DNA of 64,000 nt from Flavobacteriales bacterium. Lineage in GTDB: Bacteria; Bacteroidota; Bacteroidia; Flavobacteriales_D; Sanyastnellaceae. The translations under genes were made by a program, and so were the position numbers. The stretch spans positions 1 through 64,000 of the forward strand of contig JAKVAX010000003.1 in NCBI GenBank assembly GCA_022447625.1, read 5' to 3'. The notes beneath the pieces are model-generated. The model was given only the letters and a program-made list of their open reading frames with translations. It was not told the origin of the DNA and searched no databases. This document shows, in pieces, positions 1 to 64,000 of this stretch (position 1 is its first letter; the number at the start of each line of letters is the position of its first letter).

Positions 1-439
1 TACTGAAGCGCTGGCGGACTGAATAGGTTTGTGACATTGTGTTTGGTTTTGATGTCAACCTATTTCAGGATGGGACTCCGGAAGAAGAATAAATAATGTG
101 ATTAATGAATGGTGAATGTGCTCGGAGCCCGAGTTCATTATTAATTATTTATTATTCAAACAGGCTGCTTAGGACTTTCCTATGGATTGCCCACGGGGCA
201 ATCCCTACAAGCAGTCTGTTCGAATAGGACGCAGCGCAAGGCGCAGCGAAAAAAACGGACGCCGGATGCCGGACGCCGGAGTATACGCACCCCCACTAAA
301 GCCCAACGCCTAACGCCTGTGATGGAATAGTTATTATTCCATTCTTTTAGGAATCAAACAATAGGCCACCCCGCCCACAACCTCTATATTCACCCTGAAA
401 CCCACTGCTCTACTTCGCTCTGCCATAAAACACAGAGCT
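1..439. other. Repeat-rich spacer upstream of the first T9SS gene
   Basis: No complete gene can be supported here. A short open stretch enters from the left edge in frame 3 and stops at 24-26, and may be the tail of an upstream gene; another short stretch ends at 90-92. The rest is spacer made of 7-bp-period repeats and small hairpins: CTCGG/CCGAG at 121-133, a 9-bp stem with loop ACG at 184-204 (GGATTGCCC/GGGCAATCC), a GACGCCG/GATGCCG block near 254-282, an AACGCCT pair near 304-317 and GGAATA/TATTCC near 325-341. No clear promoter was found before the gene at 440. Confidence 0.6.
95..345. repeat. Heptad-period intergenic repeat locus 1
   Basis: Runs of related 7-mers follow each other: TTCATTA, TTAATTA, TTTATTA near 134-154; GACGCCG, GATGCCG, GACGCCG near 254-282, preceded by a GCAGC-poly(A) stretch; and two copies of AACGCCT. 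The GGATTGCCC hairpin at 184-204 recurs at 13781-13799, and the GCAGC/poly(A)/CGGACGCCGG block recurs near 2975-3030, 10717-10750 and 13716-13750. The modules are therefore shared between spacers. No coding potential is visible. Confidence 0.7.
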
Positions 440-2320
440 ATGAAAAAACTTTACATTTTATTCCTGCTCCTGCCTGGCCTAGTTGTGGCGCAATGTGAGC
501 AGGGGACGACAGGTATCATTTCTGCAAGTAGCGGAGTGGTACATTCTCAAGGTACAAGCGGTACCGTATTGAATTCATTGGGACCTAGTCCGGCATTAGG
601 AATAGGAGATTTTGGGGAAGAGAACCCGCTCCTTTATGTGATGTCTCAATGGATTGGAGGGATTACTCCTGATCAACAGTTAAAGCTGGCTGCAGATACC
701 TATGGCACGGATGGTGCTGATTTTTATCCAGGTCCGCTGACGGCTGATGGGACGGCTGAGGTGAGTCTGGAGACTTGTGGTCAGTATGATGTGATCATTC
801 GTCTTTTCCGCTCTTGGTCAGAACAGCATCGCGCTTACTTTGATTGTTTGAACGATCCAGATTGCGATGAAGAGATGATGTTCCCGAACGGGTACGTCAT
901 TCCAGAAGAGTTCTTCACCTACCCAGCACATGGAAATGTGGATGCGGGACAAGCATTTGATCTGCTCCCTTACTTCGATTACGATCAGAACAACTTTTAC
1001 GATCCTACAGGCGGTGATTACCCGCTTTTTGGAAACGAAGATGATTGCTGCAATACCTTAAAAGGGGACGAGTGTTATGTATGGATCATGAACGATAAAG
1101 GAAACGTTCACACGGCTTCAGGTGGTGACATGATTGGGATGGAGATTCATCACATGGTCTACCGCTACTACTCTGAGGAATACTTTAACGCGGTATTCCA
1201 TCGCACCAAGTTCATCAACCGCGGTACGCAGACTTTGTCAGATACCTACATCGGGCATTTCCTCGATCCAGACATAGGAAATTTTGCCGATGATTACGCG
1301 GTGTTCGTACCAGAAGAAAACGCCATGATTGCTTTTAACGGCGGTGGCGTTGATGAAGGAACCGATGGATTCGGAAATGATACTCCTGCCTTGGTATTCC
1401 GATTGTTGGAAGGGCCTCCAATGGATTTCGATGGAGTAGATAATGACGATGACGGAATCGTTGATAACGAGACTTTGGGATTAGGCCACGGATTGTTCTA
1501 TGATCCGTTCGCTATTCTACCGAGCCAGAGCTTGGATTACTACAACTGGATGGCGGGCTACTTCGTGAACGGACAAGAGTTCCAAGAAAACGGGGTGACG
1601 GTGAATTTCCAGCACTATGGCATCCCAGAGACGATCGATGAAGCGCTTTCAGATGTCCGCGTGATGTGCTCTACGGCACCATTCACACTGACCCCAGGAA
1701 TGGAGTTCTGTACGAATTCTGTCCTTTGCTGGGCGCTTGCTGATGAAGGCGAAGGTCCGCTGAATGCGGCACAGAATGCGCTTGAATTCTCACAAGATAT
1801 CCAAGCACTCGAAGAGCAGTGTTTCGGTTGTGTTCCTCCAGGTATCAGCATTGTAGCTCAACCATCGGGTGATGGTTTCAGCTTCTGGAACATCTCTCAA
1901 GCAGACGAATACCTCTGGGATTTCGGTGACGGTACCACCAGCACTGATCCTTTCCCATTCCACATTTTCGAAACAGGTCCAACAGCAGAGGTGACGCTCA
2001 CACTTACCAATGACTGTGGTTCTGTGACTGGGACTATTACTCTTGACGGTGTGGTTGGTGTTCCTAACGCTAACGCGGAATTGGATAACGGCCTGAGTGC
2101 CTTCCCACAACCAGCTGGAGAAATTCTAACTGTGAAAATGGACTTCGAAGCGAAAGATCAGATCATTCGTCTGTTCGACGCTACAGGTCAACTCGTCCTA
2201 ACAGCGCAAGCCCTGAAAGGACAAACTCAGATCGACGTAAGCGCTCTGCCTCCTGGCGTTTACATTCTCTCAGTACAACGCGAAGACGGAATGCTCGAAA
2301 GCCTCCGAGTAGTTCGATGA
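440..2320 (+). CDS. T9SS-exported protein with PKD-like and sorting domains
   Basis: A 626-residue secreted protein. Residues 1-17 form a signal peptide ending VVA. A PKD-like segment with WDFGDGTT lies near residues 490-540, and an aspartate-rich DNDDDGIVD stretch near 335 may bind calcium. The last ~75 residues resemble a type IX secretion type A sorting domain (AFPQPAGE in place of the usual YPNP, then IRLFDATGQLV and LPPGVYILSV), so the protein is probably exported and anchored or released at the cell surface. The region around GGITPDQQLKLAA is clearly related to the N-terminal part of the broken giant gene at 45142-49344. The function of the large middle part is unknown. Confidence 0.85.
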   Translation: MKKLYILFLLLPGLVVAQCEQGTTGIISASSGVVHSQGTSGTVLNSLGPSPALGIGDFGEENPLLYVMSQWIGGITPDQQLKLAADTYGTDGADFYPGPLTADGTAEVSLETCGQYDVIIRLFRSWSEQHRAYFDCLNDPDCDEEMMFPNGYVIPEEFFTYPAHGNVDAGQAFDLLPYFDYDQNNFYDPTGGDYPLFGNEDDCCNTLKGDECYVWIMNDKGNVHTASGGDMIGMEIHHMVYRYYSEEYFNAVFHRTKFINRGTQTLSDTYIGHFLDPDIGNFADDYAVFVPEENAMIAFNGGGVDEGTDGFGNDTPALVFRLLEGPPMDFDGVDNDDDGIVDNETLGLGHGLFYDPFAILPSQSLDYYNWMAGYFVNGQEFQENGVTVNFQHYGIPETIDEALSDVRVMCSTAPFTLTPGMEFCTNSVLCWALADEGEGPLNAAQNALEFSQDIQALEEQCFGCVPPGISIVAQPSGDGFSFWNISQADEYLWDFGDGTTSTDPFPFHIFETGPTAEVTLTLTNDCGSVTGTITLDGVVGVPNANAELDNGLSAFPQPAGEILTVKMDFEAKDQIIRLFDATGQLVLTAQALKGQTQIDVSALPPGVYILSVQREDGMLESLRVVR

Positions 2321-2339
2321 CCGCTTCGCGACGTACGCT

Positions 2340-2391
2340 GTAAGCGGTAAGCAGTATGCTGCATACAAGCGGCATACTGCTTACCGCTTAC
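2340..2391. repeat. Perfect 20-bp inverted repeat made of heptads
   Basis: The arms at 2340-2359 and 2372-2391 are exact reverse complements (TAAGCGG-TAAGCAG-TATGC) around a 12-base loop. The arms read as 7-bp units. The structure lies just after the stop of the T9SS gene and may end its transcript, but no T-run follows directly. It belongs to the same spacer repeat family as the other heptad loci. Confidence 0.8.
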
Positions 2392-2398
2392 TGCATAC

Positions 2399-2423
2399 TA
2401 GAAACGAGCCCAGCTCGTTTCTA
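2399..2423. terminator. 11-bp hairpin, possible terminator
   Basis: TAGAAACGAGC and GCTCGTTTCTA are perfectly complementary around a 3-base CCA loop. The hairpin follows the T9SS gene and precedes the lipoprotein gene by 19 bases. There is no T-run after it, so it may instead be a folded 5' leader element. Confidence 0.45.
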
Positions 2424-2442
2424 AACCACCAAAACAGTGCTC

Positions 2443-2913
2443 ATGAAACTCACTACGCTCTTTTTCCTTGGCGGAATTTTAGCCCTTACTTCTTGCGGTC
2501 GCGAAGATGATTCACGCGACGGCACCCGTGTAGAGTCGATTACCTTCGGACATTTCTATGGTGAATGTGTAGGCGACGGTTGTGTCGAAACCTACCGTCT
2601 GACAGGATCCGATTTGTATAAAGATGTCGCCGATAATTATCCCGGTGCAGGCCCTTACGAGTTTGTCTTGCTTTCGAATGAAGCATACATCAGCGCACTT
2701 CCAGTCTTAACGGAACTACCCCAAGAACTTCTTAACGAAGAATCAGAAGAAATCGGCTGTCCAGACTGCGCAGACCAAGGAGGGATTTTCATTGAATACG
2801 TAGTCAACGAAATCACCTATCAATGGCGCATTGATCAAGCCACGAACGCGATTCCAGAATACTTGGTTCCGTATGTGGAGTTGGTGAATGGGAAGATTGC
2901 GGAGATTGGGTAG
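2443..2913 (+). CDS. Small lipoprotein, function unknown
   Basis: A 156-residue protein with a lipoprotein signal: MKLTTLFFLGGILALTSC, with lipobox LTSC. I chose ATG 2443 over GTG 2437 because the signal peptide begins there. After the lipidated Cys the mature part is acidic and has two close cysteine pairs (ECVGDGCVE and CPDC), which may form disulfides in the periplasm. I do not recognise the family. It stands alone between two repeat-rich spacers. Confidence 0.75.
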   Translation: MKLTTLFFLGGILALTSCGREDDSRDGTRVESITFGHFYGECVGDGCVETYRLTGSDLYKDVADNYPGAGPYEFVLLSNEAYISALPVLTELPQELLNEESEEIGCPDCADQGGIFIEYVVNEITYQWRIDQATNAIPEYLVPYVELVNGKIAEIG

Positions 2914-3032
2914 CGAGCTTCGCTTCGCTAGGCTTATGGCTTAAGGCGTAAGTGTTGTTTAGGGCGAGCATGCGGGCCCATAGGTACGGCGCAGTAAAGA
3001 GATACGGACGCCGGATGCCAGACGCCGGATAG
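2914..3032. repeat. Heptad-period intergenic repeat locus 3
   Basis: The start of this 119-base spacer reads in 7s (TAGGCTT, ATGGCTT, AAGGCGT), the reverse complement of the module at 13871-13905 and 30461-30495. Near 3003-3029 it has a GACGCCG/GATGCCA/GACGCCG block like loci 1, 5 and 6. It lies between convergent genes. Confidence 0.65.
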
Positions 3033-3395
3033 CTACTCCTTCTGACCAATAGGTCTACGCAACACGATTGTCAACACCAACATGAAAATCGCAATAATAG
3101 GCCCCATCAAGTTGGAGTATTCGTCGTTGATGCCGTGGGTGACGACGGCGCCGATCATGATGATGATCAAGCCGAGAGCGGCGAGTTTGCGGAGTTTGGG
3201 GATGAATAAACCGATCGAACCAGCGATTTCAGCGACACCGATGAACATCATGAATGCGGCTGGGTATCCCCATTTGTCCCACATCTGAAGCACTTCTTCT
3301 GGTTGCATTAGTTTTCCAACACCGGCCAAGATCATCCATGCAGCGAGGAGGATGGTGATGATCATGACTACAATCTTTCTAGTTCTTTCAGTCAT
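3033..3395 (-). CDS. DoxX-like small membrane protein
   Basis: A 120-residue integral membrane protein with four predicted helices. The first (IVVMIITILLAAWMILAGVGKL) is followed by a region near WGYPAAFMMFIGVAEIAGSIGLFIP that matches the DoxX/DoxD-like pattern. The start is MTERTRK at 3395; the longer open frame upstream is not protein-like and would run into the promoter region of the efflux operon. DoxX-like proteins are often linked to redox or quinone metabolism, but the role here is unknown. It is divergent from the RND operon. Confidence 0.8.
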   Translation of the reverse strand: MTERTRKIVVMIITILLAAWMILAGVGKLMQPEEVLQMWDKWGYPAAFMMFIGVAEIAGSIGLFIPKLRKLAALGLIIIMIGAVVTHGINDEYSNLMGPIIAIFMLVLTIVLRRPIGQKE

Positions 3396-3503
3396 CTCTT
3401 GTGATTTGTAACAAAAGCTACGAAATCGAGAATGAAATATGAATACACCGGTATAGGTTGAAGTTTTTTGATCTCTTCGTGAACTTTGACCTAGGCAATG
3501 CTG

Positions 3504-3511
3504 TAGTTTTG
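3504..3511 (+). promoter_or_regulatory. Candidate -7 box of the RND efflux operon
   Basis: TAGTTTTG matches the Bacteroidota -7 consensus TAnnTTTG and lies 22 bases before the adaptor ATG. A TTTG at 3485-3488 is only 15 bases upstream, shorter than usual for a -33 element, so the -33 assignment is weak. Confidence 0.4.
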
Positions 3512-3533
3512 CCATCGAGTTAAAACACAGCCC

Positions 3534-4640
3534 ATGGTCGTCCTTCGAATTTTAGTAGGAATTGTCATCATAGCAATTGGCGGATTTATCGCCTCAGTCT
3601 TAATTGGAATGAAGCCGGAACCCCCGGTGAGTAGTCCTCCCAAAGCAAAAAGATTAGTTGAAGTCATGCCTGCCTCAGTGCAAGCCCAAGCACCTATAAC
3701 TTATGTGCAAGGACGTGTCATAGCACTAGACAAAATTGAGATTTTCGCGGAAGTGTCTGGTGTAGTGCAGTCTTCGAACAAAGACTTCAGAGCAGGAACA
3801 AGATACCGTCGTGGAGATGTCATGCTCCGCCTAGATGGGAGCGAGCTACGCATGTCGTTGATCGCTCAACGCAGCGCCTTCCTTCAGCTATTGACAGGTG
3901 CATTGGCTGACATCAAAATCGATTACCCAGACCGCTACGAAACATGGAGGAGTTATACAGCCAACCTCGATGTGGAGTCGCGCCTGAAGGATATGCCGAG
4001 TCCGGCCTCAGACCAAGAGAAGTTCTTCTTGTCGAACCGAGGCATTTTGAATCAATTCTACTCCATTCGTTCTTCAGAAGAACGCCTTGATAAGTACGTG
4101 TTGACCGCTCCTTTTACTGGAGAAGTGACCATGAGTTCTGTAAATCCTGGATCACTAGTTCGCGTCGGACAGAAAATTGGAGAGCTCGTGAGCGGAGGAG
4201 GATTTGAAGTGGAATCAGCCATCTCGCGTGATGCCCTTCGAGTTGTTCAAGTGGGCGATTCGGTAGAATTCATGCAAGCAGGTAGCATCATCAAAGGGAA
4301 AGTGACGCGGATCTCAGAGAGCATTGACCCTGCAACACAAACGGCGAAGATCTTCTGCCAGGTCAACAATGAGAATCTCCGCGATGGGGTTTACCTCGAA
4401 GGGAAGGTGTACTCGCAATCAGTAGCAGATGTCACTCGCATTCCGCTAGACCTATTGCTGGATGATCAAACGGTGTTTGTCTTAGAGCAAGACTCTATTC
4501 TTGAAGCGAAGGCGGTAGAAGTAATTTATGCTTCATCAAAGGATGCGTTGATTCGCGGCTTATCCAACAATGCAGAGCTCATCAGTGAACGCATTCCTGG
4601 AGCTTACGATGGTATGATCGTGAAAGCGCAGCGCCCATGA
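3534..4640 (+). CDS. RND efflux periplasmic adaptor (HlyD/AcrA type)
   Basis: The 368-residue membrane-fusion protein links an inner-membrane RND pump to a TolC-type channel. One N-terminal helix (ILVGIVIIAIGGFIASVLIG) anchors it. The lipoyl halves are visible as VQGRVIALDKIEIFAEVSG near 55-80 and APFTGEVTMSSVNPGSLV near 185-205, separated by a short helical hairpin. Beta-barrel and membrane-proximal parts follow (FEVESAISRDALRVVQVGD; ESIDPATQTAKIFCQV). Its stop overlaps the pump start by 4 bases, so translation is likely coupled. The substrate cannot be told from sequence. Confidence 0.9.
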   Translation: MVVLRILVGIVIIAIGGFIASVLIGMKPEPPVSSPPKAKRLVEVMPASVQAQAPITYVQGRVIALDKIEIFAEVSGVVQSSNKDFRAGTRYRRGDVMLRLDGSELRMSLIAQRSAFLQLLTGALADIKIDYPDRYETWRSYTANLDVESRLKDMPSPASDQEKFFLSNRGILNQFYSIRSSEERLDKYVLTAPFTGEVTMSSVNPGSLVRVGQKIGELVSGGGFEVESAISRDALRVVQVGDSVEFMQAGSIIKGKVTRISESIDPATQTAKIFCQVNNENLRDGVYLEGKVYSQSVADVTRIPLDLLLDDQTVFVLEQDSILEAKAVEVIYASSKDALIRGLSNNAELISERIPGAYDGMIVKAQRP

Positions 4641-7600
4641 ATTCCTTGATCAAATACTTCATCAAGTTTCCGATCACGGGTGACCTAGTGATGATTGCCA
4701 TTCTCTTGGCAGGAGTCATCGGGATGTTCAACCTGCGTTCGAACTTCTTCCCGGAAACACCCACCAAGACCATCTCTGTTCAGATTGTCTACCCAGGTGC
4801 TTCTCCAGAGGAGATCGAAGAAGGGGTGGTGGCCAAGATTGAAGACAACCTCAAAGGGGTAGCTGGGTTAGACCAAGTGAAGTCGGTATGTACCGAGAAC
4901 TCAGCAACCATTACCATAGATGTCTTAGATGAAGGGAAGACAGATGAGAAACTACAGGACGTTAAGAATGCGGTAGACCGCATCTCTTCGTTCCCAGTAG
5001 GGATGGAGCCGCCGATTATTTATAAGAGGGAGTCTATCGGTTTCGCTATTTCATTTGCAGTAGCAGGTGATCTTAGTTTGACAGATCTAAAGCGGACGGC
5101 ACGTGGGATTGAGTCAGACCTCCGTGCGCAAGATGGAATTTCTCAGGTATCCCTCAGCGGTTTTCCTGACGAAGAGATTCAAGTAGCCGTCGATGAACAA
5201 CGACTCCTAGAACTCGGCATCAACTTCAATGAGGTGTCCCTCGCAATTCGTGCAGCCAACTTGGAGACGACCGGTGGTAAGATTCGCACAGATCGAGAAG
5301 AACTATTGATTCGTGGACGATTTAAGGAGTACCGTGCCTATGAGCTAAGAGATATCGTGGTGCGTGCCGAGGCAGACGGACGCGTCATTCGCTTAGGTGA
5401 GATTGCTGAAGTGACGGATCGTTGGAGCGACAATGACCCGTCGAGAAACTGGTTCAACGGACAACCAGCTTCGGTAGTGACGGTGAATAATCTACTTGAA
5501 GAAGACATCATTGGTATCACCGAAAAAGTGCGTCAATACATCGACGACTTTAATACCAAGAATTCAGATGTCACCTTGCATGTGATCCGCGATCAATCGG
5601 TAGTGCTGAACCAACGTATTGACCTCCTCGTGAATAATGGAATCGTGGGATTCTTGTTGGTGGTGTTCTTCTTGGCGCTCTTCCTGAATTCAAGGTTGGC
5701 GTTTTGGGTAGCATTAGCGATCCCTGTCAGCTTTGCTGGGATGTTCATCTTCGCTGGTTTACTTGGCGTAACCATCAATGTGATCTCACTCTTTGGAATG
5801 ATCCTGGTGATTGGTATCCTTGTGGATGACGGGATTGTCATAGCCGAGAGCATCTACCAGAAATACGAAGAAGGGTACTCGCGCTATGATGCCACGATTA
5901 AAGGAACCTTGGAAGTCCTTCCAGCGGTGTTCAGTGCGATTGTCACGACCATGGTAGCATTCTCTATGTTCTTCTTTATCGAAGGTCGACTCGGAGATTT
6001 CTTCCGTGAGATGGCCATTGTGGTGATGGTGACCTTGGTCTTCTCTCTTGTGGAGGGTGCGTTGATTCTTCCAGCCCATGTTGGACACAGTAAAGCCTTA
6101 GCGAGAGACCGAAAGCAGAACAAGCTAGAGAAGACCATGAAAGGGGTGATGGACTGGTTGCGCAACACACTGTATGCGCCGGTTCTTCGATTCTCTATGA
6201 AGCTTCCTTTTATCACCTTCGGAATCGTTGTCGCCGTCTTTGCTATTACGGTTCCTGGTATGATTGGTGGAGGTTTTGTCAAGACGACCTTCTTCCCCTT
6301 CATCGAGGGAGATAACATTACGGTGAACTTGACCATGGGCTCAGGAACCCGTGATTACATTACTACGGAAGCGCTTGACCGCATCGAGGCAGCAGCTTGG
6401 GAAGTGAGCGAGGAACTCAGCGCTCAGCGTGATGACTCGCTCCAATTAATCTTAGCGGTAGATAAGCGTATTGGTCCTTCAACCTATCAGGGAACGATCA
6501 ATATTCAGCTCCTCGACGGAGAGGCCCGCAACATGAAAGTGTTGGAGGTGACCGATATGATTCGTCAACGCGTAGGTCCAATCTATGGCGCTGACAACAT
6601 CAGCTTCGCAACCTTTAGTCCATTCGGTAGACCGGTCTCGGTTTCGCTTCTTGGAAATGACCTCGATGAATTGACCGCTGCAGCAGACGCCTTGCGCGAA
6701 GAGATGCAGAAACGCGATGACCTGAAGGATGTGATCGACAATAACCGCAAGGGATTGAAAGAGGTCAACATCCGCTTGAAGCCCAACGCGACTTTGCTGG
6801 GATTGAACGAGCAGGAAGTACTCTCTCAATTACGTCAAGGATACTTCGGTTCTGAAGTGCAACGATTGCAACGAGGAGAAGACGAAGTGCGCGTATGGTT
6901 GCGCTACTCTGAAGACGATCGCTCAAGTGTGGGCGACCTTTCAAAGATTCGCATTCGAACCGTCACTGGATTGGAAGTGCCTTTAGATGAAGTAGCTGAA
7001 CTCGACGTCAAGCGCGGAGTAGTAGCAATTAATCGTCTGTACGGAAAGCGTGAGGTGCAAGTGAGTGCTGACTTGGCAGATGCGAATGTCTCAGCCAGCG
7101 ATGCCAATGGAGATATCCGTGAGAATGTGGTTCCGGAGATTCTTTCAAATTACCCAAGTGTATCGGTGAGCTACGAAGGACAGAACCGTGAGCAGTTGAA
7201 ATCTCAGCAAAGTATCGGACAGGTGTTGCCGTTGATTCTAGCGATCATGGTCTTCATCATTATGTTGACCTTCCGTTCGCCAATTCAAGGATTGGTCGTG
7301 GTTTCTTTGATTCCATTCGGATTGATCGGAGTGAGTTTAGGACACTGGGTACTTGATGCACAGATCTCTCTTTTCAGTGTGCTTGGTATGATCGCCTTGA
7401 TCGGTATCCTAGTGAATGATGCGCTGGTGTTTGTCGCCGCGTTCAACACCAATATCAAGAATAGAATGGACTTCCGAGAGGCGCTCTGGGCAGCTGGAAT
7501 GAGTCGATTCCGTCCGATTGTATTGACGTCTGTGACAACCATCGCTGGTCTTGGTCCTCTCATCTTGAATAAGAGCTTCCAGGCGCAGTTCCTTATCCCA

Positions 7601-7798
7601 ATGGCTATTGCGGTAGCGTTCGGGTTGTTGTTTGTGACCTTGATTATCCTGGTGCTTCTTCCGGCCTTTATGATCTGGGCTAACTGGCTCCACGGTTTGT
7701 GGCAGTGGGTGATTAAGGGAACCTTCCCGCCACCAAATGAGCGGGAACCTGCACTAAGAGAAGTATTGAAGAACGATAATTTCCAGGCAGATGAATAA
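4637..7798 (+). CDS. RND-family efflux pump (AcrB/MexB-like permease)
   Basis: A 1053-residue proton-driven pump of normal family length. It has an N-terminal helix, two large periplasmic loops and two helical bundles. GILVDDGIVIAES near residues 397-409 carries the twin Asp of the helix-4 proton relay. GILVNDALVF in the second half is the matching repeat. The class is the AcrB-like hydrophobe/amphiphile exporters rather than CusA, as no Met triad is seen. It overlaps the adaptor by 4 bases and tolC by 8, forming a three-gene operon. No regulator lies next to it. Confidence 0.93.
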   Translation: MNSLIKYFIKFPITGDLVMIAILLAGVIGMFNLRSNFFPETPTKTISVQIVYPGASPEEIEEGVVAKIEDNLKGVAGLDQVKSVCTENSATITIDVLDEGKTDEKLQDVKNAVDRISSFPVGMEPPIIYKRESIGFAISFAVAGDLSLTDLKRTARGIESDLRAQDGISQVSLSGFPDEEIQVAVDEQRLLELGINFNEVSLAIRAANLETTGGKIRTDREELLIRGRFKEYRAYELRDIVVRAEADGRVIRLGEIAEVTDRWSDNDPSRNWFNGQPASVVTVNNLLEEDIIGITEKVRQYIDDFNTKNSDVTLHVIRDQSVVLNQRIDLLVNNGIVGFLLVVFFLALFLNSRLAFWVALAIPVSFAGMFIFAGLLGVTINVISLFGMILVIGILVDDGIVIAESIYQKYEEGYSRYDATIKGTLEVLPAVFSAIVTTMVAFSMFFFIEGRLGDFFREMAIVVMVTLVFSLVEGALILPAHVGHSKALARDRKQNKLEKTMKGVMDWLRNTLYAPVLRFSMKLPFITFGIVVAVFAITVPGMIGGGFVKTTFFPFIEGDNITVNLTMGSGTRDYITTEALDRIEAAAWEVSEELSAQRDDSLQLILAVDKRIGPSTYQGTINIQLLDGEARNMKVLEVTDMIRQRVGPIYGADNISFATFSPFGRPVSVSLLGNDLDELTAAADALREEMQKRDDLKDVIDNNRKGLKEVNIRLKPNATLLGLNEQEVLSQLRQGYFGSEVQRLQRGEDEVRVWLRYSEDDRSSVGDLSKIRIRTVTGLEVPLDEVAELDVKRGVVAINRLYGKREVQVSADLADANVSASDANGDIRENVVPEILSNYPSVSVSYEGQNREQLKSQQSIGQVLPLILAIMVFIIMLTFRSPIQGLVVVSLIPFGLIGVSLGHWVLDAQISLFSVLGMIALIGILVNDALVFVAAFNTNIKNRMDFREALWAAGMSRFRPIVLTSVTTIAGLGPLILNKSFQAQFLIPMAIAVAFGLLFVTLIILVLLPAFMIWANWLHGLWQWVIKGTFPPPNEREPALREVLKNDNFQADE

Positions 7799-9098
7799 GT
7801 TGATTTTAGTCCTTCTTTTTCTCGCCTGCGGCGGAACGTTTTCCGCGCTAGCGCAAGAAAACTTAAGCTTGGAAGACGCGATCAGATTTGGATTGGACAA
7901 CAACTTCCAAATCAAAATTGCCGAGCTGAATTCAGACATCGCAGAGAACAACAACTCTTGGGGACAAACCTCTGCCTTGCCCTCATTGAATGTGACGGGG
8001 TCGTACTCGCTCAATATCACAGATAACAGCGAGAACCCGACCAGCTTCATTCAGGCCAAATTGGAATCAGAAGGCGTTCAATACGGCGCCAACTTGAACT
8101 GGACGTTGTTCGACGGTTTCAGCATGTTCGCTCAGAAACGTCAACTCGAATTGCTCGAAGCGCTCAGCGAAGGGAATGCAGCGGTGGTGATTGAAAACAC
8201 CGTTCAGGGCATCGTTTTGGCGTACTACGATGTCCAAGTACAGCAAGAAAAGCTCGATGTCTTGGAGGAAGTCATTGCCCTCTCACGCGATCGTCTAGAG
8301 TACATGAAGCTCAAGAAAGCGTTGGGTGCCAGTACCACCTTCGAGATCCTTCAATTTGAGAACGCCATCGTTTCAGACAGCACGAATTACCTCTTGCAGC
8401 AGCTAGCGCTTGACAATGCCATGCGCAACCTCAACCTATTGCTTCAAACCAGTGACACCGTCTGGGAGCTGACCACAGATCTCAGTTCTCCAGGTCAAGC
8501 CTACGACTACAACACCCTCTGGGATGAAGTCAAAAACAGCAACCAACAGCTGAGAAACGTCATGGCTAACAAGTTGTTGAGCGAACAGCAATTGCGCTCT
8601 GCCAAAGCAAACATGTACCCAGTGGTGAGCTTCAACGCGGGAATCAACCAAAGTGATAACAACTTCAGCGCCGGGGAACTTTCAGGAAGTGGTCGTACCC
8701 TCAACTACTTCGGAACCTTCACGCTCAATTTCAACCTCTTCAACGGTGGTAAGACACGCACTGCCATCAAGAATGCACAAATCAGCGAAGAGATCGCCAA
8801 CTATAACCAAATCGACCTCCAGCTGAACGTGAGCACCCAACTTCGTAATGCAGTAGAGCTCTACAACGCGCAATTCGCGATCTACAACCTGACTGCCGAG
8901 AACGTAGCCAACCAAAAGCAAGCCCTCGATATCGCCGAAGAACGATACAATAACGGGGTCATCAATTCATTCGATTACCGCACCCAACAAGTAGCGTACC
9001 TCAACGCCGCTATCGGACGCATCGAAGCGCTGAAGAATCTGTTGGATACGAATGCGAATTTGGTGAGACTGCGTGGAGGGTATATCAACCAAAGGTAG
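7791..9098 (+). CDS. TolC-family outer membrane efflux channel
   Basis: A 435-residue outer-membrane channel component. The signal peptide (residues 1-22) ends FSALAQ. Two repeated helical/beta halves are visible, each starting with a long coiled helix (SLEDAIRFGLDNNFQIKIAELN near 26; SNQQLRNVMANKLLSEQQL near 245) and ending in a Tyr/Phe-rich barrel part. The C-terminal pattern DIAEERYNNGVINSFDYRTQQVAYLNA is typical of TolC relatives. It completes the efflux operon with an 8-base overlap. The codons for the signal-peptide end contain one copy of the 13-bp motif (7841-7853). Confidence 0.92.
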   Translation: MNKLILVLLFLACGGTFSALAQENLSLEDAIRFGLDNNFQIKIAELNSDIAENNNSWGQTSALPSLNVTGSYSLNITDNSENPTSFIQAKLESEGVQYGANLNWTLFDGFSMFAQKRQLELLEALSEGNAAVVIENTVQGIVLAYYDVQVQQEKLDVLEEVIALSRDRLEYMKLKKALGASTTFEILQFENAIVSDSTNYLLQQLALDNAMRNLNLLLQTSDTVWELTTDLSSPGQAYDYNTLWDEVKNSNQQLRNVMANKLLSEQQLRSAKANMYPVVSFNAGINQSDNNFSAGELSGSGRTLNYFGTFTLNFNLFNGGKTRTAIKNAQISEEIANYNQIDLQLNVSTQLRNAVELYNAQFAIYNLTAENVANQKQALDIAEERYNNGVINSFDYRTQQVAYLNAAIGRIEALKNLLDTNANLVRLRGGYINQR

Positions 9099-9256
9099 TC
9101 GAGTGACGAGAGTCTAGGGAATCTATAATCTAGAAACGATAATCTATAACTAGCAAGACGAGAGTCTAGGGGCGAGCGTATTTAAACTCGTATTGATTTT
9201 TTCCACGAACCACGAACCACGAACCACGAACCACGAACCACGAACCGGCAACTCCT
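9099..9256. repeat. Heptad-period intergenic repeat locus 4 with six CCACGAA copies
   Basis: Six perfect tandem copies of CCACGAA occupy 9203-9244. Before them, around 9119-9150, AATCTAT, AATCTAG, AAACGAT, AATCTAT also run in 7s, and AGTCTAGG occurs twice (near 9110 and 9164). CCACGAA is the reverse complement of the TTCGTGG heptad at 19217-19279 and near 13655-13670. The spacer lies between the convergent ends of tolC and the 163-residue gene. Confidence 0.85.
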
Positions 9257-9748
9257 TTAGTTCAAAGTACTCCGTTCTACTACGTTTCCGCTTGGACGGA
9301 GATCTATGAATTTATTGGTGTAGGAATCAAAGATATACCCCTGGATATTGAGGTTGACTTGATGTTCAGAGCGGATGATTGCGTTGAGTGTTTCCAGTTG
9401 TTTACGGAGATACAATCCCACTAAGGAGTGGGAAAGGTCATTTGCTAGGCAAATGACCTTTCCCTTTCCTCGTGTTTTTCTGTTTTGATCTGACTTAGAC
9501 TGCAGGTCCATTGGATTGACGGTTCCGATTTCAAACATCTCGGCCACGATGTAATTCGTGGTTGAGAGCACACAATTCACCGTCTCAATGTCTTTCGCTA
9601 TAATGAAATCAACGATGTCAATCATTGCCTTTTGATCAAACACAAGTGCATTACCTAGAGAGGAAAGAAAGTAATTTTTAGCGCTTGACTGATTATGTAT
9701 GGCCATCTCCAAACCATCAGTAGGGCAGATGAAAAACAGATTTTTCAT
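9257..9748 (-). CDS. Putative beta-carbonic-anhydrase-like protein without canonical zinc ligands
   Basis: A 163-residue cytosolic protein I cannot assign with certainty. Its order of elements resembles a beta-carbonic anhydrase: LFFICPTD at the N-terminus where the family has CxDSR; SSLGNALVFDQKAMIDIVDFII like the RNAGG/SL helix; then a helix LYLRKQLETLNAII and the ending LNIQGYIFDSYTNKFIDL, which matches the family pattern (R-Q-E-L, then G-x-x-YD-x-x-tGk-x-x-x-L). The usual HxxC ligand pair is missing: the matching place reads STTNYIV. It starts 29 bases after the theta-type enzyme gene and is probably co-transcribed. Alternative: an unrelated alpha/beta protein. Confidence 0.5.
   Translation of the reverse strand: MKNLFFICPTDGLEMAIHNQSSAKNYFLSSLGNALVFDQKAMIDIVDFIIAKDIETVNCVLSTTNYIVAEMFEIGTVNPMDLQSKSDQNRKTRGKGKVICLANDLSHSLVGLYLRKQLETLNAIIRSEHQVNLNIQGYIFDSYTNKFIDLRPSGNVVERSTLN
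9430..9464. repeat. Perfect 16-bp inverted repeat inside a gene
   Basis: 9430-9445 and 9449-9464 are exact reverse complements (GGGAAAGGTCATTTGC) around a 3-base TAG loop. It lies within the 163-residue gene and encodes KVICLANDLS plus flanking residues. A stem this long and perfect is unusual in coding DNA and looks like an in-frame hairpin insertion. Confidence 0.85.
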
Positions 9749-9777
9749 AGTGAAAGAGTCAGTTCAATCCAGAGGTT

Positions 9778-10491
9778 TTAAAGATTTTTTAAGTCAATCA
9801 CTTCGAAGTTTCGGGCATCGAAATAATCATCGACACCGTAGTCAGTATTGATGATGATTCCTCCGAGCAGCGTGACCGTATCTACATGAAATTCGTTCTT
9901 ACATGTTTGAATGTGTTCGTGAATCTTCTTGTCAATGATGTCATAACAGGCTTCGGTGATCGCCTTTGATTTATTGTCGCTTGATAGAATTTGCTCTTTG
10001 TAAGGGAGCAAGCTCTCTTCAAGTTTCATTTGCTGGTAGTCATCATCATTCATGACTGGAGCGTAAGAGTCATCATGGAAGCGGCTTAGCGCAAGCATAA
10101 GTGCACCACAAGAATTCCCGGTCTCCTCTTGACGAGGACGGTACATCTTTCCTAGGTCGCCATCCAATGTAATCCCGATGTGCGGACCGTAGAAAATAAA
10201 CGCGCTTCCTTCATCTGGGATGTGGTGAGCAAAAGCAGTCATACCCGTTTGTCCAGCAAAAGGTAGACCTCCCAATCCTCCCATAATGAATGGGCCGAAC
10301 AGTACATTGAAGAATGTTGTAGAAGGGACGTTAATATCATCGGAACACACAGACGTTGCCATGAGAACTTTCGAGATATCAATTTTATGTTCCAACTGCA
10401 TCTTACCTAAGTAATGGATGGAAGTGTCTTTTGCGTCTTTAGCGTTTGGGAAATATCCCTGTACGATTTTGTCAAATTTTCTTTGAAGCAT
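9778..10491 (-). CDS. Theta-type carbonic anhydrase, LCIB family
   Basis: A 237-residue protein matching the limiting-CO2-inducible protein B/C domain, which has a beta-carbonic-anhydrase-like fold and interconverts CO2 and bicarbonate. The signature parts are in order: SVCSDDIN (Cys49, Asp51), MGGLGGLPFAGQTGMTAFAHHIPD, YGPHIGI (His104), GDLGKMYRPRQ and NSCGALM (Cys128). Cys49/His104/Cys128 have the spacing of the family's zinc ligands. I do not see an arginine within about 12 residues after Cys49, where I would expect the partner of the catalytic Asp, so activity is not certain. The gene is followed 29 bases later by a beta-CA-like gene. Confidence 0.82.
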   Translation of the reverse strand: MLQRKFDKIVQGYFPNAKDAKDTSIHYLGKMQLEHKIDISKVLMATSVCSDDINVPSTTFFNVLFGPFIMGGLGGLPFAGQTGMTAFAHHIPDEGSAFIFYGPHIGITLDGDLGKMYRPRQEETGNSCGALMLALSRFHDDSYAPVMNDDDYQQMKLEESLLPYKEQILSSDNKSKAITEACYDIIDKKIHEHIQTCKNEFHVDTVTLLGGIIINTDYGVDDYFDARNFEVIDLKNL

Positions 10492-10786
10492 ATGATTCAG
10501 GTATTAGGGCTGAAGGGTGTGTATCAGCCAAAATCAATTGTTCCGAAAATAGGGAAAAGGAAGGTTAATGCAACATTGTTGCAGTAATATATCTCGTTCT
10601 CTCTTGCGAAAGAATCGATAAACAATAAACAATAATCGATAACTGGTTGGGCTAGAGGCGAGGGAATCGAGAAACAATAAACGATAATTGACAACTGGTT
10701 GGGCAAAAGACGAGAATCAAAAAAACGGATGCCGGAAGCCGGACGCCGGATTTAGGTCTAAAGCCTAACGCCTAGGTGCGTGGCTT
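10492..10786. repeat. Heptad-period intergenic repeat locus 5
   Basis: No gene is visible. From about 10613 the spacer reads in 7s: AATCGAT, AAACAAT, AAACAAT, AATCGAT, AACTGGT. A second, diverged copy follows near 10669-10704, also ending AACTGGTTGGGC. A GATGCCG/GAAGCCG/GACGCCG block lies near 10726-10750 and an AAGCCTAACGCCTA block near 10760-10774. The AATCGATAAACAA module reappears in reverse orientation at 19323-19352. Upstream of the theta-CA start (10492-10560) no clear -7 box was found. Confidence 0.75.
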
Positions 10787-13414
10787 TCAGCCACCGACGG
10801 CTTTCTTAATCTCATTCAGCTTCATCAATGCCTCCACTGGAGTGAGGGTGTTGATGTCTGTTGCTAGAATCTCTTCTTTCACTCGTTCAAGTACAGGATC
10901 ATCAAGTTGGAAGAAAGAGAGCTGCATGTCGTTGTCAGCGGCGATTTCTTTGGCTTTGCCTGAGAGTTCACCGGCGTGGCTCTTTTCGAGTTGTTTGAGG
11001 ACTTTCGAGGCACGTTCAATCACGGCTACAGGCATACCTGCGAGCTTGGCTACATGGATACCGAAACTGTGGTTTGAGCCTCCTTTGACGAGCTTGCGGA
11101 GGAAGATGATCTTTCCATTATGCTCCTTTACCGACACGTTGTAGTTATGGATGCGCTCGAAGGTGCCGGCCATCTCGTTCAACTCGTGGTAGTGCGTAGC
11201 GAAAAGCGTTTTCGCCCGTGCCTTTGGGTTTTGGTGCAAGTATTCTGCAATCGCCCAAGCGATGGAGATTCCATCGTAGGTTGAGGTTCCTCGTCCGATT
11301 TCGTCGAGGAGGACGAGGCTTCGGTCTGTGAGGTTGTTCAGGATAGAGGCCGTTTCGTTCATCTCTACCATGAAGGTTGATTCTCCACTTGAGATGTTGT
11401 CGCTGGCTCCTACTCGGGTGAAGATTTTATCGACTAAGCCAATGTCAGCGCTCTTTGCTGGGACGAATGATCCCATCTGGGCCATGAGGGTAATCAAGGC
11501 GGTTTGACGAAGTAAGGCAGACTTACCAGACATGTTTGGTCCGGTGATCATGATGATCTGCTGCTGCTCATTGTCGAGGTAAACATCGTTCGTTACATAG
11601 CTTTCTCCAAGTGGAAGATTCTGTTCGATCACTGGGTGACGACCATCTTTGATGTTCAAGACATGGTCTTCGTGTAGCGACGGACGAACATATCCGTTGC
11701 GAATGGCCACTTTGGCGAAGGAGATCAGGCTATCTAAGCGTGCGATCAACTGCGCGTTCAGCTGGATTGGAGCGATGTATTCAGAGATGGCTTGAACGAG
11801 CTCTGCAAACAGCTTCTGCTCGATGTCGCTAATCTTCTCTTCTGCTCCAAGGATTTTCGCTTCAAGTTCTTTGAGTTCCTCTGTGATGTATCGTTCAGCT
11901 TGCGTGAGGGTCTGTTTGCGAATCCAAGTCTCAGGCACCTTGTCTTTGTGCGCGTTACGTACTTCGAGGTAGTAGCCAAAGACGTTGTTGTAGGCAATCT
12001 TCAGTGATGGAATACCCGTGATCTCGCTTTCGCGTTGCTGGATGGCCATCAGGTGATCCTTGCCATTCGCAGAGATCGAACGTAGCTCATCGAGTTCTGG
12101 GTTGATGCCGTCAGCCATCACGCCACCCTTGTTTACGAGCAATGGTGGTTCTTCCAATACTTCAGCTGTGATACGATCACGAATAACCGAACACAAGTTT
12201 AGTTGGTCACCTAAGAGGCGAAGCTCTTCTATTTCTTGGTCGAGGCAGAATTCACGGATAGGCTCAATTGCCTGCAACGCATCACGCAGTTGCAACACCT
12301 CGCGTGGATTGATTCTTCCGGTCGCTGCTTTGGAGATCAAACGTTCTAGGTCACCAATGCTCTTCACTTCACGAGAGATGGCCTCTGCCGCTTCCGTGTT
12401 AGCGACCCAAAAAGCCACCGTATTCAAGCGCGACTCAATGTCTTTCTTCGTACGCAATGGCAACACCATCCAACGCTTCAGCATACGACTTCCCATCGGG
12501 GAAACGGTATGATCAAGGACATCGAAAAGGGTGGTGGCATCAGGATGCGGTGAGTTGATCAACTCAAGATTTCGGATTGTAAATCGATCAAGCCATACAT
12601 ATGAATCTTCGGCAATGCGACTGATCGAACGAATGTGATCGGTATCGCCATGCTTCGTCTCACCAAGGTAGTGCAAGGCTGCACCTGCGGCAATGACACC
12701 CAGCGAAAGCTCTTCAATTCCATACCCTTTCAGTGAAGATGTTTGGAAATGCTTCAAGAGCAAATCTTGCGCATAGTCTTCTGTAAAGACCCAATCTTCG
12801 AGCTTGTAGGTGTAGAAGCCATCGCCAAAAGCGTTGCTGAAAGTATCATCCGTATTGCGCTGGTACAGCACCTCACTCGGCTTAAAGCTCTGCATGAGCT
12901 TGTCGATGTAGACGGTACTTCCTTCAGCAACCAGGAATTCACCGGTCGAGATGTCCAAGAAACTCACTCCAGCCTGCTGCGCACGCTTATCAAAAGTCAC
13001 AGCAGCCAAGAAGTTGTTCGACTTCGTCTCGAGCACTTTGTCGTTCAAGGCTACCCCTGGAGTCACCAATTCAGTCACCCCACGCTTCACGATTTTCTTC
13101 GTGGTCTTAGGATCTTCCAGCTGATCACAAATCGCCACACGGTTCCCCGCACGAACAAGTTTCGGGAGGTAAGTGTCAAGACTGTGATGCGGGAATCCAG
13201 CGAGCTCGACATAAGCCGCTGCGCCATTCTTCCGCTTGGTCAATACGATGCCCAAGACCTGCGAGGCCTTGATCGCATCCTCCCCAAATGTTTCATAGAA
13301 ATCACCCACACGGAACAACAACAAGGCATCAGGATACTGAGACTTGATCTTGTTGTACTGCTTCATCAACGGCGTTTCCGCCGGCTTCTTCGATGCTGTT
13401 TTACTACCAGCCAT
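10787..13414 (-). CDS. mutS: DNA mismatch repair protein MutS
   Basis: The 875-residue protein recognises mismatches and starts methyl-independent repair with MutL. The N-terminal mismatch-binding domain has GDFYETF near residues 37-43, holding the Phe-x-Glu mismatch wedge. The connector, lever and clamp domains follow. The ATPase has Walker [14 protein letters not shown] near 625-637, Walker [14 protein letters not shown] near 700-712 and the helix-turn-helix tail. Length is normal. The gene stands alone between two heptad-repeat spacers; mutL is not in the window. Confidence 0.97.
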
Positions 13415-13914
13415 ATGGGGGAAGAATGGTCCTAAAAAAAGCGAGCCGCCGCATCATTGACGAAACGGCAGCCCACCAGAAATCATGTAAAAATTCGTAT
13501 TGCATCTCGAAAATAGGGGGGATGCCGTTTTTTGGCAATTTGAGGTGCTTGGGGTTATTAACACGTTATTCACGAAAGTAGGGAGGGAGGGGGCTGAAGT
13601 GGCTGTTTGCGAGATGATATCGATAGGCTGTAGACCGTGGACCGTGGACCGTGGACTGTGGTTCGTGGTTCGCGGACCTTGGTTCGTAGAATTTGGAATG
13701 TTGAATTTGGAATGAAAGGCAGAGCAAAAAACGGACGCCGGGTGCCGGAATAAAGAGAAAATCTCTCCTAACCCATTTCAGATTGCCCAAGGGGCAATCC
13801 CTGCGGCAATAGTGGTGCAAAAGGAGCTACGCAAGGCGCAGCAAAAACGAATGTCGGCTGCTTACAAAAAACCCACTTAAGCCTTAAGCCATAGGCCTTA
13901 CGCCTTTAAAGTCG
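13415..13914. repeat. 500-bp spacer with heptad-period repeat locus 6
   Basis: No gene is supported between mutS and clpX. From about 13629 to 13715 the sequence runs in 7s for a dozen units: three CCGTGGA, then CTGTGGT, TCGTGGT, TCGCGGA, CCTTGGT, TCGTAGA and ATTTGGA/ATGTTGA variants. Next come a poly(A)-CGGACGCCGG-GTGCCGG block (13723-13750), the GATTGCCC hairpin (13781-13799, loop AAG) and CTTAAGC, CTTAAGC, CATAGGC, CTTACGC near 13872-13903. The part next to mutS (13415-13600) shows no repeats; I did not find a clear mutS promoter in it. Confidence 0.8.
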
Positions 13915-15147
13915 TTAAGCGACTTTAAGTTGAGAAATCTTCGACTTACTAAACTTCTCCTCCGCATACGAAAGCGTAATCTTCAATGATCCGCCGTCGC
14001 CGCTTGGCATTTCGAACATGGCGTCGGTCATGATGGCTTCGCATATAGAGCGGAGGCCGCGGGCACCGAGTTTGTATTCGACTGCTTTTTCTACGATGAA
14101 GTCGAGTACTTCTTTTTCGAAGCTGAGCTTGACATCGTCGAGTTCGAAGAGTTTTACGTACTGTTTGATCAGTGCGTTCTTCGGTTCAGTGAGGATACGA
14201 CGTAGTGTATCTGCATCCAATGGGTTGAGGTGCGTGAGTACCGGGAAACGGCCAATCAGTTCTGGAATCAATCCAAAGCTTTTCAGGTCTGTCGGTGCCA
14301 CGAATCGCAGGAGGCTTCCTGACATATCGATTTCAGCGTCATTCGAACCGTAACCGATGGTCGTCGTTTTCACACGGCGTTCGATCACACGTTCGATACC
14401 GTCGAAGGCACCTCCACAAACGAAGAGGATGTTCTTGGTATTCACTGAAATGAGTTTCTGTTCTGGGTGTTTACGTCCACCTTGTGGTGGCACATTTACG
14501 ATAGATCCTTCAAGAAGCTTAAGCAGGGCTTGCTGTACACCTTCACCGCTCACATCACGTGTGATGCTTGGGTTATCACTTTTACGAGCAATCTTGTCAA
14601 TCTCATCAATGAATACGATGCCGCGTTCAGCAGCTGAAACATCGAAGTCAGCTGATTGAAGCAGACGTGAGAGTACGCTTTCTACATCTTCACCTACATA
14701 ACCAGCCTCTGTGAGGATGGTCGCATCAGCGATACAGAAAGGTACGTTCAACATCTTCGCAATGGTTTTTGCGAGGAGGGTTTTACCCGTTCCGGTTTCA
14801 CCAACTAGGACAATATTCGACTTTTCGATCTCGATATCGTCATCGCTTTTTGCAGGGGGTTGAAGGAGGCGCTTGTAGTGGTTGTACACCGCTACACTCA
14901 AGACTTTCTTCGCTTCGTCTTGTCCGATCACGAACTCATCGAGGAAACGCTTAATGTCTTTTGGTTTCTGCAGCGTGAGGCTTGCTTCCACCTGAGAATT
15001 TTTCTCTTGAGCTAGTTCTTCGCGGACGATGTTATTCGCTTGATCGTTGCAATGATCGCAGATGTGACCAGTGATCCCTGCAATGAGGATATTCACTTCA
15101 CTTTTCTTTCTTCCGCAGAAGGAACAACTAATCTCTCTTTCAGCCAT
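13915..15147 (-). CDS. clpX: ATP-dependent Clp protease ATP-binding subunit ClpX
   Basis: The 410-residue AAA+ unfoldase feeds substrates to ClpP. The N-terminal zinc finger is complete (CSFC near residues 8-11, CDHC near 30-33). Walker A is [13 protein letters not shown], Walker B IVFIDEID, and the ClpP-docking loop is IGYGS where many ClpX proteins have IGF. I chose the start MAEREIS at 15147; a longer frame to 15210 reads through the hairpin and lacks homology. clpP lies upstream on the same strand with a 133-base gap holding a promoter-like box and a hairpin. Confidence 0.96.
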
Positions 15148-15198
15148 AGCACTGTCTTTCGTTCTTTTAGTCTTCCGCCGTATGGCGAAAAGAAAAAG

Positions 15199-15231
15199 AA
15201 AGCTGCACATAGTGTACAGCTTTCAAAGATA
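15199..15231 (-). promoter_or_regulatory. clpX promoter -7 box and adjoining hairpin
   Basis: Read on the minus strand, TATCTTTG (15224-15231) fits TAnnTTTG. Directly downstream, 15201-15221 forms AGCTGyAC/GTrCAGCT with one mismatch, followed by a T-rich stretch. The hairpin could terminate clpP transcripts, sit at the start of the clpX leader, or be an operator. No good -33 element is seen. Confidence 0.5.
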
Positions 15232-15280
15232 CGTTTTTAGGGTGAGGCGCCCTATTCAGGCCCCGTGTACCCTTGGAAAC

Positions 15281-15961
15281 TTATGATTTCTTCTCAAGAA
15301 CTTCGTCGATCATTCCGTACTCTTTGGCTTCATCAGCCTTCATCCAGTAATCACGGTCACTGTCTTCCCATACTTTCTCGTATGATTGACCTGAGTGGTT
15401 GCTGATAATACGGTACAACTCTTCTTTCAGCTTCTGGATTTCACGAGCTGTAATCTCGATGTCAGAAGCTTGACCGCGAGCCCCACCGAGTGGTTGGTGG
15501 ATCATCACGCGTGAGTGCTTCAATGCGGTACGCTTTCCAGCGTGGCCTGCACAAAGCAACACCGCGCCCATCGAAGCTGCCATACCAGTACAGATCGTCG
15601 CTACGTCAGGACGGATGTACTGCATGGTGTCGTAGATACCTAGACCTGCGTACACACTTCCACCAGGGGAATTGATGTAGATCTGGATGTCTTTCGTTGC
15701 ATCAGCAGACTCCAAGAAGAGTAGCTGTGCCTGAATGATGTTGGCGATGTAGTCGTCAATACCTGTTCCTAGGAAGATGATGCGGTCAGCCATGAGGCGT
15801 GAGAACACATCTACTTCGCGGAAAGGCATGTTACGTTCTTCGATCACGGTGCGGGTCATGTTTTCAGGACCGTACACGTGACTAATGTAATCATCAGCCG
15901 TGTGGCTGCTAATGCCGTGATTATGCACGGCGTATTTGAGGAATTCTTTACGATTGATCAT
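15281..15961 (-). CDS. clpP: ATP-dependent Clp protease proteolytic subunit ClpP
   Basis: A 226-residue serine peptidase that forms the tetradecameric Clp chamber. The catalytic Ser lies in [10 protein letters not shown] near residues 122-131 and the His in [10 protein letters not shown] near 146-155; the Asp follows further on. The N-terminal ~35 residues ([18 protein letters not shown]) are longer than in E. coli and may be processed. It lies between tig and clpX in the usual tig-clpP-clpX order. Confidence 0.96.
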
Positions 15962-15981
15962 TTCTGATTATCTGTTTCTGA

Positions 15982-16007
15982 GTGGGAAATTAGATAACAA
16001 TTCCCAC
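15982..16007 (-). promoter_or_regulatory. Hairpin in the tig-clpP spacer
   Basis: GTGGGAA (15982-15988) pairs with TTCCCAC (16001-16007), and the stem can be extended inward with ATT/AAT. It lies 20-46 bases before the clpP start and may regulate clpP translation or read-through from tig. No T-run follows, so a terminator is less likely. Confidence 0.35.
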
Positions 16008-16071
16008 CGTGAAAAGTTAAAGCTTCACAAGCGCAGATCGCCAGAAAGATTCCTCGGCTTATTAACGAGCC

Positions 16072-17427
16072 TTAGTTGGAATGTTCCTTAGCGAGCTCTA
16101 GGAAATCTTCGTATGAAACGGCCTTTTCCTTGATTTTCGCTTGTTCGATAAGTGCGTCGAGTACTTTATTCTCTTTAATAACATCATTAATACGCTGGCG
16201 TTCATTCTGATCACCAAGAACGTTGTTCGCGAAATTTTCAAGCATTTCTTCGTCGAGCGGCATACCGTATTGGGCGTATTGAGAACCAATCATTGCCTTC
16301 GCTTGCTCCTTGATTTCCTCGGGAGTAACGATGATTTCTTTGTCGGTAATCACTTTGCCCTCTACCAATTGCCACAGCAAGAAACGCGAGTAGCTTGGGT
16401 ACTCTTCTTCCACCTGTTCAGCCGTGACTGGCTTCTCATTTGAAAGTTGGATCCAGCGCTTCAGGAAGGCATCAGGAAGCTGCACATCGAGGTTGTCGAT
16501 GATGTGCTCGCTCATTTGACGCTTGTAAAGGTTGATCGAATCACGCTCGAACATGCTAGCTAATTGCTCTTCTAGCTTTGTACGGAATTCTTCTTCATCC
16601 TTGATTTCGTCTTTACCGAACACTTTATCGTAAAGCTCTTGATTCACTTCATGTGGTGTCAAACGCTTGATCTCATTAATGCGGAATTTGAAATTACCGA
16701 GATCATTCACTTGTTCTGGAGAAACGTTTAGCATGCGTGCCAAGTCGTCATTGTTCAATGAAACCTTGTACGGGTCTACTACAATTTCTTCGTCTTTCTT
16801 GACACCAGTAAGCGCTTTTTTCGTCTTCTTGTCTTCAACGCTATCGAGGGTGATGGTACCGTCGTTCATAATGCCGCCTTCGAGGATCTCACCGTTTTCG
16901 TCCAGTTGGATCATCGTTCCAAGTAGCAGGTCATTTTCTTCACTTGTTTCAGCATCTGCAACTTGTCCGTGACGACGCGAAAGGTCAGTTACGTGTGTAT
17001 CCATCATCTTCTTGTCGATCTTCACGGTATGACGAACAGGTAATTTTTTCATCGCCTTCTCCATGTCGATTTCAGGCGCCAATCCCATTTCATATTCGAA
17101 AGTGAATTTGTCTGGCTCATTCCAATCTCCCTGGATGTCGTCATTCTCAACCGGAATAGGATTTCCTAGAACATTGAGCTTCTCTGTTACGATGTGCTCG
17201 TAAAGCTTATCGTTCAGTACGCGGTTTAGCTCTTCAGCAAGAATGGCTTTACCGTACTGCTTCTTCACCAATCCGAGCGGCACTTTTCCAGGACGGAATC
17301 CTGGCATGTTCACCTGCTTACGGTATTGCTTCAATGAAGACTCGTACTTGTCGAAGTAATCTTCTTTCTCTAGGGTAATAGACAATCGGATATTTAGATC
17401 GTCTACTTGATTGCGCGTGATCTCCAT
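16072..17427 (-). CDS. tig: Trigger factor
   Basis: The 451-residue ribosome-associated folding chaperone. The N-terminal ribosome-binding domain contains MPGFRPGKVPLGLVKKQYG near residues 39-57, which matches the family GFRxGKxP signature. A diverged peptidyl-prolyl-isomerase-like part (GTMIQLDENGEILEGG) and a long helical C-terminal domain follow. It starts at MEITRNQ, 67 bases after tRNA-Leu, and is followed by clpP and clpX, linking folding and proteolysis. No separate promoter is evident between the terminator-like hairpin and the start. Confidence 0.95.
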   Translation of the reverse strand: MEITRNQVDDLNIRLSITLEKEDYFDKYESSLKQYRKQVNMPGFRPGKVPLGLVKKQYGKAILAEELNRVLNDKLYEHIVTEKLNVLGNPIPVENDDIQGDWNEPDKFTFEYEMGLAPEIDMEKAMKKLPVRHTVKIDKKMMDTHVTDLSRRHGQVADAETSEENDLLLGTMIQLDENGEILEGGIMNDGTITLDSVEDKKTKKALTGVKKDEEIVVDPYKVSLNNDDLARMLNVSPEQVNDLGNFKFRINEIKRLTPHEVNQELYDKVFGKDEIKDEEEFRTKLEEQLASMFERDSINLYKRQMSEHIIDNLDVQLPDAFLKRWIQLSNEKPVTAEQVEEEYPSYSRFLLWQLVEGKVITDKEIIVTPEEIKEQAKAMIGSQYAQYGMPLDEEMLENFANNVLGDQNERQRINDVIKENKVLDALIEQAKIKEKAVSYEDFLELAKEHSN

Positions 17428-17452
17428 GCGTTGGGTTTGCTTCTTAAAAAGT

Positions 17453-17474
17453 CGGCAGGCTTAATTGCCTGCCG
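17453..17474 (-). terminator. Terminator-like hairpin after tRNA-Leu
   Basis: CGGCAGGC/GCCTGCCG form a perfect 8-bp stem around TTAATT. On the minus strand it is followed by ACTTTTTAAG. It sits between the tRNA 3' end and tig, so it can stop or attenuate tRNA read-through into tig. Confidence 0.65.
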
Positions 17475-17494
17475 TCTTTTCCTGAGATTCGATT

Positions 17495-17579
17495 TGGTGC
17501 GGGTGGAGGGACTCGAACCCCCACGCCTCGCGGCACTAGATCCTAAGTCTAGCGTGTCTACCAATTTCACCACACCCGC
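17495..17579 (-). tRNA. tRNA-Leu (anticodon UAG), CCA encoded
   Basis: On the minus strand the acceptor stem GCGGGTG pairs with CACCCGC, and the discriminator A and CCA are encoded. The anticodon loop is CTTAGGA between stems CTAGA/TCTAG, giving anticodon TAG. The T arm contains GGTTCGAGTCC. A long variable arm (TGCCGCGAGGCGT) is typical of tRNA-Leu. The total is 85 nt with CCA. A good promoter precedes it and a terminator hairpin follows. Confidence 0.95.
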
Positions 17580-17604
17580 TTTAATTCCCACGAATTTGGG
17601 GCTG

Positions 17605-17636
17605 CAAAGATATGTTATTCTCTTTATTCCTTGCAA
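17605..17636 (-). promoter_or_regulatory. Promoter of tRNA-Leu
   Basis: On the minus strand TTG (17634-17636), a 21-base spacer and TATCTTTG (17605-17612) match the Bacteroidota TTG / TAnnTTTG pattern. The predicted start lies about 15-20 bases before the mature tRNA 5' end. Confidence 0.65.
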
Positions 17637-17669
17637 GCTTTCTGAAAGAAAAGGTCATTTTTTCTTTCT

Positions 17670-17682
17670 CGCTAGCGCGGAA
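17670..17682 (+). repeat. 13-bp iterated motif, intergenic copy
   Basis: CGCTAGCGCGGAA, an exact copy of the CGCTANCGCGGAA word, lies in the spacer between tRNA-Leu and the 285-residue gene. See the finding for all 17 positions. It is not part of a visible promoter or terminator. Confidence 0.8.
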
Positions 17683-17729
17683 TTGGGGAAATCGCTGAAA
17701 ACCAAATGATTCTGCAAGAGGAGCACGGG

Positions 17730-18587
17730 TTACTTTCTCACCTTTACTTCGCTGCAGCAATGGGTGAGATTCTCTAGTCTGCTTACCTCTCCGTTATCAA
17801 CACGATCCCAGAATTCGAGCATGTTGCCATTCTCGTCGATCTTCCACCCGTATTCATAGGTCTCGAAGCCTTTGAGATCAACCGTTCTGAATTTCTTCCA
17901 GTTACAGCTTCCGCAACCAGGAACGGCAAATTCCAGTTTGAGATGCTTCACCTTATCGTTGCGGTAACGGAGCTTGTTGCGCGAGATGCGCACGTCATAC
18001 TCTCGTCCTTTACCTACCGTTGCGCCAATATAGTCTTCATCATCGGTAGCGTTGATCTTGAAGCTAAACTCTTGCGTTACTGCCGGTTTGCGTTCAGTGC
18101 ACAAGGGCGGATTCAGTCCGCCATCATAGGTAGGTAGATCGGGGTTGCTATTCCAGTAGTCGTTTTCATTACGGTCAATGTCGTGTTCACCGTTGCGAAT
18201 CGTTTCCTTTTTCTCTTCTTCCACAGAAACCATGAGCGGGGTTTCTTTTACCTCAGGTCCCAGATAAGAAGGTTCCGTTGGTGCGGTGGTAGAGGAGAGC
18301 GGCTGCACCTGGATCGGTGAAATGGGATCGATAGTAGCAACGCGCTTTACAGAAGGGGTGAGTTCGGGCTCTAAAGCGCCAATCTCGTTGTGTTGTGATG
18401 GAAGCAACAACAATGCTGCTGCTCCCAGGATCAATCCGATCATCATCTTAAGTTTTAATGTGTGATACCATGAATTGGATCCTGCAGGAATGCCCGGGGT
18501 GGCCAAATACCCTCGTACTTGCTCTAACGAAACTTCTGGCGGAAGCTTCCGGACATGTTGGAACAAAGGGTCTATGTCGACTTGCAT
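17730..18587 (-). CDS. Membrane-anchored protein paired with an ECF-type sigma factor
   Basis: A 285-residue protein of unknown family. The first ~45 residues are cytosolic (MQVDIDPLFQHVRKLPPEVSLEQVRGYLA). One transmembrane helix (MMIGLILGAAALLLLP, near 48-63) leads to a periplasmic part with a Pro/Thr/Glu-rich linker and a Cys-containing C-terminal domain (CGSCNW, CC). It follows the sigma factor gene by 12 bases. Topology and position suggest an anti-sigma or signal-relay role, but no zinc-binding anti-sigma motif is seen, so this is inference. Confidence 0.6.
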   Translation of the reverse strand: MQVDIDPLFQHVRKLPPEVSLEQVRGYLATPGIPAGSNSWYHTLKLKMMIGLILGAAALLLLPSQHNEIGALEPELTPSVKRVATIDPISPIQVQPLSSTTAPTEPSYLGPEVKETPLMVSVEEEKKETIRNGEHDIDRNENDYWNSNPDLPTYDGGLNPPLCTERKPAVTQEFSFKINATDDEDYIGATVGKGREYDVRISRNKLRYRNDKVKHLKLEFAVPGCGSCNWKKFRTVDLKGFETYEYGWKIDENGNMLEFWDRVDNGEVSRLENLTHCCSEVKVRK

Positions 18588-18599
18588 CTGAATTCGTTT

Positions 18600-19163
18600 T
18601 TATGATAAACTTCCCAACCCGATCAGGATAGCCAGTGAGGCGGTCACCTGTTCAAGCGAACTCACCGGAGCGAGTTCTTCTTTCAACTTCTTGCGTGCAC
18701 GGTGAAGACGAACTTTCACGGCGCTTTCGCTCGCATCTTGCATTTCTGCGATCTCTTTAATGGAGAACCCAACGATCTCAAACAATTCAATCGCTTCCCG
18801 CATATCATTCGGAAGCTTGCGCAATGATTGGTAGAGAATGTGGATGTCTGCAGCGATATCGGCAGAAGGAGCTACGCCTTTCAATCGTTCAAAGGCCTCT
18901 TCATCGTAGTAACCACGGAACTTCAATCTCCGCGCTTTGCTTGCCACGATATTCGAAGCCGATCGCATCATAAAGGCGAGCAAGGCTTTTTTGTCTCGAA
19001 TCGTTTCGAACTTCTCAAAGGCAACAAGGATCGTCTCCTGCACGAGGTCGTCAGTCTCAATCACGCCATAACTTCTAGCGCTACAAAACCGAACAAATCC
19101 ATCATGCAAAGGCTCGTAAACCTTCATGAAGTCACTCTGTTTCGATGTGGTTGGTGTGCTCAT
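18600..19163 (-). CDS. RNA polymerase sigma factor, ECF-like sigma-70 family
   Basis: A 187-residue sigma factor. Region 2 includes DDLVQETILVAFEKFETIRDKKALLAFMMRSASNI, the core-binding and -10 recognition helices. Region 4 includes LPNDMREAIELFEIVGFSIKEIAEMQDASESAVKVRLHRARKKLKEEL, the -35-binding helix-turn-helix. I start it at MSTPTTSKQ (19163); the open frame to 19205 adds an unlikely Cys-rich leader, and MKVYEPL (19127) is a further alternative. It precedes a membrane-anchored partner gene, suggesting a surface-signalling unit. Confidence 0.88.
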   Translation of the reverse strand: MSTPTTSKQSDFMKVYEPLHDGFVRFCSARSYGVIETDDLVQETILVAFEKFETIRDKKALLAFMMRSASNIVASKARRLKFRGYYDEEAFERLKGVAPSADIAADIHILYQSLRKLPNDMREAIELFEIVGFSIKEIAEMQDASESAVKVRLHRARKKLKEELAPVSSLEQVTASLAILIGLGSLS

Positions 19164-19205
19164 CAAATACAAGGTCGCACAAAAAGCAGAAAGGTTACAA
19201 CACAA

Positions 19206-19381
19206 AAAAAATTAAGTACGTGGTGCGTGGTTCGTGGTTCGTGGTGCGTGGTTTGTGGTTCGTGGAATGTGGAATGTGGAATGGAATAGCTTTGAACTAC
19301 GAACTACGAACTACGCACCTAGTTATCGATTCTTGTTTATCGATTGTCGATTTCCACAGGAAGAACTTATCTTCGTGAACG
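19206..19381. repeat. Heptad-period intergenic repeat locus 7
   Basis: From 19217 to 19286 ten heptads follow without a break: TACGTGG, TGCGTGG, TTCGTGG, TTCGTGG, TGCGTGG, TTTGTGG, TTCGTGG, AATGTGG, AATGTGG, AATGGAA. Three perfect AACTACG copies lie at 19295-19315. The block at 19323-19352 is the reverse complement of the AATCGATAAACAA module of locus 5. The spacer separates the divergent sigma factor and outer-membrane genes. Confidence 0.85.
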
Positions 19382-20206
19382 ATGAAAAACGTCCTAGGCT
19401 TAACCCTTGTTTTTTGTCTGTTCAGTGTGATGTCTTTCGCGCAGAGCAGTGGTGAGCCCCTAGAGTATGGTGCACGTGCGCAGGGTATGGGGAATGCTAC
19501 GGTGACCATGGATGGAACGTGGGCTCTGTTCCATAACCAAGCGGGTATTGCACGCATGGAATCTATCGGTGGTGGGGCCTTTTATCAATCGAGATTTTCA
19601 CTTCAAGAATTGAGTACTGCCGGTTTCGGTGCGGCCATTCCAGCGGCAGGTGGCGTGTTCGGACTATCATACGTCCGCTACGGTTATACCGCGTATCGTG
19701 AGCAGCGAGTGGGATTGGCTTACGCGAGAACCTTGGGGGAGAAGCTGGATGTTGGCGTCCAGTTTGATTACATCGGAATCTTTTTGGGAGGGAGTTATGG
19801 GAGTTCTTCCTCATTCACATTCCAGGGAGGGGCGATCTACCAAGCTTCTGAGAAAATTGAAATCGCTTTCCACGTGTTTAATCCTGTGCGTGCTGCGTTG
19901 GCTGAGTTCAATGATGAACGTTTGCCAGTGGTGTTGCGAGCAGGAGCGAGTTACCTCTTCTCAGAACGGGTGGCTATTCGTGGAGAAGTGAGAAAGCACA
20001 TCGATTACGATCCGTCGTTGGCGATTGGGTTGGAGTACGAGTTGATTGAAAATCTCTTCCTCCGCGGAGGCGTTTCAGGGGCACCATCTCGATTCGCATT
20101 CGGAGCAGGCTACCGGCTAGGGGCACTCCAACTCGATATCTCGTCTGGTTACAACGAAGTGTTAGGATATTCTCCTCAGCTATCTTTCACTTATCATGGG
20201 AAATAG
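19382..20206 (+). CDS. PorV/FadL-like outer-membrane barrel protein
   Basis: A 274-residue exported protein with signal peptide 1-20 (VFCLFSVMSFAQ). The mature start YGARAQGMGNATVTMDGTWALFHNQAGIARM is the typical opening of the PorV/PorQ and FadL-like family (GARxxGMGnA...NPAG). Alternating aromatic beta-strands continue to the end (LSFTYHGK). The function is unknown; members serve as transport barrels or T9SS accessory proteins. Its end overlaps the next gene by 11 bases. Confidence 0.75.
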   Translation: MKNVLGLTLVFCLFSVMSFAQSSGEPLEYGARAQGMGNATVTMDGTWALFHNQAGIARMESIGGGAFYQSRFSLQELSTAGFGAAIPAAGGVFGLSYVRYGYTAYREQRVGLAYARTLGEKLDVGVQFDYIGIFLGGSYGSSSSFTFQGGAIYQASEKIEIAFHVFNPVRAALAEFNDERLPVVLRAGASYLFSERVAIRGEVRKHIDYDPSLAIGLEYELIENLFLRGGVSGAPSRFAFGAGYRLGALQLDISSGYNEVLGYSPQLSFTYHGK

Positions 20207-22334
20207 CTTGATCAGTCCGCCTCAGGCGGATAGGGTGATTCGATTAATTCTCCTGCTTTTGTTTTTTAGTGTGAGCGTTTCCGCGTTAGCGCAACAAGAC
20301 GACCCTTTGGTAAGACAGCGCATGATCGAACAGCGCATCGAAGCCATCGTTGAAGGATTGGATGAAGAAGTAGAGCTTGACTACACCACCCTCTTTGATG
20401 TCTTAGATTACTACCTCGAACGTCCCTTGAATTTGAATAAGGCGACGGCAGCTGATTTGCGGCAGTTGTACTTGTTGACGGATGTTCAGATCAATAACCT
20501 TCAGCTACACATTGCTAAGAATGGTCCACTTCGTGAGATCTATGAGGTGCAGGCGATTGAAGGTTGGGATCAAACAACGATTTACCTCCTGCTTCCTTTC
20601 ATTAAAGTCGACGCACCGCTTGATTTCCAGCGATGGACTATCAAAGACGTGTTGGAAGAAGGAAGCCATGATTTATTCCTTCGTTACACACGTGTGCTGG
20701 AAGAACAAGAGGGCTTTGCACCCATCAGCGAAGAAGAACTAGCTGAGAATCCGAACCGTCGTTTCTTGGGTTCACCAGACAAACTCTATGCGCGCTACCG
20801 ATTCCGTTACCGTAACAATCTCAGCATTGGTTTCACCGCTGAGAAGGATGCTGGGGAAGAGTTCTTCCAAGGAACGCAGAAGAATGGCTTCGATTTCTAC
20901 AGCGCCCATGCCTATTACGAAGACAAAGGATGGCTGCGAAAAGCAGTGGTAGGTGATTATCAAGCGCAATTCGGACAGGGACTCACACTGTGGTCAGGTC
21001 TTGGATTTGGTAAGTCACCATTCATAGCTTCAGCGAAGCGTTCCCCGCTAGGGATTAGACCATATACCGCAGTAGATGAAAACCTCTTTTTCCGCGGTAG
21101 CGCAATTACACTAGGCGCAGGCAAATTTGAACTGACGCTCTTATACAGCGATAAAAAGATTGATGCGAACATTGTTTCGATTGCGGACACATCAGACACG
21201 GGGTTGGATCAGCTGGTGAGTGTGAGCTCGTTTCAGTTGAGTGGCTTTCACCGCACCAATGCTGAACTGTTCGATAAAGACGCGATTCGCGAACGCCATA
21301 TTGGAGGGAATTTGGCTTACAAAAGTCGCAAACTCTCTGTTGGATTGACTGCCATGCGTTCGCAGTGGGATGCGAATTTGGAGCGGAATCTTCAACTCTA
21401 CAATCAATTTGAGTTTAGCGATAACGAGAACCTTGTTGCCGGTGTAGATTACAACTTGGTATTGCGTAATATGAACTTCTTCGGTGAAGCTAGCATGAGC
21501 CAGAATGGAGGGATGGGATTCGTGAATGGAGTGCTGATTGCGCTTGATCCGAAGCTCTCTATTGTGGCTTTGCATCGTCACTTTGACCGCGATTTTCAAA
21601 GCTTATATGCCAACGCTTTCGCGGAACGAAGCAGACCCATCAACGAACAAGGGTTATACCTAGGAATGGAGTTCACCCCAGCAAGAAAATGGAAGGTCTC
21701 AGGTTACGCCGATCACTTTAGATCACAATGGTTGAGCTTCTTGGTAGATGCGCCTTCATCCGGACATGAATACCTGCTTCAACTAACGCATAAGCCTCGT
21801 CGGAAAAGTGAGTTTTATATCCGTTGGCGAAAGCGAAACAAAGACCGCAACAACATCATTGATTCTCCAATTGATCAGCCGGTTCCCTGGGATCAACATT
21901 TCTTCCGCGTTCATGCAGCATATCAAGTGCATGAGAATGTGAAGTTGAAGACGCGAGTTGAATTCACGCGTTATCAATTGGAAGGAAATCCAGCCGAGAA
22001 TGGATTCTTGTTGTACCAAGATATCGTCTTCCGCAAGGTGATGTTCCCGGCCAACCTGACCCTGCGTTATGCATTGTTCGATACTGATTCATACAATGCC
22101 CGTTTGTACGCCTATGAGAACGACGTGCTCTACTTCTTCAGCATTCCGGCCTATTTCAACAGGGGCTCGCGATTCTACGCGATTAGTAAAATCCGCATTA
22201 AGAAAGGCGTGGAGCTCTGGTTGCGCTATGCGCAATGGTTGTACACAGACCGCGATGTCATCAATAGCGGACTGAACGAAATCAACGGGAATACGAAGAG
22301 TGAATTCCGAGCACAGTTGCGCCTGCGCTTCTAG
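20196..22334 (+). CDS. Helix-hairpin-helix protein with outer-membrane barrel region
   Basis: A 712-residue exported protein. The signal peptide ends SVSALAQ near residue 33. Residues ~65-115 hold a ComEA-like helix-hairpin-helix segment ([29 protein letters not shown] and REIYEVQAI), a module that in other proteins binds DNA. The rest is rich in amphipathic beta-strands and ends in an aromatic strand ([10 protein letters not shown]), as in an outer-membrane barrel. This architecture is common but uncharacterised in Bacteroidota. The start overlaps the upstream gene by 11 bases. Two exact 13-bp motif copies (20279, 21090) lie in it. Confidence 0.75.
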
Positions 22335-22347
22335 TGCTTCGATTTTC

Positions 22348-22355
22348 TATTTTTG
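22348..22355 (+). promoter_or_regulatory. -7 box of the efp operon
   Basis: TATTTTTG fits TAnnTTTG and lies 22 bases before the efp ATG. No convincing -33 element was found. It begins 13 bases after the end of the HHH gene and supports a separate efp transcript. Confidence 0.5.
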
Positions 22356-22377
22356 CAGGAATACAACGAAAATTACG

Positions 22378-22944
22378 ATGGCAAATACATCTGAATTCCG
22401 CAACGGATTGTGCATTAAGTACAACGGCGATCTATGGGTAGTAGTAGAATTTCTACACGTTAAACCAGGAAAAGGAGCGGCGTTCGTCCGCACGAAATTG
22501 AAGAATCTCAACAACGGAAAAGTGGTTGACAACACCTTCAACGCGAGTGCGAAGATCGAACCGGTGCGAATCGAAACACGTAATTACCAGTACCTCTACA
22601 ACGATGAAATGGGTTACCACTTCATGAACAATGAGACGTACGAGCAAGTGCAGATTGCGAAGCACCAAATCAACGCTCCTCAGTTCTTGAAAGACGGTTT
22701 GATCTGTCAGGTAATGTTCCATGCGGAAGAGGAGTCAGTGCTTTCATGTGATCTACCTTCACACATTGAAACGGAGATTACGTACACAGAGCCTGGAATC
22801 AAAGGAGATACTGCAACAAATACATTGAAGCCGGCTACTACCGACACAGGTGTTGAGGTACGCGTGCCTTTATTTGTTGATACTGGTGATTGGATCAAAG
22901 TGGATACACGTACAGGTGAGTACACCGAGCGCGTGAAAAAGTAA
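22378..22944 (+). CDS. efp: Elongation factor P
   Basis: The 188-residue protein relieves ribosome stalling at polyproline. The N-terminal KOW-like domain has [19 protein letters not shown], whose loop Lys is the usual tip residue. Two OB-fold domains follow, ending [22 protein letters not shown] 22378 gives the standard length; the longer frame begins inside the upstream gene. lpxD-like follows after 2 bases and then the phosphatase gene, so the three probably form one operon. Confidence 0.97.
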
Positions 22945-22946
22945 GC

Positions 22947-23876
22947 ATGCAATTTCCCGAAGCAACTCGTCTTGAGGAGCTGGCTCAGCTTCTTGGGCTT
23001 TCCTTTCTCGGTGATCCTGATCATCAAGTCACAGGCTTGAATGAAATTCACCGCGTAGAAAAGGGAGACTTGGTCTTTGTAGACCATCCGAAGTATTACG
23101 ACAAAGCCTTGGAGTGCGCCGCAACAACGGTGCTCATCAATAAGGAGGTGGAAGTACCTGAAGGAAAGGGGTTGCTAATCTCAGACGACCCTTTCCGTGA
23201 CTACAACAAGCTCGCACGTCATTATCGTCCGAACAACTTCTCTACAGACCTTCGCGGTAAGCAACAAGCCATCGCTGCTTCTGCGCAGATTCATAGCACG
23301 GCTGTGATTGGAGAACGTGTTGTGATTGGCGAACGAACGGTGATTGGAGCAGGGGTAGTCATTAGCAACGATGTCGTTGTTGGAGACGATTGCATCATCC
23401 ATGCAAATACCGTCATCGGGGGCGATGCATTTTATTACAAGCGTCGTCCAGAAGGATATGACAAGATGCACACTTGCGGTGGAGTAGAGCTCGGAGACAA
23501 GGTAGAAATTGGTGCGCTGTGTACCATCGACCGAGGCGTTTCGGCTGTGACACGCGTAGGAAGTGGTTCAAAACTCGATAATCAAGTACACATCGGTCAT
23601 GATACCTTGGTAGGACAGCATTGTCTGTTCGCCGCTCAGGTGGGAATTGCCGGATGTGTTCAGATAGAGGATGAGGTAACACTTTGGGGACAAGTAGGAG
23701 TACCTAGCGATCTTACGATAGGTAAGGGTGCCGTTGTTCTCGGGCAAAGTGGAGTCACCAAAGACCTCGAAGGCGGAGTGACCTATTTTGGTAGTCCGGC
23801 GGAAGAAGCTCGCCACAAATTCAGAGAGTTGGCGATGATCAGAAAGATACCTGAACTCGTGAAGAAATTGCGCTAA
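22947..23876 (+). CDS. LpxD-like UDP-3-O-acylglucosamine N-acyltransferase
   Basis: A 309-residue left-handed beta-helix acyltransferase. The N-terminal ~100 residues resemble the LpxD uridine-binding domain (LGDPDHQVTGLNEIHRVEKGDLVFVDHPKYYDKA). Hexapeptide repeats follow (VIGERVVIGERTVIGAGVVI). The catalytic His is likely in HIGHDTLVG near residues 212-220. LpxD acylates a lipid A precursor. Bacteroidota often carry a second LpxD-like protein, and the context (efp, phosphatase) is not the usual lpx cluster, so this may be that paralog. Confidence 0.8.
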   Translation: MQFPEATRLEELAQLLGLSFLGDPDHQVTGLNEIHRVEKGDLVFVDHPKYYDKALECAATTVLINKEVEVPEGKGLLISDDPFRDYNKLARHYRPNNFSTDLRGKQQAIAASAQIHSTAVIGERVVIGERTVIGAGVVISNDVVVGDDCIIHANTVIGGDAFYYKRRPEGYDKMHTCGGVELGDKVEIGALCTIDRGVSAVTRVGSGSKLDNQVHIGHDTLVGQHCLFAAQVGIAGCVQIEDEVTLWGQVGVPSDLTIGKGAVVLGQSGVTKDLEGGVTYFGSPAEEARHKFRELAMIRKIPELVKKLR

Positions 23877-23891
23877 CTTCGGTGCAGTACT

Positions 23892-25118
23892 ATGGCTGAA
23901 AAAAGCAGATCGCGAAATAAGCGACTTCAATTAAAGGATTTCAAGGTAGACGCGTTGTTGGAGATCACGCACACGATTAACAGCAACTGCACGGTTGATG
24001 TATTGCTCGACCTGTATCGTCGTATCCTAGAGAAAGATCTTGGCATTGAGAAGTTGGTGCTCTATGCACATCAAGGAAAGTGGCATGCAATTCTGCAATT
24101 CGGCGTCGAAGGTGATCCACCTGATGTAGAAGATACCGCAGCATTTCAGTCGACCAGTGGAATGACATTCGGATTGGCCCGTGGAGGTACCGAGTCGTTT
24201 GACGTCGTGATTCCCGTGACCAACGATGACATTCCGATTGCTTACATCTTGGTAGGTGATAAGGAAGAAGACAAGGTGGGGACCAGTCCGGTCATCAAGC
24301 ACATGAAGTTCATTCAGACCATTACCAATGTGGTCTTGGTTGCGATTCAGAATAAACGTTTGGCCGAGGAGAACCTTCGCCAAGCTCGAATCAGCAAGGA
24401 GTTAGAGCTCGCGGCAGAAATGCAGAGTTTGCTGGTGCCTAATAGCTTACCTCAAGACGAGCACTTTGATGTATCAGCGGTGTACAAGCCTCACCAGCAG
24501 GTGGGAGGAGATTACTATGACTTCATTGAATTAAAAGATGGTCGTGTGATGTTCTGTACCGCTGATGTGTCTGGTAAAGGAGTGAGTGCAGCTTTTTTGA
24601 TGTCGAACTTCCAGGCCTACCTCATGGCCATTTTCAAGTATATGGATCTTGGCTTGCAAGAGGTCGTTCACAACCTGAACGAACGTGTGATGTCGAGCGC
24701 CATGGGCGAGAAGTACATTACCCTGTTTATCGGGACTTTCGATCGTACCACCCGCAAGTTGAACTACATCAATTGTGGTCACAACCCACCTGTTTTAATC
24801 CACCCGAACGGACAAGCAGAACAGCTATCATTGGGGTCTATTGGATTAGGGATGTTCGAAGAGATTCCGCGCATTCAAGAGGGACAGTTAACGTTAGATC
24901 CCGGTTCGATGGTAATCTGTTACACAGATGGCTTGGTAGAGCAAGAAAACAGTGCGCAAGAAGAGTTCGGAATTGAGCGTTTGACTTCACTGGGTCGTGA
25001 GCATATCAACGCTAACGCGGAATTGGTGAACGTCCATATTTTGAAGTCTTTCAATGACTTCCGCGGCGATGAGCCGTTTGTAGATGACACGGCTTTGTTG
25101 ACGTGTAAGTTTCTTTGA
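23892..25118 (+). CDS. SpoIIE-family (PP2C-type) protein phosphatase with GAF-like sensor
   Basis: A 408-residue protein. Residues ~15-165 form a GAF-like sensory domain (LLEITHTINSNCTVDVLLDLY). A coiled helix (RLAEENLRQARISKELELAAEMQSLLVP) leads to the phosphatase: VGGDYYDFIELKDGRVMFCTADVSGKGVSAAFLMSN with metal-binding Asp residues, and later VICYTDGLVEQEN and DDTALLTCKF. Such enzymes typically dephosphorylate STAS-domain proteins in partner-switching systems; a STAS protein occurs at 61019-61366, which is only suggestive. One 13-bp motif copy lies at 25010-25022. Confidence 0.88.
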   Translation: MAEKSRSRNKRLQLKDFKVDALLEITHTINSNCTVDVLLDLYRRILEKDLGIEKLVLYAHQGKWHAILQFGVEGDPPDVEDTAAFQSTSGMTFGLARGGTESFDVVIPVTNDDIPIAYILVGDKEEDKVGTSPVIKHMKFIQTITNVVLVAIQNKRLAEENLRQARISKELELAAEMQSLLVPNSLPQDEHFDVSAVYKPHQQVGGDYYDFIELKDGRVMFCTADVSGKGVSAAFLMSNFQAYLMAIFKYMDLGLQEVVHNLNERVMSSAMGEKYITLFIGTFDRTTRKLNYINCGHNPPVLIHPNGQAEQLSLGSIGLGMFEEIPRIQEGQLTLDPGSMVICYTDGLVEQENSAQEEFGIERLTSLGREHINANAELVNVHILKSFNDFRGDEPFVDDTALLTCKFL

Positions 25119-25179
25119 TTAGACCTGTAGATTTATCAATCTTCTGAACCCCAGTAATTAGCACTGGTGCAAAAACGGT

Positions 25180-25201
25180 TGTAGTTTAAATGGAAACTAC
25201 A
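25180..25201 (+). promoter_or_regulatory. Hairpin before the decayed T9SS gene
   Basis: TGTAGTTT (25180-25187) pairs with AAACTACA (25194-25201) around AAATGG, just 3 bases before the ATG at 25205. It may be a leftover leader element of the decayed gene. Confidence 0.35.
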
Positions 25202-25204
25202 GCT

Positions 25205-25883
25205 ATGAAGAGACTTCTATTCATTTTCCTATTGTTTTACCCCATTGTTTTATCTGCGCAACGCGCCATGCCGGTGTTGCCAGAGGGCAGATATTAATCA
25301 GTTTGAACATGGCCCTGATGTGAATAATTCCCTGGGTTCGTTCGATCTAGAAGAAGTTGATGGTGACCTTTGGTTAGCCACTAGATGGACATCCTATCAG
25401 GGAATATATTCATCACTTTGGGTATGGGACGGTGCAGATTACTCGCCACTTGATTGTCATTTCACTAGCGATACAGAGAGTACTTCACGGACACTTAAAA
25501 TTGTAAGAGAACAAGAGGGTATTTACCTGGTTGGGCGATATAATGGTTCAGGAGACGCGCTGAAAAGATCGAACGGAGCGTGGGTCAATCAACGATCATT
25601 CAATTGCGAATGGGAGCATAACCCATTGAATTTCTGGGCTGATAGAATTTAGTTCACTTCGATTGAGCTTTATCCCAACCCTACTTAAGTTCATTTGACC
25701 TTCGCTAGCGCGGAAGGAGTGAATAGCGCTTTCACTTTGTTTGACTTGTCTGGACGTGTTGTGTTGAATGGTCAGTTGGTGAACGGACAGACTGTGGTTG
25801 ATGTTTTGGGGGTGGGAGATGGGGTTTATGTGTTGATTTTGAGTGAGATGCAACTGGCGAAACGTGTCGTGATCCAGAAATAG
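25205..25883 (+). pseudogene. Decayed T9SS cargo gene
   Basis: A signal peptide (MKRLLFIFLLFYPIVLSAQ) opens at 25205 but hits a stop at 25295. The body continues in another frame as ADINQFEHGPDVNNSLGSFDLEEVDGDLWLA. It meets in-frame TAG at 25650, then IELYPNPT, an in-frame TAA at 25686 and the rest of a type A sorting domain (FTLFDLSGRVVL to VYVLILSEMQLAKRVVIQK). One frameshift and two stops mark it as a broken exported protein, unless sequencing errors are to blame. A 13-bp motif copy lies at 25703-25715. Confidence 0.8.
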
Positions 25884-26105
25884 GAACTTCCAACACACTA
25901 TGCCCTGCGGGCCCTCCCTCCCCCACCTTCACTCCGGCCGAGGTCGAAGTTCGGGCGGTTCGGGGAACTTGTCAATAGCAACTTTATAGCCGCTGAACTA
26001 AACTTTGCCGCCGTAGCAAAAGACGTTTCTTCGCCTACGACATCCCGAAGATGAACCCTTTATTTTGGCTTGTCAATGATGTTTTTATAGACGTCGGACA
26101 AAACT
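25884..26105. other. 222-bp spacer without a visible gene
   Basis: Between the decayed T9SS gene and the ABC permease stop I see no open frame with protein-like content and no heptad repeats. A GC-rich patch (CCCTGCGGGCCCTCCCTCC) is followed by AT-richer DNA. The composition suggests decayed sequence. Confidence 0.5.
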
Positions 26106-27137
26106 TTACGAACGCACGTCGAGGGCGTCGCGGAGGCCGTTTCCAACCATCATAAAGCTCAATACGAGTAACATGATCATCACCCCAGGGAGAATGGCCA
26201 AATAAGCCAAGTCAGTAGTGATCATGCTGTAGTGCTCCTTGATCATGTTCCCCCAACTCGGAGTGGGAATCTGAGCACCGATACCTAAGAAGCTTAGACC
26301 TGCTTCAATCAGAATCGCGCTCGCGAAATTCGCGGCGCTTATAACAATCACTGGTCCCCAAGCATTCGGAAGGATGTGCTTTCGAATGATACGCCAGTGG
26401 CCGTACCCCAAAGCACGGGCCGCCTCGACGTATTCCTTCTCTCGAATGCTGAGGAATTGACCGCGTACAATACGTGCGACTTCAACCCACATAGTTAAAC
26501 CTACAGCGATAAATACCTGCCAGAACCCTTTTCCAAAGGCCAAGGTGATGGCGATCACCATAAGCAGGGTAGGGATGCTCCAGATGACATTGATCAACCA
26601 TGAAATCAGTACGTCAATGCGCCCTCCAAAATAGCCAGCAAGGGCGCCAAGTAAGACACCTATGAGTAAGGAGATCAATACAGCGATCAATCCTACACTT
26701 AACGAAATAGACGTGCCTGCCATTAAACGACTTAATAAGTCTCTTCCATACTTATCCGTTCCAAGGAGGAAGATTTCTTCTACGAATTCAGCATCGGAAG
26801 GGATGGCTTGAACTTCTTCTTCGTTGAACGGGGTGAAGCCTTGTTCGTTGTGCTCTGCAACCGGACGTTGAGCATAGTCTCTGGCGTATCCACCTTCCCA
26901 GAGTGAGGTGAAGATGCCCGGGTTGTCGACGGTTTGTGGGGTGCGAAGCATGGTCACGGTGAATCCTGGTTTTTGACGCGAGATCGAGAGCTCTTGGCTG
27001 TTAGCGTCTGGGGTAGGGTCAGGACGTAAAAAAGGGCCGCCAATGGCGATAACAATCATCATGATGATGAAGACCGCTCCTGCTAGGGCAGGACGATTCT
27101 GCTTAAAGCGTTGCCATTTCTCCTTTCTTGGGTTCAC
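26106..27137 (-). CDS. ABC transporter permease, OppC/DppC type
   Basis: A 343-residue inner-membrane permease of the peptide/nickel import family. An N-terminal helix (ALAGAVFIIMMIVIAIGGPFLRP) and an unusually long hydrophilic insert (~45-125) precede the core. The core has TM helices and the cytoplasmic EAA loop EYVEAARALGYGHWRIIRKHILPNAWGPV, which contacts the ATPase. Members work with an OppB-type permease, a binding protein and ATPases, none of which is nearby. It lies 24 bases after the glycosyltransferase gene and may share its transcript. Confidence 0.88.
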   Translation of the reverse strand: MNPRKEKWQRFKQNRPALAGAVFIIMMIVIAIGGPFLRPDPTPDANSQELSISRQKPGFTVTMLRTPQTVDNPGIFTSLWEGGYARDYAQRPVAEHNEQGFTPFNEEEVQAIPSDAEFVEEIFLLGTDKYGRDLLSRLMAGTSISLSVGLIAVLISLLIGVLLGALAGYFGGRIDVLISWLINVIWSIPTLLMVIAITLAFGKGFWQVFIAVGLTMWVEVARIVRGQFLSIREKEYVEAARALGYGHWRIIRKHILPNAWGPVIVISAANFASAILIEAGLSFLGIGAQIPTPSWGNMIKEHYSMITTDLAYLAILPGVMIMLLVLSFMMVGNGLRDALDVRS

Positions 27138-27161
27138 GATTCGAAGGTAAGGGGTTCGTGT

Positions 27162-28235
27162 TTATTTCCATTTCGGACGATAAACAAATCCTGCAAGGGC
27201 GGTGATGACGATGTAGAATGGATAGAAAAGGAGCATTCCGTACCAAAGCAGTAGTTGCCATTTTCTATAACGAACCACACCCGATATTAGGAAGATCAAG
27301 TCGATCGCGAATCGACAGAATAATGCCATTAAAGCCCAACGCTCAAATGCGATGAGCCCTTGATAGAGAAGAGGAATGGTGACGAGGTTGGTTAGGAAGA
27401 TCAACCAAGCTAAACCTTTCGCACGCCAACTTGGATAGGCGCTCGTTTTTTGTCCCCAACGAATGCGTTGTTTTAGGAATCGCCCTAGGTTTCGTTCTGA
27501 ACGGACACTCACCTGAAGATCTGGGTTGTGGAAATAGACAACGGGTTGTTTGTTCATAGCGGCATACTGCACGAGGAAGGTGTCATCACCGCTGGCAATG
27601 TCGGTTCGAAGGTGAGCTTCTGCTCCGTCGTAAAGATCTTTTGTGAACGCCAACGCTGCGCCATTGGCCATGATCGGATGTTGGATGCTGGCAAAGGCAC
27701 GGGTTGTGTTGGCGAGACCGAGCATATCAATGCCGTCGAAGATCTCGATGAGGTTACCCAGAAGTTTGAACGGACGAAAAGCCAGTGGCTTAATCAAGAC
27801 CGGGATGATATAACAGGCTGCCGATTGTTGTTGGATCTCTTGAATGGCTAGTTGCAGCCAGTTCTCAGAGATGATGATGTCTGCATCTAAGGTGAGGATA
27901 ATCTCGCCTTCGGCGGAATCGATGCCGGACTTGATTGCGGCCTTCTTTCCTCTTCCGTGGTTTTTGATGGCTTTTACGATGAGCGATTCCGCGCTAGCGA
28001 AAGTATCATCATCACTATGATCATCAACTACAATGATCTCAGCTCCTCTATTGACAAGGAGAGTAAGGAGTTGAGTCAAGTTCTGCGCCTCGTTTTTGCA
28101 GGGGATAACCACCGAAACCGACTTCATGCGATCTGCATTGTAGCGAGTCTTCTCATTGGGCCAGAGCGACATCCAAATCACAACCATGGCGTAAAGGCCA
28201 ATCAGCAGGCAGACGATGAGAATCCAGAACATCAT
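27162..28235 (-). CDS. Glycosyltransferase family 2, membrane-anchored
   Basis: A 357-residue GT2 enzyme. An N-terminal helix ([21 protein letters not shown]) precedes the GT-A fold: VSVVIPCKNEAQNLTQLL, VDDHSDDDT, and the donor/metal motif LTLDADIII near 112-120. GDDTFLVQYA and KQRIRWGQK later act as acceptor and QxxRW-like motifs. Two or more C-terminal helices follow. It overlaps the flippase-like gene by 4 bases, suggesting joint work on a lipid-linked sugar. A 13-bp motif copy lies at 27987-27999. Confidence 0.88.
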   Translation of the reverse strand: MMFWILIVCLLIGLYAMVVIWMSLWPNEKTRYNADRMKSVSVVIPCKNEAQNLTQLLTLLVNRGAEIIVVDDHSDDDTFASAESLIVKAIKNHGRGKKAAIKSGIDSAEGEIILTLDADIIISENWLQLAIQEIQQQSAACYIIPVLIKPLAFRPFKLLGNLIEIFDGIDMLGLANTTRAFASIQHPIMANGAALAFTKDLYDGAEAHLRTDIASGDDTFLVQYAAMNKQPVVYFHNPDLQVSVRSERNLGRFLKQRIRWGQKTSAYPSWRAKGLAWLIFLTNLVTIPLLYQGLIAFERWALMALFCRFAIDLIFLISGVVRYRKWQLLLWYGMLLFYPFYIVITALAGFVYRPKWK

Positions 28236-29182
28236 TCTTGTGCAGATTTAAGTTGCGAGAAGAAGATTGCTCCGATTAAGGCTGGAGTAAGGACGTTGAT
28301 GAACCAAACGATCAAGGTGACCGTGAAACATATTTCTGGGCAAATACCTACAGCGGGAATCATCAGGACAGCCATGGATTCACGAATACCTAATTCAGCC
28401 AGGGCGGCAGTTGGGATAATGGTCGTGGCCAAGTAAACGAGAGATATCCTCGCAACGAGCTCATATATTTCTCCTTCGAAGCCGAATGCTTCAAAAACCA
28501 AGACAAACTGAAAGGTGAACGAGGCGTACCTCAACACCGAAAGGAAGAGAGTCCATGCATTTTGTCTTCGGGTATAGGCTTGGAGTGTAGCTACGCGTTG
28601 ACCCACCCATGTGCCTTCTTTGACGAGTTCCTTGATGATGCGGAGCCAACCTGGTTCCACATAAAGAAGAAGCACGATCACAGTCAGAATCCATACGGGA
28701 ATGGCGATGATTTGAGCGGCAGACCACCAGCCCATTTCGCTGTCAGTGATGAACGATTCCGCGATAGCGAGTGCAATCGAACCAAAAAGCAAAGTGGCCA
28801 AGGTCTGCGCAACACTTCCGTTCAAAAAGGCCCAGGTAGATCGTGTTTTATTGCCTTTTGGAATTAAATGAATCCGACCTGCACCATCACCAATTCGGTT
28901 GGGGGTGAAGAGGGTGTAGAAGGTTCCGATCCACACACTTTTGAGGGATTTTCCTAGCGAAAGAGCGGCGAAATCTTTGGTGAGACGCTTCCATTTAAAG
29001 GCTTCGAGTCCCCAGTTTAATGGCATCAAAGCAATAGCCAAAGCCAGCGCAGCGGGCGTTCCGCGTAAGCGTAGATCATCAAACGATAATTGACCCTTCA
29101 GACGATCGTAAAGGAAGTACGCCGCCAGTGACAAGACAATCAGTTGAAAGAGCCGAAAGAGGTAAGGTGATCCTTTGGTCAA
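28232..29182 (-). CDS. Flippase-like membrane protein (YbhN/UPF0104, LPG synthase TM-like)
   Basis: A polytopic protein of about 316 residues with the YbhN/AglD-type layout: an N-terminal helix ([19 protein letters not shown]), the conserved [18 protein letters not shown] segment near 95-112, and helices to the end ([19 protein letters not shown]). I start it at TTG 29182 (LTKGSPYLF) because a TAnnTTTG box lies at 29203-29210 and the longer frame to 29455 overlaps ruvC and has no family similarity. A 13-bp motif copy (28757-28769) and a near-copy (29059-29071) lie inside. Confidence 0.75.
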
Positions 29183-29202
29183 TTGGTTAACTTTGATCGT
29201 AT

Positions 29203-29210
29203 CAAAAGTA
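29203..29210 (-). promoter_or_regulatory. -7 box of the flippase/glycosyltransferase operon
   Basis: On the minus strand TACTTTTG matches TAnnTTTG and puts the transcript start near 29197. This supports a TTG start at 29182 and rules out the longer open frame. Confidence 0.5.
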
Positions 29211-29215
29211 CCTCT

Positions 29216-29782
29216 TTGCAACCTGAAAAGATAATTATGGGCATTGATCCAGGAACCACGATCATGGGATACGGCATGATTCGCGTGGTAGGGAAGAAGC
29301 CTGAACTGCTGACGATGGGGGTGATTCGACTGTCTAAGTTCGACGATCACGCCTTGAAATTGCAGCGCATCTTTGATCGTTGTGTTTCGCTGATCGACGA
29401 ATTCCATCCGGATGAGGTAGCGGTAGAAGCACCGTTCTTCGGACAGAACGTCCAATCCATGCTGAAGTTGGGAAGAGCACAGGGAGTAGCATTGGCCGCG
29501 GCCTTAAGTCGCCAAATCCCGGTGACGGAATATGCGCCACGTAAGATCAAACAGGCCATCACCGGTAATGGTGCGGCCAGCAAAGAGCAGGTGGCCGCTA
29601 TGCTGTGTTCTGTACTGAAGATTCCGAAAGAGAACCTACCCAAAGAGCTTGATGCGACCGACGGACTAGCAGCTGCGCTGTGTCATCATTTCCAAAGCAG
29701 CTCTCCTCAATTAGGAAAAAGCTACAGCGGTTGGAAAGCGTACATCAAAGACAATCCAGGCCGAACCAAAAAATCAAAGTAG
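29216..29782 (+). CDS. ruvC: Crossover junction endodeoxyribonuclease RuvC
   Basis: The Holliday junction resolvase. The catalytic acidic residues sit in [13 protein letters not shown] (first Asp), [12 protein letters not shown] (Glu) and [15 protein letters not shown] (two Asp). TTG 29216 gives [13 protein letters not shown], which keeps the first beta-strand complete; ATG 29237 would start right at MGIDPG. The C-terminal ~20 residues are basic. A small membrane protein gene starts right after the stop. Confidence 0.92.
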
Positions 29783-30454
29783 ATGTTACCAGGCGTTGAA
29801 AGTTGGATGCAGATAGGATTTTTGGCCATGGTAGTGGTCACCCTTCAAGTCTTCTTCAAAGCCCACGGAACACCTGTGAAAGCGCGAGTCGTGCTCTACC
29901 TCTGGCTATTCGTCCAAACCATCATTTCAGCCACAGGATTCTATACCAACGAAACCGCCATGCCTCCACGCGCCGTCTTCTTGATGGCACCCATGTTTCT
30001 CTTTGTCTTCAGCGCTATTTCACCGAAAACGAGGTCTTTCATGGTCACTGAAGTGAATCCTATTTACAGCACTGCCTTGCATTCGGTCCGCATTCTTGTT
30101 GAGTTGGTGTTGTTTCAACTGGCTTTCGCCGAATGGATCCCCGAACTCATGACCTTCGAAGGCAGAAACTTCGATATCCTCATCGGACTCTCAGCACCCA
30201 TCATGGCTTATCTAGTTTGGAAGAATAAAGTCAGCCCCAAAGCCCTCCGCCTTTGGAACGCAATCGGACTCGCTTTCGTCACTTTTATCTTTGTCAACGC
30301 CACACTATCCGCCCCACTACCTGTCCAACAATTCGCCTTTGATCAGCCAAACAGAGCAGTCCTATATTTCCCATTCACCCTCTTGCCTGGTCTGTTGGTT
30401 CCGCTGGTAATGTACACTCACATCGTAGGGATAACTGTAGGCCGCAGGCAGTAA
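29783..30454 (+). CDS. Integral membrane protein of unknown function
   Basis: A 223-residue protein with about seven hydrophobic segments (for example IGFLAMVVVTLQVFF, VVLYLWLFVQTIISATGFY, AVFLMAPMFLFVFSAI, LLPGLLVPLVMYTHIVGI). The ATG directly follows the ruvC stop, so it is probably co-transcribed. I do not recognise the family. A heptad-repeat spacer follows. Confidence 0.7.
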   Translation: MLPGVESWMQIGFLAMVVVTLQVFFKAHGTPVKARVVLYLWLFVQTIISATGFYTNETAMPPRAVFLMAPMFLFVFSAISPKTRSFMVTEVNPIYSTALHSVRILVELVLFQLAFAEWIPELMTFEGRNFDILIGLSAPIMAYLVWKNKVSPKALRLWNAIGLAFVTFIFVNATLSAPLPVQQFAFDQPNRAVLYFPFTLLPGLLVPLVMYTHIVGITVGRRQ

Positions 30455-30614
30455 GCAGTAAGCAGAACTTAAGCCTTACGCCTTAAGCCATAGGCCTAGC
30501 GAGCCGAGCGAGCATGCGAGCTTGCGAGCCAACTACTCGTTCAAACTCACCAACCACTCAGTTCCACTTCACCTGCTCAACCTGAACCTTCAACTTCGTC
30601 GAAAATTTAAACCG
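30455..30614. repeat. Heptad-period intergenic repeat locus 8
   Basis: TAAGCAG occurs in tandem near 30452-30464. TTAAGCC, TTACGCC, TTAAGCC, ATAGGCC follow near 30466-30493, then GCGAGC repeats (30497-30530). The TTAAGCC/TTACGCC module matches loci 3 and 6, and TAAGCAG matches the inverted repeat at 2340-2391. Confidence 0.75.
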
Positions 30615-31184
30615 ATGAAGAATTTTGCATTGATCCTGTTCGCCCTGACGCTGGTTATGGCGGGATGTAAAAAAGAAGAAGAAAACGTCTCTTATGGCGG
30701 GGGCAGTAGCTCCTCAACTGGACAAGTAACTGGACCCGAAGGGAGCTCTTTCACAGTGACGTACCCAGATGGCTCAACAGCTTCACTTAACGGCGCTACG
30801 GTGAATGGTTGGGACGGAGGACAACTCCTGAACTACAATTTCTGGAGGCAGTTGCGAATTTCTGTCGATGGGAACACCTTCTTCCTTCGTTACAGCATGG
30901 TTCAGGATACAGACTGGAGCACTGAAGTTCAAGAAGAACACGGATTGTATAACTTCCCTTTTCTTCTTGAGTACTCCTCTGATATGAGCGAAACGGTCGT
31001 TGAATTGTACTGTCCTTTCTGCGATGATTTCGATGAGAATGCGTCAGGAACAGTAACGCTGGAACTGGATAAGCCAACTGTGAATGGGGTGTATGATGTG
31101 GTAGGAGAGATTGACGCGACCTTCACTCTGAACGGACAACAGACGCACATTGAAGGGTCATTCTGGGCGCAAGAACTTGATTAA
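30615..31184 (+). CDS. Lipoprotein, function unknown
   Basis: A 189-residue lipoprotein. The signal MKNFALILFALTLVMAGC has lipobox VMAGC, and the lipidated Cys is followed by charged KKEEE. The mature part is beta-rich (FTVTYPDGSTASLNG; VNGVYDVVGEIDATFTLNGQ) with a CPFC pair near 130-135. ATG 30615 is chosen for the signal; the upstream extension lies in repeat DNA. Its stop overlaps the ddl stop by 4 bases tail to tail. Confidence 0.78.
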   Translation: MKNFALILFALTLVMAGCKKEEENVSYGGGSSSSTGQVTGPEGSSFTVTYPDGSTASLNGATVNGWDGGQLLNYNFWRQLRISVDGNTFFLRYSMVQDTDWSTEVQEEHGLYNFPFLLEYSSDMSETVVELYCPFCDDFDENASGTVTLELDKPTVNGVYDVVGEIDATFTLNGQQTHIEGSFWAQELD

Positions 31185-32152
31185 GACAACGCATTTTCAA
31201 TCAAGGCTGAGATGACCTCTGTCTTTGAAATACCAATGGCAGCTGCCTGCTGAGGTACGATGGAGGCCTCAGAAAAACCCGGAACGGTGTTGACTTCGAT
31301 TACATGGGGTTGGTTACCTACAATCATATAGTCAACTCGGATCATTCCGCCACAGTGAAGGTCTCCGTAGATCTTCATTGCGGTGGTTTGAACCGAAGTC
31401 ATCCATTCAGATGGAATATCGGCAGGGGTGATTTCTTGTGATTCGCCTTCGTACTTCGCCGCGAAGTCGAAAAACGCATTTCCTGTGATGATTTCGGTCG
31501 CGGGAAGAGCCTTCAAGCCACCTTCCCAAGGAATAACACCGCAGGTAACTTCTCTTCCTTCAAGAAACTGTTCCACGAGTACCTGATCATCTTCTTCAAA
31601 TGCACGGTCAATGGCTGGTTGCAACTCGGCTGAAGAGCTCACTTTCGACATCCCAATACTTGACCCGCCTTCATTTGGCTTGACGAACAGGGGTAAGCCA
31701 AGATCATTGACAATCTGAGCTGGAGCATGGGCTTTTCCTTTTTCCAATACGACACCTTTTGCCACAGTGTAGCCGAGCTGACGCAGTTGACGTACTGTTG
31801 CTGACTTACTAAAGGTGATTGACATGTTTAACACATCACCAGTTGTATAAGGTAATCCTAGCAATTCGAAGTAGCCCTGAAGGATGCCATTTTCACCTGG
31901 ATCACCATGGATCATGATAAAAGCGAGGTCGGGATGAAAGGTCTCATTGCCTGCAGTTACGCTGAAGTCGTTCTTATCGATGGGATGCTTTTGATCTCCC
32001 CATTGAGCGTGCCAGTCATTTTCGGTAATTCGGTACAAGACCGGCTCGTAGCGATCCCGATCAATGTTATTCATGACCATAGCTGCGCTTCGCTCAGCGA
32101 TGACAGCTTCTCCGGAAAATCCACCGGTTAATACAGCAACCTTTTTCTTCAT
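31181..32152 (-). CDS. ddl: D-alanine--D-alanine ligase
   Basis: The 323-residue ATP-grasp ligase makes D-Ala-D-Ala for peptidoglycan. The N-terminal VAVLTGGFSGEAVIAERSA, the ATP-binding LPLFVKPNEGGSSIGMSKV, the EQFLEGREVTCGVI strand and the C-terminal RVDYMI / HVIEVNTVPGFSEASIVPQQAAAIGI are all present. The start is MKKKVAVL at 32152; the 17-residue extension upstream is not conserved. It lies alone on the minus strand. Confidence 0.95.
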   Translation of the reverse strand: MKKKVAVLTGGFSGEAVIAERSAAMVMNNIDRDRYEPVLYRITENDWHAQWGDQKHPIDKNDFSVTAGNETFHPDLAFIMIHGDPGENGILQGYFELLGLPYTTGDVLNMSITFSKSATVRQLRQLGYTVAKGVVLEKGKAHAPAQIVNDLGLPLFVKPNEGGSSIGMSKVSSSAELQPAIDRAFEEDDQVLVEQFLEGREVTCGVIPWEGGLKALPATEIITGNAFFDFAAKYEGESQEITPADIPSEWMTSVQTTAMKIYGDLHCGGMIRVDYMIVGNQPHVIEVNTVPGFSEASIVPQQAAAIGISKTEVISALIENALS

Positions 32153-32328
32153 AATCGAATTCGATGTGAAAGTACTTTCCGTACCCTGATGCACGACATA
32201 CACTTTTGGCCTTTTTTCAGCTTTTCATTGTCAACAGTGCGCGGCGTTTATCCTATCTTACGTGACCATTCGCTTCGATGAATGCTACTTTGAAGCGCTT
32301 TGATAAGAATAATAATACCTGCTACAAG

Positions 32329-33447
32329 ATGAATTTCAAGTCAGTTCTATTCCTTGCCATCATTGTTCTGGCAAGCGCGAGCCTTTCTGCTCAAAACGCA
32401 TACAAGTTCAAAGAGAAGATTAACCTCGATGCTACGTCTACCAAAGACCAATGTCGCACTGGCACTTGTTGGAGCTACTCAACGACTTCTTTCATGGAAA
32501 GCGAGTTGCTCCGCATGGGTAAAGGAGAACATGACCTTTCAGAGATGTTCAACGTGCGTGTAACCTACCCAAGAAAGGCAGAGATGTACGTGCGCTACCA
32601 CGGGAAATACCAGTTCGGACCAGGAAGCCTTTGTCATGATGTAATCAATGCCATTCGTGACTACGGTGTTGTTCCGGAAAGCGTATACGACGGAATTGAA
32701 TACAACGCAGAACGCCATGATCACGGCGAAATGGATGCGATTCTTGAAGGCATCGTGAAAGCTGTTGTGGAGAAGAGAAATGCAGCTTCAGGTGCAACAT
32801 GGATGGAAGCAGTAGAAGGCGTACTTGATGCTTATCTCGGTGAAATGCCTGGTGAATTTGAATACCAAGGCAAGGAATACACGCCTGCTTCATTGCGTGA
32901 TGAACTCGGTATTGTAGCAGATGACTACGTGAGCTTGACATCATTTACGCACCACCCAATGAACTCATGGTTCGTCTTAGAAGTGCCAGATAACTTCTCT
33001 CAAGGTTCATTCTACAACGTGTCTATCGACGAACTTGAACAAGCAGTAGTAGACGCTTTGGAAGATGGATATACTGTAGCATGGGATGCTGACGTTAGTG
33101 AACGAGGATTCAGTTTCCGTGAAGGAATGGCAATCGTTCCACCAGCGGGTACAGCGAAAGACAAGATGTTTAAAACGATCATCAAGGAACCATCGGTAAC
33201 TCAAGAAATGCGTCAAGAAGGATTTGAGAACTACAAAACGACTGACGATCACTTGATGCACCTCACAGGTATTGCGGAAGACCAGGAAGGGAACCGCTAC
33301 TTTATGATCAAAAACTCTTGGGGAACTGGAAACGATTACGACGGATACCAGTACATCAGCATGGCATACTTCCGATTGAAAACGATTTCAATCCTTCTTC
33401 ACAAAAACGGTTTGTCAAAAGACCTCAAGGGTCGAGTAAACGGCTAA
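32329..33447 (+). CDS. C1-family cysteine peptidase, bleomycin-hydrolase/aminopeptidase C-like
   Basis: A 372-residue exported peptidase. The signal peptide MNFKSVLFLAIIVLASASLSAQ starts at 32329. The catalytic set is clear: Gln/Cys in QCRTGTCWSYSTTSFMESE, His in DDHLMHLTGIAED and Asn in FMIKNSWGT. These match aminopeptidase C (PepC/BLMH) rather than small papains. The export signal suggests work in the periplasm or outside. mtgA follows after 4 bases. Confidence 0.9.
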   Translation: MNFKSVLFLAIIVLASASLSAQNAYKFKEKINLDATSTKDQCRTGTCWSYSTTSFMESELLRMGKGEHDLSEMFNVRVTYPRKAEMYVRYHGKYQFGPGSLCHDVINAIRDYGVVPESVYDGIEYNAERHDHGEMDAILEGIVKAVVEKRNAASGATWMEAVEGVLDAYLGEMPGEFEYQGKEYTPASLRDELGIVADDYVSLTSFTHHPMNSWFVLEVPDNFSQGSFYNVSIDELEQAVVDALEDGYTVAWDADVSERGFSFREGMAIVPPAGTAKDKMFKTIIKEPSVTQEMRQEGFENYKTTDDHLMHLTGIAEDQEGNRYFMIKNSWGTGNDYDGYQYISMAYFRLKTISILLHKNGLSKDLKGRVNG

Positions 33448-33451
33448 AAGT

Positions 33452-34135
33452 ATGTTGCGACTCCTACGTAGGATATGGAAAATCTTCCGTTGGGTCGCGA
33501 TCCGATTTATCATCTTTTCCGTGGCGTGGGTCTTGCTCTATAAATGGATGAACCCACCAATCACAGCACTTCAAATCTGGCAAGGGAGCGAGAAAGAAGG
33601 AGAGTGGGTAGACTTAGAAGAAATGAGCTACCAACTGCCGCTTGCAGCAATCGCGGCTGAAGATCAACGCTTCCCAACCCACTGGGGATTCGATACAGAG
33701 GCGATAGCCGCAGCCATCGAATACAATAAGACCCACGAACGAACCATTGGGGCCAGTACTATTTCGCAGCAAACAGCGAAGAATGTGTTTTTGTGGCCCT
33801 CACGTACTTGGGTTCGCAAAGGACTCGAAGTCTGGTTTACGGCCCTCATCGAAATTTTCTGGAGCAAGGAGCGGATCATGGAGGTCTACCTCAACGTGAT
33901 TGAAACGGGGCCGCAATGCTTCGGAGTAGATGCCGCCGCCCAACATTACTTCGGCAAGTCATGCACAGATGTATCACGTCGTCAAGCGTCGCTGATGGTG
34001 AGCGCATTCCCACAGCCGCGTCGTTCAAATCCTGGTAAACCGAGCAGTTACTTGAGCAATCGAGCCTACAAGGTGGAGAAGCAAATGCGTCTGTTAGGAG
34101 GGAAGAATTACTTACCCTGGTCTAAAGAAGAGTGA
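33452..34135 (+). CDS. mtgA: Monofunctional peptidoglycan glycosyltransferase
   Basis: A 227-residue GT51 enzyme that polymerises lipid II. One N-terminal membrane anchor (FIIFSVAWVLLYKWM) is present. The conserved motifs are AAEDQRFPTHWGFD (catalytic Glu), GASTISQQTAKNVFLWPSRTWVRKGLE and KERIMEVYLNVIETG. There is no transpeptidase domain. It follows the C1 peptidase closely. Its end overlaps the convergent mechanosensitive channel gene by 28 bases. Confidence 0.94.
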   Translation: MLRLLRRIWKIFRWVAIRFIIFSVAWVLLYKWMNPPITALQIWQGSEKEGEWVDLEEMSYQLPLAAIAAEDQRFPTHWGFDTEAIAAAIEYNKTHERTIGASTISQQTAKNVFLWPSRTWVRKGLEVWFTALIEIFWSKERIMEVYLNVIETGPQCFGVDAAAQHYFGKSCTDVSRRQASLMVSAFPQPRRSNPGKPSSYLSNRAYKVEKQMRLLGGKNYLPWSKEE

Positions 34136-35172
34136 TAAACCGTTTGTGTTGGGAAGGCGAAGTCCAATCCGGCTGCGTTGAAACGATCGAGAATCTCCAG
34201 GTTCACTTCATTCGGAACTTGGAATACGTCACCGTCTTTTGCGATGTAGTAGATCATCGATAGATTCAAACTGAAATCACCGAAGCTCTCAAACCACACG
34301 TTGTAATCATTCTCGGTTTGATTGTGTTTTGCGGCAATCTCTTCTAGAATCTCCTTCGCTTGCTTCACAGATTCGTGGGAAGTGTCGTAGGTTAACCCCA
34401 GCGTCACCTTCATCTTACGATTCGGTTCACTTGTCACATTCTCTACGTAGCTATCCGTGAACTTGTGGTTTGGTACTGTGATGTATCGTCCGCGGAGGGT
34501 TTGGATTTTTGTGGTGCGAATACCAATGTCACGCACAAATCCATCGTGACCATCGATTTTAATTCGGTCTCCGAATACGAAGGGCTTGTCAATGAAGACC
34601 GTAATTCCACCGAAGATGTTGGCGACAAAATCCTTCGCTGCCATAGCCATGGCCAAACCACCAATACCAACTCCAGCAAGCAAAGCCCCTACATCGTATC
34701 CCGCATTATTCAGCGCGAGAAGTGTTCCGAGAATCCAAATCAGTGCCTTCGTCGTCTTGCGTATAACCGGCATGACTTGGTTCATAGAACCATCGCTCTT
34801 CTCGGCATATGGAATCAGGAACTCACTCATGATGGCATCTACCAAGCGCACAATGAGCCAGGTTATATTGATGGCAATCAGAATACGGAAGATCCGCTGC
34901 ACCCACACCTGCACTCCTTCACCGAAATCAAGGTGGTCATATCCCCACCACATACCTATGATCACAATCGCAAAAACGATCGGCTCCTCGAGCATGTTGA
35001 TAAGAATATCGTCAAGCTTCGTTTTCGTTCGTGAAGCAAGGCTTTTGAAGATGCGTCCGAAAGTCCAGTAAAGGAATTTCGCGAGTGCGATACTACCCAC
35101 GAAGAAGGCAAAAGTAATCAGCCATTCTTGCACAGGATTACCCCATAAGTCATAGGAGAGAAATTCTTCCAT
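34108..35172 (-). CDS. MscS-family mechanosensitive ion channel
   Basis: A 354-residue channel. Four N-terminal membrane helices lead to the pore helix and beta domain: ALLAGVGIGGLAMAMAAKDFVANIFGGITVFIDKPFVFGDRIKIDGHDGFVRDIGIRTTKIQT near 165-230, the core MscS signature. A mixed alpha/beta C-terminal cage domain follows. It likely releases osmolytes on hypo-osmotic shock. The gene is convergent with mtgA. Confidence 0.92.
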   Translation of the reverse strand: MEEFLSYDLWGNPVQEWLITFAFFVGSIALAKFLYWTFGRIFKSLASRTKTKLDDILINMLEEPIVFAIVIIGMWWGYDHLDFGEGVQVWVQRIFRILIAINITWLIVRLVDAIMSEFLIPYAEKSDGSMNQVMPVIRKTTKALIWILGTLLALNNAGYDVGALLAGVGIGGLAMAMAAKDFVANIFGGITVFIDKPFVFGDRIKIDGHDGFVRDIGIRTTKIQTLRGRYITVPNHKFTDSYVENVTSEPNRKMKVTLGLTYDTSHESVKQAKEILEEIAAKHNQTENDYNVWFESFGDFSLNLSMIYYIAKDGDVFQVPNEVNLEILDRFNAAGLDFAFPTQTVYHSSLDQGK

Positions 35173-35205
35173 GTCGCGAAATTAATCGAGAAAAGAGAAA
35201 CTAGA

Positions 35206-35769
35206 TCAGAGGCCAACAGAAATTCCACCACGAATGAGTGGACTTTGGAATGGTGCCCGGCTATCTCCAATGACATCCCACATGACGGTGAGACCTGCGA
35301 ATACATTACCCCCTATGGAAGTATAGTACCCGCCGCCAACGAACCATTGAGGCACCCAGTCACGACGTTGTTCCACCGTCAATGGGTCAGTCTCAACAAC
35401 CTGCAAGAACTCAGTGTTGATACTGTAAAAGTCGGTTTGAAGAAATAAACGGTCTCCATTTGAAATCAAATCCTGAAAAGCAGTGAATCGACCAAAAAGC
35501 TGAGGTCCGTATATCGATGTGCTGAGTTCACCGAGATTATCTTTGAAACGATAGTAGTAAAAGAGGAACCCACCACCAGCGGAGAGTCTCTCGGTAAATC
35601 GATATCCCACAGAAGGGGCAGCACCAATAACAGTAACATTGGTTCCGAATGAAAGTGCGATGTCTCCACCAAACACCCAGCGTTGTTGTCCGGCCATATT
35701 ATTATCACTGCGTTGGCCAAACGCGGCAATTGAACTAAAGAAAATGGCTGTGGCAATGAGATACTTCAT
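35206..35769 (-). CDS. Small outer-membrane barrel protein
   Basis: A 187-residue exported protein with signal peptide MKYLIATAIFFSSIAAFGQ (start 35769). Amphipathic beta-strands such as WVFGGDIALSFG, APSVGYRFTERLSAGGGFLFYYY and RGGISVGL at the end suggest an eight-stranded barrel. The function is unknown. It lies 33 bases upstream of the MscS gene on the same strand, so the two may be co-transcribed. Confidence 0.75.
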   Translation of the reverse strand: MKYLIATAIFFSSIAAFGQRSDNNMAGQQRWVFGGDIALSFGTNVTVIGAAPSVGYRFTERLSAGGGFLFYYYRFKDNLGELSTSIYGPQLFGRFTAFQDLISNGDRLFLQTDFYSINTEFLQVVETDPLTVEQRRDWVPQWFVGGGYYTSIGGNVFAGLTVMWDVIGDSRAPFQSPLIRGGISVGL

Positions 35770-35899
35770 AATCAAATATACTTTTTTGCTTTCGGACGGC
35801 ATTCAGGTATATGATTGGAACAATTATCAGGCCGAATGTCAACCTACGAATGACGGGGGGATTTGGACGGATTTTATTCGTCCTCTTTGATTCTATTTC

Positions 35900-35907
35900 T
35901 AATTTTG
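35900..35907 (+). promoter_or_regulatory. -7 box before the PhyH-like/purK genes
   Basis: TAATTTTG fits TAnnTTTG and ends 4 bases before the ATG at 35912, which implies a nearly leaderless message. A TTTG at 35886-35889 is too close to be the -33 element. Confidence 0.4.
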
Positions 35908-35911
35908 CGCT

Positions 35912-36883
35912 ATGGCTAAGTCGCTAGATAAATACTGGGGTTTCTTCCGACGCGTGAAGCCGGCATATCACATCTTTAATATGTCGAAACGCGCCTTGCT
36001 GCAACGGAACAAAGAGCTCTACAAGCAATACGGCTTGAAAAAGTCGGTCTACGCTCCCATTTCAAGTGCCGATTTCAAGAGCCTTCCTGATGAACGTCCG
36101 TGGAGTGATGAGTCTGCGGATATTCGACAGCAAGCGGGTTTTGATCAGCTTGATTCAAAGGTGAAAGACGCTATCGCGGAAACGTGGGTAGACGGTGGGT
36201 ACGCCATTTTGCGCGGGTACTTCAGTGAGGAGTTCATTGACAATACCAACGAAGAGATTGACCGTTTGATGGAAGACGGTACCATTGATTTCAACTACAG
36301 CGGTAAGAAAATCATGTTCGCTTATCGTCAAGGTGAGTTGATGGGGAAAATAGCGCGTGACAAAGGAATCGTGGATGCCTTTAAATTCTTGCTAGGTAAG
36401 AACATGGTGCCATTCCAAAGCATCAATTTCTTCAAGAGCAGTGAGCAGCGTGCACATAGCGATTCCATCCACATGACCACCTATCCTCTGGGGTATTTGA
36501 CTGCTGCTTGGGTGGCGCTTGAAGATATCGGCCCTGATCAAGGACCACTTCAGTACTGGCCAGGAAGCCATAAGTTTCCATATGTCTTGAACGATACCTT
36601 TGATCATGGAGGCAATTCGTTGCTCCTGGGTAAGGATGCTTATCTACATTACGAAGAGCACATTCAGAAAATGGTCGCGGAACGAGGAATCAAGCCAGAG
36701 ACCTTATATCCAAAGAAAGGAGATGTCTTCTTGTGGCATGGAAATTTAATCCATGGCGCTATCAAGATGAATGACCCTTCGCTAACGCGGAAAAGTATGG
36801 TGGTGCATTACATGTCACCAGAAGTAATCTGCTATCACGAGATCACGCAACGTCCGGCACTTATTGAATTTGACAACGCATGA
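35912..36883 (+). CDS. Phytanoyl-CoA dioxygenase (PhyH)-family protein
   Basis: A 323-residue Fe(II)/2-oxoglutarate-dependent oxygenase-like protein. The iron-binding HxD is probably AHSDSIHM near residues 182-189 and the distal His is in WHGNLIHGAI near 278-287. GYAILRGYFSEEFIDNTNEEIDRL is the usual PhyH opening. The substrate is unknown. It overlaps purK by 4 bases. Two 13-bp motif copies lie inside (36169, 36780), encoding different peptides. Confidence 0.85.
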   Translation: MAKSLDKYWGFFRRVKPAYHIFNMSKRALLQRNKELYKQYGLKKSVYAPISSADFKSLPDERPWSDESADIRQQAGFDQLDSKVKDAIAETWVDGGYAILRGYFSEEFIDNTNEEIDRLMEDGTIDFNYSGKKIMFAYRQGELMGKIARDKGIVDAFKFLLGKNMVPFQSINFFKSSEQRAHSDSIHMTTYPLGYLTAAWVALEDIGPDQGPLQYWPGSHKFPYVLNDTFDHGGNSLLLGKDAYLHYEEHIQKMVAERGIKPETLYPKKGDVFLWHGNLIHGAIKMNDPSLTRKSMVVHYMSPEVICYHEITQRPALIEFDNA

Positions 36884-38016
36884 AACCAGTCTACGGTAAG
36901 AACTTTAAGCTCGGTATCCTTGGAGGAGGCCAGCTCGGAAGAATGTTAATCCAAGAGGCCGCAAGCCTTGATGTTCAAATCCATGTGCTAGATCCTACGC
37001 CTGATGCGCCATGTGCAGAGCTAGCCAATAGTTTCACGTGCGGAGAATTCCGTGACTACGATACGGTGATGAAATTTGGGGCTGACAAAGACCTAATCAC
37101 AATCGAAATCGAAGACGTGAATACCCAAGCCTTGAAAGATCTTCAAGCGCAAGGGCTAAAGGTTTGTCCTGATCCAACTCACTTGGAAATCATCAAGGAC
37201 AAAGGGATTCAAAAGCAGTTCTACGCTGACCACAATATCGCGACCAGTGATTTTCGTCTGATCGAATCTGGCAAAGAGTTGACAGCTGATGATTTGCCAT
37301 GCGTCTTGAAGGCAAGAACTGGAGGATATGATGGGAAAGGAGTGGCTGTACTTCGCTCGGCAGATGACCTTGCCAAAGCCTTTGACGGACCATGTGTGGT
37401 TGAAGATCTTGTAGATATTGAAAAGGAGCTATCGGTCATCATTGCACGCAATGAGCAAGGTGAGACTAAGGCTTTTCCAGTGGTCGAGCTGGTATTTGAT
37501 CCGGTAGCTAACCTCGTCGATTACCTTTTTGCACCCGCCAATATTGCTGATGATGTTGCCGCTAGCGCGGAAAAGCTCGCGATGCAAGTGGCAGATGCTC
37601 TTGAATTCAGAGGTATCATTGCCATTGAAATGTTCCTGACAACGTCGGGAGAGGTGCTTGTCAACGAGGCGGCACCAAGAACCCACAACAGCGGTCACCA
37701 CAGCATCGAAGGGAATATTTGCTCTCAGTTCGAACAACACCTGAGATCAGTTCTCAATCTTCCATTAGGCAGCACAGAAACGCTTCGTCCGGCGGCGATG
37801 GTGAATCTTGTGGGGGCTGAGGGATATACTGGGCCTGTCAAATATGTCGGATTTGATCAGCTTCTGGCGATGCCAGGAGTGTACCCTCACATCTACGGGA
37901 AGTCTACTACAAAACCTTACCGCAAAATGGGACACGTGACCATCCTGGCAGATTCAGTAGACGCACTAAAAGGAAAAGTGGCTGAAGTAAAGAACGCCAT
38001 AAGCGTCCAAGCCTAA
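36880..38016 (+). CDS. purK: 5-(carboxyamino)imidazole ribonucleotide synthase
   Basis: The 378-residue ATP-grasp enzyme of purine synthesis carboxylates AIR with bicarbonate. LGILGGGQLGRMLIQEA opens the protein. The ATP-binding part has LKARTGGYDGKGVAVL, and the catalytic region IIAIEMFLTTSGEVLVNEAAPRTHNSGHHSIEG matches the PurK signature. purE is not in the window. It overlaps the PhyH-like gene by 4 bases. A 13-bp motif copy lies at 37560-37572. Confidence 0.95.
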   Translation: MKPVYGKNFKLGILGGGQLGRMLIQEAASLDVQIHVLDPTPDAPCAELANSFTCGEFRDYDTVMKFGADKDLITIEIEDVNTQALKDLQAQGLKVCPDPTHLEIIKDKGIQKQFYADHNIATSDFRLIESGKELTADDLPCVLKARTGGYDGKGVAVLRSADDLAKAFDGPCVVEDLVDIEKELSVIIARNEQGETKAFPVVELVFDPVANLVDYLFAPANIADDVAASAEKLAMQVADALEFRGIIAIEMFLTTSGEVLVNEAAPRTHNSGHHSIEGNICSQFEQHLRSVLNLPLGSTETLRPAAMVNLVGAEGYTGPVKYVGFDQLLAMPGVYPHIYGKSTTKPYRKMGHVTILADSVDALKGKVAEVKNAISVQA

Positions 38017-38138
38017 TATCCCGTCCACCGTCCACCGGATTCCAACCTGAAAACTTGTGGAAAAATAGCTTCCGCGCTAGCGAAATCGAACTAGTGTAAA
38101 AACCGCATCGTTCTTAACTTCGCTACAAACTTGGAAGC
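38017..38138. repeat. Spacer with heptad repeat locus 9 and a 13-bp motif
   Basis: CCGTCCA, CCGTCCA, CCGGATT, CCAACCT run in 7s at 38021-38048. An exact 13-bp motif (TTCCGCGCTAGCG, minus orientation) lies at 38070-38082. TAACTTCG at 38115-38122 resembles a -7 box for thyA with one change. Confidence 0.6.
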
Positions 38139-38933
38139 ATGCAGCAATACCACGACCTCCTTCGCCATATTCTCGCCAACGGTACGAAAAAGGAAGACCG
38201 CACCGGAACCGGAACCATCAGTTGTTTTGGTTACCAAATGCGCTTTGACCTGAGTGAAGGATTTCCGGTATTGACCACTAAGAAGCTTCACCTTCGTTCG
38301 ATCATTCACGAGCTACTTTGGTTCCTTCAAGGAGATACCAATATCAAGTACTTGAAAGACAATGGCGTGCGTATCTGGGATGAGTGGGCAGATGAAAATG
38401 GAGACCTTGGTCCGGTTTACGGATACCAGTGGCGCTCTTGGCCGAATCCTGATGGAAGCCACACGGATCAAATCAAGAAATTGGTGGATTCACTGAAGAA
38501 CAATCCAGACTCACGTCGTCATATTGTTTCAGCTTGGAATCCATCGTTCATTGATGAGATGGCACTTCCCCCTTGTCACTGCTTGTTCCAGTTCTATGTC
38601 GCAGATGGTAAACTCTCATGCCAGCTTTACCAACGCAGCGCTGATACCTTCCTAGGAGTGCCGTTTAACATCGCTTCGTACGCACTGCTGACAATGATGT
38701 TGGCCCAAGTATGCGGCTACGAGCTAGGAGAGTTCGTACACACCTTTGGAGATGTGCACCTCTACTCGAACCACATCGAGCAAGCAGAGCTTCAGCTCAC
38801 ACGAGACTTCCGGGAACAGCCTCAAATGAAGATCAATCCGAATGTGACTGATCTCTTTGATTTCAAATTTGAAGATTTTGAGTTGATTAACTACGATCCA
38901 CACCCACACATCAAAGCGGAGGTAGCGGTATGA
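38139..38933 (+). CDS. thyA: Thymidylate synthase
   Basis: The 264-residue folate-dependent enzyme converts dUMP to dTMP. Length matches the E. coli protein. Motifs: [44 protein letters not shown] with the catalytic Cys, and [20 protein letters not shown]. folA follows with a 4-base overlap, so the enzyme that makes dihydrofolate and the one that recycles it are coupled. Confidence 0.97.
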
Positions 38934-39439
38934 TCGTTTCTTCCATTGCAGCCATTGCAGCAAACCACGCGATTGGGAAAGACAACGACCTAATCTGGGA
39001 CCTGCCTGATGATATGCGCTTCTTCATGACGAAGACCAAAGGGCATTTCGTCATCATGGGAAGAAAGAACTACGAGTCGATTCCTGAAAAATATCGACCG
39101 TTGAAGGGAAGAACCAACGTGATTGTCACGCGTTCGAATAGCTACGAAGCACAAGGGGCAGTGGTGGTGAATACTCTTGAAGAAGCGCTGGCCAACGCAA
39201 AAGAAGCGGGAGAAGTAGAAGCATACGTTATTGGTGGCGGTCAGATCTACTCCCTAGCTCTCGAAAAGAATCTCGTAGACCGAATGTACATCACACATGT
39301 CCATGCGGAGTTTGAGGCGGATGCCTTTTACCCTGAATTCGATGCGAAGAAATGGGATGCCGAAATTCTATTGGAACACCCGAAAGACGAAAAGCATGAC
39401 TACGCCTTCACAATCATTGAATACAACCGAAAACGTTAA
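38930..39439 (+). CDS. folA: Dihydrofolate reductase
   Basis: The 169-residue reductase regenerates tetrahydrofolate. It opens [30 protein letters not shown], with the substrate-binding Asp in [23 protein letters not shown] and [14 protein letters not shown] are the NADPH-binding parts. The start overlaps thyA. A membrane protein gene follows after 3 bases. Confidence 0.96.
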
Positions 39440-39442
39440 TCC

Positions 39443-40027
39443 ATGACCTGGTCAGACTTTCTCCTTGATGGAATCAAGCATATCACCGATCCGAAAGCCT
39501 ATGACCATATGGTCTACTTGATCGCTCTCATCAGTATCTTCGAATACCGCGAGATCAAGCGAATCGTTTTGTTGGCCACAGCATTTACTGTTGGACACAC
39601 CGTCACACTCATCCTCACGAGTCTCGATATTATTCGCCCTGATGGTGGAGTCATCGAGTTCTTAATCCCAGTGACCATCCTCATTACGGCGCTCTCGAAC
39701 CTTCGATATACCGTTCGAGGAAATCAAGTCATCGCCTTCCATGGAACCCGTTATTTCATTGCTGTGATCTTCGGATTAGTTCTCGGAATGGGCTTTTGGA
39801 GTTATTTCCGAATGATTCTAGGGAAAGAAGAATCGATCTTTCAACCGTTGTTGTTTTTCAATATTGGAGTGGAAGTTGGACAGCTCTTGATTATAGCCAT
39901 TTTCATCCTCTTCAGCTTTGCCTTAAACGGACTCTTCAGAATCACCCAACGCGACTGGATTATCTTCTTCTCAGGGCTGACAGGAGGTGTTGCCTTGATG
40001 CTTTGCATCGATACCTGGCCTTTCTGA
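39443..40027 (+). CDS. HupE/UreJ-like membrane protein
   Basis: A 194-residue polytopic protein. [21 protein letters not shown] near residues 9-29 and [12 protein letters not shown] near 52-63 match the HupE/UreJ 'GxxHIxxxxDH' and 'FTxGHSxTL' pattern. HupE relatives have been linked to nickel uptake, but with no hydrogenase or urease nearby the cargo is unknown. It lies 3 bases after folA. Confidence 0.8.
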
Positions 40028-40082
40028 GGATCGAAAAGCGCGTAATTATAGAATTTTAGTGCCTTACTCTGGTTTCACCGTG

Positions 40083-40090
40083 TATTTTTG
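40083..40090 (+). promoter_or_regulatory. -7 box of yidD
   Basis: TATTTTTG fits TAnnTTTG and ends 4 bases before the yidD ATG at 40095, suggesting a near-leaderless transcript. No clear -33 element is seen. Confidence 0.45.
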
Positions 40091-40094
40091 TATC

Positions 40095-40334
40095 ATGAAC
40101 CTTCTGAAGTCCATGGCGATCTTTCCGATCAAATTATACCAAGCGGTCATTTCACCGTTATTAGGTCAGAACTGTCGCCATGAGCCTACGTGTTCTAATT
40201 ACGCCATAGAAGCCATTAAAGAATGGGGTCCGATCAAAGGAATCTGGCTGGGGATGAAGCGCATTGCAAAATGCCATCCCTGGGGAACCTCGGGTTATGA
40301 CCCTGTACCAAAGAAGAAAAAACATCAACCATGA
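40095..40334 (+). CDS. yidD: Membrane protein insertion efficiency factor YidD
   Basis: A 79-residue inner-membrane-associated protein that assists YidC. The family core is complete: [29 protein letters not shown] and [21 protein letters not shown] 40095 is chosen over 40059 because the core family start is here and the -7 box lies between them. It overlaps the next lipoprotein gene by 4 bases. Confidence 0.94.
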
Positions 40335-40795
40335 AATACCTATTTTCACTCCTAGTTGCAACAGCATTACTCACATCTTGCGGAAATTCACACGAGAAAA
40401 GTGAAACCATCAAAGAAGCTGAACAAGTGCACGAAACACTCCTTTCGTTGAGTGGTGAAGTGGCTGATATGATGCATCACAAAGTAGACGATCTTCAAGG
40501 AAAAATCGAAACAGCAGTAGCCGAAGGAGACACCTTGATGGCAGAACAACTTCAAGCACTCAACGGAAAGCTTGACGGACTTCACGCTAAGTTCCATGAG
40601 TGGGAAGAGAATATGGTAGAAATCCCTGGACACAATCATACACATGCGCCAGGAGAAGAATGTGACCACGATCATGACCACGAACAAAATGCCATCATGG
40701 AAGGGCTGTCTGATGCGGAGCATCTTGAGATCCAACAAGAGCAGTTGAAACAACTAGAAGAACTTAAGAAAGAGATCGAAGCGATCAACATGTAA
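40331..40795 (+). CDS. His-rich lipoprotein
   Basis: A 154-residue lipoprotein with signal [18 protein letters not shown] helical, coiled-coil-like mature part follows. A metal-binding-like [19 protein letters not shown] stretch lies near 100-118. It may bind divalent metal at the membrane, but this is inference from composition. It overlaps yidD by 4 bases and precedes hemB by 3. Confidence 0.75.
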
Positions 40796-40798
40796 TTT

Positions 40799-41779
40799 AT
40801 GCTGAGCAGACCTCGTCGCAATCGCCGTACTCCTGCTATTCGCGGGATGGTACGCGAGACCTCACTCTCCCTCGATAACTTGATCTACCCGTACTTCGTG
40901 GTAGACGGCAAGGATCAGAACATTCCAATTGCGTCCCTCCCTGGGCTTTCGCGTTTCTCAGAAGACAATCTTTTGAGAGATATCGATGAAGCCATGGAGC
41001 TTGGTTTGCGCTCATTTGTGCTATTCCCGGCAGTAGACGATTCGTTGAAAGACAAAACGGCTACTTACAGCTACGCAGATGAGAACTTCTATCTAAGAAT
41101 CATTCGCGCAGTCAAAGAACGTTTCCCTGAGTCAAGCATCATGAGCGATGTGGCAATGGACCCATATAGTTCTGATGGCCACGACGGACTGGTTGAAGAC
41201 GGAAAGATTCTCAATGATGAGACTCTTCCGATTCTCGAAAAGATGAGTTTAGCACAAGCACAAGCGGGAATTGACATCATCGGTCCTTCAGACATGATGG
41301 ATGGTCGGGTTGAGGCCATTCGCGATGCCTTGGATGATGAAGGATTTGAAGAGGTGGCGATCATGTCTTATACAGCCAAGTACGCAAGTGCCTACTATGG
41401 TCCATTCCGAGATGCGCTTGACAGTGCGCCGAAGTCTGGTGATAAGAAGACTTACCAGATGGATCCGGCCAATAAATACGAAGCACTTCGCGAGGCGCAT
41501 GCAGATGCCGAAGAAGGGGCTGACTATCTCATGGTGAAACCAGCACTCTGCTACCTCGACATCATTCATCTCCTGAAGAATGAGACAGACCTGCCAATTA
41601 CAGCTTACAATGTGAGTGGTGAGTACGCGATGCTGAAAGCAGCAGCTCAAAACGGTTGGTTGGATTACGAGAAGGCGATGCCTGAAATGCTCCTATCAAT
41701 CAGAAGAGCAGGAGCAGACGGCATTTTGTCCTACTTTGCTAAGGAATATGCGCAGATGATGCGCGACAACAAGCTCTAA
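40799..41779 (+). CDS. hemB: Porphobilinogen synthase
   Basis: The 326-residue enzyme condenses two 5-aminolevulinates to porphobilinogen for heme. The Schiff-base lysines are in MSYTAKYASAYYGPFRDA near 191-208 and LMVKPALCYLDII near 244-256. The metal-binding cysteine triplet of zinc-type enzymes is not seen (the matching region reads SDVAMDPYSSDGHDG), so it is probably magnesium-dependent. The next ATG overlaps the stop by one base. Confidence 0.96.
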   Translation: MLSRPRRNRRTPAIRGMVRETSLSLDNLIYPYFVVDGKDQNIPIASLPGLSRFSEDNLLRDIDEAMELGLRSFVLFPAVDDSLKDKTATYSYADENFYLRIIRAVKERFPESSIMSDVAMDPYSSDGHDGLVEDGKILNDETLPILEKMSLAQAQAGIDIIGPSDMMDGRVEAIRDALDDEGFEEVAIMSYTAKYASAYYGPFRDALDSAPKSGDKKTYQMDPANKYEALREAHADAEEGADYLMVKPALCYLDIIHLLKNETDLPITAYNVSGEYAMLKAAAQNGWLDYEKAMPEMLLSIRRAGADGILSYFAKEYAQMMRDNKL

Positions 41780-43062
41780 TGAAGCATTTCTTTTTCTTGG
41801 TTCTGATTCTTTTCGCCATAGGCGGAACGACGCAAACGCCTTATCAGAATGTGAAAATCGACGGACCAGATGGATTCGGATATCCTCCGTGTGAGCCGAG
41901 TATTGCCATCGATTTGAATGATCCTTCAGTGGTTATTGGAGGAGCCATCCTTGACAAAGTATACCTTTCCCGTGATAGCGGAAGAACATGGCAAGTAGAT
42001 CGCCTAACTTCAGAAATGGGAGTCTTTGGAGACCCTTGTTTATTGGCTTCTCCGAAAGGTTGGTTCTACTACTTTCACCTCAGTGACCCTTCTGGAAAAG
42101 GATGGAGTGACCCTTCATTGCTAGATCGAATCGTGTGTCAAACCAGCAAAGACGCGGGAAGAACCTGGAGTAGTGGAGCTGGAATTGGTTTGAATCCACC
42201 GAAAGATCAAGATAAAGAATGGGCTTGTACCGATGAAACAGGTGATCATGTTTACGTTACCTGGACGGAATTCGACAAATACGCTAGTAAAGAGGAGAAA
42301 GACAGTACGTACATTTTATTCTCATGCGCTGGGCCCAAAGGGAAGAAATGGAGCGAACCGGTGCGCTTAAATGAGCATGCAGGAAATTGCCTCGATGGAG
42401 ACGCCACCGTTGAAGGGGCGGTTCCTTGTGCCGGAAGAGGAGAAGATGTATTCGTAGCATGGGCTTTGAACGATACGATTTGGTTTGATCGAAGCACCGA
42501 CGGCGGTAAGACTTGGCTTGAAGAAGATTTAGTAGCCAGTGAAATCGCAGGAGGTTGGGATCATCATATTCCTGGAATTAGCAGAACGAATGGAATGCCC
42601 GTTACTGCATTAGATAGAAGTGGGGGAGAGCATGATGGAAGAATCTATATTAACTGGGCCGATCAACGAAACGGAGAGGAAGACACAGATATTTTCATTT
42701 GTTACTCCGATGATAATGGAGATACATGGTCCAAAGCCATTCGCGTAAACGATGATGCTCCAGGAAAACAACAGTTCTTCCCATGGTTTGCCCTTGATCA
42801 AAGCACGGGGTACTTATACACTGTTTTCTATGATCGTCGTAACCATGATGGCAATGCGACGGATGTCTACATGGCCTACAGTGAAGATGGAGGAGCGTCT
42901 TGGACCAACGAGCGAATTAGTGAAAGTTCGTTTACGCCAAGTGCTTCTGCATTCTTTGGAGATTACAACAATATAGCAGCAGTCAATGGAGTTGTAAGAC
43001 CGATATGGACTCGGGCTGAAGGAATGAAGTTATCAGTGCATACAGCACTGATCAACCGATAA
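41779..43062 (+). CDS. Exported sialidase-like six-bladed propeller protein
   Basis: A 427-residue protein with a short signal peptide (MKHFFFLVLILFAIGGTTQT). At least five Asp-box motifs mark propeller blades: SRDSGRTW, SKDAGRTW, STDGGKTW, SDDNGDTW and SEDGGASW. Sialidases and related glycosidases have this fold, but I do not see the full Arg triad and Tyr/Glu pair with confidence, so it may be a non-enzymatic propeller. There is no T9SS sorting domain. A bidirectional terminator follows. Confidence 0.8.
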   Translation: MKHFFFLVLILFAIGGTTQTPYQNVKIDGPDGFGYPPCEPSIAIDLNDPSVVIGGAILDKVYLSRDSGRTWQVDRLTSEMGVFGDPCLLASPKGWFYYFHLSDPSGKGWSDPSLLDRIVCQTSKDAGRTWSSGAGIGLNPPKDQDKEWACTDETGDHVYVTWTEFDKYASKEEKDSTYILFSCAGPKGKKWSEPVRLNEHAGNCLDGDATVEGAVPCAGRGEDVFVAWALNDTIWFDRSTDGGKTWLEEDLVASEIAGGWDHHIPGISRTNGMPVTALDRSGGEHDGRIYINWADQRNGEEDTDIFICYSDDNGDTWSKAIRVNDDAPGKQQFFPWFALDQSTGYLYTVFYDRRNHDGNATDVYMAYSEDGGASWTNERISESSFTPSASAFFGDYNNIAAVNGVVRPIWTRAEGMKLSVHTALINR

Positions 43063-43064
43063 TG

Positions 43065-43090
43065 AAAAAGGAGCCAAGCGGCTCCTTTTT
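43065..43090. terminator. Bidirectional rho-independent terminator
   Basis: AAAAAGGAGCC and GGCTCCTTTTT form a perfect 11-bp stem around AAGC, with A and T runs on both sides. It separates the convergent sialidase-like and HIT genes and can work in both directions. Confidence 0.9.
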
Positions 43091-43480
43091 CTATGCATTT
43101 CTGATCGCTTCTGCGATCTCGCTAAGTTCTTCTTGGGATAGCTTCATCTTTTCCTTTTCAAAATTGATATCACTAACGTGGTTAATCGGAACAAGATGCA
43201 TATGAGCATGGGGAACTTCAAGGCCAATTACGGCGATACCGATACGCTCACATGGGATAGCTTTTTTGATTTTGGCCGCGATATCTTTCGCAAAGACATT
43301 GATCTCGCTTAAGAGATCATCGTCCATATCGAAGATATAGTCCACCTCTTTCTTTGGTATCACTAGGGTGTGTCCGTGCACCAAGGGAAAGATGTCTAGA
43401 CAGGCAAGAAACTTATCGTTCTCAGCAATCTTGTGACAAGGAATTTCTCCTGATATGATTTTAGAAAAGATAGTCGCCAT
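43091..43480 (-). CDS. HIT-family protein (HinT-like)
   Basis: A 129-residue nucleoside phosphoramidase or nucleotide hydrolase-like protein. The histidine triad is PHAHMHLVPI near residues 96-105, and IISGEIPCHKIAENDKFLACLDIFPLVHGHTLVIPKKE is the typical N-terminal half. It follows greA so closely that the two share a base, so they form an operon ending at the terminator at 43065. Confidence 0.92.
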   Translation of the reverse strand: MATIFSKIISGEIPCHKIAENDKFLACLDIFPLVHGHTLVIPKKEVDYIFDMDDDLLSEINVFAKDIAAKIKKAIPCERIGIAVIGLEVPHAHMHLVPINHVSDINFEKEKMKLSQEELSEIAEAIRNA

Positions 43481-43953
43481 TATCGGTTGATCTCGAGCAC
43501 CTCGAATTTTACAAGCCCTGCGGGGATCTGCACCTCTGCAATGTCGCCTACTTCTTTTCCAAGTAGTCCTTTACCAATTGGAGAGTCTACAGAGATCTTC
43601 TTCAGTGCTAGGTTTGCTTCGTTCTCAGCAACTAGTGTGTACTCCATAATCGCATTGTTCTTCAAGTTCTTGATCTTAACTCGGCTCAAGATGAAGACCT
43701 TGCTATTATCGATCTGCGACTCATCAATAACGCGTGCATTGGCAATGACGTTTTCAAGCTTATTGATCTTCGCTTCGAGTAGTCCTTGTGCTTCTTTGGC
43801 AGCATCGTACTCAGCGTTCTCAGAGAGATCTCCTTTGTCGCGAGCATCTGCAATTTGTTGAGAAATGGCCGGACGTTGCACGCTTTTCATGTTGTGCAAT
43901 TCCTCCTTCAACTTCTGAAGGCCTTCCTCAGTATAGTAGGTGATGTTAGACAT
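43480..43953 (-). CDS. greA: Transcription elongation factor GreA
   Basis: The 157-residue factor rescues backtracked RNA polymerase. The N-terminal coiled coil has GLQKLKEELHNMKSVQRPAISQQIADARDKGDLSENAEYDAAKEAQG, with the acidic tip DLSENAEY that reaches the polymerase active site. The C-terminal FKBP-like domain ends VPAG-type (PIGKGLLGKEVGDIAEVQIPAG). The start is MSNITYY at 43953; the longer frame reads through a leader hairpin. Confidence 0.95.
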   Translation of the reverse strand: MSNITYYTEEGLQKLKEELHNMKSVQRPAISQQIADARDKGDLSENAEYDAAKEAQGLLEAKINKLENVIANARVIDESQIDNSKVFILSRVKIKNLKNNAIMEYTLVAENEANLALKKISVDSPIGKGLLGKEVGDIAEVQIPAGLVKFEVLEINR

Positions 43954-43970
43954 AATACTAAGATTAAACA

Positions 43971-43987
43971 GGCCGCTGAAAGCGGCC
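43971..43987 (-). promoter_or_regulatory. Leader hairpin of greA
   Basis: GGCCGC (43971-43976) and GCGGCC (43982-43987) pair around a 5-base loop. On the minus strand it is followed by TGTTTAATC and lies 18 bases before the greA ATG. It may be a leader or attenuation element, since another terminator already lies upstream. Confidence 0.4.
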
Positions 43988-44004
43988 GGTCTGGGGCGTA
44001 AAAA

Positions 44005-44036
44005 AGAGAAAACCCTCAACATTGAGGGTTTTCTCT
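44005..44036 (-). terminator. Rho-independent terminator of the TonB/PorV operon
   Basis: AGAGAAAACCCTCAA and TTGAGGGTTTTCTCT form a long perfect stem with a very small loop. On the minus strand it is followed by TTTTTTA. It lies 26 bases after the PorV-like gene end. Confidence 0.88.
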
Positions 44037-44062
44037 CTACACAAATATAGAAAATCTTTGTA

Positions 44063-45118
44063 TCAGAGCGTCACGTGGAGTCCGATAGCGTGCGTACCAT
44101 TGAATGGGTTCGTAGTACGGTAGCTGTAATCTACACCGATAACGGTGCCATTTGGACCAGCTGGGATCTGAAGTGTCAAACCTCCACCAGGACCAGCGAC
44201 TGCCGTTTGGCGCTCTTCTTCATTTGTCAATTCACTTTCCCATAAATAACCTCCACGGATGATCACACGCTCGTTCCAAGAGAACGCAGCACCGAATCCG
44301 AATTGGTCACGAGTGAATGAGTTCGAAGTGAACTGACCGTCTGTAGTCAGCTTCATTGTTTCACTGAAAAGGAAGTCGTACGAAACCCCAATGTTTACCA
44401 TTGAAGGAAGCTCATACTTCTCAGAACGCTGTGAAACGGTGATCTGGTTACCCGTTGATGGGATCGTTGCAGTAGCAGTAAGACCATCACCAGAGAAACG
44501 CATCGGAGGTCCTACATTACGAAGTGCGATACCAAAACGAAGTTGGTCGTTGTCACCTGTGATGTAGCGAATACCTGCGTCGAAAGCGATCCCTTGTGCG
44601 CGAGCATTAGAGATAGATTCAGACACGATACGTGCAGTGATACCTCCGTAGATACTGTTCGAGAATGCCTTGGCATACGAAATACCAATGTTCGACATGT
44701 TCGGACGGAAAGTACCAATTCCACCTTCTGGAAGGTCTTCTGTTGTAACGTCAATTTCTCCAAAAGACATTGACATTACCGTAAGTGCAATTACACTGTT
44801 CTCACCAACTTTTTGACCAAACCCAAGGCTGTTCATTGTGATGTCGGTACCAACAAGGTATTGCTGGTTCGCGAAGATGAGCTCCGTACGCTCAACGAAT
44901 GCCAATCCGGCAACGTTAAGGAATGTCGCTTCCACACCACGGATTGAAGCCATGCTGGCATTCGCCATACCTGTGCTTCGTGCCCAAGGGTTGATCAGTA
45001 GTTGACTTGCCCCCGCAGAACCTGCGCGATCAGGGTTACCCGCTGACATCGAACCTGGAAGAAGCAACAATACTGCTGCCAGGGTCGAAAGGCTGATGAT
45101 ATATTTAGAAATCTTCAT
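44063..45118 (-). CDS. PorV/PorQ-family outer-membrane protein
   Basis: A 351-residue exported barrel. The signal peptide is near residues 1-26 (LAAVLLLLPGSMSAG). The family opening is clear: GASQLLINPWARSTGMANASMASIRGVEATFLNVAGLAF. FadL-like strands continue to HAIGLHVTL. It is last in a three-gene minus-strand operon (TonB receptor, giant exported protein, this gene), a set often seen in Bacteroidota. It may help export or anchor the giant protein. I do not claim it is the housekeeping PorV. Confidence 0.85.
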   Translation of the reverse strand: MKISKYIISLSTLAAVLLLLPGSMSAGNPDRAGSAGASQLLINPWARSTGMANASMASIRGVEATFLNVAGLAFVERTELIFANQQYLVGTDITMNSLGFGQKVGENSVIALTVMSMSFGEIDVTTEDLPEGGIGTFRPNMSNIGISYAKAFSNSIYGGITARIVSESISNARAQGIAFDAGIRYITGDNDQLRFGIALRNVGPPMRFSGDGLTATATIPSTGNQITVSQRSEKYELPSMVNIGVSYDFLFSETMKLTTDGQFTSNSFTRDQFGFGAAFSWNERVIIRGGYLWESELTNEEERQTAVAGPGGGLTLQIPAGPNGTVIGVDYSYRTTNPFNGTHAIGLHVTL

Positions 45119-45141
45119 GACTATCGGTTCTTTAGGTTGGT

Positions 45142-48100
45142 TTAGAAGTTATCAAGGTCAGTTGGACGAAGTACTCCGAACCACTTCAATACTTTCTCGC
45201 CTACTCCAGGTACATCAACGTGGATGATGTAAACCCCACCAGCGATGGGTACGTTAGCTTGGTTCTTCAAGTCCCAATCTAGGGACGTGAGTGGATCTGC
45301 TTTATCAAACTGACGGATCAGTGTTCCTTGAAGGTTGTAGATAGACACTGTACATACCTCAGGGAGGTTAGTGACTTTCACACGGTTGTCAAGCTTACTC
45401 GTCTCGTATTGCGAGAATGCGTAGTAAGGGTTAGGAACAACGTTGATAATGTCTAGTGCATCTTCTAGAGTCGCCATGCTGTTTGTTACAGTCGCTACGT
45501 TGCTAGTAGAGAATGTGTAATATGGGTTCCAGAAGTTGTCTGCGTTGTCAAATACTTCAGTGTCACGCTGAGTTGCTGAATACTTCTCGTAAGGTTTCGC
45601 AACACGTAGGCGAACACGAACTTCACTTGGAATCAAACCGTCATCCATAGAAGCCAATTCGAAGTCTGGGTTCAGTAGGGAAGAACCTACCCAAGTACAT
45701 GCACGGAATACACGACGTTGGTTAGTGCTTGAGTAATCGCTTTCCAGGTTAGTGTAGATGTAGTTTCCTTCATCATACGCTGGCATGCGGTTATCAGTGT
45801 TTTCTTCATACTGAGCATTCTTGAATACGTAGATCCAGTGCTGCCCACCTGCGTAAACCGTGTTACCCAAGTTTGAAGTCAAACGTGATGATGGGTTCCA
45901 GATCATGTCGTTACCGTTATCAGCAGAGAACCAAGAGTCCTCACCGAATGCGATGTTCAAACGCTCACCAGTTCCTACGTCAATCGCGTAACCTGGGAAC
46001 CATCCCATTCCGATTGGCTGCGCACCGTCCATTGTCGCTTCGCTTGCGCTAGCACCTTCAGCTACTGTGCGACCGAATTTGTCAACTGACGGGTGACGAC
46101 GTAGACGCATCTTCTCAGGATCGTCAAAGCTACCTGCGATTTGGTCACGCTCATCTTGCATCAAGTCTTCAATTGGCTGCATCTCTATAACTGCTGCACG
46201 AGTCCACTTTGCTCTGTCGCTAGTCAATACAACGTCAACATTGTTTAGACCGCTGATGTTAGAGAATGGGCTCAAGTCTCCTTCAAGACCGTCAACTGTT
46301 GGCGCAACAGCTGGAATCAAGATTGACTCAGTAGCTCCAACAGGCGTTACTTCACCAGTGTAAGCACAAAGTGCGTAAGGTGCCCAAGTTCCTCCAACAA
46401 CACCTTCGTAAACCTCTTCTTCATCAAGTGGATCACCAGGCTTTAAGTCGTCGAAGATTACTTCTTCTTCTATATCGTCGTTCTCAGTGTTCTGTGTTCC
46501 TGCACGGATCCAGTTCAATTCGCTGAATCCTTCTTGATCAGGGATACCGAGTAGCCATGGTTCAGCTGAGTTCTCGAACTGGATATCACCAGCAAGTAGT
46601 TCAGTGAATCCACCGTTCAATTGGTATTCGTACTGGCTCCAAGTGACCGACAGACCCCAATCCAAGATAAGGTCTTCGTTCAATACGGTGATTGCTTTCT
46701 TAGATGTGTAAACGGCAGCTTCATCGTTAGATGGGTCGATGTCGTTTAACATTGTCAAGTTCGTCAACACCCAGAATGCAGAGTCTGAATCAAGCACTGC
46801 GTCGTCTGGTGCGAGTGCAAGTTCGAAGTCAGCGTTCGGTACATTCAATGGATCGGCGATCTTCACTTCAACAGGTCCTTGACCTGCCATGTAAGTAGCA
46901 CCATTAACGAATGTATTGAATACAATTTCTTCTTCTGTCTCTGGCGTCAGTGTAAGGTCAAGGCTGTTGTTTCCTTTTCCTTCCCAACGTGTCAACTCAA
47001 CTCCATCACCGTATGCTGCATTTGCAACTGTACCTCCTGCTTCAGGAGATGGTGCGTGAGGGATTCCAGTAAACACTCGGATCGCAGAACCGTTAGCAGC
47101 TGTACGAGATCCTTTGTACTGCTCATCCTGCCCTGTACCAGTGATTGGGTTGTACGTACGGTAGTTGTTGAAACCGTATGCAATTACCATGAAGTAGTAA
47201 GTGCGGTGGTTAACAAGCGCGTTGTTACCCTGAGCGAATGCATCAGTAGTCACGTGGAAACTGTGACGGATACCTTCGTTCTCACCAATAGCTTCAGCTG
47301 TTGGAACGGGTAGTCCCATATCTTGATCGAGCGTGTAGTTCACTACTACATCGACAGTATCCTGAGCGTCTACTGTCGCGATCAAACGAGCTTTATCGAT
47401 ATCATCAAGGTCAGCAGCTGATACAGTGTTGTCAGATAGCTGGTAAACCTGGTAACCTTGGAACGTGTAAGAACGATCCAATGTATCAAGTAAAGTACCA
47501 TCAGACAATTCTTCTGGAATACCGGGGTCGAATCCTAGGTACTCTTCGTTGAAGTTGTTTGAAGTGCTGTTCTCGTTCGTCAAGTAAAGGATCAACTCCT
47601 GATCCATTTCCTGGATAGTTACGTCTGGAGCAGCAGGACCTGAAACGATTTCGAAACAGTTATCGAAAAGTGCCTGTGCCTTGTCATCTGCCTCACGAAG
47701 AAGACGAACTGACTGGAATGGATCACCACTTGTAGCACGTGCCCAAACTACACCAACGGTAATGTTGTTGTAATCTCCCGGTTGAAGGGTGAAAGGACCT
47801 GCAGCCTGGATGAAACGGCGGTCAGCTGGTGGGTTACCTGCTGTCTGCTCTGTCCATGGCTCAACTGATGCACCTCCAGTTCCCCAGTTCTCAGGATCTG
47901 TTTAACCTCGGAACAAGTAGTCAGCTTCTAAGTCTGTTACTCCTGTAGCAACACCGTCACCACCCTACAACATCTTCTGACCGTTCTTCCAGATACCGTT
48001 CATGTAGTTGTAGTAGTGCGTTGGGATTGAAGGCTCACCATTAATATTGTTACCTGAGTTGTTGTAGTATACGAAACGACGCATACCGAAACGCTCATTG

Positions 48101-49344
48101 TCAATTACGTTATCACCGTATCCGATACCGATACCACGGTAAGGAATACCAAGTGAGTCAACTGCATCTTGGAAGTCTGTAGTCAATGGGTTGTCGATTC
48201 CATCTTCATCCTGGTAAGGACCCTCGAAGAAGTCTACACCAACTGCTGGTGGGTTTTCACCGTATCCAGGTGAGCTTGTAGATGGCTCATCTACCGCATC
48301 CCCGTTGTAGCAGTAACCTAGTCCACGCTGAACGTCACATCCAACGTAATCATCTACCGAAGTACCCAAATCGGCATCGACCCACGTTCCGAAGTAGGTA
48401 TCACCAAGTGTCTGTGTTCCTTGGTTGATCATGACGTAGTTGTAGAACGTCATGTTGTTGATCTCATCGTTAGTAGAGAAAGCGAAAGCTTGCGCACGAA
48501 TCTCCATACCGATCGGCTCACCTTGTGATTCAGAGTGTACGTTACCCTTATCGTTGAAGATCCAGAAGTAAGTCTGGTCACCAAACAATGGAACAGGGTC
48601 AGTACGACGACGCTCAGCACAGTCAATCTCCTGTAGGAAATCGTACCAAGGGTAGTCACCTGCGTTAGGATCGTAGATTGTGTTTCCGTCGTAGTCGAAG
48701 AAAGGAGCGAGGAAGTAATCCTGTCCTAGCGCTACGTTACCGTTTCCTTCGTACTCGTAGAAGTACTGAGGAATCACGTATCCATCAGGGAATTCTGTTT
48801 CAACAGTACCGTTCGCCAATGCGTCAAAGTACTGGCGGTGGCGCTGTGAATCTGCACGTACTGTTACGAAGAACTTATCCCATTCTTCACAAACCGCTTC
48901 GTCAATTTCAGCAGCTCCGTCTGTTGTAAGTGGACCAGTCCAGAAGTCGTTACCGTCTCCACGGAACGTTACCGCAGCCAACTTAAGCTGCTGGTCAGGA
49001 GAGATACCACCCATCCATAGGGCACCTGCATATAGTGATGATACACCACCATCTTTTGGAATCTCGTACGAGGCACGGCTCGTTGAGCGATCCTGCCACA
49101 TCGAACCACCTGTTTCGATGAGGGCACGAACGTTGTTCCACTCTAGATCTCGGAGTGCTGTCGCTGGAGCGCATGCTGCTGCACGTGTCTGCTGAGTGCC
49201 AACATTCCCATTCTCATTTCCATTCGCTTCGACAAGCGTCCCTTCGTACTTGTATGCTGACATAGGTACAACAAGTAGGGCTGCTATTACGAACGCGATC
49301 ACATTCTTCATGGCCTTCATGGACATATATCTTGAGATGTTCAT
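45142..49344 (-). pseudogene. Giant exported protein with two in-frame stops
   Basis: One open frame of 1401 codons runs from a signal-peptide start (MNISRYMSMKAMKNVIAFVIAALLVV at 49344) to 45142, broken only by TAG at 47965-47967 and TAA at 47902-47904, 20 codons apart. Coding sequence on both sides and between the stops is intact (for example GDGVATGVTDLEADYLFRG and TDPENWGTGG). The N-terminal part (GGISPDQQLKLAA) is related to the T9SS protein at 440-2320. The C-terminus (VVPNPYYAFSQYE, CTVSIYNLQGTLIRQF, VPIAGGVYIIHVDVPG) resembles a sorting or FlgD-like domain. Between a TonB receptor and a PorV-like gene, it is probably surface-exported. The stops may be real or errors. Confidence 0.8.
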
Positions 49345-49355
49345 AGTTCGTTTTT

Positions 49356-52300
49356 TTAGAAGTCTAGTTTAACACCTAGACGAATTTGACGTGGTAGACC
49401 CAAGTTGAATGGGTTGTTCACGAACATGTTGTAATAGTTTCTGAATGACGCAGGATCATTTTGAGAGTTGATCTGTGGCTGGTACTGAGCAGCTGCCAAG
49501 TAACCGTCGTCATCGTGCACTCCTGTGAATCGGTACACAGAGTTAATGTTCTGTGTGTTCAGTGCGTTCAGAATCCAAAGGTAGACGTTCAAGTTCGCCG
49601 TCTTCGCTTTGTCTCCTTCACCACCGAATGTCAATGTGAAATTCTTATCGATGTTCACATCAAGGTTAAACTGCCATGGTAGGCGGCTTCCGTTGATAGA
49701 ACCTTCTGTAGATGGTGAAACCTCACCCGTAATCGGAACTGCAATTGTAGATGCAGTGTATGGAGTTCCAGAACCTAGGTTTGCGATGAAGTTGATACCC
49801 GTGTTTGCGAATACCTGCTTACCGAACCATACAGGACCGTTATAGTCTTTACCACCACCGTAACGGTAGTCAAGGTTAGCTACAATACGGTGACGTTGAT
49901 CGTAGTTGAACGGTGCGATTGTTCGTAGGTTAGGAAGACCTGCATTGATCAATGCGAGGGCAGTAGTAGTTGTTGAACCTGTACCGTCAGCGAACTGAAG
50001 CGTGTAAGATGTATTCAAGCGAACGTTACCCGTACGACGAAGATCGTATGCAATTGTCAATCCTTTTGTTGTACCGAAGTCAAGGTTACCGAATGCACGG
50101 TAAGGACGAGGGTAAGCACCAGCGAACTGACGTACCTGGATCATATCACGAAGCTCGCGGTAGAACGCTGAGATCTTCAATGAAGAAGTTCGTGATAGTA
50201 CCTGCTGGAAACCAAGCTCGTAATCGATCGTTTTGGTAGGACGTAGATCTGGGTTAGAGATCAATGCGTTACGCGCCTCGATGAAGAGGTAATCGATTGG
50301 GCTGAATCGGTTCGAAGAAGTAGGACGCTGAGTCAAGATATCGTAGTGAGCGAAGAATACCGCCTCATCCGAAATGTTGAATGAGAATGCGATACGAGGC
50401 ATGATGTTTACCTGTGGCTCATAATCCTTGAATGCTCCAGAGTTCAAATCTTCGTCAGGACCGTTGATCAACCATGGTGCAGGGAAACCGTTTGTAGATG
50501 CGATTGCGTCTGGGTCAGTAATCTCAGATCCCTGAGCGTTGAACCATGTATCACCATCACGGTAACCTACGATAGTTGTTGGATTATCAAGGTCATCAAC
50601 GTACACTACGTAATCATCAGAAATGTTCGTTGGAATCTCGATTCCTTCTTCTAGATCGTTGATCAAGTCTGTACGGATATCACCAACGGTGAATGCCTGT
50701 CCGATCACGTAAGGATCTTTAAGTACTGGCTGATTCGCATCGAAACGATCAACACGTAGACCAACGTTGAAGATGATATCGTCGAATGTAAACTTGTCCA
50801 TCACGTAACCAGCGATGTAGATCGGTTCGTAAGCTCCGATCGGACGCGTGCGGAAGCCTTGGTCGTTCGTCTCGTTGAAGAAGTCTTCAATCGTTGGACG
50901 TCCGTTTAGCTTGTTACCGTGGTGGTCGTATCCTGAGTAAAGAACAACGTTGTTACCCTGGTTGAGAAGATCATCCGCACCGAACATGTCAATTGAGAAT
51001 GTTTCTGGGTCAAGCGCATCAACGTTTACGAAGTCGTTTCCGTTCGGATCAAGACCGAGTGCAATGCGAAGGTTGCGATCAAACTGGAACTGTCCGTCAC
51101 CGATCAAACGATCGTAAGTAACATAGAAGTCAGTACCGATGTTTGTCACTGTAGAGTCACTTTGATCGATCTCTTGGATGTGGCTGTTTGTGTAAAGACG
51201 AGCTAGTGTCCAAAGTCCCACTGGTGAAAGTGAGTAGAAGGCATCACTACGCTGCTCGTATTCGAATCCGATCTGCACCGCGTGGTCACCGATATCGGCA
51301 GAACCTGCAGCAGTTACACGGAACTGGCTGTTATTCTGAATGAAGTACTCATTCGCCTGTGTTCCGTAGTAGCTCCATAGACCGTAAGTCGCTGGTGCTA
51401 CCTGACCGTTTAGAAGGGCATTACCGTTCTGAACCTCAAGTAGACTTGAGTATGGTCCTGGATCAAATATATTGTATGGCTCATCATCAAATAGTCCGAA
51501 GTACTGATTATTGATGGCTGCTAGTTCAGGGTTGTACTGAGAAGGTGCGAAGGTTACCAATGTATCCTCCCATCCAACGTGTACGTAGCGATCTCCCTGG
51601 AACTGGTAAGCATTACGATCGAACACCTCGAACTGTCCTACGTGTCCGTAACGGAAGAAATTGTCCTCGTGGTTCTCGTCTTGACGACGATCTAACGAAC
51701 GAGAGTAGTCTACCATCACAGTGTAGAAGATGTTCTTTAGGTTGCTCGCAGTGCCTTCGTCTTCTTCTTCGTTCACGAAACGCTGTGAGAACTTACCGTA
51801 AACACGCCAGTCAAAGTTGGTCTCGTCTACGTTATTCTCGTGATTCATTAGGCTTCGTGCGCGACTGAATTCAGCGTTGCGGTTGTAAGCTGCTGTACCT
51901 CCGAAAGTCAGTGTCATCGTCTGAGACGTGTTCACGTCAACTTTCGCTACAAGATTCGCAGAGCGGCTTCCTACGTTGAGTCGCGTATCAACTGTTTCGA
52001 AGTCGTCTGCTGAGAGGAAGTCAGCATTGTACAACGCACCGTTTACCTCACCTGAAGATGAAAGGTTCTGACGAAGTGGGTTGTTCAGAATCTGTGCACG
52101 TGCATCTTCTGTCATGCGCACTACACCTCCGTAAGCAGGACGTGGGTCAAGGATGCTTGTGTAGTTACCTGAGAGGAAAAGTCCGAGAAGTGGACGCTCC
52201 TTGTTTCCTTCTTCATCCTTTGCGAAGAGCAGTGGACCAGAGATCACACCCTCAACGAGGTTGTAACCGTAACGGTCAAGTCCTACTGCAGTCTCACCGC

Positions 52301-53033
52301 TCTTGAATCCTGAAGTAATCACCTCAAATCCTCCAAACCACTTGGCAGAAGAGTTACGAAGCGAAATGTTCATGACCCCACCTGTCGCATCTCCGATGTT
52401 CGCAGGAATACCTCCGGTGAGTACCGAAACTTCCTGGATCGCAGACTTAGGTAGCGATGATGACCCGCGTATTTTAATACCATCGATGTAAATCCATGTT
52501 CCGTCAGGACGAGAACCACGGATCGATACACCACCTCCGGTACCGGCAGTACTTACACCGGCAACTGTAGTTGCAAGGGATACAGCATCACGACCCGGCA
52601 TCTTGTCGATGTCGTCGCGTGTGACAGTTCCACCCGATGCACCACCATCTCGATCGATCAGTGGAACGGTGTACTCCACAACTTCTACTTCTTCCAGGGC
52701 AACACCACTGGCAAGTTGTGCGTTAGCAAATTGAATCTTGTTCGACACCACTTTTACACCAGTGATCTTCTTTGTGTTGTATCCAACATAAGAGAAGAGT
52801 ACCTCGTAGGTACCTGCATCAATTGGTTTAATGGTATACTCACCGTCGAAATCGGTGTTAGTACCCGTGATCTGGTTTCCATTAAGGAACACCACCACGT
52901 TTACAAATGGAAGGGGTTCTCCTGTCTCAGCATCGGTCACTTTCCCTTTCAGGGTTCCGGCAGATACTTGAGCCATGGCTCCTGTCGAAACTAAAAGAGC
53001 CAGCAAGAACAGTAAGTAGATCTTACGCGACAT
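49356..53033 (-). CDS. TonB-dependent receptor with carboxypeptidase-like N-terminal domain
   Basis: A 1225-residue outer-membrane transporter. The signal peptide is MSRKIYLLFLLALLVSTGAMAQ. Residues ~25-110 form a carboxypeptidase-regulatory-like domain (GTLKGKVTDAETGEPLPFVNVVVFLNGN). The plug follows (TRDDIDKMPGRDAVSLATTVAGV, SIRGSRPDGTWIYIDGIKI), then a 22-strand barrel ending in RQIRLGVKLDF. The substrate is unknown. It is first in an operon with the giant exported protein (11-base gap) and the PorV-like protein. Confidence 0.92.
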   Translation of the reverse strand: MSRKIYLLFLLALLVSTGAMAQVSAGTLKGKVTDAETGEPLPFVNVVVFLNGNQITGTNTDFDGEYTIKPIDAGTYEVLFSYVGYNTKKITGVKVVSNKIQFANAQLASGVALEEVEVVEYTVPLIDRDGGASGGTVTRDDIDKMPGRDAVSLATTVAGVSTAGTGGGVSIRGSRPDGTWIYIDGIKIRGSSSLPKSAIQEVSVLTGGIPANIGDATGGVMNISLRNSSAKWFGGFEVITSGFKSGETAVGLDRYGYNLVEGVISGPLLFAKDEEGNKERPLLGLFLSGNYTSILDPRPAYGGVVRMTEDARAQILNNPLRQNLSSSGEVNGALYNADFLSADDFETVDTRLNVGSRSANLVAKVDVNTSQTMTLTFGGTAAYNRNAEFSRARSLMNHENNVDETNFDWRVYGKFSQRFVNEEEDEGTASNLKNIFYTVMVDYSRSLDRRQDENHEDNFFRYGHVGQFEVFDRNAYQFQGDRYVHVGWEDTLVTFAPSQYNPELAAINNQYFGLFDDEPYNIFDPGPYSSLLEVQNGNALLNGQVAPATYGLWSYYGTQANEYFIQNNSQFRVTAAGSADIGDHAVQIGFEYEQRSDAFYSLSPVGLWTLARLYTNSHIQEIDQSDSTVTNIGTDFYVTYDRLIGDGQFQFDRNLRIALGLDPNGNDFVNVDALDPETFSIDMFGADDLLNQGNNVVLYSGYDHHGNKLNGRPTIEDFFNETNDQGFRTRPIGAYEPIYIAGYVMDKFTFDDIIFNVGLRVDRFDANQPVLKDPYVIGQAFTVGDIRTDLINDLEEGIEIPTNISDDYVVYVDDLDNPTTIVGYRDGDTWFNAQGSEITDPDAIASTNGFPAPWLINGPDEDLNSGAFKDYEPQVNIMPRIAFSFNISDEAVFFAHYDILTQRPTSSNRFSPIDYLFIEARNALISNPDLRPTKTIDYELGFQQVLSRTSSLKISAFYRELRDMIQVRQFAGAYPRPYRAFGNLDFGTTKGLTIAYDLRRTGNVRLNTSYTLQFADGTGSTTTTALALINAGLPNLRTIAPFNYDQRHRIVANLDYRYGGGKDYNGPVWFGKQVFANTGINFIANLGSGTPYTASTIAVPITGEVSPSTEGSINGSRLPWQFNLDVNIDKNFTLTFGGEGDKAKTANLNVYLWILNALNTQNINSVYRFTGVHDDDGYLAAAQYQPQINSQNDPASFRNYYNMFVNNPFNLGLPRQIRLGVKLDF

Positions 53034-53074
53034 ACAGATTGGCTTTGATTACACTATTTCTCAACAAACGGGCG

Positions 53075-53106
53075 TAAATATAGAAATTATCCCTTCCGTT
53101 ATCAAA
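53075..53106 (-). promoter_or_regulatory. Candidate promoter of the TonB receptor operon
   Basis: On the minus strand TTTG (53103-53106), a 20-base spacer and TATATTTA (53075-53082) resemble TTTG/TAnnTTTG with the last base changed. The start would fall about 35 bases before the receptor ATG. Confidence 0.45.
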
Positions 53107-53303
53107 GCGCTAAACCAGTCAGTTGGGAGCAGTGCTAAAACCCCTGTTTTGACGGCCTTTTGTCTGATGGACGAATCAGATATTTACATCTAACACCGGG
53201 TCTAAGATAGCTAAGACCTTGGGTTCCGGTGCAATGCTTTGGCCACAGAATTGATGAAAAAACTCAATTCTAAGCCTAGAATCTTCTCTAAGAATTGGAA
53301 TGC
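53107..53303. other. Spacer between TonB operon and small basic protein
   Basis: No gene is seen. On the minus strand, downstream of the 104-residue gene, AATTCTTAG and CTTAGAATT, then GAATTGA and TCAATTC, can form two imperfect hairpins with a T6 stretch (53242-53292), possibly that gene's terminator. No heptad repeats are present. Confidence 0.45.
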
Positions 53304-53618
53304 CTAGCGTTTGAAATGACGCTTTCTAAATATTCTGCGAAAAAAAGGTTCGCTGTTTCCGCGCTTCGCCAAGCGTTCAGATCGCTTGCGATTCTTCTTC
53401 ATTCGCTTTCGTGTCTTCTTGTCTTGGATCTTGACATGACGCTCTTCGCGTTCTTTCATCTCTTTGTTGATCTTCTTCTCCCGTGCCTGTCGAAGCTCCT
53501 GTTGCTGCTTCGCTTGTTGCTTAGGGTTCTGACTACGATCACGTTGCGCTTGTCCATCCATGCTGATGAACGACGCAAGGCTTAGAAGAAATATGATAAT
53601 GAGACGTGACACTTTCAT
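53304..53618 (-). CDS. Small exported, highly basic coiled-coil protein
   Basis: A 104-residue protein with a signal peptide (MKVSRLIIIFLLSLASFISMDGQA). The mature part is almost only Lys, Arg, Gln and Glu in a helical pattern (QQAKQQQELRQAREKKINKEMKE; KKTRKRMKKNRKRSERLAKR). It may bind nucleic acid, cell wall or envelope polymers. I do not recognise the family. It follows the 290-residue gene by 11 bases on the same strand. Confidence 0.65.
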   Translation of the reverse strand: MKVSRLIIIFLLSLASFISMDGQAQRDRSQNPKQQAKQQQELRQAREKKINKEMKEREERHVKIQDKKTRKRMKKNRKRSERLAKRGNSEPFFRRIFRKRHFKR

Positions 53619-53629
53619 GGAACGTAAAC

Positions 53630-54467
53630 CTAGTGTATTTCGTATGAAAATCGTTCAATAACGATATCTTCAGTTGCTTCGTCTTTGGTGATAATGGCAG
53701 TAATGAAGCCGCCCTCATCATGCAAGATTTCTTTTCTCCAGATCAATTGGTTGTCTTCGCGATAAACAACGCGCCAAAGCAATCCTGATTCATCGTAGGA
53801 GTAACTCCACTGTTCTTGAACACCTTTGACTTCACGTGAACGAATAGATAATCTCCCTTTCTCGTCGTAAGCATATTGCGTCTTGCGCTCTTGACGAGTG
53901 ACCAACATCTTTACAGTGCGCTGCTCGAGGTACCCATTGTCATCGTAATAATCAATTCTTTCTTGATAAGGGAGTCCTTGTTCGTTTAAGGTAGTGATGC
54001 GATCTTCTTTCGGTAATTTCTTATGTACCAATGATTCGCAGCTCAAGAAGCTTCTGCGTTCTTCGCCCTCTTTTCCGCGGTAGCGACAAACTTCTGTTGT
54101 ATCACCTCGAATTTGGAAGGTCTCTGTGTAAACGCCACGTTGGTCTTCACGGCGATAGGTAAGCATGTCAAGCTTTTCATGATCTAAGCCGAAAGATTCT
54201 ACAATGGTGTCGAGTCGTCCTCTTAATGAACGATAGGTTGATCTCGCTGTGCAATCTCCTTCAGTACTGAACTCATACACCGTGCGTTTCCCCGTATCCT
54301 TGATGGCTTGATTCGAGCGCTTCATTTGCTCATCGACCATAATGGTCTTAATGTCATTACGCGAAATGAAACGCTGATTGAACGGAAGCTTCAGATAATC
54401 AACGTCACCGTCGCCAAGGTCGATCTGCTGACCCAGCGAGTGCATGCTAATGAATAGGAAAAGAAGA

Positions 54468-54493
<26 letters not shown>
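53630..54493 (-). CDS. Exported protein with YD/RHS-like repeats
   Basis: A 287-residue exported protein (start 54493, MHWIKSVSSLLFLFISMHSLGQ). The C-terminal half has tandem YD-type units: YDDNGYLEQR, YDEKGRLSIR, YDESGLLWRV and HDEGGFITAI, like short RHS/YD or MORN-like strands. The N-terminal half is unassigned. Its start overlaps the DUF255 gene stop by 26 bases. A 13-bp motif copy lies at 54073-54085. Confidence 0.65.
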
Positions 54494-56561
<2,068 letters not shown>

Positions 56562-56765
56562 GACGCAAAGGTACTTAAGAAAGCAGGGTTTGTGAGCGAT
56601 TGTTATCGAGAGTAGTGTGTTAATGGTTTCGCTAGCGCGGAATGGGAATCTTATCTAGCAAGTGTAATAAGTACACTTATTTGGTTTGGTGTTCAAAAGA
56701 TATGGCCGAACGAAGGGTAGAATGCCCTAATTTTGCATGCATATTGACTTCCCAATCGAATAACC
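56562..56765. promoter_or_regulatory. glyA upstream region with 13-bp motif and -7 box
   Basis: An exact CGCTAGCGCGGAA lies at 56630-56642. TAATTTTG at 56728-56735 fits TAnnTTTG, 30 bases before the glyA ATG. No clear -33 element is seen. The spacer separates the divergent DUF255 and glyA genes. Confidence 0.5.
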
Positions 56766-58055
56766 ATGTGGAGAGATGAACAAATTTTTGACCTGATTGC
56801 CCAGGAGCGTTCACGTCAAATTGAAGGACTAGAGCTTATTGCTTCAGAGAACTTTGTGAGCGACCAAGTCATGGAAGCCATGGGTTCTGTGATGACGAAT
56901 AAATACGCTGAAGGGCTTCCGCGCAAGCGTTACTATGGTGGATGTGAGATTGTAGATCAATCAGAACAGCTTGCTATTGACCGTGTGTGTGAATTGTTCG
57001 GTGCTGAATGGGCCAATGTTCAGCCGCACAGCGGGGCATCAGCAAATTCAGCGGTGATGCTTGCATGCCTCAAGCCTGGAGATGCTATTCTAGGTTTTGA
57101 TCTTTCGCATGGTGGCCACTTGACGCATGGTTCAACGGTAAACTACTCAGGTAAGTTGTACGAACCACATTTCTACGGAGTAGAGAAGGAGACAGGTGTG
57201 ATCGACATGGATAAGGTAGAGGCCACAGCCCTCGAGATGAAGCCAAAGATGATTATCTGTGGTGCATCAGCTTACTCTCGTGATTGGGATTATGCTCGTT
57301 TCCGTGCGATTGCTGACAAAGTGGGAGCCATTTTACTCGCAGATATTTCGCACCCATCAGGCTTAATCGCCACAGGACTCTTGAATAATCCAATGCCCCA
57401 CTGTCATGTGGTAACTACAACAACGCACAAAACACTCCGTGGTCCACGTGGTGGTCTGATCATGGTAGGGAAAGACTTCGATAATCCATGGGGATTGACA
57501 ACGATGAAAGGAAAGGTGAGAAGCTTCACTTCACTTCTTGATTCAGGTGTATTCCCAGGAATGCAAGGTGGGCCTCTAGAGCACGTAATTGCTGCCAAAG
57601 CAGTTGCCTTCGGTGAAGCGCTTCGTCCTTCATACAAGACCTACACGAAGCAGGTTATCGAAAATGCTCAGGCCTTGGCAAATGCAATGGTTGAACGCGG
57701 ATTTGAATTGATTTCTGGTGGTACTGACAACCATTGCATGTTAATCGATCTTCGCAACAAGGGAGTCACTGGAAAGCTTGCAGAAAAGGCATTGGTTGAT
57801 GCACATATCACGGCCAACAAGAACATGGTTCCTTTCGATACGCAATCACCGTTCGTTACTTCAGGAATCCGTATCGGAACGCCAGCTGCAACAACGCGTG
57901 GCCTAGTAGCTGCCGATATGCCATTGGTTGCAGATTGGATTGATCGTGTAATCACAGCACCAGAAGACGAAAACGTTCTTGCGAAAGTTGGAAACGAGGT
58001 CAAAGAAAAGATGAGCGAACTTCCACTATTTGCTGAACACGAAGCAGCGGTTTAG
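56766..58055 (+). CDS. glyA: Serine hydroxymethyltransferase
   Basis: The 429-residue PLP enzyme converts serine and tetrahydrofolate to glycine and methylene-THF. The PLP lysine is in [16 protein letters not shown] near residues 218-233. [39 protein letters not shown] is the conserved N-terminal half, and [13 protein letters not shown] holds the cofactor-contact Asp and His. It supplies the one-carbon unit used by thyA. It stands alone with its own -7 box. Confidence 0.96.
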
Positions 58056-58171
58056 GGTAGGTCGGATATATCCGTCCTTGGATGATCGGGTAAATTGTGG
58101 TTGTTGGACAGATTTGATCCGTGGTCTTGAAGGAATTGTTGTGGAACATGGACGGATTTGATCCGTCCCTC
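58056..58171. repeat. Spacer with paired direct repeats and hairpins (locus 10)
   Basis: CGGATATATCCG is a perfect palindrome at 58063-58074. Two 30-base direct repeats start at about 58096 and 58138 (TTGTGG...TGGAC.GATTTGATCCGT) with a 42-base period, a multiple of 7. The second contains GGACGGAT/ATCCGTCC, an 8-bp stem with loop TTG at 58150-58168. It lies between the convergent glyA and ostA-like genes and may end both. Confidence 0.65.
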
Positions 58172-59710
58172 TCATTCTGATTCTTCCTCTATCCAGGAAA
58201 AAATCTCTTCCCGCGTTAGCGGACGATTCATGGTGTCCCAAAAGAATCCTTCTAGGAATCGGTCAGCATCAGCGGCTTTTGAAAGAGGGTGCATGGCACC
58301 AGAAGGTTTTTTGATGAGGGCGATGCGTTGAATCTCTGTTCCCTCAACATAGATGATGACATCAGAGCATTCTGCTTTATTGACCCCAACGGCTTTCTTC
58401 TCTTCGCCCTCTTCAACGGGGAAGTAAATGGTCTGTCCATTCCCTTTGACATGGATTTGAGAAAGCTGGTTGTCTTTGAAGTAACCTGTTAAGTTCCGCC
58501 CTTTGATCTGATTGAAGCTTTCCGGGGCTGCTTCAGAGATGATCAAAGCAGCGTCGTAAATATCCATTTGCTGGATCTTACCCGAGAAGATCTTGATGTC
58601 AATGAGCTCGCCACTGATCTGATTCGCATCAGACCAGAGAACTGGAGAACCGAGGAGTGTGAGCAATGAATCTTCTTCTGCATATGTGAGTGAATCGGCT
58701 TTTCCCTGAAGGTCGCTCTTGAAGAACTTCACGTGTTCGTATGCAGTGATCAGTCGTTCGCCGAGACTATCTGGTTCGGCACGAAGGGTGTCGGCATGCA
58801 AAAAGAGTGAGTCAGTATCAAAGAACTGAATCATCTGAGCCCGATCAGTTACTAGTGATCGGTCGTTTTCTTCATTGTGCCAGCCGTATTCTCCTTGAAT
58901 GAGATAGTTACTCGTTGTGTCTTGAATCACTACACCACCAAAGACTTCTCCAAAACCTCGCTCAGCTTCGTAATAGACGGAGTCGCCGGCTAGGTAAGTG
59001 TTCTTAGACCAAATCTCAGCTCGGTTGGTGAATTGGCAAACACCCGAAACAGTGTTATACCATCCTCTTGAACAATAAATGGTGTTATTGTCAGACTTGA
59101 TTTCTGTGGGGCCGAAGAAGAATGCGGTTTCAGTTTGACCACTGTACCTCAGGGTATCTGAGAGCACGGTATATTCTCTGTTCTTCAGTACCACGCTATC
59201 GCGGAAATGGAAGAACTCACTTTCAGAATCATAAAAGCCTTGTTCACTGGTCAAAACGTTCTGGTTTTCTGAACTCACAATTCTCCCTCCTCCGAAATAG
59301 CTGGCTACTCCCGTCTCAAGGTCGTAGTCAAGAATCTCGGTGGTGAGTGTGAGGTCTTTGTCGCGCAGCGAAATACGGTCGCGCAGTTTAGCCTGCTTGT
59401 CTTCATTGGTGATGTAAAGGCGATCTCCATTCAAACGAAGGCTGTCTCCTTGATTGATACGAACGGTAGAAAAGGCTTCGAAATCTCCGTTGGGATAGCG
59501 GTATGCGCTGTCGCATTTCATGATGGCCTCCTTGTATTTAAGACGCACATTTCCGATGAGGCGATCAGCCTTGGCAATCTCCTCGTCATACAGCACACGG
59601 TCGCTATTGAGGATCTCAATAGGTGTTTTGTCATTCTTATTTTTGAGAACAGACTGTGCTGTACCCCAAAGAGGGGCGAGTACCAAAAAGAGTAGAAGCA
59701 GTCTGTTCAT
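58172..59710 (-). CDS. OstA/LptA-like exported protein
   Basis: A 512-residue exported protein. The signal peptide is MNRLLLLFLVLAPLWGTAQ (start 59710; an upstream TTG is less likely). OstA-type strands repeat through the N-terminal ~250 residues (RVLYDEEIAKADRLIGNVRLKYKEAIMKCDSAYRYPNGDFEAFSTVRI; SLRLNGDRLYITNEDKQAKLRDRI), as in proteins that carry lipopolysaccharide across the periplasm. The C-terminal half is less clear. It follows purA on the same strand with a 20-base gap. Confidence 0.85.
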   Translation of the reverse strand: MNRLLLLFLVLAPLWGTAQSVLKNKNDKTPIEILNSDRVLYDEEIAKADRLIGNVRLKYKEAIMKCDSAYRYPNGDFEAFSTVRINQGDSLRLNGDRLYITNEDKQAKLRDRISLRDKDLTLTTEILDYDLETGVASYFGGGRIVSSENQNVLTSEQGFYDSESEFFHFRDSVVLKNREYTVLSDTLRYSGQTETAFFFGPTEIKSDNNTIYCSRGWYNTVSGVCQFTNRAEIWSKNTYLAGDSVYYEAERGFGEVFGGVVIQDTTSNYLIQGEYGWHNEENDRSLVTDRAQMIQFFDTDSLFLHADTLRAEPDSLGERLITAYEHVKFFKSDLQGKADSLTYAEEDSLLTLLGSPVLWSDANQISGELIDIKIFSGKIQQMDIYDAALIISEAAPESFNQIKGRNLTGYFKDNQLSQIHVKGNGQTIYFPVEEGEEKKAVGVNKAECSDVIIYVEGTEIQRIALIKKPSGAMHPLSKAADADRFLEGFFWDTMNRPLTREEIFSWIEEESE

Positions 59711-59730
59711 TGACAAAACGTACCGAAAAA

Positions 59731-61014
59731 TTATGCCAGAACGCTATCGCGGCGAATTGTTTGCTCGCGATCAGGTCCCACAGACACAACGGTAATCGGC
59801 ACTTCTAATTGCTTTTCTAGGTATTCAATATAATCGTTGAGTTCCTTCGGAAGCTCGTCGATGTTGCGCATACCTGTAAGATCTTGGTGCCATCCTGGAA
59901 GAGACTTATATACAGGCTTCACCTCTGAAGGGTCAATGCTGTATGGCAAGTAGTCAATCTCTTCTCCATTGTACTCGTAGTGTGTACATACTTTCACTTC
60001 TTCAAACGCGCTAAGTACGTCAGCCTTCATCATGATGAGGCGTGTCACGCCATTGATCATGATGGCATATTTCAACGCTGGAAGGTCAATCCATCCACAA
60101 CGGCGAGGGCGTCCTGTTGTAGCACCGAATTCATGTCCTTTCGCACGAAGCAATTCACCTGTTTCATCATGAAGTTCAGTAGGGAAAGGTCCACTACCTA
60201 CACGTGTACAGTATGCTTTGAAGATCCCGAAAACTTCTCCGATACGGTTAGGAGCAATTCCGAGTCCGGTGCAAGCACCGGCAGAAATCGTGTTTGAAGA
60301 AGTCACGAATGGGTACGAACCGAAGTCGATGTCCAACAACGATCCCTGTGCTCCTTCAGCGAGAATGCGCTCACCGTTGCGAAGTTGGTTATTCAAGTAG
60401 TGCTCACTGTCGATGAAAGTGAGGTCACGCATATACTCAACTGCGTCAAGCCATTCTTTTTCCATAGGATCGAGATCGAACTCAAATCCTTCGAAGTGGC
60501 CAAGCAGACGCAAGTGCTTTCCGCGAAGGTTTTCGTAACGCTCTTTGAATTGAGGGCCGAGTACATCACCAACGCGCAAGCCGTTACGGCCTGTTTTGTC
60601 CATGTATGTAGGACCAATTCCTTTCAAAGTAGAACCGATCTTCTTATTTCCTTTCTCTTGCTCACTCGCAGCATCCAACAAACGGTGTGTTGGAAGGATG
60701 AGGTGTGCTTTTCTTGAGATCAGGAGTTGCTTATTGACATCAACGTTATGCTCTTTCAGCTTTTCAATCTCACGACGGAAGATCACAGGGTCAATCACCA
60801 CACCGTTTCCAACAACATTCAATTGGTTGTCGTGGAAAATTCCAGAAGGGATGGTGTGCAATACGTGCTTTCTTCCTTCGAATTCCAATGTGTGTCCTGC
60901 ATTCGGACCACCCTGGAAACGAGCGATTACACCATAGTCAGGCGTAATAACGTCCACAATCTTTCCCTTACCTTCATCTCCCCATTGGAGGCCAAGTAGT
61001 ACATCGACTTTCAT
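59731..61014 (-). CDS. purA: Adenylosuccinate synthetase
   Basis: The 427-residue GTP-dependent enzyme joins IMP and aspartate in AMP synthesis. LGLQWGDEGKGKIVDVI near residues 6-22 holds the catalytic Asp and P-loop, and GGPNAGHT the catalytic His. GPTYMDKTGRNGLRVGD and FGATTGRPRRCGWIDL are the IMP and aspartate parts. It follows the STAS gene by 4 bases in a fur-STAS-purA-ostA run. Confidence 0.97.
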   Translation of the reverse strand: MKVDVLLGLQWGDEGKGKIVDVITPDYGVIARFQGGPNAGHTLEFEGRKHVLHTIPSGIFHDNQLNVVGNGVVIDPVIFRREIEKLKEHNVDVNKQLLISRKAHLILPTHRLLDAASEQEKGNKKIGSTLKGIGPTYMDKTGRNGLRVGDVLGPQFKERYENLRGKHLRLLGHFEGFEFDLDPMEKEWLDAVEYMRDLTFIDSEHYLNNQLRNGERILAEGAQGSLLDIDFGSYPFVTSSNTISAGACTGLGIAPNRIGEVFGIFKAYCTRVGSGPFPTELHDETGELLRAKGHEFGATTGRPRRCGWIDLPALKYAIMINGVTRLIMMKADVLSAFEEVKVCTHYEYNGEEIDYLPYSIDPSEVKPVYKSLPGWHQDLTGMRNIDELPKELNDYIEYLEKQLEVPITVVSVGPDREQTIRRDSVLA

Positions 61015-61018
61015 GATG

Positions 61019-61366
61019 TCAGTTTAGTGATTGGATGCCGTCATCCATTGAAGGATGAATATCTAGAACGGCGTTCAGTTTAATAATCGTTAGTAGTTCC
61101 CTTACTTTGTCAGGCACACTGGTAAATACCAATTGCGCATTGTGCTGGTTGAGGTGTTTCACCATCTTAACTAGAAGGTTGATCCCACTGCTGTTCACGT
61201 ACTCCAATCCTTCAAGGTCAACCAAGAATTTCTTGAAATCCCGTTCAGTAGCATGTTCAACTTGACGAAGAAGGGCCTGATGTGACTCGTCTTCTACAAA
61301 TCGCCCGGTGACACGGTATACCATGCAATCTCCTTTTTCGAACGTTTCGATGTCTTTACTCATCAT
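61019..61366 (-). CDS. STAS-domain anti-sigma factor antagonist-like protein
   Basis: A 115-residue single STAS domain. [35 protein letters not shown] has the conserved Ser of phosphorylated antagonists near residue 61. In partner-switching systems such proteins bind an anti-sigma kinase when unphosphorylated. A SpoIIE-type phosphatase is encoded at 23892-25118, but no anti-sigma kinase is in the window. Its start overlaps fur by 11 bases and purA follows by 4. Confidence 0.87.
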
Positions 61367-61799
61367 TGTTCTTTTTGCGCTGAGCGTAAAAGTTCAGCGA
61401 GTGGTGCATGATATCGATCCCGAAGATCTCTTCTAATTTGGCTTTGATCTGTTGCACACGCGGATCACAAAATTCAATTACCTCACCCGAGTCAGTCAAA
61501 ATGATGTGATCGTGTTGTTGGTTTTGATGTGATTTCTCGAACTGAGCGAGGTTCTTTCCGAACTGATGCTTGCGAACTAGATTACAAGCAAGTAGCAACT
61601 CAATGGTGTTGTAGAGTGTAGCACGAGACACACGATAATTTTTATTCTTCATGTGTACGTACAACGATTCGATGTCAAAATGACCATCAAACTCGTAGAT
61701 CTCTCTCAATATCGCGAATCGCTCAGGTGTTTTTCGGTGGCCATTGTTTTCCAAGTAGGCCGCGAAAATGTCCCGAACATTCTCTTGAATGTCTTGCAT
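61356..61799 (-). CDS. fur: Fur-family metal-responsive repressor
   Basis: A 147-residue regulator. The winged helix is at residues ~15-85 ([47 protein letters not shown]). The metal-binding hinge is [23 protein letters not shown]. The CxxC structural zinc motif of many Fur proteins is missing: the matching place reads LTDSG. The start is MQDIQEN at 61799, behind a TAnnTTTG box. It leads a fur-STAS-purA-ostA run. Confidence 0.9.
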
Positions 61800-61821
61800 A
61801 AGTCCGCTTAAGACCAAAAGA

Positions 61822-61829
61822 CAAAATTA
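61822..61829 (-). promoter_or_regulatory. -7 box of fur
   Basis: On the minus strand TAATTTTG fits TAnnTTTG and lies 22 bases before the fur ATG, between the relA/spoT gene stop and fur. No clear -33 element is seen. Confidence 0.5.
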
Positions 61830-61876
61830 GTGAATGAGTTTGAAAAGAATAAGTCTAAATCAAGACTTTCTCCACA

Positions 61877-64000
61877 TTAGATAGCCTGACTTGGATCCAT
61901 ACGGTCAACGGTTAGTACTCCATTGACATTCCGCAACTTATCGATCAATATATTCAGGTGTTCCGTATCGTGCACCTGCACTCGCACAAGACCGTCGAAA
62001 ATACCATCGTTCGACTCGAAACTGATGGCTTTCATATTTACGTGCATATCAGACGAAATGATGTTCGTAATTCGCTGCACAAGCCCAACGTCATCAATAC
62101 CTGAGAACTGCACGGTAACCTCGAATTGATTCAGTTCTTTACTGGCCCAGCGAGCTTTGATCACTCGGTAGGCGTAGTTGCTTAGGAGTTGCGTGGCGTT
62201 CGGGCAATTCACACGGTGAACCTTAATCTCACCGTTAACGGTTACGAATCCAAACACGTCATCTCCAGGGATCGGATTACAGCATCGAGCAAGGGTATAA
62301 TCCATACGCTGTTGCTCATCGCCAATCAACAGAATGTCTTTCTTCCCAGGGATAGGAGCAATGACCTTATTGTCAACTTGCTTCGGAGGAATGATTGGTG
62401 CTTTTTTGAAGATGATTCGTCCACCATCAACCTCGAAGCCTTTGAGCTTCTTGATGTCGATCTTTCCTTTGGCTATCTGGAAGTAGAGTTCAGTTGCTGA
62501 GTCTACGTTGTAGTGCTTTTCGAGAGCGGTGATGTTAATGCTCAAGAAACCAACCCCAAGGTTCTTGAACTTTCGACGAAGCATGTCTTTTCCTTCACCT
62601 GCCACTTTGCGCTTTTCTTCCTTCAGCGCATGCTTGATTTTCTGACGGGCTCTTGCTGTTACCACGTAGTTCAACCAGTCTTCTTTAGGCGTCTGCTTTT
62701 TTGAAGTGATGATTTCCACCTGATCACCTGAACGCAATTCATGGCTCAACGGAACCAGTCGGTGATTCACCTTGGCGCCAATGCATTGCGATCCGATCTG
62801 AGAGTGGATGTTGAAGGCGAAGTCAAGGGCGGTCGATCCTTTAGGTAGGGTCTTCAGATCTCCATTCGGGGTGAAGATGTAAATCTCCTCACTGAATAGA
62901 TTGAGTTTGAAATCGTCGATGAAGGTTAGGGCGTCATCTTGTGCGCTTTCCAAGACTTCACGAATCTGTGAGAGCCAACGATCAAGGTTATTCTCCGCGT
63001 TTTCGGTTCCTCCTTTGTACTTCCAGTGTGCAGCGAATCCTTTCTCTGCAACGTCATCCATACGACGAGAACGGATCTGTACTTCCACCCATTTACCCGT
63101 AGGCGACATCACAGTAGTATGGAGTGATTCGTATCCGTTTCCTTTCGGAATGGAGATCCAATCACGCAGGCGATCAGGGTTTGGCTGGTAGAAATCAGTG
63201 ACCATCGAATAGACCTTCCAAGCGAGAGCTTTTTCTCCTTCGATCTCTGTTTCTAGAATGATTCGAATCGCAAATACGTCGTAGATGTCTTCAAATCGAA
63301 CGCGCTTCTTCTGCATCTTATTCCAGATGCTGAAAATGCTCTTTGTTCTTCCCTTGATCTCGTATTCAATGCCTGCTTCGTTGAGGGCATTGCGAATAGG
63401 AAGGGTGAATTTATTGATGAAGCGCGTACGAACTGCTTTTGTCTTTTCGAGTTTCGATGAAATCTCTTGGTACTGCTCCGGCTCTTTGTACTTCAGCGAA
63501 AGGTCTTCGAGTTCTGTCTTGATATTGTACAAACCCAGACGATGTGCTAGCGGTGCATACATGAAGAGCGTTTCGCTCGCAATCTTCAACTGCTTTTCTC
63601 GCGCCATGTGGCCCAAGGTGCGCATGTTGTGAAGACGGTCGGCAATTTTGATCAGGATCACGCGGATGTCGTCGCTCAAGGTCAACAACATTTTGCGGAA
63701 GTTCTCCGCCTGCATAGAAGAAGTCTGATCGAAAACACCAGAGATCTTTGTCAATCCATCGATAATCATTCGCTCTTTCGAGCCGAATAAGGTTTCAATA
63801 TCTTCTAAAGTGATGTAGGTGTCTTCAACTGTATCGTGAAGTAAGGCGCATACGATAGAGGTGGTGTCCAGTCCGATTTCTTCAGCGCAAATGCGTGCTA
63901 CGGCAATCGGGTGATAGATATATGGTTCACCAGACTTTCGGCGCATCTCTTTGTGCGCTTCTAGTGCAATATCGAAGGCCTTGCGAATACGTCGTTTATC
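61877..64000 (-). CDS. Bifunctional (p)ppGpp synthetase/hydrolase (RelA/SpoT), 5' end outside the window
   Basis: At least 707 residues are visible, and the frame runs off the right edge (DKRRIRKAFDIALEAHKEM precedes the first Met at 63946). The HD hydrolase motif is intact (LLHDTVEDT). The synthetase domain has YEIKGRTKSIFSIWNKM and FEDIYDVFAIRII. The TGS domain (FTPNGDLKTLPKGSTALDFAFNIHSQIG) and a C-terminal ACT domain follow. Both catalytic halves look active, as in a bifunctional Rel enzyme. fur follows on the same strand with its own -7 box. Confidence 0.95.
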   Translation of the reverse strand, partial: DKRRIRKAFDIALEAHKEMRRKSGEPYIYHPIAVARICAEEIGLDTTSIVCALLHDTVEDTYITLEDIETLFGSKERMIIDGLTKISGVFDQTSSMQAENFRKMLLTLSDDIRVILIKIADRLHNMRTLGHMAREKQLKIASETLFMYAPLAHRLGLYNIKTELEDLSLKYKEPEQYQEISSKLEKTKAVRTRFINKFTLPIRNALNEAGIEYEIKGRTKSIFSIWNKMQKKRVRFEDIYDVFAIRIILETEIEGEKALAWKVYSMVTDFYQPNPDRLRDWISIPKGNGYESLHTTVMSPTGKWVEVQIRSRRMDDVAEKGFAAHWKYKGGTENAENNLDRWLSQIREVLESAQDDALTFIDDFKLNLFSEEIYIFTPNGDLKTLPKGSTALDFAFNIHSQIGSQCIGAKVNHRLVPLSHELRSGDQVEIITSKKQTPKEDWLNYVVTARARQKIKHALKEEKRKVAGEGKDMLRRKFKNLGVGFLSINITALEKHYNVDSATELYFQIAKGKIDIKKLKGFEVDGGRIIFKKAPIIPPKQVDNKVIAPIPGKKDILLIGDEQQRMDYTLARCCNPIPGDDVFGFVTVNGEIKVHRVNCPNATQLLSNYAYRVIKARWASKELNQFEVTVQFSGIDDVGLVQRITNIISSDMHVNMKAISFESNDGIFDGLVRVQVHDTEHLNILIDKLRNVNGVLTVDRMDPSQAI

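Follow-up and report, generated by a model that had tools for sequence, protein, structure and literature searches.

The window, a 64,000-nucleotide stretch of a Flavobacteriales bacterium contig, contains a carbonic anhydrase (CA) gene followed by a smaller gene, here called the partner, with a palindromic box upstream of both. An initial annotation had reported two open reading frames of 237 and 163 amino acids (aa), and both are present in the arrangement below.

9257..9748, strand (-): predicted pseudo-beta-CA partner, 163 aa (AlphaFold2 model, Foldseek, VIA-align Z 12.8, 42-member alignment)
9749..9777, strand (-): intergenic gap of 29 nt between CA and partner (from ORF coordinates)
9778..10491, strand (-): LCIB-type (theta) CA, 237 aa (PF18599, PDB 6kfs, PtLCIB4 alignment, invariant residues)
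10569..10583, no strand assigned (.): palindromic operator-like box TGCAACATTGTTGCA, 78 nt 5' of the CA start codon

The CA and partner genes presumably form one transcript. Both are missing from two congeners and from the other family members sampled, and their GC content (CA 42.6%, partner 41.1%) is lower than that of the window (47.3%); the pair was likely acquired horizontally. Plasmid spread was looked for by tblastn with the partner and its distant relatives, with zero matches. The pair is flanked by short tandem repeats in the intergenic DNA, built of 7-bp units: CCACGAA x6.3 at 9203-9246, ATAAACA x2.6 at 10618-10635, and CGGAAGC x3.6 at 10726-10750.

The 237-aa protein is, by its sequence, an intact LCIB_C_CA (“theta” or LCIB-type) CA. 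In the profile search, PF18599 LCIB_C_CA matched at E=1e-50 and 172.6 bits (cut-off 25) over profile positions 20-223 of 223, a match over the domain. Its closest solved structures are 6kfs (2e-34), 9w05, 9vzj, and PtLCIB4. The LCIB signature had been read with Cys49, His104, and Cys128, and this reading is correct: these predicted zinc ligands are invariant in 14 LCIB-type CAs, as are Asp51, His90, and Arg118. In the PtLCIB4 alignment, the mutated Ser47 and His88 of that protein fall on Ser50 and His90 of the window CA. Since the zinc ligands and further active-site residues are kept, the window CA is expected to be competent; some LCIB homologs are inactive (PMC5876011). The 237-aa protein thus resembles the LCIB/LCIC family (PF18599; PtLCIB4) in profile, zinc, and catalytic residues, while the system differs in being bacterial and in having a second gene outside that family. 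Searches for beta-CA (PF00484) and alpha-CA (PF00194) gave no match in the genome to which the window belongs (G000, 99.8% complete), and the LCIB-type CA may therefore be the main or sole CA of the species, as far as these two classes go.

The 163-aa partner has zero sequence matches in Pfam, NCBIfam, and PDB. At E<0.1, none of 42 partner family members has Pro_CA among its listed families, and profile-profile comparison of the partner with beta-CA was insignificant. Bac_RepA_C and other weak Pfam matches are scattered over the members and were set aside as chance. Homology to beta-CA at the level of sequence was dropped because none of these searches supported it, and for the same reason the beta-CA assignment rests on predicted structure. 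The AlphaFold2 model of the window partner, built from the 42-member alignment, has a pLDDT of 70.7. Of the 60 PDB matches that Foldseek found for it at E<=0.001, 50 were listed, every one a beta-CA with probability 1.00; VIA-align gave Z 12.8 for CafD (136 residues, 3.4 A) and Z 12.4 for E. coli Can (143 residues, 3.4 A). A second member, L028, yielded a better model (pLDDT 77.2), whose listed Foldseek matches are likewise all beta-CAs at probability 1.00 and whose VIA scores are Z 14.8 for E. coli Can (158 residues, 3.3 A) and Z 10.2 for PtLCIB4 (5b5y_A).

The likeness to beta-CA proposed in the initial annotation is thus upheld by the predicted models (Z 12.8 for the window partner, 14.8 for the second member), and the listed matches point to beta-CA throughout, none of them to an unrelated fold; the Pro_CA profile suggested as a check gave no listed match. 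The partner is predicted to represent an unnamed family with a beta-CA fold. Compared with known beta-CAs (PF00484 Pro_CA; E. coli Can, H. influenzae CA), it shares the predicted fold over nearly the full length and retains the first zinc Cys, but it has no profile match and about 11-13% identity; its His and second Cys are changed to Ser and Asn, and the Asp/Arg dyad is replaced (Thr/Gly).

The residue correspondence is deduced from where the model alignment starts and from motif order. Residue 1 of the window model aligns with Can residue 35, which would place Cys8 on Can Cys42, the first zinc ligand; Thr10/Asp44, Gly12/Arg46, Ser62/His98, and Asn65/Cys101 are placed by motif order. Against C42/H98/C101/D44/R46 of Can, the window partner would accordingly read Cys8 (kept), Ser62, Asn65, Thr10, and Gly12. 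The CxDxR and HxxC motifs of beta-CA are not present; CPTDxL and SxxN are found instead, and Cys8 is invariant in the family. The earlier description of the partner as lacking zinc ligands consequently stands for the HxxC pair, which reads SxxN, and fails for the complete set, Cys8 having been kept.

Conservation of the pairing was surveyed with a partner-only motif pattern scanned over 84,980 species genomes, which gave 47 loci, all in Bacteroidota. A CA gene adjoins the partner in 47/47 of them, 11 of LCIB type and 36 of iota type, so the gene pairing is conserved in relatives. Iota-CAs are a metal-free class with an unrelated, NTF2-like fold. In four relatives of the same order the partner lies beside an unrelated 153-residue protein, which is an iota-CA. 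These iota-CA neighbors match NF047901 at 1e-28 to 1e-30, below its curated equivalog cut-off of 350 bits, and the PDB entries 7c5x (1e-78) and 7c5v (1e-27); the HHSS motif is present in those printed, except L055. Iota-CA of the COG4337 type (7c5v, 7c5x), unrelated in fold, thus occupies the LCIB slot before the partner in 36 loci. In about 20 of the iota loci, the last base of the CA stop codon is also the first base of the partner gene. L055 (343-1349) is the only locus with the partner before the CA, and its CA is a divergent iota type (~44% identity, HGSH not HHSS).

The two CA classes occur in the same gene order. A Fur-family gene pointing away from MerC, FolE, CA, partner, PhoX, and COG0523 genes, these six running in one direction, is found in L022 and L024, where the CA is LCIB-type, and in L037 and L046, where it is an iota-CA. 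On the partner tree there are about eight changes of CA type, at least three of them forced by well-supported branches. LCIB-type CA and iota-CA are interchangeable in one operon slot, which makes this a case of a single slot refilled by unrelated CA classes. Since the partner has been retained through repeated switches of CA type on its tree, it is unlikely to be dedicated to the surface of a single CA.

These results bear directly on the proposal of the initial annotation that the partner could join the LCIB-type CA in a mixed complex, with a structural or regulatory role, loosely like LCIB with LCIC. In 11 loci and in the window, the partner adjoins an LCIB-type CA in the same direction; this conserved pairing would fit such a complex, as would the beta-CA-like fold of LCIB-type CAs, seen in the PtLCIB4 score of the L028 model. 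The partner family, however, stands beside iota-CA three times as often as beside LCIB-type CA, and it has been kept through the changes of CA type. LCIB and LCIC are homologs of each other; the partner, unlike LCIC, has no PF18599 match, and two homologous subunits are not found here. The CA is also much more conserved than the partner (85% versus 35% identity in L049), unlike a tight heteromer. Among 395 genomes of the phylum, LCIB-type CA occurs in 35 and iota-CA in 21, and the partner accompanies the CA in only 2/35 and 2/21 of these, respectively, one copy being decayed; 33/35 Bacteroidota genomes with an LCIB-type CA thus have no partner match. An LCIB/LCIC-like complex is for these reasons not the best explanation, and we consider it unlikely.

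The altered pocket of the partner is its best-conserved part. Three beta-CA active-site loops, 27 of the 163 residues, hold 14 of the 25 best-conserved partner columns, an enrichment with a hypergeometric P of 6e-7 that is flattered by the loops having been chosen with the motifs in view. The window partner is the most diverged on the partner tree (branch of 4.15 changes per site), and it keeps 15/16 conserved pocket columns versus 10/24 elsewhere (Fisher P 9e-4). Across thirteen close pairs, partner dN/dS is 0.07-0.30, bar one pair with almost no differences; in the same pairs the dN/dS of the CA is below that of the partner in all except the near-identical pair. The best reading of these sequence comparisons is that the altered pocket is still under selection. 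The partner is broken by stops, frameshifts, or deletion beside an intact CA in L019, L046, L059, L065, and L067. Given such decay or interruption in several relatives, the partner is useful yet dispensable in places, unless some of the broken copies are assembly errors.

A conserved pocket raises the question of whether the partner is itself a CA that uses no zinc, or a different metal, in a C-T-S-N pocket, so that each cassette would encode two CAs. Its invariant polar pocket residues (Cys8, Asn25, Tyr26, Ser30, Asn33, and Asn65) and its constant presence in a CA operon agree with this, and iota-CAs provide a precedent that metal-free CA chemistry exists (PMC8132391). Such an enzyme would be redundant with the neighboring CA, and the residues of beta-CA chemistry are replaced apart from one Cys; this possibility is accordingly rated as improbable.

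The shared fold also suggests that the partner could act on an ordinary zinc beta-CA, for instance by stabilizing, inhibiting, or stripping the apo-enzyme in zinc starvation. A beta-CA is found in 39/41 genomes of one Flavobacteriaceae-type family, including the pair-bearing G428, and the genome of the window, which has none, carries the most diverged partner, a pattern that loss of the client would produce. Yet the frame and pocket of the window partner are intact although no beta-CA was found there, and it is the pocket columns that are conserved, whereas columns outside the pocket are poorly so. The probability of this association appears low.

The regulatory context, absent from the initial annotation, says most about function. 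The cassette has the palindrome TGCAACNNNGTTGCA in common with genes for MerC, a ZigA-like COG0523 GTPase, and a regulator of the Fur family. In the window it has one match, at 10569-10583, with 0 expected. The 3.9-Mb genome contains only 2 exact boxes, the other lying between a divergent Fur-family gene and MerC, and a one-mismatch box lies directly 5' of its COG0523 GTPase gene (555 bits to ZigA). The Fur/MerC and COG0523 genes are on contigs other than that of the CA gene, which counts against the cassette model given below. Across the survey, a box with at most one mismatch is present in 44/47 loci, with 77 sites versus 0 for an inverted control pattern; in the window genome, the same tolerance gives six sites versus 8 for a reversed control pattern. 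Three of the six (on C13, at C23:178126, and on C76) do not adjoin any cassette gene and were taken as chance. A search of the 149 nt 5' of the window CA for the Bacteroidota -7 element TAnnTTTG gave no match. Paired boxes 38 bp apart lie 5' of many cassette operons (L021, L022, L026, L028, L031, L037, L051, and others), suggesting two repressor dimers per promoter.

The neighbors in the 47 loci include a short Fur-family regulator (22), MerC (24), FolE (GTP cyclohydrolase I; 19), the phosphatase PhoX (13), and the ZigA-like COG0523 GTPase (26). The Fur-family protein bears only a weak resemblance to Fur, Zur, and PadR-like structures, a point against the zinc reading. Both marks of a Zur regulon, a Fur-family regulator gene and a common operator at its targets, can be read from the DNA. 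Because the CA, Fur-family/MerC, and COG0523 genes have the box in common, membership of the window pair in the regulon of a Fur-family regulator is well supported on sequence grounds, though the genes are scattered. Zinc would be the sensed signal by analogy: ZigA-like COG0523, FolE, and PhoX are neighbors, and published Zur regulons include zinc-independent paralogs. Close to the LCIB-type loci L039, L042, L049, L050, and L052 there is a conserved trio of genes (M19 dipeptidase, DUF6702, and HupE/UreJ-like), with a copy of the palindrome 5' of the M19 gene in L039 and L049; this trio may belong to the regulon.

Comparable systems have been described outside this group. In proteobacteria, Zur regulates paralogs without zinc ligands, and Zur-linked CAs are known (PMC2770081). 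The present loci resemble the Zur-regulated COG0523 clusters (Haas et al. 2009, PMC2770081) in the Fur-family regulator, palindromic box, COG0523 GTPase, FolE, alternative CA, and paralog without zinc ligands; they differ in belonging to Bacteroidota, in having their own box, in using an LCIB-type or iota-CA instead of a gamma-CA, and in coupling a pseudo-beta-CA to the CA gene. Bacillus likewise has a Zur-linked CA, YtiB of B. subtilis, similar by its description as a CA gene under Zur control; no pairing with another CA is described there (PMC6103462). No description of the cassette or of a Bacteroidota Zur box was found in the literature (open-licence PMC papers).

An operon rich in zinc-related genes, often with COG0523 adjacent, could also mean that the partner handles metal, as a zinc scavenger or chaperone, or is a remnant that travels with the operon, and that it takes no part in CO2 chemistry. 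The invariant Cys8 would suit a metal-binding role, but one conserved Cys and zero conserved His make a poor metal site. The partner is linked to a CA gene in every locus, even where the other genes are missing, and it is under purifying selection. Metal handling is therefore hardly probable as its function.

We regard it as probable that the two genes form a CA cassette for zinc starvation, in which the partner serves as a pseudo-beta-CA accessory that would bind a ligand at its former active site. The CA and partner would form one operon of a metal-starvation regulon, most likely for zinc (Zur-type). When zinc is scarce, a Fur-family repressor would leave the TGCAAC-NNN-GTTGCA box and the operon would be expressed. 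The first gene would provide the CO2/bicarbonate interconversion that an ordinary zinc CA might then fail to secure, as an LCIB-type CA in the window lineage and as a metal-free iota-CA in most relatives. The second would supply a beta-CA-fold protein whose metal site has changed from C-H-C to C-S-N and whose Asp/Arg dyad has become Thr/Gly. Because the surroundings of the former active site are the best-conserved part of the protein, the accessory most likely binds a small ligand there, with bicarbonate or CO2 as obvious candidates. This hypothesis on its ligand and action fits both the conservation pattern and the indifference to CA class: the accessory would aid CO2/bicarbonate handling under zinc starvation whichever CA is present, and would not be the dedicated subunit of one CA. 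LCIB-type CAs are zinc enzymes with their own zinc site, and this counts against the cassette model, as replacing one zinc enzyme by another saves nothing unless the LCIB-type enzyme uses another metal or holds zinc more tightly. A further, more doubtful suggestion is that the family as a whole, having exchanged its zinc site for a conserved metal-free ligand pocket, helps zinc-starvation CAs of either class in a general way or senses CO2/bicarbonate for them.

The proposed zinc-starvation cassette suggests a route by which marine bacteria keep CO2 chemistry going under zinc scarcity, and offers a physiological context, open to testing, for metal-free iota-CAs and for LCIB-type CAs of bacteria. 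It also brings to light an uncharacterized family of pseudo-enzymes in which the altered active site has stayed conserved. Direct tests are within reach because several of the carriers have been cultured, among them Zobellia uliginosa DSM 2061 with an LCIB-type CA and Tenacibaculum holothuriorum with an iota-CA.

More distant relatives of the partner occur in other surroundings. One (L018:1179-3243) adjoins an SbtA-type bicarbonate transporter and a small CutA1/PII-like gene, and another (L020:452-1039) adjoins a LysR regulator; both have DxxC at the position of the beta-CA HxxC. As a side reading, this type may represent another branch of the pseudo-beta-CA family, one linked to bicarbonate.
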